Source of the DNA: Hydrogenophaga taeniospiralis CCUG 15921
GTDB taxonomy: Bacteria; Pseudomonadota; Gammaproteobacteria; Burkholderiales; Burkholderiaceae_C
Length of the DNA stretch: 64,000 nucleotides
Direction: 5' to 3'
NCBI RefSeq assembly: GCF_001592305.1
Contig: NZ_BCWR01000004.1
Location: forward strand, 434,001-498,000
In this document: positions 1 through 64,000 of the stretch, in pieces
How positions within the stretch are numbered: position 1 is the stretch's first letter
How the letters are laid out: each line of letters opens with the position of its first letter
Program-made: the position numbers and the translations under genes
Notes under the pieces: model-generated
Databases searched by the model: none
What the model saw: the letters and a program-made list of their open reading frames with translations, nothing else
What the model was told of the DNA's origin: nothing

Positions 1-750
1 GCGGACGACCACGCGGCCAAGTCGGTGGAGTTGGTCGTCAACCTGCGCAAGGACCAGACCTATGCCTGGCAGGCGCAGTACCACTTCGACCCCACCAGCG
101 ACTGGGAGGGCGAGCACTTCAGCTACGACGCCCCTCGCGTGGCGGCCAGCGAAGACCGCACCCTGGTGCTCAACCCGATGGAGTCGATCGGCTTCCTGCA
201 CCTGCGCGTCGAACCCGGTCGCCTCGACCCCGGCGTGATCGACTTCGCCGAGGTCGACATGGCCTACGAGGACCCGAGCGGCTGGAAACGCGAAAAGAGC
301 GGCCGCATCGTCGCCGCGACCCCCGCCGCGCTGGAATGGAAACTGCGGATCTCGCCGACCTCCCCACGCAGCTGGCGCTACCAGGTGCGCCACCACCTCA
401 AGAACGGCAGCGTGGTCGAACAGCCCCCGGTCACCACGCGCGCCACCTCGGTGGTCGTGGACGACCCCTACCCGGGCTCGCTGGACCTGACCATCTTCCC
501 GATCGTCGACTTCAGCACGGTGCGCGCCGCGATGCTGGACGTGAACTACGCCGATCCGGCCCACCGATACACCCGCCACGAGCGCGTGCGCCTGACGCCC
601 GAGATGACCGAGGCGCGGGTGCGCTTCTCCACCCCCGACCCGACCAAGAAGCGCTTCAGCCACCAGCTCACCGTGGTCCACACCGACGGGCGCACCGAGC
701 GCCCGGCACCGGTAGAGACCGAAGACGACGTGATCACCGTGGTGATCTGA
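1..750 (+). CDS. 3' end of large beta-rich protein, paralogous to the C-terminus of the 970-aa protein downstream (partial)
   Basis: The reading frame is open from the first base, so the gene begins upstream of the window; the GTG at 25 is only an internal codon. About 249 residues are visible. They align by eye with the last ~270 residues of the gene at 1739-4651: both share FHFDP or YHFDP followed by W, a DRTL-V/F-NP segment, a LKDGSV or LKNGSV segment, a VVxD/VHD segment, and a DPAxxY(E/T)R segment close to the C-terminus. The repeated alternation of short hydrophobic and charged stretches suggests a beta-sandwich module duplicated within the domain. No family is recognised. It lies 36 bp upstream of the caspase gene on the same strand and is probably co-transcribed with it. 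The N-terminal architecture cannot be seen here. Function unknown. Confidence 0.75.
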   Translation, partial: ADDHAAKSVELVVNLRKDQTYAWQAQYHFDPTSDWEGEHFSYDAPRVAASEDRTLVLNPMESIGFLHLRVEPGRLDPGVIDFAEVDMAYEDPSGWKREKSGRIVAATPAALEWKLRISPTSPRSWRYQVRHHLKNGSVVEQPPVTTRATSVVVDDPYPGSLDLTIFPIVDFSTVRAAMLDVNYADPAHRYTRHERVRLTPEMTEARVRFSTPDPTKKRFSHQLTVVHTDGRTERPAPVETEDDVITVVI

Positions 751-786
751 GACCGCACCCCACCCTTTCGCACCCAGGAGATTGCC

Positions 787-1692
787 ATGACCACCAAACG
801 AGCCGTCGTTGTCGGCGTGAACGACTATTCCGTGCAGGGCTACAACAGCCTGCGTTTCTGTGTGGCCGACGCGGCCGCGATGTACCACATGCTGGTCGAC
901 GCCTTCGACTTCGCGCCGCAGGACATCTTCTACCTGACCGACGGCGCCGCCACCTCGACCCGCATCCGCCAGGCGCTGCGCTATTGCGCGACCCAGTCGC
1001 AGCCGGGCGACGTGATCTGCTTCTACTACTCGGGGCACGGCGGGCGGACCCCGCACCCGGTGGTGCCAACCCAGATGTTCGAGACCATCATCCCGTTCTC
1101 GGGGCAGCACATCAGCGACCACGAGATCTACGCGCTCGCCGATACGCTGGAACCCTCGGTCGCCAACTTCACCATCATCCTGGACAGCTGCCACTCGGGC
1201 GGCATGCACGACGAGAGCGAGATCGCGCGCCGCGCGCGCTCGCCGCAGTTCAGCGCCGACCTGCTGCAGCGCCTGGGCCAGTGCCGGACCCTGCTGCCCT
1301 GCGGCATCTGCCTGCCGCCGGCCAGCCGCTCGGTGCTGGACAACAACATCCGCAGCGTGACCACCCGCAACACCGGCGTGGTGGTGGAGGAAGACAACAC
1401 GCGCCGCCTGGTGCAGCAGGCCAAGTCCACGCTGATCGCCGCCAGCTCGGCCGCCCAGGTCGCGATGGAGACCGAAGCCATCGGCCACGGTCTGCTGACC
1501 AAGTCGTTCCTCGACCTGGTCAACGCCAGCAATTTCAGCATCGATCACCATGGCCTGATCGATTCGCTCACCACCTCGGTGGCCGCCCTGATGACGCAGC
1601 ACTTCCCGGGTCAGCAGCAGACGCCGCAGCTGCGCGGCCAGGCCAACCGCATGGAAGAGACCTTCCTGGACGGCTGGCGCGATTCGCGCTGA
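787..1692 (+). CDS. caspase-like cysteine protease (peptidase C14 / metacaspase-type)
   Basis: A 301-residue protein with the hallmarks of a C14 caspase domain. The N-terminus reads KRAVVVGVNDY followed by a DAAAM helix, as in prokaryotic caspase homologues. The catalytic histidine is H84 in YYSGHGG and the catalytic cysteine is C135 in LDSCHSGG. The domain fills nearly the whole protein and no transmembrane segment or signal peptide is evident, so it is probably cytoplasmic. An AGGAG ribosome site ends 6 bp before the ATG. It lies 36 bp after the upstream partial gene and 46 bp before the OmpA-domain gene, in a same-strand unit. Prokaryotic caspase homologues often act as activated effector proteases in defence or programmed cell death, or as processing enzymes. 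Which applies here is unknown; the neighbours are not a recognised defence set. Confidence 0.88.
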   Translation: MTTKRAVVVGVNDYSVQGYNSLRFCVADAAAMYHMLVDAFDFAPQDIFYLTDGAATSTRIRQALRYCATQSQPGDVICFYYSGHGGRTPHPVVPTQMFETIIPFSGQHISDHEIYALADTLEPSVANFTIILDSCHSGGMHDESEIARRARSPQFSADLLQRLGQCRTLLPCGICLPPASRSVLDNNIRSVTTRNTGVVVEEDNTRRLVQQAKSTLIAASSAAQVAMETEAIGHGLLTKSFLDLVNASNFSIDHHGLIDSLTTSVAALMTQHFPGQQQTPQLRGQANRMEETFLDGWRDSR

Positions 1693-1738
1693 TCCGTGCC
1701 TGCGTTGCCACCGACATCCCCACACCGAGGAGTTCCCC

Positions 1739-4651
1739 ATGCTCAGCCTCGAAAAACCGCTCACCGTGGACGGCATCACCGTCTACCGCGACCATGCCGA
1801 TGTGAATCAGTTCTGGTACCTGCCCGGACCGGTCGGCCTGGCGCGCCGCGTGGGCCCGGACAACCTCGCCGAATTCAGCTTCCTGAAATACAAGGCCGCG
1901 AGCGTGGACGTGGGCAAGACCGGTGGCGGTTTTCTCATGTTCAAGACCACGCTCAAGCTCACGCCGCAGATCGAGTCGCGCATCGTGGGCCGCATCAACG
2001 CCGAACCGGGCGTGACGCCTCCGGTGCGCCTGGCGGCTGCGCCATTTGAAGAGGGCACGGTGCAGTGCCTGGCGCTGAACCTGCAGGGTTCGGGCGGCAC
2101 CGCCGCGACCGCGCCACCCGAGGGAGCCTTCAACGCCGTCGAGCTGATCCTCGGCGCGTCGGTGCCGTCGATGGACAGCGAGAACGGCGCGGCGTTCAGC
2201 CTGTCGCTGTCCAAGGAAGGTGCGACCATCCTGGAGCAGGCCTTTGGCGACGGCATGGCGCCGATCGGCGTGATCTACAACATGAAGTACCTGGCGATGC
2301 GGCCGTCGATCGACGTCGAGATCACGGCCGACTTCGAGCGCATCTTCAACCACTTCAGCGCCAGCATCGAAGCCCAGTACCAGTTCGTGCGGGGCGGCAT
2401 CGATGCCGCGTTCGAGTCGCTGGTGCAGAGCGGCGCGATCCAGATCAAGGTGCTGAACTTCACCGACGAAGCCGACGAGCGCGAACAGGAGAAATGGGCG
2501 CTGGATTTCTTCAAGGACGATCTCCTGTCCAAGTGGTTCGAGCCCACCCTGACGCCGGGCCAGCTCGCCGCCCAACAGGCCACCAGCGACCCGTTGAGCG
2601 ATGTGATCTCCGTCGGGCGCGACCTGCTGCGTGACGCCAACAACACCAACACCAATCCGGCCACGGGCACGGGAACCGGCACCAACACCAACCCAGGCCA
2701 GGGCACCAGCGCCAGCGGGACGCAGCCCGCCACGCTCACCGTGGAGCAGCAAAGCCCGACGCCGCTGCCGGCGGGCCAGGGCGTCACGCACACGCCCGCG
2801 ACCAGCGGCCTGGCGGAGACCCTGAGCATCACGGGTACCGGCGCCACGGTGCGCGTGGACGGTCAGCCGGTCACACCCGATTCCGCCGGGCGCATCACCG
2901 TGACGGTGAACCCGGCGGCGCAGAAGACCATCGAGGTGGAGTGGCCCGCACAGACCACCGAGGAAACCTTCGGCCTGTTCTTCGACTTCGACAAGCCCGC
3001 CGAAGCCAACTGGCGGGTCAACCCGCCCTCGCCCGAGTACCGCGCCTACGTGGACAACAGCACCACCGACCCGCGGTTCCAGAACGCGTCGGGGACGCTG
3101 CGCATCGAAGGCGACGGCAACTGGAGCGGACCGGAGCGCGGTGCCGAACGGCTGCGCGCGTGGATACAGCGCCTGCCCGCCCCGCGCAACGTGCGCGTGG
3201 AAGCCTACGCCAGCCATGAACACGCGGCCGGCGTCCCCGAGGCCCAGCGGGAGGCCTACAACCTGCGTCTGTCCACCCGGCGCCGCGACGTGGCCCTGGC
3301 CATCGTGCAGCGCGCCGGCGGCACGGTCAGCGGCGGCACCGCCAACGGCGACCACCCCGCCTCCAGCCGCCCCGGCACCCACTCGCCGATGGGGGGCGAC
3401 CCCGACAACCGCGTGGCGCACATCATCGGCCGCAGCACCGGCACCACGCCCTCGCGCTGGCGCGGCGTGCTGCGACGGCCGGCGTCGACGGTGCCTCCCC
3501 CTCCCCCACCGCCGCCTCCTCCGCCACCCCCGCCACCTCCTCCGCCACCGCCCCCGCCGGCCCAGGGCGGCAGCTCGCTGCCGGTGGTGGCGAGCTTCAA
3601 GCTGAAGTTCGTGCGCCAGGAGGAGCGCAAGAAGCTCACCCTGCGCTACAACCGCGCCGAAGCGACACGCCGCACCTATGCGCCACAGGGCTTCTTCGGC
3701 CTCATGCTGGGCGACCTGCGCGACAAGTCCCGCTACTTCAAGGAGATCGATCTCGACGATCCGTTCTTCCGGGAGTTCAAGGTCGAGGCCAGCATGCCGA
3801 TCGACTTCGCGCCCATCGGCCTGGCGTCGGCCCAGGTCGCACTGGACTACGGCGATCCGGCCAAACCCCAGGACCACAAACACGCCGACTTCGTGTTCCT
3901 GCCGGGTGACAACAAGGTCGAGACCTTCAAGGTGTTTCTCAACAGCACGCGCGACATCGACTACCAGGCCGGCTTCCAGTTCCACTTCGATCCGCAGTCG
4001 GGCTGGGCCGCCGACCGGCATTCCTACGACATACCGGCCCGGCCCACGCTGGACCGCACACTGTTCGTGAACCCCTACGAGCACATCGAGTTCCGCGAGA
4101 TCAGCGCGATCGCCGGCGACATCGACTGGGAGGTTGTCGAGTCCATGGAGCTCAACCTGAAGGCCCGCGGATACGCCAGCCCGGAACCCCGCACCGTGCT
4201 CACGCTGCGCCGCGACAGCGCACCACAGATCTGGCGCCTGCGCGGGGCCAAGCCGGCGCCCGCCGACCGTGGCGTCGAGATGGAGCTGGTGCAACGCCTC
4301 AAGGACGGTAGCGTCACGCGCCTGCCCGCCACCGATCTGACGGTGTCGCAGATCGTGGTGCACGACCTGTTCGTGGGTGCGCTGCGGATCGAGTTCATCC
4401 CGGCGGTCAATCCGGCCGTCGTGAACCGGGTGCTGGTCGACGTCGAGTACCGCGACCCGGCCAACCAGTACGAACGCATTGAACGGCTGGAAATCCCGGG
4501 CACCGCGACCGACTCCATCAAGCTGCGCATGGCCTTGCGCGACAAGAACCTGCGCCAGTACCGCTTCCGCCTGACCTTCATCGGTCCGAACCTGTTCCAG
4601 CAGCGGGCCTGGGTGGACACGGCAGAGGAAATCCAGCCGGTGAGCCTGTGA
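1739..4651 (+). CDS. 970-aa multidomain protein: unknown N-terminus, OmpA-like domain, poly-proline linker, beta-rich C-terminus
   Basis: The start is set by GAGGAG six bases before the ATG. Domains in order: residues 1-295, an unrecognised conserved-looking region containing FWYLPGPV and FSFLKY; residues ~300-345, a Thr/Asn/Gly-rich linker; residues ~345-400, a short beta segment; residues ~411-565, an OmpA-like domain with FFDFD, then VRVEAYASHEH, NLRLSTRRRDVA and a late N-RVAHI, matching the peptidoglycan-binding OmpA/MotB pattern; residues 586-607, twenty-two consecutive prolines; residues ~615-970, a beta-rich domain paralogous to the gene at 1-750. No N-terminal signal peptide is visible, which is odd for a peptidoglycan-binding module and suggests either a non-Sec export route or a cytoplasmic role. 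It follows the caspase gene by 46 bp and precedes the next gene by 9 bp. A substrate or partner of the caspase is an inference only. Confidence 0.7.
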   Translation: MLSLEKPLTVDGITVYRDHADVNQFWYLPGPVGLARRVGPDNLAEFSFLKYKAASVDVGKTGGGFLMFKTTLKLTPQIESRIVGRINAEPGVTPPVRLAAAPFEEGTVQCLALNLQGSGGTAATAPPEGAFNAVELILGASVPSMDSENGAAFSLSLSKEGATILEQAFGDGMAPIGVIYNMKYLAMRPSIDVEITADFERIFNHFSASIEAQYQFVRGGIDAAFESLVQSGAIQIKVLNFTDEADEREQEKWALDFFKDDLLSKWFEPTLTPGQLAAQQATSDPLSDVISVGRDLLRDANNTNTNPATGTGTGTNTNPGQGTSASGTQPATLTVEQQSPTPLPAGQGVTHTPATSGLAETLSITGTGATVRVDGQPVTPDSAGRITVTVNPAAQKTIEVEWPAQTTEETFGLFFDFDKPAEANWRVNPPSPEYRAYVDNSTTDPRFQNASGTLRIEGDGNWSGPERGAERLRAWIQRLPAPRNVRVEAYASHEHAAGVPEAQREAYNLRLSTRRRDVALAIVQRAGGTVSGGTANGDHPASSRPGTHSPMGGDPDNRVAHIIGRSTGTTPSRWRGVLRRPASTVPPPPPPPPPPPPPPPPPPPPPPAQGGSSLPVVASFKLKFVRQEERKKLTLRYNRAEATRRTYAPQGFFGLMLGDLRDKSRYFKEIDLDDPFFREFKVEASMPIDFAPIGLASAQVALDYGDPAKPQDHKHADFVFLPGDNKVETFKVFLNSTRDIDYQAGFQFHFDPQSGWAADRHSYDIPARPTLDRTLFVNPYEHIEFREISAIAGDIDWEVVESMELNLKARGYASPEPRTVLTLRRDSAPQIWRLRGAKPAPADRGVEMELVQRLKDGSVTRLPATDLTVSQIVVHDLFVGALRIEFIPAVNPAVVNRVLVDVEYRDPANQYERIERLEIPGTATDSIKLRMALRDKNLRQYRFRLTFIGPNLFQQRAWVDTAEEIQPVSL
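3494..3559 (+). repeat. poly-proline tract (22 codons) inside the 970-aa gene
   Basis: Twenty-two successive CCN codons encode residues 586-607. The third positions are mixed (CCT, CCC, CCA, CCG), so this is not a pure trinucleotide microsatellite and the proline run looks maintained at protein level as a rigid linker. Translation of such a tract would normally depend on EF-P. Confidence 0.9.
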
Positions 4652-4660
4652 GGCGGTGAC

Positions 4661-5620
4661 ATGATCCAGGCTGAGGCGACCGCCACAAGACCCGCCGAGC
4701 GCTCTCCCGCGATCCCAGCCGCGGTGGAGGCCACGCTGGACCGCCTGGCACCGTGGCTGCCCGGGGCCGTTGCGGCCGCCCGCGTGGCACTGGTGTCGCA
4801 GCTGGGCCCGGTCGGCCGCTCGGTCTGGCCGGAGGTGGCGTGGCGCTTCAGCCGGCTCACCAACACCGGCTTGCCGATCGAGTTCGCCTGGTCTTCACGC
4901 GAGACGGCGCTGCGTTACACGGTGGAGGTGGCGCCGCCCGAGGCCCCCGACCCGGAGCGCCTGCACCTGGCCGCCCGGCAACTCGACTGGCCGCACGACC
5001 CGCAGCCCGCGCTCGCGCCCTGGCAGGCACTGCAGCAGGACCAGACCCTGCGCTTTGGCGCCTGGCTGGGGGTGCGTTTTTCGTCCGCCGATCGGGCCAC
5101 CAAGCTGTACATCGACGTGCCGCCCGGTGCGGCCTTGCCCTCGGCGCTGGTCGCTGCGCACCCCTGGCTGCGCAGCCCCAGCCTGCACTGGCGCATGGCC
5201 GGCCTGAACGCCGACCGGAGCCTGGAGCTGTACGCGCAGAGCGCCGACCTCGACCGGCACCGGCTGCTGGATCTTTGCCAGGGGTTCTTTGGAACGCCCG
5301 CACCCGGCACCGCCTTGTCCCGGCACCTGGATCTGCTCTGCGGCGGACAGGACCTGCCGCGGCCTTCCGGCCTGAGCGTGGTCTTCGACGGCGACCTGCG
5401 GCCCCGCGCCCTGACCTGGTTCTGTTTCGCCAAGGCGGTGTTCCGCGACGACGAACAGGTCCGCCAGACCCTGCTCTGCGCCGTGAGCGGTGCGCCTGCC
5501 GAGATCTATGCTGCCCTCAGCGCTGCCCCCCCCGATGGCCGCTGGCGGCACGGCATGGTGGGCGCTGGCGTCGACGCCAGTGCATCCCACTGGCTGCAGT
5601 GCGGCCTGCGTCCCACATGA
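4661..5620 (+). CDS. possible ABBA-fold (DMATS-like) prenyltransferase
   Basis: A 319-residue protein with no signal peptide. The layout resembles bacterial and fungal indole/aromatic prenyltransferases of the ABBA (alpha-beta-beta-alpha) barrel type. An early GLPIEF-W segment (70-77) is followed by LRYTVE, a K-x-Y element TKLYI (K148, Y150), a second strand ending in ELYAQ (Y191), a third strand pair GLSVVFDG then LTWFCF (~235-256), and a final HGMVGAGVD strand (297 onward). In known DMATS enzymes the K-x-Y pairs and shielding tyrosines bind the prenyl diphosphate. Only one clear K-x-Y is present here, so the assignment is tentative. It starts 9 bp after the 970-aa gene and ends with an ATGA overlap into the next gene, indicating translational coupling. 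Alternative: an unrelated beta-rich protein of unknown function. Confidence 0.4.
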   Translation: MIQAEATATRPAERSPAIPAAVEATLDRLAPWLPGAVAAARVALVSQLGPVGRSVWPEVAWRFSRLTNTGLPIEFAWSSRETALRYTVEVAPPEAPDPERLHLAARQLDWPHDPQPALAPWQALQQDQTLRFGAWLGVRFSSADRATKLYIDVPPGAALPSALVAAHPWLRSPSLHWRMAGLNADRSLELYAQSADLDRHRLLDLCQGFFGTPAPGTALSRHLDLLCGGQDLPRPSGLSVVFDGDLRPRALTWFCFAKAVFRDDEQVRQTLLCAVSGAPAEIYAALSAAPPDGRWRHGMVGAGVDASASHWLQCGLRPT

Positions 5621-6426
5621 CAGCGGACCCCGCACCGATGCCTGGCCTGATCGCCAGCGAGATGCACGCCCGCGCACAGCGGCAGCCCGACTGCAACGGC
5701 TTCGCCACCGCCCTGGCGGTGCGCTCCCTGCGCCAGCAGGGCCACACAGCGCCACCCTCCCTGCTGGCCGTGCTCGAACGCTGCCGCTCGGCGCAGGGCG
5801 GTTTCGGGTTCTGGCCGCAGGGCCTGCGCCCGCATTGGGCGCCACCGCTGCCGGACGACGCCGACGACACCGCCATCATGGCGCTGGAGCTGTATCTGGC
5901 CGGGCGTCTGACCCGGACCGAGACACGGCGCATCGCCTGTCAGCGCGTCGGCACGCGGCGCATCGCCCGTCTGCCCGTCCTGCGCCCGCCGTGGCTGCGC
6001 ACGGGCGTGTTCGCGACCTGGAGCCGTTCGGCCGGGGGACAGGACATGGTCGACTGCACCGTGATCACCAATGTGCTGGCGCTGCTGACCGCGACCGGGC
6101 TGGAGGGCATCCCGGGCGCGCGTGAGTCGATGGACCTGCTGAACCGCGCCCTGGACTGGGCGGGTGATGACGAAACCCGCGCGAGCAGCCTGTCGCCCTT
6201 CTACCCCGACGCCGCCGAATGGCTGCTGGCGCTGGACCACGCAGCGGCCATGGGCTGCCAGGGTGTGTCCATCCTGCTGGACCGCGTGCGGCGCACGCCC
6301 TGGGGGCAGGCCGCATGGCTGCGCCGCGCGGCGCCCGACCACCCGATCTGCTCCAGTCCCTACGGACTGGCGGTGTGGCGCTCGCCGGCACTCTGCGCCG
6401 TCAGAAGTGGCGCCGAAGCCGCCTGA
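5617..6426 (+). CDS. terpenoid-cyclase/prenyltransferase-like alpha-toroid protein with DxDDTA motif
   Basis: A 269-residue protein whose ATG overlaps the preceding stop as ATGA; an alternative ATG lies at 5638. It resembles the squalene-cyclase/prenyltransferase alpha/alpha-barrel repeat family. GGFGFWP (61-67) looks like a QW-type repeat element. DDADDTA (80-86) contains the D-x-D-D-T-A sequence that carries the catalytic acid in class II terpene cyclases. It is followed by a D-C-T-V-x-x-N-x-L helix and an FYPDAAEWLLAL helix typical of these toroids. The protein is much shorter than a full two-domain class II cyclase (about 500 residues), so it may be a single-barrel enzyme or a binding protein. 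Its coupling to the possible ABBA prenyltransferase suggests that the pair handles an isoprenoid substrate, which is inference. Confidence 0.55.
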   Translation: MTADPAPMPGLIASEMHARAQRQPDCNGFATALAVRSLRQQGHTAPPSLLAVLERCRSAQGGFGFWPQGLRPHWAPPLPDDADDTAIMALELYLAGRLTRTETRRIACQRVGTRRIARLPVLRPPWLRTGVFATWSRSAGGQDMVDCTVITNVLALLTATGLEGIPGARESMDLLNRALDWAGDDETRASSLSPFYPDAAEWLLALDHAAAMGCQGVSILLDRVRRTPWGQAAWLRRAAPDHPICSSPYGLAVWRSPALCAVRSGAEAA

Positions 6427-6437
6427 ACACAGAGATC

Positions 6438-6470
6438 AAAAAAATCCCGCCGGACCGGGGGTCGGGCGGG
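6438..6470 (-). terminator. intrinsic terminator of ssb
   Basis: Read on the minus strand, an 11-position stem with one mismatch (6446-6456 pairing with 6460-6470, three-base loop) is followed directly by a run of seven T (6438-6444). It sits 51 bp after the ssb stop codon and 12 bp after the stop of the convergent alpha-toroid gene. Confidence 0.75.
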
Positions 6471-6520
6471 GACAAGGCCACGTCCACAGGGACCGACGTG
6501 GCGTCAGGGATCGGGAAGGG

Positions 6521-7021
6521 TCAGAACGGGATGTCGTCGTCCATGTCGTCGAAACCGCTGGCCGGGCGGGCCGCAGCAGGCGCCGGTGCCGGACGGGCCG
6601 CGGGCGGAGCCTGGCGCGGAGCCGGGGCCGGGCGCGAATAGCCGCCACCACCGCCGCCGCCTTCGTCACCCCCGCCCATGCCTTCGCGGCCGCCGAGCAG
6701 CTGCAGTTCGGTGGCGATGATGTCCACGGTGTTCTTTTCCACGCCGGTGGTCTTGTCCACGTAGGTACCGTATTTCAGGCGGCCTTCGACGTAGATCGGG
6801 CGGCCTTTCTTCACGTACTCGCCGGCGATCTCGGCCAGGCGGTCGTAGAAGGTGACGCGGTGCCATTGGGTGTCTTCAATGGTTTCGCCGCTGTTCTTGT
6901 CTTTGCGACGGCTGGAGGTGGCCACGCTCACGTTGGCGACGGCCTGGCCCGAGGGCAGGTAGCGGATTTCGGGGTCGCGGCCGCAGTTGCCGACGAGGAT
7001 GACTTTGTTGACGGATGCCAT
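6521..7021 (-). CDS. ssb: single-stranded DNA-binding protein
   Basis: A 166-residue SSB that binds and protects single-stranded DNA in replication, recombination and repair. The OB-fold begins at MASVNKVILVGNCGRDPE and contains WHRVTFYDRLAE and YVEGRLKYGTY. It is followed by a Gly- and Ala/Pro-rich disordered linker and the acidic tip DDMDDDIPF, which recruits partner proteins. The start is set at the MASVNK ATG at 7019-7021; a longer open frame upstream does not match the family. A convincing terminator follows. It is divergent from the ClC gene across 124 bp, and no clear LexA box was seen. Confidence 0.97.
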   Translation of the reverse strand: MASVNKVILVGNCGRDPEIRYLPSGQAVANVSVATSSRRKDKNSGETIEDTQWHRVTFYDRLAEIAGEYVKKGRPIYVEGRLKYGTYVDKTTGVEKNTVDIIATELQLLGGREGMGGGDEGGGGGGGYSRPAPAPRQAPPAARPAPAPAAARPASGFDDMDDDIPF

Positions 7022-7145
7022 GTGTATGCCCTTGGGGGAATTAGCGGGCGGCGCCGGGAACCCGGGCCGCAAAACGGTCAACCATTGTGCCGCAATTGCC
7101 CGGGTGAACCCAATCGGCTTTTCCGGCGGCCTACACTGTGGGCAC

Positions 7146-8546
7146 ATGCGGGGTGAACCAGACTTTTTCCAGAATCTGCAGGACGAACTGTCCGACGGTC
7201 GCGCGTGGCTGGACCGCACCGTGGTCCTGGGCTATGCCATCCTGGCCGGCCTGTGCGTGGTCCTGTTCACGCTGCTGAGCGAAACCGCGTTCGAGTGGTT
7301 CATGCACCTGCACGCTGCGGCGCCCTGGGTGGTGCTGGTCTGGACCCCGGCCCTGACGGCGTTCATCGTGTGGTGCACACGCAGCTATTTCCCGGGAGCG
7401 GCGGGCTCGGGCATTCCCCAGGTCATGACGGCACTGGATCCGTTGCTGCCCAGGGACTCGCGGCACCGTTTCGTGTCGCTGCGGCTGACGTTCGCGAAGA
7501 TTGTTCTGGGCTCGCTGAGCCTGCTGGGCGGCCTGTCGGCCGGCCGCGAAGGGCCTTCGGTGCAGGTGGCCGCGGGCGTCATGCACGACGCGCGGCGCTG
7601 GCTGCGCCCGGGCTCCGTCATGAGCGAACGGGCGCTGCTGGTGGCCGGTGGCGCGGCCGGCATCGCCGCAGCCTTCAATGCCCCGCTGGCGGGCGTGGTG
7701 TTTGCCATCGAGGAGCTGTCCAACAAGCTCGAAGCGCGCAACAACGGCCTCATCATCGCCGCCATCGTGCTGGCCGGTCTGGTCAGTATCTCGGCCTTCG
7801 GCAACCTCACCTATTTCGGTTCCATCGAGGTGCCCCGTCTGGACTGGGGTGCGATCCTGCCGGGTGTATTGGTCACCGTGATCTGCGGCGTGCTCGGAGG
7901 GCTCTTCTCGCGGTTGCTCACCGCGTCACTGGCCGGCATGCCCGACCGTTTCAGCGCCTTTCGCAAACGTTTCCCGGTGCGCTTTGCCGCGGCCTGCGGC
8001 CTGATGGTGGCGATCATCGGCCTGGTGTCGGGTGGCGCCACCTTCGGCGCCGGCGCAGAAGAAGTGCGCAACATGCTCGCCGGCGAGAGCGACATCTCGC
8101 GGCTGTACGTGCTGCTGAAATTCGTGGCCACCTGGATCACGAGCTGGAGCGGCGTACCGGGCGGCATCTTTGCGCCCTCCTTGTCCATCGGTGCGGGGGT
8201 GGGTCACGACGTGGCCCAGATCGTCGCGGGCAGCAACGCCAGCGCGCTGGCGCCCGCCCTGATCGCCATGGGCATGGCCGCCTTCCTCGCCGCGACCACG
8301 CAGGCCCCGCTGACCTCGTTCATCATCGTCATGGAAATGATCGACGGCCGGCCGATGGTGCTCAGCCTGATGGCCGCGGCCATGCTGGCCAGCCTGATCT
8401 CGCGCCTGATCAGCCGTCCGCTGTACAGCACGCTGTCGCACATCATGATGCGGCCGCTGCGCGGCGACGTGAACGCGGCACAGGGCGGCACCGACCCCTC
8501 ACCGCTGGCGGGGGCACCAGCGCCCACACCCCCCGCGGACCGGTAG
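7146..8546 (+). CDS. ClC-family chloride channel/antiporter
   Basis: A 466-residue integral membrane protein of the voltage-gated chloride channel family. The selectivity-filter motifs are intact: GSGIPQ (~87-92), GREGPSVQ (~133-140, with the gating glutamate) and GVPGGIFAP (~336-343). About ten or more hydrophobic helices are visible and there is no C-terminal CBS pair. The ATG at 7146 is chosen because the family begins shortly before the first helix (VVLGYAILAGL) and the upstream extension covers the ssb promoter region. Whether it works as a Cl-/H+ exchanger or a channel, or prefers fluoride, cannot be decided from sequence alone; the ordinary GSGIP filter argues against the fluoride type. 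Confidence 0.92.
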   Translation: MRGEPDFFQNLQDELSDGRAWLDRTVVLGYAILAGLCVVLFTLLSETAFEWFMHLHAAAPWVVLVWTPALTAFIVWCTRSYFPGAAGSGIPQVMTALDPLLPRDSRHRFVSLRLTFAKIVLGSLSLLGGLSAGREGPSVQVAAGVMHDARRWLRPGSVMSERALLVAGGAAGIAAAFNAPLAGVVFAIEELSNKLEARNNGLIIAAIVLAGLVSISAFGNLTYFGSIEVPRLDWGAILPGVLVTVICGVLGGLFSRLLTASLAGMPDRFSAFRKRFPVRFAAACGLMVAIIGLVSGGATFGAGAEEVRNMLAGESDISRLYVLLKFVATWITSWSGVPGGIFAPSLSIGAGVGHDVAQIVAGSNASALAPALIAMGMAAFLAATTQAPLTSFIIVMEMIDGRPMVLSLMAAAMLASLISRLISRPLYSTLSHIMMRPLRGDVNAAQGGTDPSPLAGAPAPTPPADR

Positions 8547-8668
8547 GCCGGGGGCAGGTCAACCGCCCCGGGCCGGTGCGGGTCCGGCGGTGACGGTGTG
8601 TACCGTCACGCCAATGAAACATGGCGACGCTAGGGTGACAGGCTCTGTCTGCCCTTCTCAGCTTGCAC

Positions 8669-10123
8669 ATGCCTTCACCGCCAACGACTGCCCCGGCGCC
8701 CACCACCGATTCACCCACGACTTTCTGGAACCAGACCGCCGCCCGCACCTATCTCTTCGACGCGTTTTCCGTGATGCTGCCGGAAGGGGAAGCTTTTGTG
8801 ATGGATGCGGTGTCGGAAGCCGCCCAGCACCTGCCCCCGGGCTGCGAACTGCGCCTTGAATGCGCCCGGTTCGTCCAGGAAGAAGAGGCCCACCAGCGCG
8901 CGCACCGGCTCTACAACGCACGGCTCGGCCAACAAGGCCACGGCGTGGCGGCCATGGAAGCGCGCATCGCCCACGATCTGCGCGCCATCCAGACCCGCCT
9001 GTCAGTGGACCAGCGCCTGTGCCTGGCGGCGGCTTTCGAGCACGTCACGGCCACCATTTCAGCGGTGGCCTTGCGCAGCGAGCGCATGCTGACCAAGACC
9101 CCCAACGCGCAAACGCGTCTGTGGCGCTGGCATTGCGCCGAAGAGATGGCCCACCTGGGGGTCACGGTCGAGCTGATGGCGGCCCGGGACCTGTCCTACG
9201 GCGCCCGGGTGGGCTGGTTCCTGGTGGCTTCGGCCGTCATGCTGGGCGATGTGCTGCGCCACATGCGGGCCTTTTACCGGCACGACGTGGGGACGGGGCG
9301 CCTGAGCGCGCCCCGGTTCTGGGCCGCCAGCCTCGCTGGCGCGGTGCAAGCGCTCCCGGACCTGTGGTCCACCACAGTGGGTTGGGCCTCGTACCTGCTG
9401 CCCAGGCGCTCGTCGATGAAAGCCGCGGCTGCGACGCCGATCACCGTTCGTGAGCTGCGGCCCACCGATATTCCGGCCCTGATGGCGCTGGAGCACGCGT
9501 GCTGGACGCCGGAGCAAGCCGCACAAGCCTCGGACCTGCTCGACCGCATGCGCCGCCATCCCGAATATTGCCTGGGCGCGTTTTGCCCGCGCACCGGCAA
9601 AGCCCTGGCCTCGCTGTTCATGAAACCCAGCAGCACCCACGCCATGTCGCAGGCCAGAACATGGCGCGACTGCATCGAAGGGCGCGCGGTGAACACCGCC
9701 ACGGGGCCCGGCAATGCCTTGTTCGGCATCAGCCTGAGCAGCATCGACCCCGAGGCCGTGAAAGCGATCTTCGGGTACTTCTGGCCCCACGCGCTCAAGG
9801 GCGGTTGGCGCTACATCTTTCTGGGCTCACCGATCCCCGGTCTGAAGAGCTGGCTGCAAAGCCACCCCCAGGGTAATGCCCACGCCTACGTCCAACAGCG
9901 GCGCCGCGGGCTGCCGCTGGATCCCCAACTGCGCTACTACCACGGCAAAGGGTTTCGGCACATCGAAGCGGTGCTGCCGAACTACTTTCCGCATGCCCGC
10001 TCGCTGGACCACGGGGTGTTGCTGCGCGGCCAGGTGCCGGGCGCCCGCTGGGCGCCGCTGTGGCGCCGCCTGCCGTTGAGCCACATTCAGGCGATGCAGC
10101 GCTGGCTGTTCAGGCTGCCGTGA
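8669..10123 (+). CDS. predicted metal-dependent hydrolase fused to a GNAT acetyltransferase domain
   Basis: A 484-residue protein; an upstream TTG at 8663 is an alternative start. Residues ~15-250 match the predicted metal-dependent hydrolase family (PF10118 type), a helical bundle with likely metal ligands in EEEAHQRAH, a central E-H pair, and HCAEEMAHLGVTVE. Residues ~258-484 resemble a GNAT N-acetyltransferase, beginning ITVRELRPTDIPALMALEHACW and including a YYHGKGFRHIEAVLPNYF segment near the end. Hydrolases of this family usually stand alone at about 280 residues, so the fusion is unusual. The substrate of either half is unknown. A 3'-end repeat follows the stop codon, then a JmjC/cupin gene on the same strand. 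Confidence 0.65.
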   Translation: MPSPPTTAPAPTTDSPTTFWNQTAARTYLFDAFSVMLPEGEAFVMDAVSEAAQHLPPGCELRLECARFVQEEEAHQRAHRLYNARLGQQGHGVAAMEARIAHDLRAIQTRLSVDQRLCLAAAFEHVTATISAVALRSERMLTKTPNAQTRLWRWHCAEEMAHLGVTVELMAARDLSYGARVGWFLVASAVMLGDVLRHMRAFYRHDVGTGRLSAPRFWAASLAGAVQALPDLWSTTVGWASYLLPRRSSMKAAAATPITVRELRPTDIPALMALEHACWTPEQAAQASDLLDRMRRHPEYCLGAFCPRTGKALASLFMKPSSTHAMSQARTWRDCIEGRAVNTATGPGNALFGISLSSIDPEAVKAIFGYFWPHALKGGWRYIFLGSPIPGLKSWLQSHPQGNAHAYVQQRRRGLPLDPQLRYYHGKGFRHIEAVLPNYFPHARSLDHGVLLRGQVPGARWAPLWRRLPLSHIQAMQRWLFRLP

Positions 10124-10131
10124 CGCTAGAA

Positions 10132-10209
10132 ACACCCCCGCGCCGCTTCGCGTCACCCCCTCAAGGGGGCGGCACTGGCCGTCCGGCAAAGCCGGCCCGG
10201 CGGTGCCAC
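10132..10209 (-). repeat. 3'-end GC-rich hairpin repeat, copy A
   Basis: Copy of a repeat family whose forward form reads ACCGGCTYYGCCGGG, then a C-tract/G-tract hairpin, then CGCCGMAGGCG and a terminal G-run. Here it lies on the minus strand, with the G-run end about 10 bp after the stop codon of the hydrolase/GNAT gene. Confidence 0.8.
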
Positions 10210-11060
10210 TGGACTGGACCGTTTCATGCGTCGTGGGTCGCGCGCTGCGCGGTGGAGCAACTAAGCTGACACAACCTTCCTCACCGCACCGCGAATGGGG
10301 CCGCACACCGCAGCTGTGGCGCGGTGCCGCACGGGACTGGCCCGCCCTGCAGCGCTGGACCTTCGCGCACCTGGGCGCTCTCGACCCCCATCGAACCGTC
10401 CAGGTGGTGCAGGGCAACCGCGAAATCGACGCTGCCCACCTGGTCAACACCACCTGGGGCGAGCATCTGGCCCGGCTGGATCAGGACCCGCGCGCCACCC
10501 ACGAACCCGTGGGCCATCTGAAAGAGTTCGATCTCCTGAAGCACTTTCCGGCCTTGCGCGACGACCTCGACCCCTCCGCGCTGTTCCCGCGTGGGTCGGT
10601 GGTCTCGCACCAGGCGTGGATCGGGCCCGCCCATGCGCGCACCGGCCTGCACCACGACCTGCTGGACAACGTGGCCCTGACCCTTCGCGGGCGCAAACGG
10701 TTCTACCTGTTGCCGCCGGGCAGCGTGGAGGCGGCGCAGCTGGTGTCGCGCAAGTTCGACCGCTGGGCCAGGCTGTCGGTGTTGGGGGTGGATGCCCTGG
10801 CGCAGCGGCTCGAAGCCCAGGGCCTGGCCGCCCCTCAGGTGGTGGACTTGGGCCCCGGCGATGCGTTGTACGTGCCCCGTGGCTGGTGGCACGAGGTTGT
10901 GAACCTCGAAGCCAGCGTGTTGCTCAGTGGCTTCTTCGGCAGCCGACGACGCACCTGGGGCCTCTGGCTGCAGACGGGCGCCTTGCAGCTCGCGCACAAC
11001 GCCGGCCTGTGGCGTCGCGGCCATTGCACCTGTCACAGCCGGGCCACCGGCCCGGGCTGA
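10203..11060 (+). CDS. JmjC/cupin_8-like Fe(II)/2-oxoglutarate-type oxygenase
   Basis: Up to 285 residues. The cupin core is clear: TGLHHDLLDN supplies the H-x-D pair (about residues 150-153) and GDALYVPRGWWHEV supplies the distal histidine (~228), with LRGRKRFYLLPP between them, as in JmjC/cupin_8 hydroxylases. Such enzymes hydroxylate protein side chains or small molecules using Fe(II) and 2-oxoglutarate; the substrate here is unknown. The start is uncertain: the first ~20 codons from the GTG at 10203 overlap the repeat and look non-coding, and no in-frame ATG lies near the first conserved residues, so a GTG or CTG start around 10203-10270 is likely. An inverted-repeat element begins at the stop codon. 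Confidence 0.7.
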   Translation: MPLDWTVSCVVGRALRGGATKLTQPSSPHREWGRTPQLWRGAARDWPALQRWTFAHLGALDPHRTVQVVQGNREIDAAHLVNTTWGEHLARLDQDPRATHEPVGHLKEFDLLKHFPALRDDLDPSALFPRGSVVSHQAWIGPAHARTGLHHDLLDNVALTLRGRKRFYLLPPGSVEAAQLVSRKFDRWARLSVLGVDALAQRLEAQGLAAPQVVDLGPGDALYVPRGWWHEVVNLEASVLLSGFFGSRRRTWGLWLQTGALQLAHNAGLWRRGHCTCHSRATGPG

Positions 11061-11129
11061 TACGGCGTTGCCTTCAAACGTATAACTTCGTTGCTTCGCC
11101 TTGTTCTACGCTTGAATGCAAAGCCGTAT
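11060..11129. repeat. ATACGG inverted-repeat element, copy 1
   Basis: Imperfect inverted repeat with 27-base arms (11060-11086 and 11103-11129, four mismatches) around a 16-base spacer; the arms begin ATACGGC and end CCGTAT. The A of the preceding TGA stop is the first base of the element, and the facing MFS gene stops 6 bp beyond its end. A second, opposite-orientation copy occurs at 31517-31620. Its position between convergent genes suggests a two-way transcription terminator or an mRNA 3'-end stabiliser. Confidence 0.8.
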
Positions 11130-11134
11130 GAGGC

Positions 11135-12388
11135 TCAGCGCTGCGCGATGGGTGCCCGCATCGGCCAGGCCACCACCAGCCAGACCAGCATGGCCAGCGC
11201 GCAGGCGGCGAACAGCCCGGTGGCGCCGTGCGCCTGGGACAGCCAGCCTCCGACCGCGCCGCCCACGAAAAAACCGACCGACTGCAGCGTGTTGTAGACC
11301 CCCAGCGCCGCGCCGCGCGCATGCGCCGGCGCCAGCTTCGACACCAGGCTGGGCTGGCTGGCTTCGAGCGTGTTGAAGCCGATGAAAAACACGAACATCA
11401 GCCCGCCCAGCGTCCACAGACCCGGCGCTGCGCCGCTGCCGGCCAGCCACCACAGGCCGATCTGCACCGCGCCGATGAGCCCGATGGCGATCAGGAAGGC
11501 CGTGCGCAGATGGCCCTTGCGCTCCATGGGGAACAGCACGCCGCCCATGACCAGCAGCGAAGCCGCCACCGCGGGCAGGTAGACCTGCCAGTGCTCGGGC
11601 TTGGGCAGCCCGGCCTGCACCAGCATCGCGGGCACGGCCATCCACATGGCGAGCTGCACCGCGTGCAGCACGAACACACCCAGGTTCAGCCGCAGCAGGC
11701 CCTTGTCGCGCAGCACCAGCCCCAGCCCCGCACCCTTCACCTGCCCGATGTCGGCCGGCTTGTGCACGCGCGGCTCGGGCGGCGCGACCCAGATCACCAC
11801 CGCGATGCCGGCCAGCGCGAGCGCGCTGGTCAAGGTGAAGATGCCCGCCAGGCCGACCCATCCCGCCAGCAGCGGGGCGATCACCAGCGAGAGCGCGAAC
11901 ATGAGCGCGATGCTCGCGCCCACCATCGCCATGGCCTTGGTGCGCACGCTGTCGCGCGTCACGTCGGCCAGGAAGGCGGTGACGGCGGCCGAAATGGCGC
12001 CCGCGCCCTGCACCGCACGGCCGATGGAGAGCCAGGTGAGGTCGGGCGCCCAGGCCGCGATGGCGCTGCCCAGCGCGAACACCAGCAGGCCGGCCACGAT
12101 GGTGGGCTTGCGGCCGAAGCGGTCGGAGGCCAGGCCAAATGGAATCTGCAGGAAGGCCTGGGTCAGGCCGTACAGCCCCATCGCCATGCCGACGCGGGCC
12201 GCATCGTCGCCCCCGGGCAGTCGCGCGGCCTCCAGCGCGAACACCGGCAGCACGATGAACAGCCCCAGCATGCGCAGCGCGAACACCAGCGCCAGCGCAC
12301 CGCTGGCACGGCGCTCTTCGGGCGTCATGCGGGTGGCATCGGCGGCGGGAGCGGGGGAAGAAATGGCAGGAGCGGGGGTGGAGGACAC
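11135..12388 (-). CDS. MFS transporter, YajR-like
   Basis: About 417 residues from a GTG at 12388; the ATG at 12326-12328 (MTPEERRASG) is an equally plausible start. Twelve hydrophobic helices are visible. The MFS signature GLASDRFGRKP lies between helices 2 and 3, and LRMLGLFIVLPVFAL in the first helix resembles the YajR-type drug-export branch. It is a proton-coupled exporter of unknown substrate; YajR's cytoplasmic C-terminal YAM domain seems absent, since the protein ends shortly after the last helix. A strong hairpin followed by T residues lies immediately upstream on the same strand. Confidence 0.8.
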   Translation of the reverse strand: MSSTPAPAISSPAPAADATRMTPEERRASGALALVFALRMLGLFIVLPVFALEAARLPGGDDAARVGMAMGLYGLTQAFLQIPFGLASDRFGRKPTIVAGLLVFALGSAIAAWAPDLTWLSIGRAVQGAGAISAAVTAFLADVTRDSVRTKAMAMVGASIALMFALSLVIAPLLAGWVGLAGIFTLTSALALAGIAVVIWVAPPEPRVHKPADIGQVKGAGLGLVLRDKGLLRLNLGVFVLHAVQLAMWMAVPAMLVQAGLPKPEHWQVYLPAVAASLLVMGGVLFPMERKGHLRTAFLIAIGLIGAVQIGLWWLAGSGAAPGLWTLGGLMFVFFIGFNTLEASQPSLVSKLAPAHARGAALGVYNTLQSVGFFVGGAVGGWLSQAHGATGLFAACALAMLVWLVVAWPMRAPIAQR

Positions 12389-12397
12389 GATCAAAAC

Positions 12398-12430
12398 GCC
12401 GGCCCTCGGGCCGATCGACCCGAGGCCGGC
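12398..12430 (-). terminator. hairpin with short T-run just upstream of the MFS start
   Basis: On the minus strand, a 12-bp stem with a single-base bulge (12419-12430 with 12398-12410, eight-base loop) is followed by GTTTTG and then, within 10 bases, the likely GTG start of the MFS gene. It is shaped like an intrinsic terminator but placed in the leader, so it could be an attenuator or a stop for upstream antisense transcription. Confidence 0.45.
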
Positions 12431-12569
12431 ATGGGGCTGTTGGTGCAGGCCGTGATTGTGCGCCAACCCGCTTGCCCGGCGTGGACCAAGGGCTCATGGC
12501 GCGCCGCAGACAACGGGCATGCGTTCTGCGATCGGCCAGAATCGGGGCCCCTCATTCCGCCTGGCCTGC

Positions 12570-13634
12570 ATGACGCCCCACCACCACTCGCCGAACATCG
12601 ACATCCTGAGGGGCATGGCGATCCTGGCGGTCATGACCCACCATGTCTTCGCCCACACGGGCATTTCAGTGCCCATGCTGGGCACGTATGGGGGCCTGCT
12701 GGGGGTCCAGCTGTTTTTTGTCCTCAGCGGTTATCTGATCACCGACAGCGCCAGCAGGCACCCCACGTCGGTCTATTGGCTGCACCGGGTGTTGCGGATT
12801 TTCCCGGCGTACTGGGTGACCTACCTGCTGATCGGGACGGTGTTCGGGCGGCTCGATCTGGAGCGCATCGGTGAGAGCCCGTTCCCCTTTTTCCTCAACC
12901 TGATCAACCTTCAGCAGCTGCACGCGGTGGCCTTGTTGGAGTTCAACGTGCTCAGCGTCTCCTGGACGCTGACGGTCGAGATGATCTGGTACGCGCTGGC
13001 GCCCCTGCTGCTGGTGATCGGGCTCCGCCGACCCTGGTGGATGCTCGGGGGGCTGTTGCTGCTCTCCGTGGCCTGGACCTGGATGGCCCGCCACCACGGG
13101 CTCGACGCCTTGTACCGACCGTCGCTGGAAGCCATGACCCGGCCCTGGTCGCCCAGTCAATTGAACGTGCTCATGGGCGCCGCCTTCCCCGCCCAGCTGG
13201 TGTACTTCGGCCTGGGTGCCGTGGCCTTTCACCTGCGCGATCGGCTGCGCGAACTCAACCCATGGGTTCCGGCCCTGGTCTGGCTGGCCTGTCTTGGCGC
13301 GATGCCCTTGTACTTCGCCCACCTGCCCATGCCAGAACAGGTCGTGGGCCTGGGGGTGGCAGCCCTGTTTGTCTGGATGCTGAACATCCCGGCGCTGCAC
13401 CTGCCTTTTCTGGCCTGGACCGGTCGGATTTCGTATTCGATCTACCTGCTGCACGTTCCGCTGATCCTCTATGGCTTCTACAAGCTCGGCCGCCATGGCC
13501 CACTCCATTTGCTGGTCACCTTGCCGGTGATCTATCTGTGTGCCTATGGGTTGTACCGCTGCGTCGAGCAGCCCGGCATGCGCCTCGCGCGCCGCTGGTC
13601 GGCACGGATCCCGGCGCGCGCGGCAGCGGCTTGA
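12570..13634 (+). CDS. acyltransferase family 3 (OafA/YrhL-like) membrane protein
   Basis: A 354-residue polytopic protein of the acyltransferase-3 family. The start at 12570 puts the family's N-terminal signature NIDILRGMAILAVMTHH at residues 8-24, with the conserved arginine and histidine. About ten membrane helices follow, with GVQLFFVLSGYLI after the first loop and WTGRISYSIYLLHVPL near the end, both typical. These enzymes acetylate surface polysaccharides or other extracytoplasmic targets. No glycosyltransferases flank it, so the substrate is unknown. It is divergent from the MFS gene and convergent with the Fe-S protein gene. Confidence 0.88.
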   Translation: MTPHHHSPNIDILRGMAILAVMTHHVFAHTGISVPMLGTYGGLLGVQLFFVLSGYLITDSASRHPTSVYWLHRVLRIFPAYWVTYLLIGTVFGRLDLERIGESPFPFFLNLINLQQLHAVALLEFNVLSVSWTLTVEMIWYALAPLLLVIGLRRPWWMLGGLLLLSVAWTWMARHHGLDALYRPSLEAMTRPWSPSQLNVLMGAAFPAQLVYFGLGAVAFHLRDRLRELNPWVPALVWLACLGAMPLYFAHLPMPEQVVGLGVAALFVWMLNIPALHLPFLAWTGRISYSIYLLHVPLILYGFYKLGRHGPLHLLVTLPVIYLCAYGLYRCVEQPGMRLARRWSARIPARAAAA

Positions 13635-13643
13635 CAGACCGAA

Positions 13644-13661
13644 GTGCCGCTGGCGCGGCAC
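13644..13661. terminator. short hairpin between convergent genes
   Basis: Perfect 7-bp stem GTGCCGC/GCGGCAC with a four-base loop in the 36-bp space between the convergent acyltransferase and Fe-S protein genes. There is no T-run on either strand, so a terminator role is only suggested by position. Confidence 0.35.
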
Positions 13662-13670
13662 CGGGAAGCA

Positions 13671-15005
13671 TCAGTCCGGCAACTGCCGGGCCACCATTTC
13701 GACCACGCTTTCGATGGTGGTGGGCCAGGCGTCGGCTTCGGCGCCGGCCATCACGTTCAGACGGCAACTGCCGCAGGACACCACCACCGTGTCGGCCCCG
13801 GTGGCGTCGATCTGCTCGCGCTTGATCTCCCAGGCCTGGTGCCGCAAACCCTCGGCGCGGTTGATCAGGAACACGCCCGCGCCGCCGCCGCAACACCAGT
13901 TCTGCTCGGCCGTGGGTGTGGTTTCGCGCAGGTCCATGCCCAGGGCTTTCAGCGCCGCGCGCGGCTCGTCCACCACGCCACCGTGCCGGGCCAGCTTGCA
14001 GGCGTCGTGGTAGGTGATCTTGCGGCTGGGGTCTTCGGGGGGCTGCAGTCGCAGACGCCCGGCGGTGATTTCGCGCCCCACGAATTCGGACGCCGCCAGC
14101 ACCTCGAAAGGCAGCGGCTGGCCGTTGGCGAGCCGCGCTTCCCAGCGCAGCGCCGGGTAGGCGTGCCCGCACTCGGGCAGTATGACGGTTTTGGCCCCGA
14201 TGGCCAGCGCCTCGTCGATCAGGCGCTGGCTGGCCGCCTTCTGCAGCGATTCGCTGCCGGACAGCAGGCCGAAGTTCGCCGCCTCAAAACCCGCGCTGCG
14301 CAGGGTCCAGCGCACGCCCAGGTGGTTGAGGATGCGCGCCGTGGCGGCCAGCGCGTCCTGGAACAGCAGCACGTCGATCACCGTGGTCACGAGCATCAGG
14401 TCGGCCTGCGGTTCGTCCAGGGGGATCGTGATGCCCTGGGAGCGCAGCAGGTCCACCGTCTGCCGGAGTTCGTCGGGGCCGACACCGAACACCGTGCCCC
14501 GCCCGGCCTGCTCCTGCGCCACCGCCGTCAACTCCAGGGGGGCCAGCCCGGCCTCGAACAGCGCTTCGCGCATCACGTTCACACCGCGGGCGGTATTGAC
14601 GCCCATCGGGCAGATCATGCTGCAGCGCCCGCACTCCGTGCAGGCGTCGTAGACCAGCTCCTGCCATTCCTTGAGATCGTCGAGGGTGATGTCGGGCAGG
14701 AACAGGCGCTTGAGGGGCGCAAAGGCCGATGTCTCGCGCGCATGCACCCGGCGCAGCAGGTCCAGCTTGCGGCTGGGGCTGTATTTCGCGTCCTGGGTGC
14801 TCTGGTAGAAATGGCAGGCTTCCGAGCAGTAGCCGCAGTTCACGCAGGCCTCCAGGTCCAGCGCCAGACCGCGGTCGGTCTTGGCCCGCATGACCGCCTT
14901 GGCACGGCCGAGGCGTTCGGCGTCGGTCAGCGCATCGGGCTGCGCCATCTCCGGCAGGTGGTGGATGGCCTGCAGAAAGCCATGGAACACATCCTGGTTG
15001 ATCAT
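13671..15005 (-). CDS. (Fe-S)-binding CCG-domain protein, HdrD/GlpC/DsrK-like
   Basis: A 444-residue cytoplasmic iron-sulfur protein. Two [4Fe-4S] ferredoxin motifs lie in the N-terminal third (CVNCGYCSEACHF and CTECGRCSMICP). Two cysteine-rich CCG-type segments lie in the C-terminal half (GHAYP...YHDACKLARHGG...NWCCGGGAG and VVSCGSCRLN). This layout is shared by heterodisulfide-reductase D, GlpC and DsrK subunits, which pass electrons between a membrane cytochrome b and a disulfide or quinone. It overlaps the NarI-like gene upstream by 4 bp, so the two are translationally coupled and probably form one membrane complex. The electron donor and acceptor are not evident from the neighbours. Confidence 0.82.
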   Translation of the reverse strand: MINQDVFHGFLQAIHHLPEMAQPDALTDAERLGRAKAVMRAKTDRGLALDLEACVNCGYCSEACHFYQSTQDAKYSPSRKLDLLRRVHARETSAFAPLKRLFLPDITLDDLKEWQELVYDACTECGRCSMICPMGVNTARGVNVMREALFEAGLAPLELTAVAQEQAGRGTVFGVGPDELRQTVDLLRSQGITIPLDEPQADLMLVTTVIDVLLFQDALAATARILNHLGVRWTLRSAGFEAANFGLLSGSESLQKAASQRLIDEALAIGAKTVILPECGHAYPALRWEARLANGQPLPFEVLAASEFVGREITAGRLRLQPPEDPSRKITYHDACKLARHGGVVDEPRAALKALGMDLRETTPTAEQNWCCGGGAGVFLINRAEGLRHQAWEIKREQIDATGADTVVVSCGSCRLNVMAGAEADAWPTTIESVVEMVARQLPD

Positions 15006-15682
15006 GAGCGCACTCCACGACGGCCAAAGAACGTGGCCAGCTGCATGCGCGCCGGCAGGACCAGGAAGGCGTGCATCAGCTTGCCGAACGGAAACCAGAT
15101 CAACAGCAGCTCCAGCGTCAGCAGGTGCACCGCCAGCGGGTCCCGGTAGATCACGTGGTCACGCGCCAGGATGGTCGATGACGGATCGCCGATCACCGCC
15201 ATGCCGGTGACGAGGGGCAGGAAGGTGATCACCCAGGTGATCCAGTCGTCGGCGGTCGAGATGCGTTTCAGCACCGGATCGGTCAGGCGGAACATCAAGG
15301 CCATCAGCAACGACATGATGGTGGCCGCCGCCGCGGCGTACATCACGGCGTCGGGAAAGGCCGGCCACGACAGGCCGGTCAGGCGGTGGACGAAGGCGAT
15401 GTGGGGCGCATAGCCGAAAACCACCACCGCGAGCCCGATGTGGAACACATACGGGTTCACGGTGACGAGCGTGGCGCTTGGGTGAAAGCCGCCACGCGGA
15501 ACCATGCGGGTGAAGGCCGCGCGCATTGCCGCGCCGGTGCCGAAGGGCTGGCGTTCGGGTGCGCCGGGTGCAGACAAGTGGGGCAGGCGCCACAGCGCGA
15601 GCAAGCGCCACGCGACGCCGGTGACAAAGACGAAAAGCGACAACGCCAGCAGCGGGCCGCGCACCCAGTCCAGGAAATCCAT
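15002..15682 (-). CDS. NarI/DsrM-like cytochrome b membrane subunit
   Basis: A 226-residue membrane protein with about five to six helices. It resembles the gamma subunit of respiratory nitrate reductase and DsrM/HdrE. Candidate haem-ligand histidines lie within helices (VFHIGLAVVVFGYAPHIAF, and HLLTLELLLIWFPFGKLMHAF). It starts at MDFLDWVRGPLL and its stop overlaps the start of the Fe-S subunit by 4 bp. No catalytic narG/H or dsrAB genes are nearby, so it is likely part of a two-subunit quinone-linked redox module rather than nitrate reductase. The 231 bp upstream, shared with uvrA, must hold both promoters, but I could not pick them out. Confidence 0.78.
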   Translation of the reverse strand: MDFLDWVRGPLLALSLFVFVTGVAWRLLALWRLPHLSAPGAPERQPFGTGAAMRAAFTRMVPRGGFHPSATLVTVNPYVFHIGLAVVVFGYAPHIAFVHRLTGLSWPAFPDAVMYAAAAATIMSLLMALMFRLTDPVLKRISTADDWITWVITFLPLVTGMAVIGDPSSTILARDHVIYRDPLAVHLLTLELLLIWFPFGKLMHAFLVLPARMQLATFFGRRGVRS

Positions 15683-15913
15683 GGAGAACCGTCCTCGTGG
15701 TTGTCGCCAAGGCTTGCACGGTACGCCGAATCCGCCCGAAAAGCCACGTGCCGGCGCGCGCCACTGCGCGGTGTTTGAGCCCCGTCATGCCTTGGACGCC
15801 GCCCCGTCCGGTGGGCGCACTCCGGAATCGGTCCCGCCGTATCATGTCGGGTTGCCTTTTTGACGCCAGAACCCAGCCCTGGTGACCCCGCCTTGAACCA
15901 GAACCCGACCCCG

Positions 15914-18967
<3,054 letters not shown>

Positions 18968-19070
18968 ACGACCGAACCGAAGCGCGACCGGCGGATGCGA
19001 AGGGTCCCAACAAGAAACCCCCGAAGCGGAGCGAGCCCCGCACCGCCTGAAGCAACGCCAACCCAGAGAT

Positions 19071-19147
19071 ACCGCGGAACCGGCTCCGCCGGGCCGCTGG
19101 TGTCGCCCCCCTTCAGGGGGGTGGCGCCGCAGGCGACGCGGGGGGTG
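19071..19147 (+). repeat. 3'-end GC-rich hairpin repeat, copy B
   Basis: Contains ACCGGCTCCGCCGGG, a C6/G6 hairpin, CGCCGCAGGCG and the terminal G-run. The G-run end lies about 7 bp from the stop codon of the minus-strand MipA gene, the same relation as in the other copies. Confidence 0.85.
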
Positions 19148-19153
19148 CTCCGA

Positions 19154-19978
19154 TCATTTGCTGCGGTACGCCAGCCCCACGCTCAGGCCATGCGTGGTGA
19201 CCCGCCCGACCAGCGGGCTGCGCGCGGCGGCCCCGAGCAGGCGCGACACCTCCAGCCCACCAAAGACCACCCAATGGTCGGTCAGGGCCGTCTCGAAGTT
19301 CGCGCCCAGCCGGACGTTTTCCCAGCCGCCGCCCAGCCGGTAGGGCGCGCGCCCTGTGGCCTGTGCGGCTTCGGTCGAAATGCCGTAGTGGGTTCGCAGG
19401 TACCTCGAATCGCCCCACCCGCCTCCGAACGAAAAGTCCCAGTTCGTGCGGGGCGACAGCGGGTAACGGTAGTTCACGCCGGTGCCCAGGCGCATGCCGC
19501 CGTTGCGACCCAGCAAATCGTGGTCGACGTTCATGCCCCAGTCCCAGCGCTCACCCAGAGGGCGACCGGTGGAGACGCGCCCGCGCAGCGTGGTGGGCAC
19601 GTCGGGCAGACCCCGAAACACCTCGTCGTCGTCGAAAGACCGCCCGTTGTCCAGCCGCAACGAAGCGCCGAGCCGCCAGTCGGTCAACCAGTCGAATTCG
19701 GCACTCAGACCCGTTTCCAGCCGCTCGCGGCCGGTGTTCATGAGCGAATTGGCCCGTGATCTCGACACCCTGAACGGCCCGAGCTGGAAAGCCCACATGG
19801 GCTTGAGGTCCAGCGACACGCGCCCGCCGCTGCCCACGTGCCCGGTGGCGCTCACCACCGAGGCCCCGATCAGGTAACCCTTGTCGCCGCCGATCACGAG
19901 CGAATCGTCGGCACGTGCGCCCCAGGCCAGACAGCTGCCCACCACCCAAACCCAACCGCGCCAATTGATTCCAGACAT
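19154..19978 (-). CDS. MipA/OmpV-family outer-membrane protein
   Basis: A 274-residue predicted beta-barrel. The N-terminus (MSGINWRGWVWVVGSCLAWGARA) is a signal peptide. It is followed by alternating amphipathic strands with many Asp/Gly/Tyr turns, including GMNVDHDLLGRNGG, GTGVNYRYPL and NWDFSFGGGWGDSRYLRTHYG, characteristic of the MltA-interacting protein/OmpV family. It acts in the outer membrane, either as a scaffold for murein synthesis or as a porin-like protein; the exact role is not settled for the family. The start is the ATG at 19976-19978; the much longer open frame upstream is antisense to the CYTH-CHAD gene. Confidence 0.82.
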   Translation of the reverse strand: MSGINWRGWVWVVGSCLAWGARADDSLVIGGDKGYLIGASVVSATGHVGSGGRVSLDLKPMWAFQLGPFRVSRSRANSLMNTGRERLETGLSAEFDWLTDWRLGASLRLDNGRSFDDDEVFRGLPDVPTTLRGRVSTGRPLGERWDWGMNVDHDLLGRNGGMRLGTGVNYRYPLSPRTNWDFSFGGGWGDSRYLRTHYGISTEAAQATGRAPYRLGGGWENVRLGANFETALTDHWVVFGGLEVSRLLGAAARSPLVGRVTTHGLSVGLAYRSK

Positions 19979-20068
19979 TCGAGCATCATAGCCAGCGCGC
20001 GCCGGGGCCAAAGGCAACCAGATGCAAGCGTCCCGAAGGATTTTCCCCATTGCGGCAAACTGGGGGCC

Positions 20069-21625
20069 ATGGCACAGGAAACCGAACTCAAGCTCTCGCT
20101 GCGGGCACGCGACTTGCCCCGTCTGCTGGCGCACCCGCTGCTGAGGCCCCTGGCCGCGCGGCGCGAGCACCTGTTCAACACCTATTTCGACACCCCCACG
20201 CAAGCGCTGATGCAGCGGCGCATCGCGGTGCGCGAGCGGCGCGTGGGCCGGCGCACGCTGCTCACCGTCAAGACCGCCGGCACGTCGGTGGGCGGGCTGT
20301 CGCGACGCGGCGAGTGGGAAGGCCCCACGCGGGCGGGTGCGCTGGATTTCGCGGCGCTGGTGGACGACCCGGCCCTGGCGCAGGAGCTCACCCGCCTGGC
20401 CTGGCAACTGGTGCCGGTGTTCCGCACCGACTTCACGCGCCGCAGCTGGCTGCTGCACCACGGCGGAGCCCTGATCGAGGTGGCGCTCGACGAAGGCGCC
20501 ATCACCACCGGCCACACGCCCGGCACGCCCCAGGGCACGCAGCGCGAGCCGATCCTGGAGCTGGAACTCGAACTCCAGAGCGGCCCGGTGGACGCGCTGC
20601 TCGATCTGGCCCACACCTTGGCGCTGGGCCCCGAAGGCGACGCCGCGCGGGGCCTGTGGCTGCACCCCTCGGACCGCAGCAAGGCCGAGCGCGGCCTGGC
20701 GCTGTTCCAGGGGCAGCGCCTGCAGCCGGTCAAGGCCGGCCCGGTGCTGCTGGCGCCCGACATGCCCCCACGCGCCGCTTTCCGGGCGGCGGCCCTGAGC
20801 TGCCTGGCCCACCTGCAGGCCAACGTGGCCGGGCTGCTGCAGGCGCGCGACCCGCAGACCCTGCCCGACCCGGAGTTCATCCACCAGGCGCGGGTAGCGT
20901 TGCGCCGGCTGCGCACCGGGCTGAGGCTGTTCGGCCCGGCCCTGCCGCGCCGCTTTGCCAGCCACTGGAGCGCGCAATGGAAGGCCACCGCGAACCGCCT
21001 GGGCGACGCGCGCAACTGGGACGTGCTCGCCACCGAATGGCTGCCCGAGCTGCTGGGCGAAGCGAACGATGCGCCATCCGACCCGCAGACGCAGGCCCTG
21101 CGCGACTGGGTAAACGCCGAGCGCCGCGCCGCCCACCAGCGGGCCCTGGCCACCCTCACCGACCCGGCCCATGCGCTGAACCTGCTCGCTTTCACCCGCG
21201 CGCTGCTGGCGCTGGCGCCCCCGAAACACCGGCGGGCGGCGCGCCCCTTGCCGGGCTGGGCGCGCAGCACCCTGCGCCAGCAGCACGCGCGGCTGCGGCG
21301 GCAGGCCCGCCAGGCCCTGCGCCAGGGCAGCGAAGGCCGGCACGCGCTGCGCATCCAGCTGAAAAAGCTGCGCTACGCCCAGGAGTTCCTCGCCAGCCTG
21401 CTGCCCGCGAAGCGGCTGCGGCGCAGCACCGCGGCCCTGACCGAGGCCCAGGAACGGCTGGGCTCGCTCAACGACCTGAACACGGCGCTGGCGCTGCTGG
21501 GCTCCTGCCCGCTGCCGGCCGCCCACGACCTGCGCGAAAAGGTACAGGCCCGCCTGGGCGATGGCCTGCGCGCCCTGCCGCGCCTGGAACGCACGCTGAT
21601 GAACACCCCCACACCCTGGGGGTGA
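20069..21625 (+). CDS. CYTH-CHAD domain protein (inorganic triphosphatase-like, YgiF type)
   Basis: A 518-residue two-domain protein. The N-terminal CYTH domain opens with the family E-x-E-x-K signature (MAQETELKLSL) and continues with YFDTP, RERRVGRRTLLTVK and LELELELQSG, the tunnel residues that bind triphosphate and metal. The C-terminal CHAD domain (~230-510) is helical and histidine/arginine-rich, with IHQARVALRRLRTGLRLF, RLGDARNWDVL and LRIQLKKLRYAQEFL, expected to bind polyphosphate. E. coli YgiF with the same layout hydrolyses inorganic triphosphate. The ATG at 20069 is chosen because the signature begins at residue 4. Confidence 0.9.
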   Translation: MAQETELKLSLRARDLPRLLAHPLLRPLAARREHLFNTYFDTPTQALMQRRIAVRERRVGRRTLLTVKTAGTSVGGLSRRGEWEGPTRAGALDFAALVDDPALAQELTRLAWQLVPVFRTDFTRRSWLLHHGGALIEVALDEGAITTGHTPGTPQGTQREPILELELELQSGPVDALLDLAHTLALGPEGDAARGLWLHPSDRSKAERGLALFQGQRLQPVKAGPVLLAPDMPPRAAFRAAALSCLAHLQANVAGLLQARDPQTLPDPEFIHQARVALRRLRTGLRLFGPALPRRFASHWSAQWKATANRLGDARNWDVLATEWLPELLGEANDAPSDPQTQALRDWVNAERRAAHQRALATLTDPAHALNLLAFTRALLALAPPKHRRAARPLPGWARSTLRQQHARLRRQARQALRQGSEGRHALRIQLKKLRYAQEFLASLLPAKRLRRSTAALTEAQERLGSLNDLNTALALLGSCPLPAAHDLREKVQARLGDGLRALPRLERTLMNTPTPWG

Positions 21626-21720
21626 GACCGGTTCCGTCCCCGGGTAGGCCGGAAGTTTGGCAAACGCCTCGCTGACGGCCCACAATGGGGTTTTTCAACC
21701 TGTGCCAGGAGGAAGTCTTC

Positions 21721-22167
21721 ATGTCATCCACCACCTTGCGTTTTCTGGTTGAAGCGAGCGCCGTCGGCCCTGGGGGTGACGTGCACGGCGGCACCGTGAT
21801 GAAGTGGATCGACGACGCCGCTCGCGCCTGCGCCACCACCTGGTCGCACGGCCGCTGCCGCACGGTTTACGTCAGCAGCATCCGGTTTCAGCGGACCCTG
21901 AAACTCGGTGACATGGTGGAGGTGCGCGCCCGCCTGGCCTTCACCGGCGAGACCAACATGAACATCGGCGTGGAGGTGCGTGGCGGCGACCTGACGGACA
22001 CCCGGCCGGAAAAGGTCGCCGAATGCCTGGTGGTGGTGATCGCGCTGGACGCCGAAGGCCGGCCCATGCTGGTCAACAGCTGGACCCCCGAAACCCCCGG
22101 TGAAATGGCCCTGGCCAGCAGCGCCCGCGCCCAGTTCGAGAGCACGCGCCCGGCCCCGCTGGAATAG
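21721..22167 (+). CDS. acyl-CoA thioesterase, hotdog fold
   Basis: A 148-residue hotdog-domain thioesterase hydrolysing acyl-CoA to fatty acid and CoA. The segment GDVHGGTVMKWIDDAARACA is the hotdog helix with the conserved catalytic-site Asp, and SIRFQRTLKLGDMVEVRARL is the central strand set of the YciA/acyl-CoA hydrolase group. An AGGAGG site 7 to 8 bases before the ATG at 21721 decides the start over the in-frame ATG at 21685. It stands alone, convergent with the GST gene. Confidence 0.88.
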   Translation: MSSTTLRFLVEASAVGPGGDVHGGTVMKWIDDAARACATTWSHGRCRTVYVSSIRFQRTLKLGDMVEVRARLAFTGETNMNIGVEVRGGDLTDTRPEKVAECLVVVIALDAEGRPMLVNSWTPETPGEMALASSARAQFESTRPAPLE

Positions 22168-22204
22168 GCGACCCCTTGTCAGCGACCCGCTCCGCGTGAA
22201 GCGG

Positions 22205-22822
22205 TCAAGCCTTGGCGCTGGGCCGCTCGGCCATCCGGTCGCGCCAGGCCTGCAGCGCATGAAAGCCTTCCGCACCCGCGTGGAAGCGCATCAGCTTCGC
22301 GAACTCCAGTGCACAGAAGGCCGTGATGTCCGCGATGGTGAAGCGATCGCCCGCCACCCAGGGCTGGCGCTGCAGTTCAGCATCGAGCCAGGCCGCGGTG
22401 TCGCGCAGCTTCTGGCCTTGCGACTGGCCGAACTCGGGAAACTGCGGCTGCTCCAGCGGCGCCAGCCCGGGGTGGGTGTGGCGCACGCAGTTGGCGATGG
22501 GCAGCATGAAATACCACTCCACGCGCCGGTCGGCCATTTCGATGAAGGCGCGCTCGGTGGCGTCCCGACCCATCAGGTTGGGCTCGGGGTGCAGCCCCTC
22601 CATGTAGGTGCAGATGGCGCGGGTTTCGGTGAGCACGCGGCCGTCGTCCAGCTCCAGCGCGGGCACGCGGGCCAGCGGGCTCTTGGCCCGGTAGGACTCG
22701 CTCTGGTGCTCCAGCGCGTTGAGGTTCACGTTGACCAGATCGAGCCCGTTGATGGTCTTTTCCACCAGGAACATGAGCACACGCCGGGGGTTGGGCGCTC
22801 GCGGCGCAACGTAGAGCTTCAT
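22205..22822 (-). CDS. glutathione S-transferase family protein
   Basis: A 205-residue GST-like protein. A thioredoxin-fold N-terminus ([19 protein letters not shown]; Pro-cis segment [19 protein letters not shown]) is followed by an all-helical C-terminal domain with [15 protein letters not shown], the family's N-capping box. It overlaps the gene upstream by 4 bp (ATGA), so the two GST-like genes are translationally coupled. The substrate is unknown; detoxification of electrophiles is the default expectation. Confidence 0.9.
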
Positions 22823-23532
22823 GGCTGGGCTCCCTTCAGGCTCTGCCCCATCTCGACCATGCGGCGCGCGTCTTCGGCGAAACGCTGCGCGCCCGCATCG
22901 CCGTCGCGCGTGAGATCCACCCTGGACGGCGGCTGTTCAATGCCACGCTGCACCGCCGGCCGCGCACGGATCGCGTCGCGCCAGCGTTTGAGGTGCGGCA
23001 GGTCGTCCATGTCCACGCCCGACCAGCGGTGCGTGCGCACCCAGGCCCAGTTGGTGATGTCGGCGATGGAGTAGTCGCCCGCCAGGTACTCGTGGTCTTT
23101 CAACTGGCCGTCGAGCACGCGGAACAGGCGCTTGCTCTCGCCCTGGTAGCGGTCGATGACGGCCGGGATCTTCTCGGGAAAGTAACGGAAGAACACATTG
23201 GCCTGGCCCATCATCGGGCCGATGCCACCCATCTGGAACATCAGCCACTGCAGCACGCGCGAGCGGCCTTTGGCGTCCGAGGGCATGAGCCGGCCGGTCT
23301 TTTCGGCCAGGTAGATCAGGCAGGCGCCCGACTCGAACACCGCGAAATCGTCGGCCTCGCGGTCCACGAGGGCCGGGATACGGCCGTTGGGGTTGATGGC
23401 CAGGAAGGCGGGGGTCTTCTGCTCGTTCTGCGACAGGTCCAGCACCTTCAGGGTATAGGGCAGGCCCAGTTCTTCGAGCGCGATGGACACTTTGTGCCCG
23501 TTGGGCGTGGCGGCGGTGTAGAGATCGATCAT
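22819..23532 (-). CDS. GST-like disulfide-bond oxidoreductase, YfcG/YghU type
   Basis: A 237-residue protein beginning [21 protein letters not shown]; the T-x-N-G-H-K active-site loop is characteristic of the Nu-class YfcG/YghU glutathione-dependent disulfide reductases. [13 protein letters not shown] and the [14 protein letters not shown] segment complete the thioredoxin-like half, and the helical half has [11 protein letters not shown]. It is the first gene of a two-gene unit with the downstream GST, which it overlaps by 4 bp. Confidence 0.87.
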
Positions 23533-23616
23533 GCGGCTTTTCCTCGTTGCAACACCCCATGGTAGGGACAGCCACCGCCCAGGGCTGTCTCCTGCGTCAA
23601 GCAGGCTCTCAGCCGC

Positions 23617-24045
23617 TCAGGCCATCGCGCGCTCAGGAGCGGCAGCGGTAGGGGCATGGGCGGTGCGGGTCGCCTCCTGCGCCTGGGCATGGGCCGCCTG
23701 GTGCGCGTGCGCCAGATGCTGTTCCGCAGGCTGCGCCAGCGCGGGCCGCACGCTGAACTCGCTGACCGGCGCATGTTCCTGCACCACCGCCACACGCTCC
23801 CCGTCCTTGCTCAGGTGAAAGGAACGCACCTCGCCTCGGTGCGCATGGGCCTGCAAGTCCGCTATGGGGGTGCCCGTTGGCGCGGCTTCCTCCGGCCTGG
23901 ACAGGTACAACACCCCTTCCGGAGTTCGGAGGTACTGCCTTGCTTCCTGCGGCGTCACACCGTGTGTTGTGAAGGTATTGGCCTTCGCAATCGCCTCGAC
24001 GTTCCCTTGCCGTACGTCGTCGGGAGTCAGATCGGGGGCACTCAC
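23617..24045 (-). CDS. hypothetical protein with His/Ala-rich tail, second gene of a low-GC pair
   Basis: A 142-residue protein from a GTG start that overlaps the previous stop (GTGA). Residues 1-95 contain TPDDVRQGNVEAIAKANTF, TPQEARQYLRTPEGVLYL and RSFHLSKDGERVAVVQE. Residues ~100-142 are an Ala/His/Gln-rich low-complexity tail. There are no transmembrane segments. I do not recognise the family. The tight coupling to a small acidic protein and the lower GC than the surroundings suggest a toxin-antitoxin or effector-immunity pair, or the remnant of one, but no catalytic motif is visible. Confidence 0.55.
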   Translation of the reverse strand: MSAPDLTPDDVRQGNVEAIAKANTFTTHGVTPQEARQYLRTPEGVLYLSRPEEAAPTGTPIADLQAHAHRGEVRSFHLSKDGERVAVVQEHAPVSEFSVRPALAQPAEQHLAHAHQAAHAQAQEATRTAHAPTAAAPERAMA

Positions 24046-24404
24046 TGGCGCTCCCCGTTGCCAGAGAGTCTCTTGTTTCTCAGCTGTTCAATGATTGCTT
24101 CAATCTCTTTGTCGTCCTCCGTCAAACCACCTCTGAGCTCATCTGTGAAGTCACCGTAGGCGCCTTCCACGTTGGGGTCGCGGTAGTCGCGATAAAGGCC
24201 TTCCGCAAAGACCGCCCACTGAGCCGGAAAGCTGTGCTCGTCGGCAAATGGTTGGGTGACCCTGCCTGCCTTGGCGTCCTCTATCAATGGGCGCCTGCTC
24301 TCCAACAGGCCCTGTACCCGCTCCTCGTTCGGGTACTGCTGGCACACCCATTCCAGATGTTCTGCGGCGGCCTTCAGTCGGGCGGGGTCGATTTTTTGGG
24401 TCAT
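24042..24404 (-). CDS. hypothetical small acidic protein, first gene of a low-GC pair
   Basis: A 120-residue acidic, helical protein beginning MTQKIDPARLKAAAEHLEWV, with QYPNEERVQGLLESRRPLIEDAK, FPAQWAVFAEGLYRDYRDPNVEGAY and a C-terminal LTEDDKEIEAIIEQL helix. Small size, acidity and position ahead of a coupled partner fit an antitoxin, immunity protein or chaperone, but this is inference. The DNA is visibly poorer in G+C than its neighbours, pointing to acquisition by transfer. Confidence 0.6.
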   Translation of the reverse strand: MTQKIDPARLKAAAEHLEWVCQQYPNEERVQGLLESRRPLIEDAKAGRVTQPFADEHSFPAQWAVFAEGLYRDYRDPNVEGAYGDFTDELRGGLTEDDKEIEAIIEQLRNKRLSGNGERQ

Positions 24405-24497
24405 GGCGGCTTCCCTGGAAAACGGTTGAAGTGGGTGACAGCGCGGAATGTTCGCACACCCTCTGCCACCCCCAACCAGCCACCTGCCGCTCAGCCC

Positions 24498-25337
24498 TCA
24501 GCCTTTGGCGGCGTTCAGCACGTCGCGCGTGCGCAGGGCTTCGGTGCGTGCGGCGGCGGCGAAGTCGTCACCGCTGGAGGCATAAAGGATGGCGCGCGAG
24601 CTGTTGACGATGACCGGCCCGGTGGTCGCGTCGCCCTGCCGGCGGTAACCGGCGCGGATGGTGGCCACGGCGTCACCGCCCTGTGCGCCCACGCCTGGGA
24701 TCAGCAGCGGCAGCGTGGGCGCGAGTTCGCGCACGCGCTCGATCTCGGCGGGGTAGGTGGCGCCCACGACCAGGCCGAGCTGGCCGTTCAGGTTCCACGG
24801 CCCCTGGGCCAGGCGGGCGATGTGTTCGTAGACCCGCGGTTGGCCCTCGACCGACGCCAGGCGCTGGTTCTGCAGGTCGTCGCCACCGGGGTTGGAGGTG
24901 CGGCAGAGCAGGAAGGCGCCCTTGCCGTGGTACTTCAGATAAGGCTGCACCGAGTCGAAGCCCATGAAGGGCGAGAGGGTCACGGCGTCGGCGCCGTAGC
25001 GCTCGAAGGCCTCGATGGCGTATTGCTCGGCCGTGCTGCCGATGTCGCCGCGTTTGGCGTCCAGGATCACCGGCACCTGGGGCGCGATGCGCTTCATGTG
25101 CGCCATCAGGCGTTCGAGCTGGTCCTCGGCGCGGTGCGCGGCGAAGTAGGCGATCTGCGGCTTGAAGGCGATCACGGTGTCGGCCGTGGCCTCGACGATG
25201 GCAGCGCAAAAGTCGTAGATGCGGCTGGCGTCGCCCTTCATGCCGGCGGGAAACTTGGCGGGATCGGGGTCCAGGCCAACGCAGAGCAGGGACTGGTTCT
25301 GGCGCTCTGCCGCGCCGAGCATGTCAAGAAAGGTCAT
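24498..25337 (-). CDS. pyrF: orotidine 5'-phosphate decarboxylase (type 2)
   Basis: A 279-residue enzyme converting OMP to UMP in pyrimidine synthesis. The length and sequence match the long type 2 PyrF group. [14 protein letters not shown] opens the barrel, [18 protein letters not shown] carries the catalytic D-x-K-x-x-D set (around residues 92-98), and [12 protein letters not shown] with [10 protein letters not shown] closes the phosphate site. The start is taken at [11 protein letters not shown] (25337); the longer frame upstream runs into GC-rich spacer. It stands alone. Confidence 0.96.
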
Positions 25338-25521
25338 GGGCACTGATTTTACGGAGACGTGGCCCCCACGCTCCGCCGCTGCGCGGGTCGCTGCCCCGGC
25401 ACCGGTGAAGGACCCGGTGCTGCCCGGGTCTGGGGGCTGATCCGGCTTGGGGCGGCCCGGCGCCGGATCGCTCGCCCCCACGCTCCGCCATCAAAAGCCC
25501 ATCCGCCTAAGATCACCCCCC

Positions 25522-26430
25522 ATGCAAGCCCTCTCCCGCCGGCAACTGGTCATCCTCGCCCTGCTCACCCTGGTCTGGGGCATCAACTGGCCCATCATGA
25601 AATTCGGCGTGACGGGCTTTCCCGCGCTGAGCTTTCGCTCGCTGTGCATGTGGCTGGGCCTGCCGGTGCTGGCGCTGTTCCTGGTGGCGCGGCGGGTGCC
25701 GTTCGCGATCGGGCGCGAACACTGGCGCGAGCTGGGCTGGCTCACCGTGTTCAACATGTTCTTCTGGCACACGCTGGCGATCCTGGCGATCCAGACCCTG
25801 TCGAGCGGGCGCGCGGCCATCCTGGGCTACACCATGCCGGTGTTTTCGGCGCTGATCGGCGCGGCCTGGTTCGACCAGCGCCTGCCCCACCGGGCCTGGG
25901 GCGGCGTGCTGGCCGCGGCGCTGGGCGTGTTGCTGCTGCTCTGGCACGAGCTGAGCACGCTCTCGGGCAAGCCGCTGGGCGTGGCCATGATGCTGGTGGC
26001 CGCGGCCACCTGGGCGCTGGGCACACAGATGATGCGGCGCACCCGCATCCCGCACCCCACGCTGGCCATCTCGTTCTGGATGACCGTGTTCACCACGCTG
26101 TGGATGAGCCTGCTGGCGCTGCTGTTCGAGCGCGATGCCTGGGCCTGGCCCACGCTGCCGGTGTGGGGCGCCATCGTCTACAACGCCATCGGCGTGTTCG
26201 CGTTTGCGCAAGTGGCCTGGCTGATGCTGGCGCGCGACCTGCCGCCGATCGCGTCCACGCTGTCGGTGATGTTCATCCCGGTGCTGGGCGTGTTCAGCGG
26301 TGCCTGGTGGCTGGGCGAGGTGCTGCACTGGCAGGACTGGGCCGCCGTGGCGCTGGTCATGGTGGCGATTGCGACGGTGTTGTGGCCCCAGCGGACGGAG
26401 GACGGACGTCCCCCAGCGCTCGACCCCTGA
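25522..26430 (+). CDS. EamA/DMT-family transporter
   Basis: A 302-residue inner-membrane protein with ten helices arranged as two EamA repeats; the first starts LALLTLVWGINWPIMKF and the second after GVAMMLVAAATWALGTQ. The drug/metabolite transporter family exports amino acids, nucleotides or other small metabolites; the substrate is unknown. The 184 bp upstream contains two copies of a GCCCCCACGCTCCGCC segment. Its last 74 bp overlap the convergent acyltransferase gene. Confidence 0.9.
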   Translation: MQALSRRQLVILALLTLVWGINWPIMKFGVTGFPALSFRSLCMWLGLPVLALFLVARRVPFAIGREHWRELGWLTVFNMFFWHTLAILAIQTLSSGRAAILGYTMPVFSALIGAAWFDQRLPHRAWGGVLAAALGVLLLLWHELSTLSGKPLGVAMMLVAAATWALGTQMMRRTRIPHPTLAISFWMTVFTTLWMSLLALLFERDAWAWPTLPVWGAIVYNAIGVFAFAQVAWLMLARDLPPIASTLSVMFIPVLGVFSGAWWLGEVLHWQDWAAVALVMVAIATVLWPQRTEDGRPPALDP

Positions 26431-27283
26431 GCGGCCACAGCCCGGACGCGCCCCCGCGGGCGGTCTCGGCCGGGAACAACCGGGCATCGAGCTGCTGCAG
26501 CAGGTCCTGGTACATGGGGGCCAGGCCCTGCGGACCGGTGCGACTGTCGAGGTGGTAGGCCGCGCGTTGGCCGTGGTATTCGATGACCGGGCCCAGGCGC
26601 TCGAAGCGGATGCCCGCGAAACCCAGCCCGCGCGCCAGGCGCGGCTCCATCACCGCGTACATGTGGAAGCGGCCGGTGTGGCACGCCATGGCGATGGCCG
26701 AGAGGTACAGGCCGACCGCGATGTAGGGAAAGGTGCGCAGTTCCTCGGCCGAAAACCCCATGTGCGCCATGGCGCTGGCGCCTTCACCCGGCTCGGGGCG
26801 CTGTTTGCGAAAGCGGGGCGGCACGGCCAGCCGCGAGATCTCGCAGACTTCGTGGGGCGGGAAATGGCCCGGCTGCAGGCTCTCGTGCGTGAGTCCGTGG
26901 GCGCAATGCGCCTCCATCGGCAGTTGCTCGCCGGCGTGGCGTTTGCCCACGAGGCGCACGGTGCCCGCGAGCACGCCGGAGCGCCGGTGGCGCACCGTGC
27001 AGTAAACAGACTGCGGATCGAACGGATCGGTCTCCCGCCCGTCGGGCCGCAGGGGCTCGAACCGCAGCTCCTCGCAATACACCTGGTGGCGCAGCCGATG
27101 GACCTCGTTGCGCTGCGGCTCGGTGCGTGCGAGCTCGGGTTGCAGGCACGCCAGGAAGGCGCTGGCCAGGTCCAGCGGCTCGTCCCGGGTGGCGGGCGGG
27201 GTGGATTCAAGGGTGGGAAGGCTGGCCGGCCCACGGGATATCCGGGGGGCCTGCGCCGGGGAGGACAAGGGCGATGTGTGCAT
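26357..27283 (-). CDS. PEP-CTERM/exosortase-system-associated acyltransferase (GNAT/autoinducer-synthase-like)
   Basis: A 308-residue protein. After a ~55-residue variable N-terminus it shows EVHRLRHQVYCEELRFEP, then ETDPFDPQSVYCTVRHR, AGTVRLV, and VCEISRLAVPPRFR, followed by a GLYLSAIAMAC helix and a MEPRLARGLGFAGIRFERLGP segment. This pattern matches the N-acyl amino acid synthase group associated with PEP-CTERM/exosortase systems, distantly related to LuxI and GNAT enzymes. No exosortase or PEP-CTERM protein is in the window, so its partner would lie elsewhere. The C-terminal ~25 residues are low-complexity and overlap the EamA gene. Confidence 0.62.
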   Translation of the reverse strand: MHTSPLSSPAQAPRISRGPASLPTLESTPPATRDEPLDLASAFLACLQPELARTEPQRNEVHRLRHQVYCEELRFEPLRPDGRETDPFDPQSVYCTVRHRRSGVLAGTVRLVGKRHAGEQLPMEAHCAHGLTHESLQPGHFPPHEVCEISRLAVPPRFRKQRPEPGEGASAMAHMGFSAEELRTFPYIAVGLYLSAIAMACHTGRFHMYAVMEPRLARGLGFAGIRFERLGPVIEYHGQRAAYHLDSRTGPQGLAPMYQDLLQQLDARLFPAETARGGASGLWPLRGRALGDVRPPSAGATTPSQSPP

Positions 27284-27386
27284 GGTGGAGCGACCGGAAA
27301 ACGCGAAAAACCGCGCATCAGTGTCGCGCCTGCCAGCGCCCCCCGGGCCGGCCGCCTGCCAGCGCCTGCAAGGCGCTGCAACGCAG

Positions 27387-28265
27387 CTATTCGGCGGCGA
27401 CCGTCTCCATCGCCAGGCACAGGTCGGCCCAGGCCTTGCCCTTGTCGCCGGGGGTGCGCAGCAGGTAGGCCGGGTGGTAGGTCACGATCACCGGCACGCC
27501 CTGGTAACGGTGCACCTGGCCACGCAGGCGGCCGATGGGCTCGCTGGTCTGCAGCAAGGACTGCACCGCGAAACGGCCCATGGCGATGATGACCTTGGGC
27601 TGGACCAGCGCCACCTGGCGCGCCAGGTAGGGCTCGCACTGCGCCACTTCCTGCGGCTGCGGGTTGCGGTTGGCCGGCGGGCGGCACTTGAGCACGTTGG
27701 CGATGTAGGCACCCTGCTCGCCCGACCCACTGCGGCTGCGGCCCACGGCGCGCAGCATGTTGTCGAGCAGCTGGCCGGCCGCGCCCACGAAAGGCTCACC
27801 TTGCAGGTCCTCGTTTTCGCCCGGCGCTTCGCCGATCACCATCCAGTCGGCCTGGGTGTCGCCCACGCCGAACACGGTGTTCTTGCGGCTGCGGCACAGG
27901 CTGCAGGCTTCGCAGCCGGCCACGGCGGCCTGCAGCGCCGGCCAGTCCATGGTGTCGATGCCGACCGGCCGCAGGCCCAAGGGCGCAGCGGCGGTGGCCG
28001 CTGCAGATGGCGCGGCAGCGGGTGCCGGCACCGGCCTGGCGGCGGGTGTTGCCGGTGCGCGGCTGGCCGCGGGCGCCGCGATGGGTGCCGCCGCGGGAGC
28101 GCTGGGTGGCGGGGTCGCGGGCGCGGCGGCCACGGGCGGCGCCACCGCTGGCGGTTCGGCGGTCACTGCGGGCGGAGGTTTGGGAGCCCAGACGCGCACG
28201 CCCATCTCGGCCAGCATGGCGCGCTGGCGCGCGTCGAGCTGGGGCACGAACGAGGTGTCCGTCAT
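27387..28265 (-). CDS. uracil-DNA glycosylase, Fe-S family 4 type
   Basis: A 292-residue enzyme that excises uracil from DNA. Residues ~1-110 are an Ala/Pro-rich linker after MTDTSFVPQLDARQRAMLAEMG. The catalytic domain follows, with cysteine ligands for a [4Fe-4S] cluster in GCEACSLC, LKCRPPANRNP and AQCEPYL, motif 1 GEAPGENEDLQGEPFVG, and motif 2 TYHPAYLLR. The start overlaps the upstream rimI stop by 4 bp, giving the operon tsaB-rimI-udg. The long Ala/Pro region is a common extension in beta-proteobacterial homologues. Confidence 0.9.
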   Translation of the reverse strand: MTDTSFVPQLDARQRAMLAEMGVRVWAPKPPPAVTAEPPAVAPPVAAAPATPPPSAPAAAPIAAPAASRAPATPAARPVPAPAAAPSAAATAAAPLGLRPVGIDTMDWPALQAAVAGCEACSLCRSRKNTVFGVGDTQADWMVIGEAPGENEDLQGEPFVGAAGQLLDNMLRAVGRSRSGSGEQGAYIANVLKCRPPANRNPQPQEVAQCEPYLARQVALVQPKVIIAMGRFAVQSLLQTSEPIGRLRGQVHRYQGVPVIVTYHPAYLLRTPGDKGKAWADLCLAMETVAAE

Positions 28266-28888
28266 GGCGCCTCCCCTCCGTGGCCGCGGGCCGCCAGGCT
28301 CAGGCTCATCACCACCGCGTCTTCGCGCTGGAACGAGCCCGCCGGGTAGTAGCCGCGGCGCAGGCCGACCTGGACAAAACCGTAGCTTTCGTAGAGCGCA
28401 CGCGCGGGCACATTGCCCTGCCGCACCTCCAGCCAGAGCCATTGCGCACCCTGCCCACGCGACCACAGCACCAGCGCGTCGAGCATGAAACGGGCCCAGC
28501 CCTGGCGCTGGTGGGCCGGCGCGACGGTGATGTTGAGCAGGTGTACCTCGTCCACACCGGGCATGGCCACGAGGTAGCCCAGCAGCACGCGGCCGTCGGT
28601 GCGCCCGGGGCTGGCCGCCTCGCCGGGCAGCGTCTCGCCCAGCAGCATCACCGCCGGGTAGCCCGAGGTCAGCGAGTCGGCCAGGTGTTTGCGCGTCCAT
28701 GGGTGGGTGTAGGCCAGCTTTTCCACCGCGTGCACCGCGTCCAGATCGGCCTCGGCCATGGGCACGAAGGCGATGCGGCGCGCGGCGGCGGCATCGGCGC
28801 ACGGCCAGTCGGCCGGCGTCCACACGGGCACGCGGGACGCGTGTGGGGTCGTGTCGGGTTCGGGTGATTGCGCCATGCCAGTCGCCAT
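28262..28888 (-). CDS. rimI: ribosomal protein S18-alanine N-acetyltransferase
   Basis: A 208-residue GNAT-fold protein; a shorter start at 28876 (MAQSPE) is possible. After a ~35-residue N-terminal extension it shows LDAVHAVEKLAYTHPW, the acetyl-CoA loop VAPAHQRQGWARFML, and LEVRQGNVPARALYESYGFVQVGLRRGYYP, the RimI signature. It is expected to acetylate the N-terminus of ribosomal protein S18. It is embedded between tsaB (1-base overlap, TGATG) and the glycosylase gene (4-base overlap), the usual arrangement in this order. Confidence 0.92.
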   Translation of the reverse strand: MATGMAQSPEPDTTPHASRVPVWTPADWPCADAAAARRIAFVPMAEADLDAVHAVEKLAYTHPWTRKHLADSLTSGYPAVMLLGETLPGEAASPGRTDGRVLLGYLVAMPGVDEVHLLNITVAPAHQRQGWARFMLDALVLWSRGQGAQWLWLEVRQGNVPARALYESYGFVQVGLRRGYYPAGSFQREDAVVMSLSLAARGHGGEAP

Positions 28889-29754
28889 CAGGCGCCCAGG
28901 GGATCGGTGGGCGTGGGCGCGGCCAGCCGGGCCAGGTGGTCCAGCCGCAGCTGCTCGCGTTCGGCCGTGGTCTGCGCCACCTTGTCGCGCACGTAGAGCG
29001 GCAGCGCGTCCTGCGCGGCCACGGCGTGTCCTGCGGCCAGCAGCGCCGGGGCCAGGCGCAGCAGGGCGCTGGCCGTGGGCAGCGCGCGCTGGCGTGCGCC
29101 GGGCAGATCGCTGAACTGCGCGCCGTAGGCGTCGAACACATTGCCGGCCAGCAGGCAGTCGCCCGCCTCCAGCGAGAGCGCCGGCGGCAGGCTCTGCTGC
29201 AGATAGCCGCCCAGCTCGGCCGGCGCACACAGGCGCGGCGGCTGCAGCGGCGCGATCGCCAGGCCCTGCGGCCCGCAGGCGTACAGCGCCACGTACATCT
29301 CGTCCATGCGGGCGTCGAGCAGGGCCACGATCACGGCCGGCAGCGCCTGCCCGGCCTGCTCGCGCTGCCAGCGCGCTTCTTCGGCCAGGGCGTGCAGCGT
29401 GTCCACCGGCAGCACCGGGATGCCCCCGGCGCGGCCCGCACCCCGGGCGCCGTAGGCCAGGCCCTGGGCCACGGCGCAGGCCGTGCGCAGGCCGGTGAAC
29501 GAGCCCGGACCGCGGCCAAACACCAGCGCGTCGAGTTCGTGCAGCGCCCAGCCCGCCTGCGCCAGCAGGGTTTGCACCACCGGCAGCAGCGTGGCCGAGG
29601 CCTGCGCGCCGCCCGGGCCGGTGTGCGGGCGGACCGGCCGCCCGGGCGCGCCCGGACCCACCGCCACCGACAGGGTGTCGGTGCTGGTTTCCAGGGCCAG
29701 CAAGCGCAACGGGGAGCGGGTGGCCGGGTCGAGACTCTCGGGGGACAAAGACAT
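28888..29754 (-). CDS. tsaB: tRNA threonylcarbamoyladenosine biosynthesis protein TsaB
   Basis: A 288-residue ASKHA-fold protein that forms the TsaBDE complex for the t6A37 modification of ANN-decoding tRNAs. The ATPase-like N-terminus reads RLLALETSTDTLSVAV, then LVFGRGPGSFTGLRTACAVAQGLA, the TsaB hallmark, then LLDARMDEMYVALY. The start is set at MSLSPES (29754), which places the first strand at the usual distance. It is the first gene of the tsaB-rimI-udg operon. The partner gene sua5/tsaC lies 2 kb away at 31620-32633. Confidence 0.94.
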   Translation of the reverse strand: MSLSPESLDPATRSPLRLLALETSTDTLSVAVGPGAPGRPVRPHTGPGGAQASATLLPVVQTLLAQAGWALHELDALVFGRGPGSFTGLRTACAVAQGLAYGARGAGRAGGIPVLPVDTLHALAEEARWQREQAGQALPAVIVALLDARMDEMYVALYACGPQGLAIAPLQPPRLCAPAELGGYLQQSLPPALSLEAGDCLLAGNVFDAYGAQFSDLPGARQRALPTASALLRLAPALLAAGHAVAAQDALPLYVRDKVAQTTAEREQLRLDHLARLAAPTPTDPLGA

Positions 29755-29894
29755 CCGGGCATTATCGGCCACCCCCGGGGCCAGCCCCGGCCGCCGCGCG
29801 GCATTGCCGCGGGCCGAGCGGGGCCCGGAAAGGCCCGCCACTTTTCACCGCAGGTCGCCTGCGGCGCGGGCCGCCGTCCCATAATGAAAACCCC

Positions 29895-31448
29895 ATGTCC
29901 GCCGCCCTGCCACCCGCTTTGTTGCGCTCTTTACCACCCCCCCACTGGCGCCGTGTGCGCCGCGCCCTCGCGCGCACCGCGCTGGTTCTGCTGGGGGCGC
30001 TGACCCTGCCCGCCTGTGCCCAGTTGCCGATCCCGTCGAAAGACGGGCTGCCCCCCGGCGTGTCGGCGGCGCTGGCGCGCGCCGGTGTGCCGGCCGACGC
30101 GCTGTCGGCGCTGGTGGTACCGATCGCGCCGCCTGGCCCCGAGCGGCTGCGCCACCGCGCCGAGGCCTCGGTCAACCCGGCTTCGGTGATGAAGCTGGTC
30201 ACCACCTACGCGGCGATCGACCTGCTGGGCCCGGACTTCACCTGGACCACGCGCTTCTTCACCGACGGCGAGGTCAGTGAGGGCGTGTTGCGCGGCAACC
30301 TGTACGTGCGCGGCGGCGGCGACCCCAAGCTGGTGCTCGAACGCATCCAGGACGCCTTCGTGACCCTGCAGGACCAGGGGGTGCGTGTGGTGCTGGGCGA
30401 CATGGTGCTCGACCACGGCGACTTCGAGCTGCCCGCGAGCGACCCCGCAGCATTCGACGGCGAGGCCCTGCGCCCGTACAACGCCTCGCCCGACGCCCTG
30501 CTGGTGAACTTCAAGTCGGTGATCCTGAGCTTCCAGCCCGACCCGGCCGTGGGCGTGGCCTGGGTGCGCAGCGAGCCGCCGCTGGCGGGCCTGTCCATCG
30601 ACACCACCGTGCCGCTCTCCGGCGGCGGCTGCGGCGACTGGCGCCTGGGCCTGCTGGCGCATTTCGACGACGCCAACACCATCCGTTTCACCGGCCGCTA
30701 TCCGCTCGATTGTGGTGAACGCAGCTGGCCCGTGGCCTACCAGGACCCCGCCAGTTACGCCGCCCGCGCCCTGGAAGGCCTGTGGCGCGCCAGCGGCGGC
30801 GCGCTCACCGGCCAGGTGCGCACCGGCCCCACACCGCCCGGCGCGCGCCTGCTGCACGACGCGCGCTCGCTGCCGCTGTCGGACATCATCACCGACGTCA
30901 ACCAGTGGAGCAACAACGTGATGGCGCAGCAGGTCTTCCTCACCCTGGGCCGGCTCTCGCCCACCCAGGTGATGAGCGAGAGCACGCTGGCCGACCGGCT
31001 GGCCCTGATGCGCCCGGGCCGCTTCGAGCGCTCGCGTGAGGTGATCGCGAGCTGGTGGCGGCGCACCTTCGGACAAACCTACGAACCCCCGGTGCTGCAC
31101 AACGGCTCGGGCCTGTCGCGCGACGAGCGCATCACCGCCGATGCGCTGGTGGGCCTGCTGCGCCACGCGGCGCGGCACCCGCAGGGCGAGCGCTTCGTGC
31201 AGTCCCTGTCCATCGCCGGTGTCAATGGCACGGCCGCCCGCATGGCGCAAGGCCCGAACAGCGCGGCGCGCGGCAATGCCTGGCTCAAGACCGGCACCCT
31301 GCGCGACGTGATGGGGGTGGCCGGCTACGTCAACGCGCTCAGCGGCACGCGCTACGCGGTGGTCGGTTTCATCAACCACCCCAACGCGCCGGCCGCGCGC
31401 CCGGCGCTCGAAGCACTGGTGGAGTGGACGGCCTCACAGTCGGATTGA
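29895..31448 (+). CDS. dacB: D-alanyl-D-alanine carboxypeptidase/endopeptidase (PBP4, peptidase S13)
   Basis: A 517-residue periplasmic penicillin-binding protein. The N-terminus has an Arg-rich n-region, then ALVLLGALTLPACAQ, which could be cleaved as a normal signal (ACA-Q) or as a lipoprotein at LPAC. The three active-site motifs are present: S-V-M-K (~97-100), S-N-N (~339-341) and K-T-G (~465-467). The long insert between SxxK and SxN is typical of the S13 family. It trims or cleaves peptidoglycan peptide cross-links. Divergent from tsaB, convergent with sua5. Confidence 0.95.
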   Translation: MSAALPPALLRSLPPPHWRRVRRALARTALVLLGALTLPACAQLPIPSKDGLPPGVSAALARAGVPADALSALVVPIAPPGPERLRHRAEASVNPASVMKLVTTYAAIDLLGPDFTWTTRFFTDGEVSEGVLRGNLYVRGGGDPKLVLERIQDAFVTLQDQGVRVVLGDMVLDHGDFELPASDPAAFDGEALRPYNASPDALLVNFKSVILSFQPDPAVGVAWVRSEPPLAGLSIDTTVPLSGGGCGDWRLGLLAHFDDANTIRFTGRYPLDCGERSWPVAYQDPASYAARALEGLWRASGGALTGQVRTGPTPPGARLLHDARSLPLSDIITDVNQWSNNVMAQQVFLTLGRLSPTQVMSESTLADRLALMRPGRFERSREVIASWWRRTFGQTYEPPVLHNGSGLSRDERITADALVGLLRHAARHPQGERFVQSLSIAGVNGTAARMAQGPNSAARGNAWLKTGTLRDVMGVAGYVNALSGTRYAVVGFINHPNAPAARPALEALVEWTASQSD

Positions 31449-31516
31449 AGCGAGCCACCCCCGCACCGCTTCATGCCTCGGGGTCGCGCTCCGGCGCCTG
31501 GCGCGCCGACGGGCTC

Positions 31517-31620
31517 ATACGGTTTTGCATTCAAGCGTAGAACAAGGCGGGAGCCGCAGACAGTGCTCTAGCACGGCAAGGCGAACCAACGCAGTTATAC
31601 GTTTGAAGGCGAAACCGTAT
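31517..31620. repeat. ATACGG inverted-repeat element, copy 2 (longer form)
   Basis: A 104-bp element with the same 27-base arms as copy 1 (31517-31543 and 31594-31620) but in the opposite orientation. It carries about 34 extra bases in the middle, bounded by repeated AAGGCG and containing the small hairpin GTGCTCTAGCAC. Its right end is the stop codon of sua5 (TGATACGG on the minus strand, exactly as at copy 1's left end). It lies between the convergent dacB and sua5 genes. Confidence 0.8.
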
Positions 31621-32633
31621 CAGGCCGCAGCGCGCTGCAGCCGATCGCGCACGCCGTCCCACGCGGCGTCGTCCGGGGGCGTCTCCACCCAGATCAGGCG
31701 CACGCCGGTGGCATCGAGTTCGCGCAGCACGGCAAACAGCTCCTGCGCGCAGCGCGCGGCGTCGTCGGGCATGCGCCGCCGCGGCACCGGGGCCAAAGTC
31801 TTGACTGCCGGACGCGCATAGACCGCGATGTGTTTGGCGTCGGCGCCGAGCAGGTCCAGGGCAGCCTGCAACTGCTGCGCGCTCATCAGGCGCACCTGGG
31901 CGCGTGGTGCGTAGTGCGATTCGAGCGTGCCCGAGGCGCGCGGCGCGGCCTGATCGCGCTCGCGCAGCGGCTGGCCGCAGGCCGCTTCGAGCCGGGCCGG
32001 CGTGATCATGCCGGGGCGCAGCAGCACCGGGTAGCCCCGCGTGCAGTCCACGATGGTGGACTCGATGCCGACCGGGCAGGCGCCGCCGTCCAGGATCAGC
32101 AGCGCGTCATCGGACAGCCCGGCGAACTCTTCGGCCACATGCTGGGCCGTGGTGGGGCTGACGCGGCCAAAGCGGTTGGCGCTGGGCGCGGCCACGCCAT
32201 GCACCCCCTGGGCGGCCGCGGCCGTCAGCAGCGCCTGGGCCACCGGGTGCGCCGGGCAACGCAGGCCCACCGAATCCTGGCCCCCCGCGGCCACCGCCGC
32301 CACCTCGGGCCGGCGCGGCAGGATGAGCGTGAGCGGACCGGGCCAGAAAGCCTGCATCAGCACCAGCGCAAACGCCGGCACCTCGCTCGCGTAGTGTTCC
32401 ACCCCGGCGCGCCAGCCCTGCGGCCCCGCGCCCGGCGCGAGGTGCACGATCAGCGGGTGGTCGCTCGGGCGGCCCTTGGCCTCAAAGATGCGGTGCACCG
32501 CGCTGGCGTTGTCGGCATCGGCGGCCAGACCGTAGACGGTTTCAGTCGGCAGGCCCACCAGCGAACCCGCGGCCAGGCGCCGGGCGGCGGATTCGATGGC
32601 CACCGGATCTTGGGCGTTGAGGAGAAGAGACAT
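31620..32633 (-). CDS. L-threonylcarbamoyladenylate synthase
   Basis: A 337-residue Sua5-type enzyme making threonylcarbamoyl-AMP from threonine, bicarbonate and ATP, the donor used by TsaB/D/E for tRNA t6A37. The YrdC domain has GLVGLPTETVYGLA-type sequence (here SLVGLPTETVYGLAADA), KGRPSDHPLIVH and VAAPSANRFGRVSPT. It continues into VGIESTIVD and PVLLRPGMIT. The C-terminal ~120 residues form the extra Sua5 domain that the shorter TsaC lacks. It lies downstream of purE-purK with repeat copy C between. Confidence 0.94.
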   Translation of the reverse strand: MSLLLNAQDPVAIESAARRLAAGSLVGLPTETVYGLAADADNASAVHRIFEAKGRPSDHPLIVHLAPGAGPQGWRAGVEHYASEVPAFALVLMQAFWPGPLTLILPRRPEVAAVAAGGQDSVGLRCPAHPVAQALLTAAAAQGVHGVAAPSANRFGRVSPTTAQHVAEEFAGLSDDALLILDGGACPVGIESTIVDCTRGYPVLLRPGMITPARLEAACGQPLRERDQAAPRASGTLESHYAPRAQVRLMSAQQLQAALDLLGADAKHIAVYARPAVKTLAPVPRRRMPDDAARCAQELFAVLRELDATGVRLIWVETPPDDAAWDGVRDRLQRAAA

Positions 32634-32679
32634 GAGCGAAATGGACCTTGTCACCCGCGGAGGCACGCCCACCCAGAGC

Positions 32680-32751
32680 ACCGCGGAACCGGCTTTGCCG
32701 GGCCGCCAGTGCTGCCCCCTTGGGGGAGGCGCCGCAGGCGCTTCGGGGGGG
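32680..32751 (+). repeat. 3'-end GC-rich hairpin repeat, copy C
   Basis: ACCGGCTTTGCCGGG, C6/G5 hairpin, CGCCGCAGGCG, then a G-run that ends at the very stop codon of the minus-strand purK gene. It separates purK from sua5. Confidence 0.85.
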
Positions 32752-33984
32752 TCATAGTCCCGGGAGGCCCAGCAGGGCCAGCACCTTCGCGGCCGTCTCG
32801 CGCACCTGATCCACTGAGCTGCCGGTGATGTTCAGGTGGCCCATCTTGCGGCCCGCTCGCGCGCTGAGCTTGCCGTACAGGTGCAGGTGGGTGCCGGGCA
32901 GCGCCAGCACCTGCGCCCAGGGCGGCGACACCGGTTGTTCGCTGGCCTGGGCGCGCACGCCGTTGGGGTTGAACCAGAGGTCGCCCAGCAGGTTGACCAT
33001 GATGGCCGGGCTGTGCTGGCGCGGGGTGGGCAGCGGCAGGCCGGCGAGTGCACGCACCTGGGCTTCGAACTGCGAGAGGTCGCAGGCGTTCTGCGTGTAG
33101 TGGCCGCTGTTGTGCGGGCGCGGCGCCATTTCGTTGACGATCAGGTCCGAACCGCCTTGGCCGTTGTCCACCACGAAGTACTCCACACAGAGCACGCCCA
33201 CGTAGCTCAGGTGGTTCGCGATCGCCACCGTGCTGGCCTGGGCGCGCGCGGCCAGTTCGGCCGGCACGGCGCCCTCGTAGACCTCGGTGATGGCGAGGAT
33301 GCCGTCGTGGTGCGTGTTGGCCTGCACCGGGAAACTCGCCACACTGCCGTCGGCGCCGCGCGCCACCAGCACCGAACACTCGCTCTGCAGCGGCATCAGC
33401 TTTTCCAGCACGCAGGGCACGCGGCCCAGCTGGTCCCAGGCGGCGGCCAGTTCTTCGCGAGTCTTGACGCGGATCTGGCCCTTGCCGTCGTAGCCCAGGC
33501 GCGCGGTTTTCAGAATGCCGGGCAGCAGATCGGCCGGCACGGCCGCCAGCAGTTCGGGCGTTGCAATGGCCGCGTAGGGCGCGGGGTACACGCCGCTGAC
33601 CGGGCCGCAGGCCACAAAGTGCGCCTTTTCCTCGATGCGGTCCTGCGCCACGGCCACGCAAGCCGACGAAGGGGCCACCGGCCGGTGCGCGCCGAGCGTG
33701 AGCAGCGCGGGCGCGGGCACGTTCTCGAACTCGGTCGTGATCGCATCGCAGCGCTGCATCAGCTGTGCCAGGCCCTGCTCGTCGTCATACGGCGTTTGTA
33801 TGTGGTAGTGGCTGATCAGCCCGGCCGGGCTGGCAGGGTCCGGGTCCAGCACCGCCGTGAAATAGCCCATGGCCTGAGCGGCCTGCACGAACATGCGGCC
33901 CAGCTGGCCGCCGCCCATGACACCCAGAGTCATCTGCTGGCCACGGTCCGACAGGGCGCCGGGCAAAAGGGGTTTGAGGCTCAT
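32752..33984 (-). CDS. purK: 5-(carboxyamino)imidazole ribonucleotide synthase
   Basis: A 410-residue ATP-grasp enzyme of purine synthesis that carboxylates AIR at the expense of ATP. Features: MTLGVMGGGQLGRMF at the N-terminal pre-ATP-grasp domain, TTEFENVPAPALL, KTARLGYDGKGQ in the ATP loop, and VNEMAPRPHNSGHYTQNAC. It starts 4 bp after purE stops, so the two are co-transcribed; the product goes directly to PurE. Confidence 0.97.
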   Translation of the reverse strand: MSLKPLLPGALSDRGQQMTLGVMGGGQLGRMFVQAAQAMGYFTAVLDPDPASPAGLISHYHIQTPYDDEQGLAQLMQRCDAITTEFENVPAPALLTLGAHRPVAPSSACVAVAQDRIEEKAHFVACGPVSGVYPAPYAAIATPELLAAVPADLLPGILKTARLGYDGKGQIRVKTREELAAAWDQLGRVPCVLEKLMPLQSECSVLVARGADGSVASFPVQANTHHDGILAITEVYEGAVPAELAARAQASTVAIANHLSYVGVLCVEYFVVDNGQGGSDLIVNEMAPRPHNSGHYTQNACDLSQFEAQVRALAGLPLPTPRQHSPAIMVNLLGDLWFNPNGVRAQASEQPVSPPWAQVLALPGTHLHLYGKLSARAGRKMGHLNITGSSVDQVRETAAKVLALLGLPGL

Positions 33985-33988
33985 GGGA

Positions 33989-34477
33989 TCAGGAAGGCAA
34001 TGTCATCTGGCGGGCCGCATCTGTCTGTGCAGCGCGGAAGGCTTCCAGCTTGGCGCGCAGGGCCGGGTCAACGTTCGCCAGCAGGGCCACGGCGAACAGC
34101 GCCGCGTTCGCCGCACCGGCCGCGCCGATGGCGAACGTGGCCACCGGCACGCCCTTGGGCATCTGAACGATGCTGTGCAGCGAATCCACGCCGGACAGCG
34201 CCTTGGACATCACCGGCACGCCCAGCACCGGCACCACCGTCTTGGCGGCGATCATGCCCGGCAGGTGCGCCGCACCGCCGGCCCCGGCGATGATGGCCTT
34301 GAGGCCGCGGCCGACGGCGGCCTCGGCGTAGGCGAACATGTCGTCGGGCATGCGGTGCGCCGAGACCACCCGCGCCTCGTGTGCGATGCCGAAGTCCTTG
34401 AGGATCTGCACGGCGTGCTGCATGGTGTCCCAGTCGCTGCTGGAGCCCATGACCACGCCCACTTGAATGGGATTCAT
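33989..34477 (-). CDS. purE: 5-(carboxyamino)imidazole ribonucleotide mutase
   Basis: A 162-residue class I PurE that moves the carboxylate from N5-CAIR to [18 protein letters not shown] opens the protein, [15 protein letters not shown] carries the active-site histidine, and [15 protein letters not shown] and [30 protein letters not shown] are all diagnostic. It is the first gene of purEK, divergent from the thioredoxin-like gene. Confidence 0.98.
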
Positions 34478-34616
34478 TGGGTTGCCTTGTGTCGGGCCCC
34501 GGGGGGCCGGCGGGGGGAGCGGGTCTGGGGAGGACGGCCCGGCTCCGGTAAAGTGTCGATTTTACGTTTCGCGCTCGCGCACCGCCCACCGTGGGCCCAT
34601 CTCCAGAGCCATTGCC

Positions 34617-35525
34617 ATGATCAACGTCACCATCGCCAACTTCGAAACCGAGGTCATCGAAGCCTCGATGCAAACGCCCGTGCTGGTCGATTTCTGGGCG
34701 CCCTGGTGCGGCCCGTGCAAGGTCATCGGCCCGCTGCTGGAGAAGATCGAGATCGACTACGCGGGCCGCTTCAAGCTGGTGAAGATCGATTCCGACCAGG
34801 AGCAGCAGCTCGCCCAGGCCTTCGGCATCCGCAGCATCCCGACCTGCGTGCTGCTCATGAACGGCCAGCCGGTGGACGGCTTCATGGGCGCGCTGCCCGA
34901 GGGCCAGATCAAGGAATTCCTGGACAAGCACCTGCCCGCGGCCGAAGCGGTGGAAGCCGCCGCCGAAGAAGCCGCGGCGCTGGATGCACTGGCCGACGGC
35001 GACGTGGAAGGTGCGCTGGAGAAGCTGCAGCAGGCGGTGCAGACCGACCCCAACAACGACGACGCGCGTTTCGACCTGGTGAAACTGCTGCTGGAACTGG
35101 ACCGCGACGACGACGCCAAGGTGGCCTTCGCCCCCGTGATCGCCAAGGCCGCCGGCGTGCGCCGGCTCGACTCGCTCAACCGCTGGATGACAGCGCGCGA
35201 CGCCCAGGCCACAGTGAACGACCCGCAGGCCCGCGCGGCCGAACTGCAGGCCGCGATCACCGCCAACAAGCGCGATTTCGACAGCCGCTTCGCCCTGGCC
35301 CAGTTGCTCATGGCCCACAGCCAGTTCGTGCCGGCGATGGACGAGCTGCTGGAAATCCTGATGCGCGACAAGGCCTGGAGCGAAGACCTGGCCCGCAAGA
35401 CCTACATCGCCATTCTCGACATCATCGAACCGCCCAAGCCCAAGGTCGCCGAAGGCCAGGTGCCGCCCGAAGACCCGACGGTGGCCACCTACCGCCGGCG
35501 CTTGTCCAGCGTGGTGCTGAGCTGA
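34617..35525 (+). CDS. thioredoxin-domain/TPR co-chaperone (CnoX/YbbN-like)
   Basis: A 302-residue cytoplasmic protein. The N-terminal thioredoxin domain has an intact WCGPC active site (W30 to C34), unlike the degenerate site of E. coli CnoX. The cis-Pro segment is IRSIPTCVLLMNG. Residues ~120-302 are helical TPR-like repeats (ALADGDVEGALEKLQQAVQTDPNNDDARFDL and similar), as in the YbbN/CnoX family that protects proteins from oxidative aggregation and passes them to chaperones. The ATG at 34617 is chosen from domain length. An intrinsic terminator follows. Confidence 0.9.
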   Translation: MINVTIANFETEVIEASMQTPVLVDFWAPWCGPCKVIGPLLEKIEIDYAGRFKLVKIDSDQEQQLAQAFGIRSIPTCVLLMNGQPVDGFMGALPEGQIKEFLDKHLPAAEAVEAAAEEAAALDALADGDVEGALEKLQQAVQTDPNNDDARFDLVKLLLELDRDDDAKVAFAPVIAKAAGVRRLDSLNRWMTARDAQATVNDPQARAAELQAAITANKRDFDSRFALAQLLMAHSQFVPAMDELLEILMRDKAWSEDLARKTYIAILDIIEPPKPKVAEGQVPPEDPTVATYRRRLSSVVLS

Positions 35526-35541
35526 TCGCCGCACACCCATG

Positions 35542-35568
35542 AAAAGGGCCGCATCCAGCGGCCCTTTT
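35542..35568 (+). terminator. bidirectional intrinsic terminator
   Basis: Perfect stem AAAAGGGCCGC/GCGGCCCTTTT with a five-base loop, 17 bp after the stop of the thioredoxin-like gene and 26 bp before the stop of the convergent Bug-protein gene. The flanking A and T runs let it work on both strands. Confidence 0.9.
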
Positions 35569-35593
35569 TACTTTTTACTTGGGGGACAGCCGT

Positions 35594-36565
35594 TCATTCC
35601 GGCTTGAAGCCCGCTTCCTTGAGCAGTTCGGCGCTGCGGCCCACATCGGCCGCCACGAACTGGCGGAACTGGTCGGTGGTCTCCAGCACCGGCAGGATGC
35701 CCAGCGCCGTGAACGATCCGGTTCGGGCCAGTCCGGCGACCGCCTTGTTGATGGCTGTGTTCAGCAGCTGCACCCGGTCAGCGGGCGTGCCCTTGGGGGC
35801 CCACACCCCGTACCAGGAGTTGTAGACCAGACCCGGGTAACCACTTTCCACCGCGGTCGGCACGTCGGGCGCCACGCCGCTGCGCTTGGCGGAGGTGGTG
35901 GCGATGGGCTTGACCTTGCCGCTCTTGGCCATGCCCTGCAGTGAAATGATGGAATCCATGAGCAGCTGCACATGCCCGCCGGCCACGTCGGCCAGCGCGG
36001 GCGCGGTGCCACGGTACGGCGTCATGGTGAGCTTGAGGTTGCCCTGCTTGGCCAGCAATAACGTGGCCAGATGGCTGGGTGCGCCCAGCGCTGGCAGGGC
36101 CGCGGTCCACTTGTCGGGCTGCGCGCGGGCCGCTTCCAACACTTCCTTCAGCGTCTTCTGCGGTGCATTGGGCGGTATCACCAGCAGCAGGGGTGCTTCG
36201 CCCACACGCGCCACTGGTGCAAAGTCGGTCTGCGGGTTGTAGGGCGGGTTGGCCAGCACCTGCTGGGCCAGCACGTGGGTGGCGGCCGAGAACAGCAGGG
36301 TCATGCCATCGGGGGCGGCCATCTGCACGGCCTTGCCGCCGATGGTGCCGCTGGCGCCGGCCTTGTTTTCCACAATCACCGTCACACCGAGGTCGGTTTG
36401 CAGCTGGCGGCCCAGCAAGCGCGCGGCCTGGTCCACCCCACCACCAGCGGCGAAAGGCACCACCAGGCGCATCGTGCCTTCGGGAAATTTGCCTTGCGCC
36501 AGCGCGGGCGAGAGGCTGCACACGCCGAGCACGGCGCAGGCAATCAGTTTCTTCATCATCGTCAT
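35594..36565 (-). CDS. Bug-family (TctC-like) periplasmic substrate-binding protein
   Basis: A 323-residue secreted binding protein of the tripartite tricarboxylate transporter type. MTMMKKLIACAVLGVCSLSPALAQ is a clear signal peptide. PEGTMRLVVPFAAGGGVDQAARLL and VENKAGASGTIGGKAV are the Bug ligand-loop signatures. AAGGAG lies 6 bp before the chosen ATG at 36565. No membrane subunits (TctA/TctB) are nearby, as is common for Bug proteins. As the last gene of the hydantoinase operon it may bind the operon's substrate or product. Confidence 0.9.
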   Translation of the reverse strand: MTMMKKLIACAVLGVCSLSPALAQGKFPEGTMRLVVPFAAGGGVDQAARLLGRQLQTDLGVTVIVENKAGASGTIGGKAVQMAAPDGMTLLFSAATHVLAQQVLANPPYNPQTDFAPVARVGEAPLLLVIPPNAPQKTLKEVLEAARAQPDKWTAALPALGAPSHLATLLLAKQGNLKLTMTPYRGTAPALADVAGGHVQLLMDSIISLQGMAKSGKVKPIATTSAKRSGVAPDVPTAVESGYPGLVYNSWYGVWAPKGTPADRVQLLNTAINKAVAGLARTGSFTALGILPVLETTDQFRQFVAADVGRSAELLKEAGFKPE

Positions 36566-36586
36566 GGGTTTGTCTCCTTCTGACAT

Positions 36587-37678
<1,092 letters not shown>

Positions 37679-37694
37679 GGTGGGGGCTTCCGAG

Positions 37695-38063
37695 TCAAAC
37701 CGACGAAGGGCCGTGCAGCTTGGCGAACGAGTCGAGCGTGCGGGCCAGGCGACTGAGCAGCCAGTCGGCCACGACCTCGTCGCCCTCGCCCTCTTCCAGC
37801 CGGGCCAGCAGAGTCGCCACCGGCTTCTTCTGCTGGTCGATTGGGCCCGGCTGCAGCAGGAAGGCCACCACCACGGTCTCACCCAGGCGCTCGCCCTCGG
37901 CCCACAGGTAGTCGGCGATGTCGAGTTCAAAGTCTTCCAGCGAGACGCTGACCCCGCCCACCATGCAGCCGCAACCGGCGCCCAGCGTCACGTGCTGGGC
38001 CGAAAGCCGGCTCCACAGGTGGGCGAGGCGTTCGGCGCGCGGGTCGGCCACGGCGGTGCTCAC
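37695..38063 (-). CDS. hypothetical 122-aa protein with a GCGC motif in the hydantoinase operon
   Basis: A 122-residue soluble acidic protein from a GTG that overlaps the hyuB stop by 4 bp. It has G-C31-G-C33-M near the N-terminus, followed by VSVSLEDFELDIADYLWAEGE and a helical C-terminal half. The family is not recognised. The two close cysteines and the adjacent CobW gene raise the possibility of metal handling, but a structural role in the HyuA/HyuB complex is as likely. Confidence 0.65.
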   Translation of the reverse strand: MSTAVADPRAERLAHLWSRLSAQHVTLGAGCGCMVGGVSVSLEDFELDIADYLWAEGERLGETVVVAFLLQPGPIDQQKKPVATLLARLEEGEGDEVVADWLLSRLARTLDSFAKLHGPSSV

Positions 38064-39844
38064 TGGCCGTCCCAGGCCACGTCTTCGGCCGCTGCCGGGG
38101 CGTGGCCGCTGCGCAGGGCCTGCGTCGCGGCGTGGTCCACCTGGCCATGTCCATCCAGCGCCACCTTGTAGACCTCGCGCGCCACCTGGGCGCTCACATA
38201 GCCTTCGCGCACGTCATCGGCCACCAGGTCCAGTTCGCGGTCCAGCGGGCTGCCGAAGCCGCCACCTCCGCCCGAGAGCATCTTGTAGGCGTCGCCGCGC
38301 TCCAGCCGCACGTTGAAGATCTTGGCGTTCAGGTGGTCGGTCTTCCACTCGCCCTTGTGGCGCACGGCCAGGCCGTTGCCCATGGCGTCGCCGCCGCCTT
38401 CCAGACCCCAGGGCTTGCAATGCACGCGGTCGATGCGGGTGGTCACGGTGAACGGGCTGAGCGCCTGCACCACCATCTCGGCCCCGAGGCCGCCGCGGTA
38501 GCGGCCGGCACCGGCGCTGTCCTTGCGGATTTCGTACTTCTCGACCAGCACCGGGTACTTGGCTTCAAGCTGCTCGGTCGGGCTGTTGTGGGTGTCGCCA
38601 TCGTTGATGCAGACCGTGACCGAGACGCCGTCTTCCGTGCTCTTGGCGCCCCAGCCGCCGCCCAGCGGGCCGATGCCGACGATGAAGAGGCGACCGTCCT
38701 CGGGCGAGATGCCGTGGATGTTCGGGAACACCAGGTCGGCGTGGTGGCCGGCGATGGAGCGGTGCGGAATCGCCGGCGCGAGCGCCTTGAAGATGGTGTC
38801 GATCACCGTCATCGGGAAGGTCATCCACACCCGCATCGGGTAGGGGCGCTCGGCGCTGATCACCGTGCCCATGGGCATGATGACCTTCAACGGCCGGAAC
38901 GATCCGTCGTTGACCGGGTAGTCGGTCGGCGTGGTCAGGCACTTGTAGGCCACCTGCGCGCAGGCGATGCCGGTGGTGAAGCCGGAGTTGTAGAAACCGC
39001 GCACCTGCTTGGACACGTCCGACAGATCGACGGTCATCTCGTCGCCGGTCACCGTCACCTTCACGCGGATCGGGATGCGCTTGCCGATCTCCAGGCCGTC
39101 GTCGTCCATGAAGGACTCGGCCTCGTACACGCCGTCGGGGATCGACAGCGTGTTCTTGCGCGCCACCGCCTCGCTGGAATCCATGATCTGGCGGATCGAC
39201 GCGTTCACCGCGTCGGCACCGTAGCGCTGCAGCAGCTCCACGTAGCGGCGCTCACCGGTGGTGATGGCGGTGATCTGCGCGCGCAGGTCGCCCAGGGCGC
39301 GCTCGGCCAGGCGCACGTTCATGGCGATGATGTCGATCAGGTCCTGGTTGACCACGCCTTCGCGCTGGTACTTCAGGATCGGGATCTGGATGCCCTCGCT
39401 GAAGATGTCGGTGGTGACGTTGCCCAGCGTGCCGCCCACGTCCAGCCAGTGCGCCATGCAGCAGGTGAAGCCTTCGAGCCGGCCCTCGTGAAAAATCGGC
39501 ATCGTGAACGTGAAGTGGTTCAGGTGGCTGCCGGTGGTGTAGGCGTCGTTGGTGACGAGGATGTCGCCGGGCAGGATGTTCTCGACCCCGAAATGGCGGA
39601 TCTTCGCCTTCACGGTTTCCGACATGCCGCGGATGAACATCGGCAGGCCCAGGCCAATGGAGACCGTGTCGCCCTCCTTGGTGAACAGGCCGACCGTGAA
39701 GTCGAGTGCTTCGTAAATGATGAGGTTGTAGGCGGTGCGCGTGAGGTTGGTCTTCATCTCCTCCGTCACGGCGTAGAGGCCGTTGCGGATGATTTCGACG
39801 GTGACCGGATCGACGGCCGGGTTCTGGATGTCTCGTGTGTTCAT
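38060..39844 (-). CDS. hydantoinase B/oxoprolinase-family subunit
   Basis: A 594-residue HyuB-type subunit. DPVTVEIIRNGLYAVTEEMKTNLTRTAYN at the N-terminus, GDILVTNDAYTTGSHLNHF, DVGGTLGN and SGGGGGFGSPLDRE near the C-terminus are all family hallmarks. With HyuA it forms an ATP-dependent amidohydrolase or carboxylase acting on hydantoins, 5-oxoproline, lactams or ketones; the true substrate cannot be read from sequence. It overlaps hyuA by 4 bp and the 122-aa gene by 4 bp. Confidence 0.9.
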   Translation of the reverse strand: MNTRDIQNPAVDPVTVEIIRNGLYAVTEEMKTNLTRTAYNLIIYEALDFTVGLFTKEGDTVSIGLGLPMFIRGMSETVKAKIRHFGVENILPGDILVTNDAYTTGSHLNHFTFTMPIFHEGRLEGFTCCMAHWLDVGGTLGNVTTDIFSEGIQIPILKYQREGVVNQDLIDIIAMNVRLAERALGDLRAQITAITTGERRYVELLQRYGADAVNASIRQIMDSSEAVARKNTLSIPDGVYEAESFMDDDGLEIGKRIPIRVKVTVTGDEMTVDLSDVSKQVRGFYNSGFTTGIACAQVAYKCLTTPTDYPVNDGSFRPLKVIMPMGTVISAERPYPMRVWMTFPMTVIDTIFKALAPAIPHRSIAGHHADLVFPNIHGISPEDGRLFIVGIGPLGGGWGAKSTEDGVSVTVCINDGDTHNSPTEQLEAKYPVLVEKYEIRKDSAGAGRYRGGLGAEMVVQALSPFTVTTRIDRVHCKPWGLEGGGDAMGNGLAVRHKGEWKTDHLNAKIFNVRLERGDAYKMLSGGGGGFGSPLDRELDLVADDVREGYVSAQVAREVYKVALDGHGQVDHAATQALRSGHAPAAAEDVAWDGQ

Positions 39845-41919
39845 GACCGGTCATCTCCGATGTTGATTTGCAGGTTGCCGAGTTCGTCCACAAGCAGCGA
39901 GTCGCCTGGCTGCACCACCGTGGTGGAGGCGTGTTCCTCGATCAGCGCCGGGCCCGCGATCTGGTTGCCGGCGCGCAGCAGGTCGCGCTTGTAGACCGGC
40001 GTTTCGGCCCAGCCGCCCTGGCGGAAATACACCGGCTTGATGTCGCGCAGCGACGCCTTCTCGGGTGCGGCCACGCCCACGTCCACGCTGTGCTTGGGCG
40101 GCTTCTTCATGGTGCCCAGCACCGTCACGCGCAGGCTCACCAGGTCGGCCGGCTCCTTGGGCGCCGAGGTGCCGTAGCGCACCTTGTGCAGGTCGTCGAA
40201 CTGGCGCTTGATGGCCGAGCGGTCCTTGTCCACGAAGAAAGCACCGGGCAGGTCCACCGTGACCGCGTGTTCCTGGCCCACGTAGCGCATGTCGGCGGCG
40301 CGTTCGATCACCACGTCTTCGGCCCGGGTGCCCGACTGCGTCAGTGCCGCGCGGCCTTCGTCTTCCATCGATTGGTAGAGCGCTTCGATCTCGTCAAACG
40401 ACACGTCGTCGAGCTTGCGGAACACCGAGCGCACGTAGTCGTAGCGGCGGTCGGAGAACAGCATGCCGTAGGCCGAGAAATAACCCGGCGCGTACGGGAT
40501 CAGCACCTTGCGGATACCGAGTTCGCGGGCAATGGCCGAGGCGTGCAGCGGGCCGGCGCCGCCATACACCACCATCGTGAAGCTGCCAGCGTCCAGGCCG
40601 CGCTCGGTGGTCACCGCCTTCACCGCGTGCGACATCTGCGTCACCGCGATGCGCAGGATGCCGTCGGCCGCGGCGGTCGGGTCCAGCTCCAGCGGGCCGG
40701 CGATGCGCTCCTGCATCTGGCGCTGGCAACCGGCCAGGTCGAGCTTGAGTTCGCCGCCCAGGAAGTGCTCGGCATCAAGCCGGCCGAGCAGCAGGTTGGC
40801 GTCGGTCACGGTGGGTTCGGTGCCGCCGCGGCCGTAGGCCACCGGGCCGGGGATGGAGCCCGCGCTTTGTGGGCCGACGCGCAGCGCGTTGCCGGTTTCA
40901 ATGCGAGCAATGGAGCCACCACCGGTGCCCACCTCGTGGATGTCCATCATCGGGATCTGGATCGGCAGCGCGCGTTCGTAACCACCGATCAGGGCCGAAC
41001 CCGTCGTCAATGGCCGGCCTTCGCTGATCACACCGGCCTTGGCCGTGGTGCCGCCCATGTCGAAGGCGATGGCGTCGCCCATGCCGAGCTGGGCGCAGAT
41101 GGCCTGCGCGCCGATCACCCCCGCCGCGGGGCCGGATTCGAGCATGCGCACGCAGTCGCGCCGGGCGTGGGCGCTGGGGAACAGGCCGCCGGTGGACTGC
41201 ACGACGTAGAAGTCGCCTTCAAATCCCTTCGCGCTCAGGTGCCGCTCCAGCTCGCCCAGGTAGGCCGAGACGCGCGGGCCCACATAGGCGTTGGCCACGG
41301 CGGTGGAGACGCGTTCGAATTCGCGGTATTCCTGGCTCAACTCGTGCGAGGCGCAGACGAAGGCGCCGGGCAGCTCTTCCTGCAGGATCTGCTTGACGCG
41401 CTGTTCGTGCGCCGGGTTGCGGTACGAGTGCAGCAGCAGCACGGCCACCGCCTCGATACCCTGGCCACGCAGTTCCTTGGCGAGTGCGCGCACAGCACCC
41501 TCGTCCAGCGGCTTGTGGATGCTGCCGTCGGCGCGCAGGCGCTCGGCCACCTCGAAGCGCAGCGAGCGTTTCACCAGCGGCTGGTGCTTGTTGAAGAAAA
41601 GGTTGTAGGCGTCGGGCCGGTTGACGCGGCCGATCTCGTAGATGTCGCGAAAGCCTTCGGTGATCAGCAGCGCGGTGTTGGCGCCGTTGCGCTCCAGCAG
41701 GGTGTTGATGGCGATGGTGGAACCGTGCAGGAACAGGTTGCCGTCCTTCAGGTCGATCTTCGCGCTGTCCAGCGTGGCCTGGATGCCGTTGACCAGCTGG
41801 CCGTGCGTGGACAGGGCCTTGCCGAACAGCAGCTTGCCGGTGGCTTCGTCAAAAGCCGCCATGTCGGTGAAGGTGCCGCCGATGTCGACGGCGACGCGCA
41901 GTTGGGGTTGGGTGCTCAT
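39841..41919 (-). CDS. hydantoinase A/oxoprolinase-family subunit
   Basis: A 692-residue HyuA-type ATPase subunit of the ASKHA fold. LRVAVDIGGTFTDMAAFDE is the first phosphate loop, GSTIAINTLLERNGANTALLITEGFRDIYEIGR the N-terminal signature, AFDMGGTTAKAGVI the second phosphate loop, and GTGGGSIAR and YGGAGPLHA further motifs. It activates the carbonyl or amide substrate with ATP for attack in partnership with HyuB. It lies between the FAH-family gene (17-bp gap) and hyuB (4-bp overlap) and is probably induced through the divergent LysR regulator. Confidence 0.92.
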   Translation of the reverse strand: MSTQPQLRVAVDIGGTFTDMAAFDEATGKLLFGKALSTHGQLVNGIQATLDSAKIDLKDGNLFLHGSTIAINTLLERNGANTALLITEGFRDIYEIGRVNRPDAYNLFFNKHQPLVKRSLRFEVAERLRADGSIHKPLDEGAVRALAKELRGQGIEAVAVLLLHSYRNPAHEQRVKQILQEELPGAFVCASHELSQEYREFERVSTAVANAYVGPRVSAYLGELERHLSAKGFEGDFYVVQSTGGLFPSAHARRDCVRMLESGPAAGVIGAQAICAQLGMGDAIAFDMGGTTAKAGVISEGRPLTTGSALIGGYERALPIQIPMMDIHEVGTGGGSIARIETGNALRVGPQSAGSIPGPVAYGRGGTEPTVTDANLLLGRLDAEHFLGGELKLDLAGCQRQMQERIAGPLELDPTAAADGILRIAVTQMSHAVKAVTTERGLDAGSFTMVVYGGAGPLHASAIARELGIRKVLIPYAPGYFSAYGMLFSDRRYDYVRSVFRKLDDVSFDEIEALYQSMEDEGRAALTQSGTRAEDVVIERAADMRYVGQEHAVTVDLPGAFFVDKDRSAIKRQFDDLHKVRYGTSAPKEPADLVSLRVTVLGTMKKPPKHSVDVGVAAPEKASLRDIKPVYFRQGGWAETPVYKRDLLRAGNQIAGPALIEEHASTTVVQPGDSLLVDELGNLQINIGDDRS

Positions 41920-41936
41920 GGGGGGTTGTCTCGGGT

Positions 41937-42791
41937 TCAGGCTGCGGAATGGTCGGTGCCGATGCGGTTGCGCAGCACGCCCAGACCAGTGATCTCGACC
42001 TCGGCCACATCGCCTTCCTTCATGTACAGCGGCGGTTCGCGGCGGTCGCCCACGCCACCCGGGGTGCCGGTGGCGATCACGTCGCCGGGCGCGAGAGGTG
42101 TGAAGCGCGACACATAGGCCACGATGGTCGGGATGTCGAAGATCAGGTCGCCCAGGCTGGCGTGCTGCATCACCTGACCGTTGACGCGCGTCTCCAGCGT
42201 GAGCGCGGTCACGTCGGGCACCTCGTCGCGGGTCACCAGCACCGGGCCGAAGGGCGCGGTGCCGGGGAAGTTCTTGCCGGGGGTGAACTGGTGGGTGTGC
42301 TTCTGCCAGTCGCGCACGCTCACGTCGTTGAAGCAGGCGTAGCCGGCAATGTGCTCAAAGGCGTTTTCTTTGGCAATGTGGCGGCCGCCGGTGCCGACGA
42401 CGAACGCGAGCTCACCCTCCCAGTCGAAGCGCTCCGAGAACGCCGGGCGCAGCACCACGTCGCCGTGCGCGGCCAGGCTGTCATTGAAGCGCAGGAACAG
42501 CGAGGGGTAGTCGCTGTCGGCGCGCTTGGTTTCGGCCACGTGGCTTTTGTAGTTCAGGCCGACGCAGATCAGCTTGCCTGGATTGGGGATCACGGGCAAC
42601 AGACGCACCTGGTCGGCGCGCAGGCCTGCGTCAGTAGCGGCCGGAAGGTTGGCCAGTTCGCCCGCGGCGATGACCGATTTCAGGTCGGCAAAACGTTGCT
42701 GAAAGGTTGCGGGTACCGGGTGGTACAACCCGGCGGCGTCGACGACACCGTACGTGGCGCGACCTTCTGTTTCAAAACTGGCGATCTTCAT
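41937..42791 (-). CDS. fumarylacetoacetate hydrolase-family protein
   Basis: A 284-residue FAH-family enzyme. ICVGLNYKSHVAETKR, LFLRFNDSLAAHGD, DWEGELAFVVG with the metal-binding glutamates, and YACFNDVSVRDWQ are characteristic. The last part, FDIPTIVAYVSRFTPLAPGDVIATGTPGGVG, is typical of ureidoglycolate lyase and acylpyruvase-type members. It cleaves a C-C or C-N bond in a small dicarbonyl compound. First gene of the six-gene operon running down to 35594. Confidence 0.92.
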   Translation of the reverse strand: MKIASFETEGRATYGVVDAAGLYHPVPATFQQRFADLKSVIAAGELANLPAATDAGLRADQVRLLPVIPNPGKLICVGLNYKSHVAETKRADSDYPSLFLRFNDSLAAHGDVVLRPAFSERFDWEGELAFVVGTGGRHIAKENAFEHIAGYACFNDVSVRDWQKHTHQFTPGKNFPGTAPFGPVLVTRDEVPDVTALTLETRVNGQVMQHASLGDLIFDIPTIVAYVSRFTPLAPGDVIATGTPGGVGDRREPPLYMKEGDVAEVEITGLGVLRNRIGTDHSAA

Positions 42792-42882
42792 GGCGGTGTG
42801 TCTCCTGATGCTTCAAATGACGGATGTGGAAGGGATGGGCCAGAGTCTAGGAATCAAGGAGCCATCTGAATAGAATGCAAAC

Positions 42883-42901
42883 TGAGATTTCAGACATCTC
42901 T
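42883..42901. promoter_or_regulatory. candidate LysR operator between the FAH-family and LysR genes
   Basis: Inverted repeat TGAGAT-N7-ATCTCT (one mismatch) in the divergent 124-bp intergenic region, 14 bp before the LysR start. Position and symmetry fit an autoregulatory LysR binding site. Confidence 0.4.
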
Positions 42902-42915
42902 CATAAGGCATATCA

Positions 42916-43848
42916 ATGACGCCACGCCAACCCACCAACCCCAACAGCTTCCGTCTGTTTCTGGAAGTGGCCGAGCTCGGCAGCTTCACCAAGGCAGCGG
43001 CCCAGCGCCACACGGTGCAATCGCACATCAGCCGCCAGATCAGCGATCTGGAAGCGGCTTGTGGCGGCCCGCTGTTCCGCCGAACCGGGCGCGGGGTGGC
43101 GCTGACCGAACTCGGTCAGCGGGTGCAGACCCGGGTGCGCGGCTGGGTGCGCGACACCGACCAGCTCTTGGCCGACATCCGCGCCGACGCCGGCCTGCCC
43201 ATGGGCGAGGTGCGGCTGGCCATCCTGCCCTCGGCCGCGCACCCGCTGATCACCCGGCTCTACCTGCGCCTGCAGGCCGAGTACCCGCTGATCCGCCTGA
43301 ATATTCGCGAAGGCCAGGGCGGCGAGCTCGACACGCTGCTGGACACCGGCAGCGTGGACATGGCCGTGCTGTTCCGCTTCCGCAAACCCACCGGAGCGGA
43401 CGAAAAGCTGCTGGCCACCGCCGGCACCTACCTGGTGTCGATACCGGGCGACCGGCTCACGCGCGATGGCACGGTCGACTTCGTGCAGTTGGAAGGCCTG
43501 CGCCTGGTGCTGCCGCGCCGACCCTCACACTGGCGCGCCGTGCTGGACGAAACCGCGCGCAGCAAGGGCTTTGCACTGCAGGCGGTGGTGGAGGCCGACT
43601 CGTTGCGCGTGCAGAAAGAGCTGGTGGCCCATTCACCTGGGCTGTACTCGGTGCTGGGGCCGTTTTCGGTGGCGGAGGAAATGCGCGCGGGCGGCTTGCA
43701 GGCCGCCCGCATCGTCAGCCCCGATCTGCGGCGCTACGTGACCCTGGCCCTGCCCAAGCAAGGCCACCTCACGCCAGCGGCCAAGGTGGTGGCCCGCCTC
43801 ATCGGCGAAACCGACAAACCTTGGGGCACCTTGATCGGCGAGCCGTAA
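42916..43848 (+). CDS. LysR-family transcriptional regulator of the hydantoinase operon
   Basis: A 310-residue LTTR. The N-terminal winged helix reads NSFRLFLEVAELGSFTKAAAQRHTVQSHISRQISDLEAACGGPLFRRTGRGVALTE in outline, followed by a linker helix. The C-terminal co-inducer domain starts at MGEVRLAILPSAAHPLITRLY. It is divergent from the FAH/Hyu operon across 124 bp, so it most likely controls that operon in response to a pathway compound. Confidence 0.92.
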   Translation: MTPRQPTNPNSFRLFLEVAELGSFTKAAAQRHTVQSHISRQISDLEAACGGPLFRRTGRGVALTELGQRVQTRVRGWVRDTDQLLADIRADAGLPMGEVRLAILPSAAHPLITRLYLRLQAEYPLIRLNIREGQGGELDTLLDTGSVDMAVLFRFRKPTGADEKLLATAGTYLVSIPGDRLTRDGTVDFVQLEGLRLVLPRRPSHWRAVLDETARSKGFALQAVVEADSLRVQKELVAHSPGLYSVLGPFSVAEEMRAGGLQAARIVSPDLRRYVTLALPKQGHLTPAAKVVARLIGETDKPWGTLIGEP

Positions 43849-43867
43849 CAGCAAGGTTCAGCAAGCT

Positions 43868-44908
<1,041 letters not shown>

Positions 44909-45178
44909 GGAGGGTCTCCTGGGATCGTGGTCGGTGATAACCAGCCACTCTACCCAGTAACCCGTTGAAAACCCAGCCCTTTGCGTCGACAACCTTGTTG
45001 CAAGCGGTGCTGGTGCTTGTTGGCTGGTGCTCGCAGGCCGGGTGTGGGCGACCCTCCGTGTTGGCTGGCCAGGTGCATGGCGTATCCGGCGCAGCGAAGT
45101 AAAGGAGGAGGATCGCAGGCCCGGGGGACATTCGCGGAGTCGGATATGCCCTACATCTGGCCGAAGAGAAGCAGGCAC

Positions 45179-45212
45179 AAAAAAGCCCCGCCACCCAAAA
45201 GAGCGACGAGGC
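45179..45212 (-). terminator. possible terminator downstream of mmsA
   Basis: On the minus strand, GCCTCG pairs with CGGGGC (one G-U pair) across a loop of about 16 bases and is followed by six T. The long loop weakens the call; repeat copy D lies between it and the mmsA stop. Confidence 0.4.
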
Positions 45213-45247
45213 GACAGACCCGCAAGATGGAAGTGCGCCAGCCAAGG

Positions 45248-45321
45248 CCACCGCAGAACCGGCTCCGCCGGGCCGCCAGTGGCGCCCCCTGGGGGGTGAC
45301 GCCGCAGGCGGCGCGGGGGGG
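45248..45321 (+). repeat. 3'-end GC-rich hairpin repeat, copy D
   Basis: ACCGCAGAACCGGCTCCG then GCCGGG, a C5/G6 hairpin, CGCCGCAGGCG and a G-run ending 2 bp from the mmsA stop codon. Nearly identical to copy I at 59369-59447. Confidence 0.88.
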
Positions 45322-45323
45322 AT

Positions 45324-46832
<1,509 letters not shown>

Positions 46833-46911
46833 GGTGTGTCTCGGTGTGGGTAAACGGTGGATGCAGTGTAGGGAGCGCACCCGCCCGATACAAGGCCGAA
46901 AACCTGAATTG

Positions 46912-46933
46912 ATTGTTCAAAATCATGAACAAT
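46912..46933. promoter_or_regulatory. palindromic operator between mmsA and LysR
   Basis: Perfect 7-bp inverted repeat ATTGTTC-N8-GAACAAT, 7 bp before the LysR start codon and about 80 bp upstream of mmsA. It very likely binds the LysR protein and represses its own gene while controlling mmsA. Confidence 0.55.
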
Positions 46934-46940
46934 ACGCCCC

Positions 46941-47912
46941 ATGAACGAACCGAAGATCCACGAACGGCACCAAGAGCTTTGGGGCCACTTCCACTGGCTG
47001 GGCGTGTTGGCCCAGCAGGGCAGCTACACGGCGGCGGCGGCACGGCTGGGCGTGAGCAAGGCGGCGGTGAGCCAGCGCATCGCCGAGCTGGAGCGCATGG
47101 CGGGCGTGGCGCTGGTGCAGCGCACCACGCGCAGCGTGCGCCTGACCGAGGCCGGCCAGCGCCTGGTGGACGACACCCGGGCCTCGTTCGAACACATCGC
47201 GCAGTGTTTCGCGCAGGTGCGTGATGCGGCGGGCGCGCCGCGTGGCCTGCTGCGCGTGACGGCGCCCGTGGCCTTCGCCCGCCAGCAGCTGGTGCCGCAC
47301 CTGGCCGGTTTCCTGCGCCAGTACCCCGAGGTGCGGCTGGAGCTGAACCTGTCGGACCACCTGTCGTCGCTGGCCACCGAGGGCTTCGACCTGGCGATCC
47401 GCCACACGGCCAACCCGCCCGACACCCACGTGGCCTGGACGCTGTGCGCCACGCGCTCGGTGCTGGTGGCCAGCCGCGCCTACCTGCGCCGCCAGGGCAC
47501 GCCGCAGGCGCCGGCCGATCTGGCGCGGCACAACTGCCTGCACTACCCACGCTCGCAGGACACACCGGCCTGGACGCTGGAGCCGCTCAGGCCTCAGGCC
47601 GGCGCCGATCGGGTGACGGTGCAGGTGTCGGGCTCGCTGGCGGCCAACAACAGCGAGGCGCTGCGCGACGCGGCCCTGGGCGGGCTGGGCATTGCGCTGC
47701 TGCCCGACTTCAGCGCGCAGGCCAGCCTGCTCGCGGGCAAGCTGGTGCAGGTGCTGCCGGCGTGGAAGCCGGTGGGCGCGTTCGCCGAACAGCTCTACGC
47801 GATCCGGCCCTATTCGGCCCACGTGCCGCGCGCGGTGACGGCCCTGGTGGCCTACCTGCGGGAGGCGCTGGCGCCGGGGTTTTTCGACGGCATCAACACA
47901 AAGACAGAGTGA
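46941..47912 (+). CDS. LysR-family transcriptional regulator divergent from mmsA
   Basis: A 323-residue LTTR. The helix-turn-helix region is LAQQGSYTAAAARLGVSKAAVSQRIAELER, followed by RTTRSVRLTEAGQRL. The effector domain begins PRGLLRVTAPVAFARQQLVPHLAGFL, a pattern of the CrgA/AaeR-like subgroup. The start ATG directly follows a palindromic operator. It presumably regulates the divergent mmsA. Confidence 0.92.
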   Translation: MNEPKIHERHQELWGHFHWLGVLAQQGSYTAAAARLGVSKAAVSQRIAELERMAGVALVQRTTRSVRLTEAGQRLVDDTRASFEHIAQCFAQVRDAAGAPRGLLRVTAPVAFARQQLVPHLAGFLRQYPEVRLELNLSDHLSSLATEGFDLAIRHTANPPDTHVAWTLCATRSVLVASRAYLRRQGTPQAPADLARHNCLHYPRSQDTPAWTLEPLRPQAGADRVTVQVSGSLAANNSEALRDAALGGLGIALLPDFSAQASLLAGKLVQVLPAWKPVGAFAEQLYAIRPYSAHVPRAVTALVAYLREALAPGFFDGINTKTE

Positions 47913-48004
47913 TCAACGGAAGACCACGAAGCATGAGGCGAAGCCGTATCCGTTCCCATGGCACCGGAGCGCCACCCGCAACGCATGAAGCGGCCCAACC
48001 CAGG

Positions 48005-48160
48005 GCACCGCCGGGCCGGCTCTGCCGGACGGCCAGTGCGCCTTGCAGGCCGCAGCCTCGCCAGAGGCGAGGCTTCTTCGGACCGTCCAAGCCTGCGCAG
48101 GCAGGCTTGGAGCCGCGGCCCTCAGCCCCCTGGGGGGTAGCGCGAAGCGCTGCGGGGGGA
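48005..48160 (+). repeat. 3'-end GC-rich hairpin repeat, copy E (composite, with two extra hairpins)
   Basis: A longer version of the family. It begins with CCGGGCCGGCTCTGCCGG, then carries two extra hairpins: 48055-48073 (GCCTCG/CGAGGC) and 48087-48110 (perfect 10-bp stem CCAAGCCTGC/GCAGGCTTGG). It resumes the usual C5/G6 hairpin and GCG-rich end, with the G-run 2 bp from the amaB stop. It fills most of the 250-bp gap. Confidence 0.75.
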
Positions 48161-48162
48161 CG

Positions 48163-49683
48163 TCAAACGTCAAAGCGCACACCTTGCGCCAGCGGCAGCT
48201 CGCGCGAGTAGTTGATGGTGTTGGTGGCGCGCCGCATGTAGGCCTTCCAGGCGTCCGAGCCCGACTCGCGTCCGCCGCCGGTGTCCTTCTCGCCGCCGAA
48301 GGCGCCGCCGATTTCGGCGCCCGAGGTGCCGATGTTCACGTTGGCGATGCCGCAATCGGAGCCCGTCGCTGAGAGAAAGGCCTCGGTCTCGCGCAGGTCG
48401 TTGCTGAAGATGGCCGAGGACAGGCCCTGGGGCACGGCGTTCTGCAGCGCCACCGCATCCTCGAAACGCTCGTAGCTCATCACGTACAGGATGGGCGCGA
48501 AGGTCTCGTGGCAGACCGTCTCGGTCTGCGCGGGCATCTCCACGATGGCCGGTTTGACGTAATAAGCCTCGGGGTATTGCGCCGCCAGCACCCGCTCGCC
48601 GCCGAACACCCGGCCACCCTGTTCAGTCGCCGCGCGCAAAGCGCTTTGCATGGCCTCGAAGCTCTGGGCGTCGATCAGCGGCCCGACCAGGGTGTCGGCC
48701 GCCAGCGGGTGGCCGATGGGCAGGCCAGCGTAGGCCTTCTTCAGCCGCTGCACCAGAACGGCCTGGTGGCTCTGGTGCACGATCAGGCGGCGCGTGCTGG
48801 TGCAGCGCTGGCCGGCGGTGCCGACGGCGGCGAAGGCGATGCCGCGCACCGCCAGGTCCAGATCGGCCGTGGGCGCGACGATGACCGCGTTGTTGCCGCC
48901 CAGCTCCAGCAGCGAGCGACCGAAACGGCGCGCCACCCGGGGCCCGACCTCGCGCCCCATGCGGGTGCTGCCGGTGGCCGAGACCAGGGCCACGCGCACG
49001 TCGTCCACCAGCGCCTCGCCCGCGTCGCGCGCGCCGATCACCAGCTCCGACAGGCCTGCCGGGGCCTCGTCGCCGAAGCGGCGCGCGGCGCGCTCGAACA
49101 GGGACTGACAGGCCAGCGCCGACAGCGGTGTCTTCTCCGACGGTTTCCACACCACGGCGTCGCCGCAGACCACGGCCAGCGCGGCGTTCCAGGCCCAGAC
49201 CGCGACCGGGAAGTTGAAAGCGCTGATCACGCCCACCACACCCAGCGGGTGCCAGGTTTCCATCATGCGGTGGCCGGGGCGCTCGGAGGCGATGGTCAGG
49301 CCGTACAACTGGCGCGAGAGACCGACCGCGAAATCGCAGATGTCGATCATTTCCTGCACCTCGCCCAGGCCCTCGGAGCGAATCTTGCCCGCCTCCACCG
49401 ACACCAGCTCGCCCAGTGTCTGCTTGTGCTCGCGCAGCTCCTCGCCGAACAGGCGGATCAGCTCGCCGCGGCGCGGCGCGGGCACGCTGCGCCAGGCCTT
49501 GAAGGCCGACTCGGCCCGGCCGACAGCCTCTGCGACCGCTTCGGCCGAGGCCGGATGCACGGCGCCGATCGCGCTGCCGTCGATCGGCGAGCACACGGTC
49601 AGTGCACCGCCGGTGAATGCGCTGGGGTCCACACCCAGGCGGGCCAGCCGTTGCGAAGTGGTTTGGGACAGGGGATGGGGCAT
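48163..49683 (-). CDS. amaB: L-piperidine-6-carboxylate (alpha-aminoadipic semialdehyde) dehydrogenase
   Basis: A 506-residue NAD-dependent aldehyde dehydrogenase of the ALDH7 (antiquitin) group. EAGKIRSEGLGEVQEMIDICDFAVGLSRQLYG and SERPGHRMMETWHPLGVVGVISAFNFPVAVWAWN, seen in outline, are ALDH7-specific. LELGGNNAVIV carries the general base, and GTAGQRCTSTRRL the catalytic cysteine. It oxidises the semialdehyde to 2-aminoadipate in lysine and pipecolate breakdown. The neighbouring amaA makes its substrate, and the pair is transcribed amaA then amaB with a 74-bp gap. Confidence 0.9.
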   Translation of the reverse strand: MPHPLSQTTSQRLARLGVDPSAFTGGALTVCSPIDGSAIGAVHPASAEAVAEAVGRAESAFKAWRSVPAPRRGELIRLFGEELREHKQTLGELVSVEAGKIRSEGLGEVQEMIDICDFAVGLSRQLYGLTIASERPGHRMMETWHPLGVVGVISAFNFPVAVWAWNAALAVVCGDAVVWKPSEKTPLSALACQSLFERAARRFGDEAPAGLSELVIGARDAGEALVDDVRVALVSATGSTRMGREVGPRVARRFGRSLLELGGNNAVIVAPTADLDLAVRGIAFAAVGTAGQRCTSTRRLIVHQSHQAVLVQRLKKAYAGLPIGHPLAADTLVGPLIDAQSFEAMQSALRAATEQGGRVFGGERVLAAQYPEAYYVKPAIVEMPAQTETVCHETFAPILYVMSYERFEDAVALQNAVPQGLSSAIFSNDLRETEAFLSATGSDCGIANVNIGTSGAEIGGAFGGEKDTGGGRESGSDAWKAYMRRATNTINYSRELPLAQGVRFDV

Positions 49684-49757
49684 GGGGATTTCAGGGGATG
49701 TTGTGGAAGGAGAGGTTGAGGGGGGAAGCCGCACAGCGGCGCAGGGGGTGTTGCTGA

Positions 49758-51047
49758 TCACCGGGCACCGACGAGGTGCGAGAACTGCGCGCCGATCTCG
49801 TAGAAAACTTCCCGCGCCGCCTTCAGCCGCGCCGGCGCGGTGTCGGTGGCGGGCAGCGACAGGTCCGCGGCCGTGATCTCGCCCAGCACCAGGCGCGCCA
49901 GCTCGCGGCCCAGCACCGTGCCGGGTGCGATGCCGCGCCCGTTGTAGCCGCAGAAGGCCACGGTGTTGCGGGCCAGTGGGTGAAAACGCGGCAGCGCGTT
50001 GGCCGTCATGCCGATCTGCCCGTACCACTCGTGTTCAAAGGAAACGCCGCGCAGTTGCGGGAACAGCCGAACCAGGGCGCGGCGGCCCCAGTCGCGGTGG
50101 ATGCGGTGGCCCAGGCCACGCAGCGCGCCGACGCTGCCCAACACCAGGCGTCCCTGGCGGTCCAGACGGAAGGAGGACAGCACCTGGCGCGTGTCCCAGG
50201 CGCCCTGGCGCTCGGGAAGGATGTGTTTCAGAACCGCGGGCGGCAGCGGGGTCGTCGCCATATTGAAGTACGGCAGCCGGACCAGCTCGGCCTGCAGCGC
50301 GCCCCAGGGCCCGTCGGCGCTGGAATAGGCGTTGGTGGCCACGATCACCCAGGGCGCGTGAACGGCGGCGCCACCCGCGGTGTCCAGGCGCCAGTGCTGT
50401 CCCTCGTCCTGCACCGAGGTCACCGCCGTGCGGGTGTGCAGCTGCGCACCGGCGGCTATGGCGGCATGGGCCAGCCCCCGGGCGTAGGCCAGGGGCTGGA
50501 CGGTGCCCGCGCGCAGGTCCAGCAGCGCGCCCAGGTACGCCTCGGTGCCGGTCTTCTGCGCCGTCTCGGCCTGGGACAACACCCTCACGGGCGCACCCAG
50601 GGCCTGCCACTGGCGCGCCCGTTCGTGCAGGTCGCGCAGGCCCGCCGCGTCGGGGGCGCAGTGCAGGGTGCCGCTGCGCTGCGGCTCGCAGTCCATGCCG
50701 TGGCGCTCGATCAGCTCGAACACCAGGGAGGGTGCGTTGCCCAGCTGGTTCAAGAGCCGGGTGCCCCGTGTTTCGCCCAGCTCGCCGGGCAGCGCGGAGG
50801 GCATGACCCACATGCCGGCATTGACCAGGCCCACGTTGCGCCCGGAGCCACCAAAGCCCACCTCCTGCGCCTCCAGCACCACCACGCGGGCGCCGCGCTG
50901 CGCCAGGTACAGGGCGGCCGACAGACCGGTGTACCCGGCGCCGACCACCACCGCATCGGCGTGCAGCGTCGAGGTCAGCGCCGAAGTGGTCGGTGCCGGA
51001 GGTGCGGAGGCCTCCCACAGGCCGTGTGAACGGGGATCGAGGTTCAT
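49758..51047 (-). CDS. amaA: FAD-dependent oxidoreductase, L-pipecolate oxidase type
   Basis: A 429-residue DAO-family flavoenzyme. The Rossmann motif is ADAVVVGAGYTGLSAALYLAQRGARVVVLE in outline, with GFGGSGRNVGLVNAGMWV next, typical of the GlpO/ThiO/amaA group. The C-terminus has CGYNGRGIAPGTVLGRELA, the FAD-closing motif. In Pseudomonas putida AmaA oxidises L-pipecolate to piperideine-6-carboxylate and AmaB takes it to 2-aminoadipate; the side-by-side arrangement here supports the same role. The ATG at 51047 is used; an in-frame ATG lies at 51059. Divergent from a LysR gene. Confidence 0.83.
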   Translation of the reverse strand: MNLDPRSHGLWEASAPPAPTTSALTSTLHADAVVVGAGYTGLSAALYLAQRGARVVVLEAQEVGFGGSGRNVGLVNAGMWVMPSALPGELGETRGTRLLNQLGNAPSLVFELIERHGMDCEPQRSGTLHCAPDAAGLRDLHERARQWQALGAPVRVLSQAETAQKTGTEAYLGALLDLRAGTVQPLAYARGLAHAAIAAGAQLHTRTAVTSVQDEGQHWRLDTAGGAAVHAPWVIVATNAYSSADGPWGALQAELVRLPYFNMATTPLPPAVLKHILPERQGAWDTRQVLSSFRLDRQGRLVLGSVGALRGLGHRIHRDWGRRALVRLFPQLRGVSFEHEWYGQIGMTANALPRFHPLARNTVAFCGYNGRGIAPGTVLGRELARLVLGEITAADLSLPATDTAPARLKAAREVFYEIGAQFSHLVGAR

Positions 51048-51236
51048 GGGCAGGCCCAATGCGAGCGGATTTCGTCGGGACTCAGGCGATCAGGGTGGTT
51101 CATGGCGACATGGAGGGGGACTTCCACAGGCACAGAGAGCAGCCCAGTTCATTCTGAAGCCTTCTCAACTCCGCGGTACAGGGAGGTAGTTTTGCCGGGA
51201 CATAGAGGCAGGTCAAACGATAATGCCGACCGATGT

Positions 51237-51253
51237 CATTCGGTTTTCGAATG
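51237..51253. promoter_or_regulatory. palindromic operator between amaA and LysR
   Basis: Perfect 6-bp inverted repeat CATTCG-N5-CGAATG, ending 10 bp before the LysR start and in the 216-bp divergent region with amaA. A probable autoregulatory LysR site. Confidence 0.45.
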
Positions 51254-51263
51254 ACCAACGGCA

Positions 51264-52166
51264 ATGACCCAACCCCAACTCCCCCCACGGTTCCTGCCAT
51301 CGATGGGCGTGCTCAGAGCCTTTGAGGCGGCCGCCCGGCTGGGCAGCTTCACCGCAGCCGCCGGCGAGCTCCACCTCACGCAAAGCGCGGTCAGCCGGCA
51401 GATCCGGGGGCTGGAGGAACAGCTCGGCGCCGAGTTGTTCACCCGGGAGCGCCAGACGGTCCGCCTGACCATGGCGGGCGAGGCCTACGCCCAGGAAATC
51501 CGGGCCGCGCTGCGGCGCGTGTCCGCCGCCACCCTGGCCTTTCGGGCCAACCCCCGGGGCGGCACGCTGAACCTGGCCATCCTCCCGACCTTTGGCACCC
51601 GCTGGCTCGCGCCCCGGCTGCCGCAGTTTCTGGCGCACAACCCCGGCATCACCGTCAATCTGACGACGCGACTGGTGCCCTTTGACTTCCAAGCCGAGTC
51701 GATGGACGCCGCCATCCACTTCGGCACGCCGCAGTGGCCCGGCGCCACACTGGATGGCCTGATGAACGAGACGGTGGTGCCCGTGTGCAGCCCCGGGCTG
51801 CTGGCACAACACCCGATCCGGTCCGCCGCCGACCTGCTCTCTGCGCCCTTGCTGCACCTGGTCAGCCGCCCCGACGCCTGGGAGCGCTGGTTCGCGGCGA
51901 TGGGTGTGCACGCCGCCGAGGTCCACGGCATGCTGGTCGATCAGTTCGCGATGGCCGCGCAAGCCGCCACCGCCGGACTCGGCTGCGCCCTGCTGCCCCG
52001 GTTCCTGATCGACGGCGAACTCGCGCGCGGCGATCTGGTCATGCCCGTGGACGGCCCGCTGGAAAGCGGGAGCTATTACCTTGCATGGCCTGCGCACCGT
52101 GAGGGCTACCCGCCGCTGCAAGCGTTCCGTGACTGGATCCGGCGCGCCGCACAGCCGCAGGTTTGA
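51264..52166 (+). CDS. LysR-family (GcvA-like) regulator of the ama genes
   Basis: A 300-residue LTTR of the GcvA subgroup: FLPSMGVLRAFEAAARLGSFTAAAGELHLTQSAVSRQIRGLEEQLGAELF in outline is the winged helix, and LNLAILPTFGTRWLAPRLPQFLAHNPGITVNL begins the effector domain. Divergent from amaA-amaB, which it probably activates in the presence of lysine- or pipecolate-derived inducer. Confidence 0.92.
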   Translation: MTQPQLPPRFLPSMGVLRAFEAAARLGSFTAAAGELHLTQSAVSRQIRGLEEQLGAELFTRERQTVRLTMAGEAYAQEIRAALRRVSAATLAFRANPRGGTLNLAILPTFGTRWLAPRLPQFLAHNPGITVNLTTRLVPFDFQAESMDAAIHFGTPQWPGATLDGLMNETVVPVCSPGLLAQHPIRSAADLLSAPLLHLVSRPDAWERWFAAMGVHAAEVHGMLVDQFAMAAQAATAGLGCALLPRFLIDGELARGDLVMPVDGPLESGSYYLAWPAHREGYPPLQAFRDWIRRAAQPQV

Positions 52167-52254
52167 ACGGAACGCATGCCACCTCACACCGGGCTCGAAA
52201 CGGGCATTGCGTCACGGCGCGTGGGGATTCTTGATCAGGGCTGATGCAAAAACC

Positions 52255-52268
52255 TAGGGTTTACCCTA
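52255..52268. promoter_or_regulatory. palindrome TAGGGT-TT-ACCCTA in the promoter region of the 82-aa gene
   Basis: Perfect 6-bp arms with a 2-base spacer, 49 bp upstream of the ATG at 52317. Its right arm overlaps TATACT (52267-52272), a good -10 element, so a protein bound here would block or shape that promoter. No convincing -35 was found at 16 to 18 bp. Confidence 0.45.
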
Positions 52269-52316
52269 TACTGCACTGCAACATTTGTTGTTTGCTTGCT
52301 TGATAGGAGAAACGCC

Positions 52317-52565
52317 ATGTCCAGCGTCCTTGCCCACACCGCCCACCCTTCCCTGGTCGCCCCGATCGCCGCCTGGTTCCACGAAGGCCTGCAACGCGCC
52401 CGCGCCCTGTTGAGCGCGCGGCTTCTGGCCGTCACCACCCCGCGCAAGCTGACCCGTTTCGAAGAAGCCGAACAGGTGCGCGCCATGGCCATGGACCTGC
52501 TGGACTCCGATCCGGCTTTTGCCCAAGACCTGTTCGCCGCCGCCGACCGGCACGAGGTGGAGTAA
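52317..52565 (+). CDS. hypothetical 82-aa protein
   Basis: A small protein, MSSVLAHTAHPSLVAPIAAW at the start, then an amphipathic helix with Arg/Ala, VTTPRKLTRFEEAEQVRAMAMDLLDSDPAFAQDLFAAADRHEVE in outline. It has a strong AGGAGA ribosome site 6 bp before the ATG, an AT-rich promoter region with a palindrome, and a 3'-end repeat at its stop codon, so it is a real gene. It has no cysteines, membrane segment or known domain. The helical C-terminal half and acidic tail suggest a small regulatory or adaptor protein. Function unknown. Confidence 0.75.
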   Translation: MSSVLAHTAHPSLVAPIAAWFHEGLQRARALLSARLLAVTTPRKLTRFEEAEQVRAMAMDLLDSDPAFAQDLFAAADRHEVE

Positions 52566-52566
52566 C

Positions 52567-52643
52567 CCCCCTGCGCCGCTGACGCGGCTTCCCCCCTGAA
52601 AGGGGACGGCATCTGGGCCCGGCGAAGCCGGCTCCGCGATGCC
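52567..52643 (-). repeat. 3'-end GC-rich hairpin repeat, copy F
   Basis: Reverse-orientation copy beginning with the C-run directly at the TAA of the 82-aa gene; CCGGCTTCGCCGGG lies at its far end on the minus strand. It faces copy G across about 60 bp, so each of the two convergent genes has its own copy. Confidence 0.82.
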
Positions 52644-52705
52644 CTCGGTCAAATCCTCCGCGCCGGAAAGTCCCTGCTCACTCCGGAGCGCGTGACTCTC
52701 TTCAG

Positions 52706-52780
52706 GATGCGGTGGAACCGGCTTTGCCGGGCCACTCGCATCGCCCCCTGGGGGGTGACGCCGCAGGCGGCGCGGGGGGA
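52706..52780 (+). repeat. 3'-end GC-rich hairpin repeat, copy G
   Basis: Forward-orientation copy with ACCGGCTTTGCCGGG, C5/G6 hairpin, CGCCGCAGGCG and a G-run ending 2 bp from the iolB stop codon. Its GGATGCGGTGGAACCGG start is shared with copy H. Confidence 0.87.
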
Positions 52781-52781
52781 G

Positions 52782-53585
52782 CTACTTGATCATCCACTCA
52801 TGCGCCGGGTCGTTCTTGAAGACCCAGAAGCGGTTCGGCCCCGCCATCACGTTCAGGTAGTACAGGTCGTAGCCGTGCGGCGCCACCACCGGGTGGTAAC
52901 CGCGCGGCACCATCACCACGTCGTGGTCTTCCACCGCGCAGGCTTCGTCCATGCTGCGGTCGTCGGTGTAGACGCGCTGGAAGGCAAACCCCTGCGGCGG
53001 GTTGAGGCGGTGGTAGTAGGTCTCTTCCAGCTGGGTCTCGACCGGCGGCGTTTCCTGATCGTGCTTGTGCGGCGGGTAGCTGCTGGAATGGCTGGCCGGC
53101 GTCACCACCTCCACCACCAGCAGGTGCGCCGCGGTCGGGTCGTCGTGCGGCAGGATGTCGCAGACGTAGCGCGTGTTCGTGCCCTTGCCGCGCACGCTGC
53201 GTTTCATCTTTGAAGAATCCAGCACGCTGACCTTGCGGTTGCGCGCATCGGCCGGCGCCGTGCACAGCGCCACCTCGGCCGCGCGCACCGCACGGATGTG
53301 CACCACCTTGCCGGGCGGCACGTAGACCGCGGCCGGCGACACCTCTTCGAACACGCTGCTGCGCGTGCCCATGTTGGCGTACGTTTCACCGTCGATGGTG
53401 ACGTCCACCGTGCCGGTGAGCACCACCAGGCACAGCTCGCGCTCGCCGGTGTCCACCGTTTCCGACTCTCCGGCCGCCAGGCGCAGGGCGCGAAAGCCCA
53501 CATGCGTCCAGCCGGCCCTTTCGGGCGTGACGTTGACGATCTCGCGCCCGGTGGGCGCGGCCTTGGCGAGCAATGGGCTGACCAT
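52782..53585 (-). CDS. iolB: 5-deoxy-glucuronate isomerase
   Basis: A 267-residue bicupin enzyme that isomerises 5-deoxy-glucuronate to 5-dehydro-2-deoxygluconate in myo-inositol catabolism. RELCLVVLTGTVDVTIDGE is the first cupin motif, SSSYPPHKHDQETPP carries the metal-binding histidines with the downstream glutamate in LEETYYHRLNPPQGFAFQRVY, and VVMVPRGYHPVVAPHGYDLYYLNVMAGP is the family's C-terminal signature. Last gene of the iolC-D-E-B minus-strand series, 17 bp after iolE. Confidence 0.95.
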   Translation of the reverse strand: MVSPLLAKAAPTGREIVNVTPERAGWTHVGFRALRLAAGESETVDTGERELCLVVLTGTVDVTIDGETYANMGTRSSVFEEVSPAAVYVPPGKVVHIRAVRAAEVALCTAPADARNRKVSVLDSSKMKRSVRGKGTNTRYVCDILPHDDPTAAHLLVVEVVTPASHSSSYPPHKHDQETPPVETQLEETYYHRLNPPQGFAFQRVYTDDRSMDEACAVEDHDVVMVPRGYHPVVAPHGYDLYYLNVMAGPNRFWVFKNDPAHEWMIK

Positions 53586-53602
53586 GGTGTGTCTCCTGTC
53601 GA

Positions 53603-54529
53603 TCAGTTCAGGCTGTCCACCAACGAGCGCAGGGTCTCGTAGCCCTTCTGGGCGTACTGGTAGCTCGGCGCCACCGCCGGGTCCTGCTCGGCCTCGACCA
53701 CCAGCCAGCCTTCGTAGCCGTTGTCCTTCAAGGTCTTGAGCACGCTGGCGTAGTCGATGCTGCCATCGCCCGGCACGGTGAAGGTGCCATTGATCACACC
53801 GTTCAGAAAACTCCAGCCGTCGTTGCGCGCCTGGGCGATCACGGGCGTGCGCACGTCCTTGCAGTGCACGTGCACCACACGCTTGACGTGTTTCTTCAGC
53901 AGCTCCACCGGGCTGGTGGCGCCACCGAAGTAGGCGTGGCCGGTATCGAACAGCAGGAAAACCTTGGCCGGGTCGGTGAGCGCCATCAGTTTGTCCACGT
54001 CGGCGGGCGATTCGACGTAGGCGCCCATGTGGTGGTGGTAGGCCAGCTGGATGCCGTAGGTCTGGAGCAGGTGCTCGCCGAAAGCGTTCAGGCGCTCGGC
54101 GTAGGCCAGCCACATTGAATCGCTGGCAAACTGCGGGCGCTTGGACACCGGCGTGTCCATCTGACCCTGCACGGTGCCGGCGCACTCGCCGTAGACCACC
54201 ACCTTGACGCCGTTGAACTGCAGCTTGCTCATGTGCGCCTTGCAGCGTTCGATCTCCGCGGCGACGGCCTGTTCGTTGGTCTGGCCCGGCTCCAGCTCGG
54301 CCAGGAAACCCGAGTACCAGCCCGACACGCAGGCCAGGCCGAACTCGTCGAGCTTGGCCTTCAGGCCCGGGCCGTCCTTCGGAAACTTGTTGCCCAGCTC
54401 GAAACCTTCGTAACCGATCTCCTTGCCTTCCTTCAGTGCGGTTTCCAGCGGCGTTTCCCCGCCCAGCGAGGGCAGGTCGTCGTTCATCCACGACAGGGGG
54501 TTGATGCCGATACGGACGTTCCAGCTCAT
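53603..54529 (-). CDS. iolE: myo-inosose-2 dehydratase
   Basis: A 308-residue TIM-barrel enzyme of the xylose isomerase-like family that dehydrates 2-keto-myo-inositol to a trihydroxycyclohexanedione. It begins MSWNVRIGINPLSWMNDDLPSLGGETPLE in outline, matching IolE closely. It contains GYEGFELGNKFPKD, AYHHHMGAYVES, LLFDTGHAYFGG and VHVHCKDVR, with the metal ligands. Lies between iolD and iolB. Confidence 0.96.
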   Translation of the reverse strand: MSWNVRIGINPLSWMNDDLPSLGGETPLETALKEGKEIGYEGFELGNKFPKDGPGLKAKLDEFGLACVSGWYSGFLAELEPGQTNEQAVAAEIERCKAHMSKLQFNGVKVVVYGECAGTVQGQMDTPVSKRPQFASDSMWLAYAERLNAFGEHLLQTYGIQLAYHHHMGAYVESPADVDKLMALTDPAKVFLLFDTGHAYFGGATSPVELLKKHVKRVVHVHCKDVRTPVIAQARNDGWSFLNGVINGTFTVPGDGSIDYASVLKTLKDNGYEGWLVVEAEQDPAVAPSYQYAQKGYETLRSLVDSLN

Positions 54530-54565
54530 GGTGTTCTCACTCTTTCGATTTTGATGGGATGGGGG

Positions 54566-56443
54566 TCAGAGGCGCTGCAGTCGTTGTGCCTGGGTGTAGC
54601 GTTCATGGGCTTCGCGCACCCCGGCGCGGCCGGACACTTCAGGAATAGCCACTTCCCACCAGCAGCCGCCATCGGTGGTGCGGGTGTGGGTGGTGTCGAT
54701 CACGATGACCTGGGTGCGTCTGGCCTGGCGGGCCTTGACCATGGCGGCCTTGAGCTCGGCCACGTCTTTCACGTGCACCGCGTCAGCGCCCATGGACCGC
54801 GCGTGCATCGCGAAGTCGATGCTGCTGCGCTCGCCGCCTTCGGGCACGCAGTCGTCGAGCAGGTTGTTGAAGGCCGGGCTGCCGGTCGCTGTCTGCAGGC
54901 GCTGGATGCAGCCGTAGCCGCGGTTGTCCAGCACCACCACGATGATCTTCTGGCCGAGCATGACCGAGGTGGCCAGCTCGGAGTTGGCCATCATGTAGGA
55001 GCCGTCGCCCACCAGCACGATGGACTCCTGGTCCGGACGGGCCATCTTCACGCCCAGTCCGCCGGCCACTTCGTAGCCCATGCACGAATAGCCGTACTCC
55101 ATGTGGTAGTTGCCCGGCAGGCTGGCGCGCCAGAGCTTGTGCAGCTCGGCGGGCAGCGTGCCGGCGGCGCACAGGGCCACGTCGTGTTGGCCGCTGTCCA
55201 GGCCCAGCTCGGTGGCCGAGTCGCGCACCGCGCCGATGACTTCGGCGTCGTAGGGCAGCATGTCCTTCGGGACGTTGGTGGTCAGTTCGGTGATGCGGGC
55301 GTTCGCGGCCGCGGCCTGCTGCTTCGCGCGGTCCGTCCAGGCGGCGTCGGCGGCCCAGCCGGCCAGGCCGGTTTCGAGCTGGCCCAGGCCCACGCGGGCG
55401 TCGGCCACCAGGGCGGTGCCGCTCCACTTGCCGGCGTCGTAGGGCTGCACGTTCAGGCTCAGCAGTTGGGCCTGCGGGAACAGGGCGTGCGAGCCGGTGG
55501 TGAAGTCCTGCAGGCGGGTGCCGACGGCGAACACCACGTCGGCCTCGCGCGCCATCTCATTGGCCCAGGACACACCGTCGACACCGATGGCGCCGAGGTT
55601 GAGCGGGTGGTCCCAGGGCAGGCTGCTCTTGCCGCCGTGCGACTCGACCACCGGCACGCCGTGCGTCTCGACGAAGGCGCGCAGTGCGACCCAGGCCTGG
55701 CTGTAGAGCACCCCCCCACCGGCCACGATGAGCGGGCACTTGGCGCCGCGCAGCAGCGCGATGGCGTTGGCCAGTTCGCGCTCGTCGGCCGGCGGGCGGC
55801 GGAAGCGCAGCACACCGGGGTTGAGGAAGTCCTCGGGGCAGTCGAAGGCCATGGCCTGCACGTCCTGCGGCAGCGAGAGGCAGGCCGGGCCGCAGTTGGC
55901 CGGGTCCGTCATCGTCTGGATGGCACGCGGCAACGCGGTGAGGATGTGCTCGGGCCGGGTGAGGCGGTCGAAGTAACGCGTGACGGGGCGGAAGCAGTCG
56001 CTGGCGCTCACGTCGCCCTGGCCGAAGCTTTCGATCTGCTGCAGCACAGGGTCGGGGCGGCGTGTGGCGAACACATCGCCCGGCAGCAGCAGGACCGGCA
56101 GGCGGTTCACGTGCGCCACGGCCGCCGCCGTGACCATGTTGGTCGCGCCCGGGCCGATGCTGGTGGACACGGCCATGATGCGCTGGCGGAACTGGGCCTT
56201 GGCGAAGGCGATGGCGGCGTGCGTCATGGTCTGTTCGTTGTGGGCGCGGTAGGTCCTGAGATGGTCACGCTCGGCCGCCAAGGCTTCGCCCAGGCCGGCC
56301 ACGTTGCCGTGGCCGAAGATGGTGAACACGCCGCCGCAGTAGGGTTCGATCGAGGTGCGGCCGTCGAGGTGTTCCACCTCCATCCGCAGGGCGGCCAGGT
56401 GCTTGACCAGGGCCTGCGCCATCGTGAGTCGTACGGTTTTCAT
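54566..56443 (-). CDS. iolD: 3D-(3,5/4)-trihydroxycyclohexane-1,2-dione hydrolase
   Basis: A 625-residue thiamine-diphosphate enzyme that opens the inositol-derived ring to 5-deoxy-glucuronate. The pyrimidine-binding domain has EVEHLDGRTSIEPYCGGVFTIFGHGN in outline, AHNEQTMTHAAIAFAK and SIGPGATNMVTAAA. The diphosphate domain has the GDGSYMMANSELATSVMLGQKI-VVVLDN motif (G-D-G then N-x-x-L-x-T). The IolD-specific NYHMEYGYSCMGYE precedes it. The ATG at 56443 is used. Located between iolC and iolE. Confidence 0.96.
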   Translation of the reverse strand: MKTVRLTMAQALVKHLAALRMEVEHLDGRTSIEPYCGGVFTIFGHGNVAGLGEALAAERDHLRTYRAHNEQTMTHAAIAFAKAQFRQRIMAVSTSIGPGATNMVTAAAVAHVNRLPVLLLPGDVFATRRPDPVLQQIESFGQGDVSASDCFRPVTRYFDRLTRPEHILTALPRAIQTMTDPANCGPACLSLPQDVQAMAFDCPEDFLNPGVLRFRRPPADERELANAIALLRGAKCPLIVAGGGVLYSQAWVALRAFVETHGVPVVESHGGKSSLPWDHPLNLGAIGVDGVSWANEMAREADVVFAVGTRLQDFTTGSHALFPQAQLLSLNVQPYDAGKWSGTALVADARVGLGQLETGLAGWAADAAWTDRAKQQAAAANARITELTTNVPKDMLPYDAEVIGAVRDSATELGLDSGQHDVALCAAGTLPAELHKLWRASLPGNYHMEYGYSCMGYEVAGGLGVKMARPDQESIVLVGDGSYMMANSELATSVMLGQKIIVVVLDNRGYGCIQRLQTATGSPAFNNLLDDCVPEGGERSSIDFAMHARSMGADAVHVKDVAELKAAMVKARQARRTQVIVIDTTHTRTTDGGCWWEVAIPEVSGRAGVREAHERYTQAQRLQRL

Positions 56444-56487
56444 GGTTTCAATCTTCGAACGTTTTCGGCGTGCGTGCCTTAGGCCCA

Positions 56488-56562
56488 GGATGCGGTGGAA
56501 CCGGCTCCGCCGGGCCACTCGCATCGCCCCCTTGAGGGGGTGGCGCCGAAGGCGACGCGGGG
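56488..56562 (+). repeat. 3'-end GC-rich hairpin repeat, copy H
   Basis: ACCGGCTCCGCCGGG, C6/G5 hairpin, CGCCGAAGGCG and a short G-run, 11 bp from the iolC stop codon, within the iolC-iolD gap. Confidence 0.85.
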
Positions 56563-56573
56563 ATGGTCCATGT

Positions 56574-58529
56574 TCAGGCTGCTGCGCGTTGTGCGGTGTG
56601 GCGCGAGCGCCAGGCGTCCACCAGCACCGCGAAGTTGCGAGCCACCTCGTCGATCAGGGCCGCGTCGTCGATATCGCCGCGGAACCACTTGAGCGAGGCG
56701 TCGGCCCAGAGTGTGCGCCCGACCATGAAACCCTTGACGATGGGGTTGGTGGCGTTGGCAAAACTGGACGCCAGGAAATCCAGCGGCTGGTTCAGGCCCA
56801 GGATCACGGCGCCGCGGCAGTGGCGGTCGCGCTCGCTGATGAGCGCTTCCAGATCGCGCCAGCCTTGCTCCTGCATGGGCGCGAGCTTCCACCATTCGGG
56901 TTTCACACCCAGGTTGTAGAAGCGCTTGACCGCGCGCAGCACGGCGGCGTCTGCCGTGCCGTCGGGCGTCATCGCCTTCGGGGGAATGATCTCCAGCAGC
57001 AGCTCGTTGCCGCTCTCGCGCGTGGCCTCCCACAGTTCCAACACCGTCTGCTCCTGCTGCAGGCGCAGCTCAAAGTGATCGTCCGGGTGGTAGTGCACCA
57101 GGCACTTGACCACCTGCTCGGTCGGCCAGTGGATGAGCGCGCTGCCCACCGAACGCGTGCCGTCAAAACGCAAGGGGCGCGAACCGGGCAGCTCGACCGG
57201 GCGACCCACCCACCAGCCGCGCCCGGTGGCACTGGCCAGCGCGTCGCGGCCGTAGTCGCCGCCGTCGATCAGAACCCCGGTGTGGCCCTGCAGTTGGCGG
57301 CTGCGCTCCACCTGCTCGGCCGCCTGCACCAGCAGCTTCTTCAAGGCTGGAATGCGCGATTCGCTGGCGCCAGCGGCGCGCGCGATGTCGTAGAACTGGC
57401 TGCGGTGGTCGAAGGCCATCACGCACAGCTCGTTCCAGCTCGGGCGTGCGGCCGTCACGCGGTGAAGGTGGGCCAGCTGCTCGTCGGCGTCGACCTTGGG
57501 GCAACGGCTGCCGCCGAACCAGTGGGCCAGTTCGGCCGGCGTGGGCATGGCGGCCGAGCAGGCATGGCGCGAGACCACGATGGCGCCGCAGGCGTTGGCC
57601 ACCTGGGTCGCTTCGGCCCAGTCCTTGCCCTGCAGCAGGCTGGCCATCAGACCCGAGAGGAAAGCGTCGCCCGCGCCCAGCACGTTGAGCACCTCCACGC
57701 GTTCGCCCCGGTAGGTGGGCGCGGCGTCGATGTGGTCGGGCACAGCGCCTTCGATCACGCAACAGCCCAGGGCGCCTCGCTTGACCACCAGCGTGGCCTG
57801 CGGGCACAGCGCGCGCACGGCGCGCAGGCTGGCGATCAGGTCGTCCGCCACACCTCCCGCAATGAAGAACTCTTCTTCCGTGCCCACCAGCAGATCGAAC
57901 AGCGGCAGCGATTCCTGCAGCTGGCGCGTCACGCCCGCGTCGGCCACGTAGCGGTTCTCGCCCGCGCCGCGCGAGGTGAGGCCCCACAGCACGGGGCGGT
58001 AGTCGATGTCCAGCACGGTCACGGTGCCGTGGCGACGCGCGGCCTGCAGCGCCTTGTGCGCGGCGGCGCGCGTGCCTTCGGTGGACAGGTGGGTGCCGGT
58101 GATGGCCAGCGCACGGCACTGGGCGATGAAGTCCTCGCTGATGGCCGAAGCGTCGATGGCCATGTCGGCGCAGTTCTCACGCACGAACAGCAGCGGGAAA
58201 GTGTCGCGGTCCTTGATGCCCAGCAGCACCAGGGCGGTCAGGCGTTGCAGGTCGATCTGCACCTGGCTCACGTCGCAGCCTTCGGCCTGCAGGCGCTCCA
58301 GCAGGAAGCGGCCCATCTGCTCGTTGCCCACGCGCGAGACCATGGCGCTCCTGCAACCCAGGCGCGCCACACCGAAGGCCAGGTTGGCCGAGCTGCCGCC
58401 CAGGTACATGGCCAGGCTGCGCGCGTCTTCCAGGCGGCTGCCGAACTGCTGGGCGTACAGGTCCACCGCGAGCCGGCCCAGGCAGGCCAGGTCGTGCGTG
58501 CGCCCCGGCGGGAATGAAAGCTTGGGCAT
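56574..58529 (-). CDS. iolC: 5-dehydro-2-deoxygluconokinase fused to a DUF2090 (aldolase-like) domain
   Basis: A 651-residue two-domain protein. Residues ~12-330 are a PfkB sugar kinase: LACLGRLAVDLYAQQFGS, YLGGSSANLAFGVARLG and the catalytic VLGAGDAFLSGLMASLL. Residues ~345-645 form the DUF2090 domain: ELCVMAFDHRSQFYDIA, HTGVLIDGGDYGRDAL, LVHYHPDDHFELRLQQEQ and GFMVGRTLWADASLKW. The kinase phosphorylates 5-dehydro-2-deoxygluconate. DUF2090 resembles class I aldolases, and since no iolJ is seen it may cleave the phosphorylated product, which is inference. The fusion is common in proteobacterial iol loci. Start overlaps the ABC ATPase stop by one base (TGATG). Confidence 0.94.
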   Translation of the reverse strand: MPKLSFPPGRTHDLACLGRLAVDLYAQQFGSRLEDARSLAMYLGGSSANLAFGVARLGCRSAMVSRVGNEQMGRFLLERLQAEGCDVSQVQIDLQRLTALVLLGIKDRDTFPLLFVRENCADMAIDASAISEDFIAQCRALAITGTHLSTEGTRAAAHKALQAARRHGTVTVLDIDYRPVLWGLTSRGAGENRYVADAGVTRQLQESLPLFDLLVGTEEEFFIAGGVADDLIASLRAVRALCPQATLVVKRGALGCCVIEGAVPDHIDAAPTYRGERVEVLNVLGAGDAFLSGLMASLLQGKDWAEATQVANACGAIVVSRHACSAAMPTPAELAHWFGGSRCPKVDADEQLAHLHRVTAARPSWNELCVMAFDHRSQFYDIARAAGASESRIPALKKLLVQAAEQVERSRQLQGHTGVLIDGGDYGRDALASATGRGWWVGRPVELPGSRPLRFDGTRSVGSALIHWPTEQVVKCLVHYHPDDHFELRLQQEQTVLELWEATRESGNELLLEIIPPKAMTPDGTADAAVLRAVKRFYNLGVKPEWWKLAPMQEQGWRDLEALISERDRHCRGAVILGLNQPLDFLASSFANATNPIVKGFMVGRTLWADASLKWFRGDIDDAALIDEVARNFAVLVDAWRSRHTAQRAAA

Positions 58530-59314
58530 CAGATGGTCACTCCTTCCAGGTCTTCCATCAGCGTCTTCATCTCGGCCCCACCGGCCATCATGTCCAGCAG
58601 CGCTTCCTTGGAAATGTCGGCCTTGGCGTAGGTGCCCATGGACTTGCCGCGGTTGAGCAGGGTGAAGCTGTCGCCCACCGGGTAGGCGTGGTTGGCGTTG
58701 TGGGTGATGAAGATGACCGAGATGCCGCGTGCGCGCGCCTTGACGATGAGCTTGAGCACGTTCGCGCTCTGCTTCACGCCCAGGGCCGCTGTGGGTTCGT
58801 CCAGGATCAGCACGCGCGCACCGAAGTGGATGGCCCGGGCAATGGCCAGGCACTGCTTTTCTCCGCCCGACATGGTGCCCACCATCTGCCCCGCGTCGCG
58901 CACGCGGATGCCCATCTCGCTGAGCTTTTCCACCGAGATGCGTTCGGCGGTGGCGTGGTCCATCACCGGCACCAGACCCAGCAGGCGGCGCACCGGCTCG
59001 CGGCCCATGAAGAAGTTGCGCGCCACGCTCATCAGCGGCACCAGCGCCAGGTCCTGGTACACGGTGGCGACACCGGCGTCCAGCGCGTCGCGTGGCGAAC
59101 GCAGGCGCACCTCCTTGCCATCCACCAGGTACTGCCCCTTGTCGGGCAGGTGCACACCGGCCAGCGTCTTGATCAGCGTGGACTTGCCCGCGCCGTTGTC
59201 GCCCAGCAGGCAATGCACCTCACCCTTTTTCAGTCGCAGGGTCACGCCGTTCAGCGCGATCACGGGGCCGAAGAACTTGGAGATGTCTTCGAGTTGAAGG
59301 ATGTAGTCACTCAC
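58529..59314 (-). CDS. sugar (inositol-type) ABC transporter ATP-binding protein
   Basis: A 261-residue single ABC domain. Walker A is GDNGAGKST, the signature is MSGGEKQCLAIARA, Walker B is VLILDEPTAAL and the switch histidine is in FITHNANHAY. It is a single domain rather than the duplicated RbsA/MglA form, as in the FrcA type. The GTG at 59312-59314 is preferred because AAGGAA lies 7 to 8 bases before it; a longer frame to 59359 would run toward repeat copy I. It energises inositol uptake with the permease and binding protein upstream. Confidence 0.93.
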   Translation of the reverse strand: MSDYILQLEDISKFFGPVIALNGVTLRLKKGEVHCLLGDNGAGKSTLIKTLAGVHLPDKGQYLVDGKEVRLRSPRDALDAGVATVYQDLALVPLMSVARNFFMGREPVRRLLGLVPVMDHATAERISVEKLSEMGIRVRDAGQMVGTMSGGEKQCLAIARAIHFGARVLILDEPTAALGVKQSANVLKLIVKARARGISVIFITHNANHAYPVGDSFTLLNRGKSMGTYAKADISKEALLDMMAGGAEMKTLMEDLEGVTI

Positions 59315-59368
59315 AAAATGTTCCTTCAGAAAATCAGCAAACGGGGTGTCACGAAGCAACGCCCACCC

Positions 59369-59447
59369 AAGGCCACCGCAGAACCGGCTTCGCCGGGCTG
59401 CCAGTGGCGCCCCCTGGGGGGTGACGCCGAAGGCGGCGCGGGGGGGT
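59369..59447 (+). repeat. 3'-end GC-rich hairpin repeat, copy I
   Basis: ACCGCAGAACCGGCTTCG then GCCGGG, C5/G6 hairpin, CGCCGAAGGCG and a seven-base G-run ending 2 to 3 bp from the permease stop codon. Confidence 0.88.
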
Positions 59448-59449
59448 GT

Positions 59450-60595
59450 TCACGTCCTGCCCATCGCGTAGCGGCGACGGATGTAGTTGTTGAACAGCAC
59501 GGCGATCAGCAGCATCACGCCGAGGAACACGCGGTACCAGTTGTTGTCGATGCTGGTGTAGCCGATGCCGATCTGCACCATGCCGAAGATCAGCGCGCCA
59601 AACGCCGCGCCGATCACCGAGCCGTAGCCGCCGGTGAGCAGGCAGCCTCCGATGACCGCCGCGATGATGGCTTCGAATTCTTTCTGCAGGCCCCGGTCGG
59701 CCGCGGCCGAACCGGCGTCGGCCACCTGCAACACCGCGAACAGCGTGGCGCAGAAGGCGGTGAACATGAACAGGCCGATCTTGACCTTGGCCACCGGAAT
59801 GCCCACGTTCTTGGCGGCGTTGGCGTCGCCGCCCACCGACAGGATCCAGTTGCCCGCGCGGGTACGGGCCAGCACGAAGGCGCCCACCGCCGTGAGCAGC
59901 AGCCACCACACCACCACCTTGGGCACGCCAATCGCCAGCGCGGTGCCGTCGTCGCGCGCGGCCATCCAGCCCGCTGCGGACAGCGCGTCAAACAGGCCGG
60001 TGAGCACATGGCCATGGAACAGGGCGTTAACGATGGGGTCGGCCATCATGGCCTCGTGCAGCACCACGTCGCCGCTGCTGGAGAGGATGGTCTTGCCCGT
60101 CAGCAGCACGGCCACGGCGAGCGACAGGCCGCGCAGGATGAAGAAGAAGGCCAGGGTCACGATGAAGCTGGGCAGGCCGGTCTTGATCACCAGCCAGCCG
60201 TTGAGCCAGCCCAGGGCCATGGCGCAGGCAAAGGCGAACAGCACGGCCAGGCTCGGTGCCCAGCCCCACTCCAGGATCGGGATCGCCACCATCATGCCGG
60301 CGAAGCCGATCATGGAGCCGACCGACAGGTCGAACTCGCCCGCGATCATCAGCAGGGCCGCGCCCACGGCGATGATGCCCAGGAACGCCGCCACGGTGCC
60401 CCAGTTGACGGAGCCTTCGGCGCTGAACATGCCCGAATCGCCCGCGGCCATCACAAAGATCGCCACCACGAGCAGGGTGCCGGCGATCGCCCCGAACTCC
60501 GGTCGGGCGAGCAGTTTGCGCAAGGCGCCGACGTTGCGCATGCGCTCGTCGCCCGGCAGGTTGGCGGGCGTGCCGCTCAAGTTTGCACTGGCCAT
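59450..60595 (-). CDS. sugar (inositol-type) ABC transporter permease
   Basis: A 381-residue membrane protein of the RbsC/FrcB type with about ten helices. The conserved stretch IAGEFDLSVGSMIGFAGM and the C-terminal AIIAAVIGGCLLTGGYGSVIGAAFGALIFGMVQ, seen in outline, are the family hallmarks, as is GLPSFIVTLAFFFILRGLS. It forms the channel for the periplasmic binding protein encoded 65 bp upstream. Confidence 0.94.
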   Translation of the reverse strand: MASANLSGTPANLPGDERMRNVGALRKLLARPEFGAIAGTLLVVAIFVMAAGDSGMFSAEGSVNWGTVAAFLGIIAVGAALLMIAGEFDLSVGSMIGFAGMMVAIPILEWGWAPSLAVLFAFACAMALGWLNGWLVIKTGLPSFIVTLAFFFILRGLSLAVAVLLTGKTILSSSGDVVLHEAMMADPIVNALFHGHVLTGLFDALSAAGWMAARDDGTALAIGVPKVVVWWLLLTAVGAFVLARTRAGNWILSVGGDANAAKNVGIPVAKVKIGLFMFTAFCATLFAVLQVADAGSAAADRGLQKEFEAIIAAVIGGCLLTGGYGSVIGAAFGALIFGMVQIGIGYTSIDNNWYRVFLGVMLLIAVLFNNYIRRRYAMGRT

Positions 60596-60660
60596 TTCAT
60601 TTCCTCAGAGGGTTCACTGGCAGCGGACCGGGCCCATCCGGGCACCGGTCCGCGATCCGG

Positions 60661-61689
60661 TCAGCGGTACTGACCGGCGTACTTCTCCACCTTGGGCAGG
60701 GTGTCCTTGGTCACGAAGCCCGGGCCCGAGCCGATGTGGCGCGCGCCGAAGGCCGGTGCCAGGCCGTATTCCTTGAAGCGGGCCTGGGTCTTGGCGTTGG
60801 CCTGGATGGCCTCGGACACCTTCTTGATGTCGTTCGTCTTCATGGCCTTCATGGACGCCATCACCGCCACCGGGATGTAGCCCTGCAGGTAGGGCTGCTG
60901 GTCGATGCCGAACTGGACGGCGCCGCTCTTGATGCCCTTGCCGATCTCGTCGGACAGGTCAAAGGTGGCGAACCAGATCTTGCCGGTCTGGCCGCCCTTT
61001 TCCAGCGCCTTGAGTGTGGGGTGGGCCGAGGTCGGGCCCAGGGCCAGGACGGCCTGGGTGCCGCTGTTCTGGCGCAGGTAGGCGCTGACCTTGGACTCGA
61101 TGGTGGTCGGGTCGTCGCCGGAGTCGATGGTGCTCTTCTTGAAGTCGGCGCCGATGGCCTCGGCAAATCCACGGCAACGGTCGAACGAGGCCGGGTTGGT
61201 GGCGTAGTGGTTCACGCACAGGAAGCTCTTCACACCCGCGGCCTTGGCGCGCTCGCCCGCGCCCTTGCCGGCTTCGTACTCGGGCTGGCCCACGTGCATG
61301 ATGGCGCCGAGTTTTTCGCTCTGCGCGGTGGTGCCGGAGTTGATGGTGATGAGCGGAATCTTCTTGTCGGTCACTTTCTTCAGCGCGCCCTGCAGCACGT
61401 TGAAGTCGGCGATGGTGGTGATCACACCGTCCACGTTCTGCGCCGCGGCTTGCTCGATCAGGCGCGCCATGTCGGCCAGATCGCCGTTGGCGGGGTTGCG
61501 GTATTCGACCGTCACCCCGTAGTCCTCACCCGCCTGTTTGACGGAGTTCTTGATGGTGTTCCACCACGAGTCCGAATCCGGGGCGTGGCTGATGAGGATG
61601 TAGCGGCCCTCGGCGTGGGCGGCGCCGGCGGCCAGCAGGGCGGCCAGGGCCAGGGTCTTGAGCACGGGGCGCAGGGATGAAGCGTTCAT
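60661..61689 (-). CDS. sugar (inositol-type) ABC transporter substrate-binding protein
   Basis: A 342-residue periplasmic protein. MNASSLRPVLKTLALAALLAAGAAHA is the signal peptide, and the mature part starts EGRYILISHAPDSDSWWNTIKNSV, a type I periplasmic fold (Peripla_BP_4) as in ribose- and inositol-binding proteins. VDGVITTIADFNVLQGAL and VLALGPTSAHPTLKAL line the ligand cleft. It is the first gene of the transporter-iolCDEB unit and so probably carries the operon promoter, in the AT-rich 219-bp region shared with the regulator. Inositol as ligand is inferred from context. Confidence 0.92.
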   Translation of the reverse strand: MNASSLRPVLKTLALAALLAAGAAHAEGRYILISHAPDSDSWWNTIKNSVKQAGEDYGVTVEYRNPANGDLADMARLIEQAAAQNVDGVITTIADFNVLQGALKKVTDKKIPLITINSGTTAQSEKLGAIMHVGQPEYEAGKGAGERAKAAGVKSFLCVNHYATNPASFDRCRGFAEAIGADFKKSTIDSGDDPTTIESKVSAYLRQNSGTQAVLALGPTSAHPTLKALEKGGQTGKIWFATFDLSDEIGKGIKSGAVQFGIDQQPYLQGYIPVAVMASMKAMKTNDIKKVSEAIQANAKTQARFKEYGLAPAFGARHIGSGPGFVTKDTLPKVEKYAGQYR

Positions 61690-61779
61690 GTTGTCTCCAG
61701 TCGGGTTGTGGAAGCGAAAGCCAGCGTGCCGTCAGGGGCGGGCAAGACCCAGCCAAACGGTGGCACGGGCGGATGTTAA

Positions 61780-61850
61780 AACCGGAAAAGAATATTTGTT
61801 CTAGATGTTTTCCCTAATGAAAGATTTTTTCTATTTTTCCATTTCTCGGC
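61780..61850. promoter_or_regulatory. AT-rich divergent control region of the inositol locus
   Basis: A sharply AT-rich patch in otherwise GC-rich DNA between the ABC binding-protein gene and the RpiR-type regulator. It contains AGAA-N6-TTCT (61789-61802), close to the GGAA-N6-TTCC box described for the RpiR-type IolR of Caulobacter, as well as GGAAAA (61784-61789) and TTTTCC (61808-61813) as distant inverted arms. A likely operator and promoter for both directions. Confidence 0.5.
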
Positions 61851-61908
61851 TACAGTTCGTTCCACCGCAGCGGAGCCCTTCTCCCTGCCCTTCACGCCAC
61901 CCCAGACC

Positions 61909-62775
61909 ATGACCCCAGCCAAGCCGCTCACCCCGGTGGACGAGTTCCTGCAACGCCTGGTGCGCGAGCACGGGCAGCTCAGCCGCCAGCTCAAGCTCAT
62001 CGGCGCCTACATCGAGCAGCACCGCGACCACGTGGGGCTGGAACGCATCCAGGACATCGCCGACCACTGTGGCGTGCAGCCCTCGGCCGTGGTGCGTTTT
62101 GCCAAACATTTCGGTTTCTCGGGCTTCTCGGAGATGCAGGCGCTGTTTCGCGCCGGGCTGTCCACCCAGATCGCCCCCAGCCGCAGCTACCAGAATCGCA
62201 TCCGCGAAGCCGTGGCGCGCAGCGACCACCCGCTGGACAGCGCCGGCATCGCCCAGGAATTCGTGGGCGGGGCCGTGGCCGGCCTCGAAGAACTGCGCCG
62301 ACAGCTGCCCGACCTGCCGATCGACCGCGCGGTGGACCTGCTGGCCCACGCGTCCTCGCTCTGGGTGGCCGGCGCGCGCCGGGCTTTCCCGGTGGCCACC
62401 TACCTGGCCTACGCCCTGCAGCACACCGACAAACCGGTGCAGCTGGTCGACTTCACCGGCGCCATGCACAGCGGCCAGCTGCGCGGCCTGCGCCAGGGCG
62501 ACGTGATGGTGGCTGTGAGTTTTGCCCCCTACGCCGAAGAAACCATGGGCGTGGTGCGGCAGGCCGCCAACGCCGGCGTGCCGGTGATCGCCATCACCGA
62601 CAGCCGCGTCGGCGCACTGGCCCAGATGGCCGACGTGGCGCTGGTGGTGCAAGAAAGCGCGGTGTTCGGTTTCCGCGCGCTCTCCAGCACCATGGCCCTG
62701 GCGCAGTGCCTGTTCATCGCCCTGGCCTACCGGCTCGAACTCGAATACAAGCCCAGCGGTGCCGCGTCGCGTTGA
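61909..62775 (+). CDS. MurR/RpiR-family regulator, IolR-like
   Basis: A 288-residue regulator. The N-terminal RpiR helix-turn-helix is ERIQDIADHCGVQPSAVVRFAKHFGFSGFSEMQALFR in outline. The C-terminal SIS domain starts near AVDLLAHASSLWVAGARRAFPVATYLAYALQ and binds a phosphosugar; GDVMVAVSFAPYAEETMGVV and PVIAITDSRVGALAQMADV follow. In alpha-proteobacteria a member of this family, IolR, represses inositol genes until a pathway phosphosugar binds. Position between the two arms of the iol locus supports the same job here. Followed 54 bp later by iolG. Confidence 0.92.
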   Translation: MTPAKPLTPVDEFLQRLVREHGQLSRQLKLIGAYIEQHRDHVGLERIQDIADHCGVQPSAVVRFAKHFGFSGFSEMQALFRAGLSTQIAPSRSYQNRIREAVARSDHPLDSAGIAQEFVGGAVAGLEELRRQLPDLPIDRAVDLLAHASSLWVAGARRAFPVATYLAYALQHTDKPVQLVDFTGAMHSGQLRGLRQGDVMVAVSFAPYAEETMGVVRQAANAGVPVIAITDSRVGALAQMADVALVVQESAVFGFRALSSTMALAQCLFIALAYRLELEYKPSGAASR

Positions 62776-62829
62776 GCGCCGTGGCACCGCGCAACCCCTT
62801 TCTCCAACCCACCACCTGACCGAACTTCC

Positions 62830-63825
62830 ATGAAAAACGTTGCCGTTTTTGGCGCCGGCCGCATCGGCCGCATCCACGCCGCCAACCTCGCCGCCCTGCC
62901 GGGCGTCCAGCTCAAATACGTCTGCGACGCCGTGCCCGCGGCCGCCGCCGACCTGGCCCAGGCGCTGGGCGCCGAGGTGTCGACCATCGACGCCGTGTTC
63001 GCCGATCCGTCCATCGACGCGATGGCCATCTGCTCGCCCACCAGCACCCACAGCGAACTGATCACACGGGCCGCCGCCGCGGGCAAACACATCTTCTGCG
63101 AGAAGCCGGTGGACCTGTCCGTGCCGCGCGCCGAAGCCGTGGCCCAGGCCGTGGCCGCCGCTGGCGTGGGCTGCATGATCGGCTTCCAGCGCCGTTTCGA
63201 CCCCACCTTCAACGAAGCCCGCCGCCGCATGGACGCGGGCGAGATCGGCAAGCCCGAAATGCTGGTCATCACCAGCCGCGACCCCGGCGCGCCGCCGGTG
63301 GACTACATCAAACAGTCCGGCGGCATCTTCCGCGACATGCTGATCCACGACTTCGACGTGTTCCGCTGGATCCTCTGCGCCGACGGCGACGAGGCCGCCT
63401 GGCTGTCCGCCACCGGCTCGGTGCTGACCGACCCGGCCGTGGGCGCCGCGGGCGACTTCGACTGCACCGCCGTCACCATCCGCACGACCAAGGGCCGGCT
63501 GTGCCAGATCAACACCACGCGCCGCGCCGCCTACGGCTACGACCAGCGCTTCGAGGTGCTGGGCTCGGCCGGCCTGCTGCAGTGTGGCAACCACACGCCC
63601 AGCGAAGTGCTGCAGTGGGACGCGAACGGCGTGAAGGCCGACAAGCCCGAGGCCTTCTTCCTGCAGCGCTACGCCGCCGCCTACCGGCTGGAGATCGAAC
63701 ACTTCTTCGCCTGCCTGCAAAGCGGCCAGCCCTTCAAGACCACGGTGCAGGACGGCGTGCTGGCGCAGAAGCTGGCCGACGCGGCCGCGCAGAGTGCCCA
63801 GACCGGTCAGCCGGTCGTCCTGTAA
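62830..63825 (+). CDS. iolG: inositol 2-dehydrogenase
   Basis: A 331-residue Gfo/Idh/MocA oxidoreductase oxidising myo-inositol to 2-keto-myo-inositol with NAD. The Rossmann motif is VAVFGAGRIGRIHAANLAAL, and the EKP motif is in HIFCEKPVDLSVPRAEAVA. The active-site segment GGIFRDMLIHDFDVFRWIL carries the D-x-x-x-H pair typical of inositol dehydrogenases. Co-directional with the RpiR regulator upstream and a second dehydrogenase downstream. Confidence 0.93.
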   Translation: MKNVAVFGAGRIGRIHAANLAALPGVQLKYVCDAVPAAAADLAQALGAEVSTIDAVFADPSIDAMAICSPTSTHSELITRAAAAGKHIFCEKPVDLSVPRAEAVAQAVAAAGVGCMIGFQRRFDPTFNEARRRMDAGEIGKPEMLVITSRDPGAPPVDYIKQSGGIFRDMLIHDFDVFRWILCADGDEAAWLSATGSVLTDPAVGAAGDFDCTAVTIRTTKGRLCQINTTRRAAYGYDQRFEVLGSAGLLQCGNHTPSEVLQWDANGVKADKPEAFFLQRYAAAYRLEIEHFFACLQSGQPFKTTVQDGVLAQKLADAAAQSAQTGQPVVL

Positions 63826-63900
63826 CCCCCCTGCGCCGCTTCGCGTCTTCCCCCCAGGAGGACCACGCCTGTGGCCTGGCAAAGCCAGTTCCACGGCGTG
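63826..63900 (-). repeat. 3'-end GC-rich hairpin repeat, copy J (diverged)
   Basis: Begins with a C-run at the TAA of iolG followed by TGCGCCGCTTCGCG, as in copies A and F. The far end is degenerate, with GGCTTTGCCAGG in place of GGCTTYGCCGGG on the minus strand. Confidence 0.65.
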
Positions 63901-63943
63901 CGCTGGAACAGAGACGCAAGCCCTTCACCCTCCAAGGACTGTC

Positions 63944-64000
63944 ATGAGCATTCCAACACTCAACGTCGGCATCGCCGGCCTGGGCCGGCTCGGCAAACGC
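63944..64000 (+). CDS. second Gfo/Idh/MocA-family dehydrogenase (5' end only)
   Basis: Nineteen codons before the window ends: MSIPTLNVGIAGLGRLGKR, with the Rossmann motif G-x-A-G-L-G-R-L-G directly after the start. This matches the N-terminus of NAD-dependent Gfo/Idh/MocA oxidoreductases, which often accompany iolG and handle other inositol isomers. The rest of the gene is outside the window. Confidence 0.7.
   Translation, partial: MSIPTLNVGIAGLGRLGKR

What the first reader, a model, noticed from the sequence alone, without database searches (positions are those of the whole stretch)
1..6426. Compact caspase-centred operon of unknown function
Five same-strand genes with gaps of 36, 46 and 9 bp and one ATGA overlap combine a caspase-like protease with intact H84/C135, two large beta-rich proteins (one with an OmpA-like domain), a possible ABBA prenyltransferase and a DxDDTA-bearing alpha-toroid protein. 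I know of no described defence, cell-death or natural-product system with this set. Possible readings: a protease-activated surface or cell-death system in which the beta-rich proteins are sensors or substrates, or a small isoprenoid-modification pathway with a protease processing step. The gene content is seen directly; the shared function is inference.
Basis: partly seen in the sequence, partly recalled or inferred. Interest (0 to 1): 0.78.

Follow-up and report, generated by a model that had tools for sequence, protein, structure and literature searches.

The report
Prenyltransferase–terpene cyclase gene island with caspase
The five genes are the tail of a ten-gene, horizontally acquired set in which two enzymes that probably attach an isoprenoid chain to an aromatic group and fold it into rings travel with an array of unknown modular proteins, while the caspase looks like an interchangeable extra rather than the centre.

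The parts
1..750 (+). C-terminal third of module protein C3 (747 aa; whole gene at G000:C4:432507-434750, mostly before the window)
   Evidence: N-module HMM E 9.3e-103, C3 being one of the HMM's own rows
787..1692 (+). Caspase-like (C14) protease, 301 aa, H84/C135 dyad, no second domain detected by Pfam
   Evidence: PF00656 1.9e-23; metacaspase-4 1.2e-18; dyad; no match in 15 other loci files
1739..4651 (+). Module protein C4, 970 aa: N-module 1-264, low-complexity and polyproline linkers, C-terminal region paralogous to that of C3
   Evidence: no family above cut-off in Pfam, NCBIfam or PADLOC
4661..5620 (+). ABBA (DMATS-type) aromatic prenyltransferase, 319 aa; E74, R85, K148, Y150, Y191
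5617..6426 (+). Stand-alone class II terpene-cyclase beta domain, 269 aa; DADDTA at 81-86
6437..6437 (.). Approximate right edge of the ~18.2 kb insertion (left edge near G000:C4:422283); SSB gene follows at 6524-7021 on the - strand
   Evidence: empty site in G025, operon also missing there in G005

Best explanation
The locus is the end of a mobile ten-gene operon (A, B, S, C1, C2, C3, caspase, C4, ABBA, cyclase). Shown: the gene content, the folds of the last two products on predicted models, conservation of their catalytic-type residues, their recurrence side by side next to module proteins in other phyla, and insertion into a chromosomal site that is empty in a relative. Inferred: the ABBA enzyme attaches an isoprenoid diphosphate to an indole or other aromatic group; the cyclase then protonates the attached chain through D83 and folds it into rings. 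The most likely acceptor is a polypeptide, possibly one of the operon's own module proteins, since no separate precursor gene fits in the operon's gaps and the nearest characterised enzyme, NctPC, does this chemistry on tryptophan of a ribosomal peptide. The protease slot (caspase here, trypsin-like enzymes in two relatives) would mature or release the modified product; this last step is the least supported.
Against: No activity shown. The ABBA nature of the L015 second half is not established: 3.9 bits with a profile of nine full-length copies, exceeded by 2 of 200 shuffles, though first among the non-ABBA proteins of 147 compared; hhalign probability 8%; no PDB match. No conserved precursor tail: short module proteins W_S, L016_4, L017_4 and the unrelated short L015_6 have a Trp near the C-terminus, L020_S does not, and 19 of 44 proteins listed have one in the last 25 residues. 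Full-length copies L020 and L026 and the partial one in L027 have no cyclase nearby. The pair could act on a small molecule (tyrosinase in L015). Window-type and MstE-type cyclases are linked only by fold and position: profile comparison is weak, a joint alignment did not put their DxD motifs in the same columns, and window-type profiles find no significant solved structure.
Confidence: 0.46

Rival explanations
1. Small-molecule meroterpenoid pathway: ABBA prenylates a free aromatic compound (tryptophan, indole, phenol), the cyclase makes a polycyclic terpenoid; module proteins are carriers or a scaffold, and the caspase is regulatory or incidental.
For: Best fold matches include tryptophan prenyltransferases such as IptA and PriB; the cyclase resembles AsDMS and MstE, solved with small-molecule substrates; a tyrosinase gene follows the toroid gene in Paracoccus.
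Against: No other biosynthetic enzyme or transporter was recognised in the operon; at least five of ten genes encode module proteins, unusual for such a cluster.
Confidence: 0.27
2. Conflict (defence or antagonism) system: module proteins sense or assemble, an exchangeable effector disables a target (caspase, trypsin-EAD1, amidase, HBL-family protein), and the isoprenoid enzymes lipidate the assembly for membrane action.
For: Trypsin-EAD1, EAD1 and STAND-like ATPase genes precede the array in Paracoccus; NAL1-type protease and amidase genes follow it in G118; an HBL-family protein in Azospirillum; sporadic, mobile distribution.
Against: PADLOC recognises only the caspase among the ten products; Pfam shows no NTPase or EAD among them; no phage or viral-contig relatives found; EAD/STAND seen at one locus only.
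Confidence: 0.18
3. Chance neighbours: the caspase and the isoprenoid genes are unrelated cargo on an island.
For: Caspase unmatched in all 15 other loci files tested.
Against: Gaps of 1 to 46 bp or ATGA overlaps between all ten genes; module + ABBA + cyclase recur across phyla.
Confidence: 0.09

Closest known systems
NctPC, bifunctional ABBA prenyltransferase / MstE-like cyclase of a ribosomal-peptide pathway (review PMC13290415, passages and part 1 of the reference list seen; primary paper Hubrich et al. 2024 not held, only its title seen)
   Same: Same two activities by fold; possibly fused in Paracoccus L015 (not established); conserved Glu fits an indole acceptor.
   Different: Separate genes in the window; no recognised precursor peptide; a module-protein array and a caspase are not mentioned in the passages read. 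No sequence of NctPC was available to compare.
DMATS-type ABBA prenyltransferases (IptA, PriB, FgaPT2)
   Same: Fold over almost the full length; Glu/Arg pair aligns with FgaPT2, weakly.
   Different: About 11-16% identity; below the Pfam PF11991 and NCBIfam TIGR03429 cut-offs.
Class II terpene cyclase beta domains (AsDMS, MstE)
   Same: Toroid fold, DxD-type motif; in AsDMS D331 and D333 variants lost all activity (PMC12365925, passages).
   Different: AsDMS is fused to a HAD phosphatase; the window protein is shorter (269 aa) and stand-alone.
EACC1-caspase and other EAD conflict systems (Kaur 2020 PMC7159879; Kaur 2021 PMC8195603; passages)
   Same: C14 protease; EAD1, STAND-like ATPase and trypsin beside one relative array.
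   Different: NCBIfam EACC1-caspase score 55.4 vs cut-off 140; prenyl, terpene, isoprenoid and ABBA have 0 occurrences in the held main text of the 2020 paper, prenyl and terpene 0 in the 2021 paper.

Membership tests
ABBA/DMATS prenyltransferase | Ten-strand alpha-beta-beta-alpha barrel | tested here: met
   Five strand pairs separated by helices; Foldseek and VIA; predicted model, not solved
ABBA/DMATS prenyltransferase | Acceptor Glu and diphosphate-binding Arg/Lys/Tyr residues | tested here: inconclusive
   E74, R85 align with FgaPT2 only weakly (E 1.1); K148, Y150, Y191 conserved in 8 of 9 full-length copies but not mapped onto a solved enzyme; roles in FgaPT2 recalled
ABBA/DMATS prenyltransferase | Curated family score (PF11991, TIGR03429) | tested here: not met
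   13.2 vs 25 bits; 14.7 vs 163.85 bits; so a relative by fold, not a member of those sequence families
ABBA/DMATS prenyltransferase | Prenyl transfer activity | not testable with these tools
   needs enzyme assay
Class II terpene cyclase (beta domain) | Alpha-alpha toroid fold | tested here: met
Class II terpene cyclase (beta domain) | DxDD/DxDTT-type motif with central Asp | tested here: met
   D.DDT in 6 of 6 window-type and D.DST in 2 of 2 MstE-type copies; position in the cavity not measured, and the two types' motifs fell in different columns of one joint alignment
Class II terpene cyclase (beta domain) | Significant sequence match to a solved member | tested here: inconclusive
   Window-type profiles: pectate lyase E 0.6, SHC 0.53; L018 relative in the same place 7.8e-50 to MstE
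NctPC-type peptide prenylation/cyclisation | ABBA plus MstE-like cyclase acting on one substrate | tested here: inconclusive
   Adjacent genes in 7 of 9 full-length copies; one possible fusion, not established; no NctPC sequence held
NctPC-type peptide prenylation/cyclisation | Ribosomal precursor peptide with Trp core | tested here: inconclusive
   Gaps between the operon's genes are at most 46 bp; no consistent Trp tail; rest of the genome not searched
EACC1-caspase conflict system | EACC1 membrane protein encoded next to the caspase | tested here: inconclusive
   Highest 19-residue Kyte-Doolittle mean in the ten products is 1.6 and the caspase is below the NF047832 cut-off; an EACC1 profile itself was not run
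Caspase/metacaspase C14 | Catalytic His/Cys dyad in a C14 domain | tested here: met

The most novel reading that the evidence does not exclude
A previously undescribed bacterial system in which large modular proteins are themselves decorated with polycyclic terpenes by a soluble prenyltransferase-cyclase pair and then released or activated by an exchangeable protease, here a caspase, giving terpene-armed protein assemblies used against rivals or invaders.
Probability: 0.14. Interest if true: 0.88.

Novelty: new variant of a known kind. Interest (0 to 1): 0.62.

Why it matters
Polycyclic isoprenoids on ribosomal polypeptides are a recent find; NctPC is the one precedent met in the passages read. 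Here a prenyltransferase-cyclase pair of the same fold types recurs in three phyla beside a large, unclassified protein module family, with proteases in at least three of the loci. If the modules are the acceptor, such chemistry extends to big proteins and is tied to caspase or trypsin processing. The locus gives concrete genes, candidate catalytic residues and an empty-site control for a direct test.

Tried and rejected
OmpA-like domain in C4: Pfam and PDB searches of residues 401-570 gave nothing. Caspase as core: no tblastn match at E up to 1 in 15 loci files from 12 places, most limited to about 10 kb of flank; plasmid relatives of the caspase (12 records, all but Gemmatirosa cyanobacterial by genus name) were not examined for neighbours. 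Tor-ABBA fusion in L015: the toroid half is MstE-related through L018 (E 4.5e-10), but the ABBA half failed a shuffle control, so I lowered the main reading from 0.50 to 0.46, the novel case from 0.15 to 0.14, and raised the rivals slightly. Precursor-peptide tail idea: no consistent Trp tail. Nuclease reading by eye of the Calothrix/Hymenobacter 309/346 aa proteins: no Pfam match, so not claimed. Viral contigs: 32 and 48 pattern matches, none a relative; phages none for C4. Cyclase types by hhalign: weak. A weak tblastn match (E 0.003) of the Azospirillum cyclase in L027 lies on the strand opposite the gene there and was set aside. One search was a mistake: the DNA query lay inside C4, and its short hits are meaningless; it was replaced by protein searches of the flanking genes. 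Surveys can miss members: only 5-6 candidates per genome were scored, and the genome contigs patterns were narrow. VIA-align lists only chains that Foldseek ranked, so unlisted folds are not excluded. Partial plasmid hits of C4 in Paraburkholderia, Deinococcus and Indioceanicola were not followed; G393 (one 471 aa module-like protein, L038) was only annotated.
Full report
What is there. The five frames, their spacing and the ATGA overlap are as described. The window is G000:C4:434001-498000 of a 5.28 Mb genome in 53 contigs. Upstream DNA shows that the operon starts near C4:423184: A (776 aa), B (590), S (222), C1 (727), C2 (763), C3 (747), caspase (301), C4 (970), ABBA (319), cyclase (269), all on one strand with gaps from -4 to 46 bp. 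Window gene 1 is only the end of C3.

An island. In genus-mate G025 the neighbours (SSB beside a CLC-type channel gene, and DUF3422) are about 120 bp apart, in G005 about 710 bp; here 18.3 kb lies between them. BLAST of the G025 interval to this genome breaks near C4:422283 and 440437, the two matches overlapping by 16 bases of the G025 sequence, so about 18.2 kb was gained: one VanY-type gene plus the operon. The G005 interval matches only at its two ends and was not read further. Of 10 genus-mates searched, G007 and G027 also have the two flanks close (3.4 and 2.1 kb, not read); in the other six the flanks are apart, on different contigs, or one is not found. No exact direct repeat of 11 bp or more joins the stretches next to the two ends. 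P0004 was found in 1 of 60 relatives, the own genome.

Module proteins. C1-C4 share an N-terminal module of about 260 residues (HMM E 7.9e-71 to 9.3e-103; these four are rows of the HMM's own alignment); S, not in that alignment, scores 5e-10. C3 and C4 are also alike in their C-terminal regions (35% over 360 columns). No family above its cut-off in Pfam for any of A, B, S, C1-C4, in PADLOC, or in NCBIfam for C4 and the end of C3, the only ones scanned there; no solved structure by profile of the module. A is related to a protein next to ABBA in Methylobacterium (E 9.5e-9), itself related to one in the Paracoccus MAG; B is unassigned.

Relatives. ABBA relatives: 2 of 72,556 plasmid records; 5 loci from 22 pattern matches in genome contigs, one of them the same Calothrix plasmid; 4 of 398 genomes of the phylum, own included; 2 of 345 genomes of G373's family, both already known. 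This gives nine full-length copies: window, Azospirillum (L013), Calothrix (L012/L016), Hymenobacter (L017), Paracoccus MAG (L018), Flavobacterium (L019), Methylobacterium (L020), G373 (L025), G157 (L026). G118 (L027) has a partial match (E 2e-5; 25.3 bits, above all 400 shuffles). Paracoccus SMMA_5 (L015, found through C4) has a 698 aa protein whose first half is MstE-type; its second half looks ABBA-like in register but scores only 3.9 bits, below 2 of 200 shuffles. Module-type proteins adjoin in 8 of 9 full-length copies, all but L026, and in G118 and L015; L018 shows only the C-terminal region and an A-like protein. A cyclase adjoins in 7 of 9: not in L020 or L026, nor in G118. E74 is kept in 9 of 9; R85, K148, Y150 and Y191 in 8 of 9, all four being lost in L026. 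Other positions invariant in A5, such as R139 and S239, change in the two divergent proteins. Calothrix and Hymenobacter share a seven-gene set at 49-64% identity, which points to transfer between phyla. A module array without ABBA also occurs: Pararhizobium L014. The N-module was found in 3 of 398 phylum genomes, own included, one of them weakly.

The variable slot. Paracoccus SMMA_5 has trypsin-EAD1, an EAD1 protein, a STAND-like ATPase, PLD, tyrosinase and a second trypsin; G118 a NAL1-type protease and an amidase; Azospirillum an HBL-family protein; the window a caspase. The caspase matches none of 15 other loci files, from 12 places. Not every gene of every locus was scanned against Pfam, so proteases elsewhere may be undercounted.

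Mechanism. Shown on models and alignments: two proteins of isoprenoid-enzyme fold with conserved catalytic-type residues, linked by neighbourhood. Inferred: prenylation of an aromatic acceptor, then protonation-driven cyclisation. The review PMC13290415 (passages; part 1 of its reference list) says that NctPC transfers a C20 group to tryptophan and that its MstE-like domain then cyclises it. The Glu at position 74, weakly aligned with FgaPT2, fits an indole acceptor; that this Glu contacts the indole in FgaPT2 is recalled. Whether the acceptor is a module protein, a peptide encoded elsewhere or a small molecule is open.

Literature. Nine library searches listed no paper that by title or abstract start concerns this gene set; the library lacks most subscription papers, including the primary NctPC and MstE papers, so this is no proof that it is unpublished.

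Noticed in passing
L015:25707-27803: 698 aa protein: MstE-related toroid (DSDST) followed by a half that looks ABBA-like by eye but fails a shuffle control; a tyrosinase gene follows.
   Followed up: partly
L012/L016 (Calothrix plasmid3) and L017 (Hymenobacter): Seven-gene operon shared between a cyanobacterial plasmid and a Bacteroidota contig at 49-64% identity; two products (309-320 and 346-349 aa) have nuclease-like motifs by eye but no Pfam match.
   Followed up: partly
L013:6205-14009: Azospirillum plasmid: an HBL-family protein and a shorter relative of it upstream of module protein, ABBA and cyclase; IS elements and a Tn3 element flank the set.
   Followed up: partly
G000:C4:422321-422989 (-): VanY/M15-type D-Ala-D-Ala carboxypeptidase gene is part of the inserted stretch.
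   Followed up: no
L026:11241-12221 (-): Lone ABBA copy that has lost four of the five catalytic-type residues kept in the other full-length copies.
   Followed up: yes
L020:12564-13408: Two small tandem proteins (126 and 155 aa), alike by eye, after the A-like gene in Methylobacterium.
   Followed up: no
L041:8001-8552: Fragment of a module protein on conjugative Bradyrhizobium plasmid pNK6d among transposases.
   Followed up: no
window:3256-3639: Polyproline run in C4 giving a long frame with poly-Gly on the other strand.
   Followed up: no
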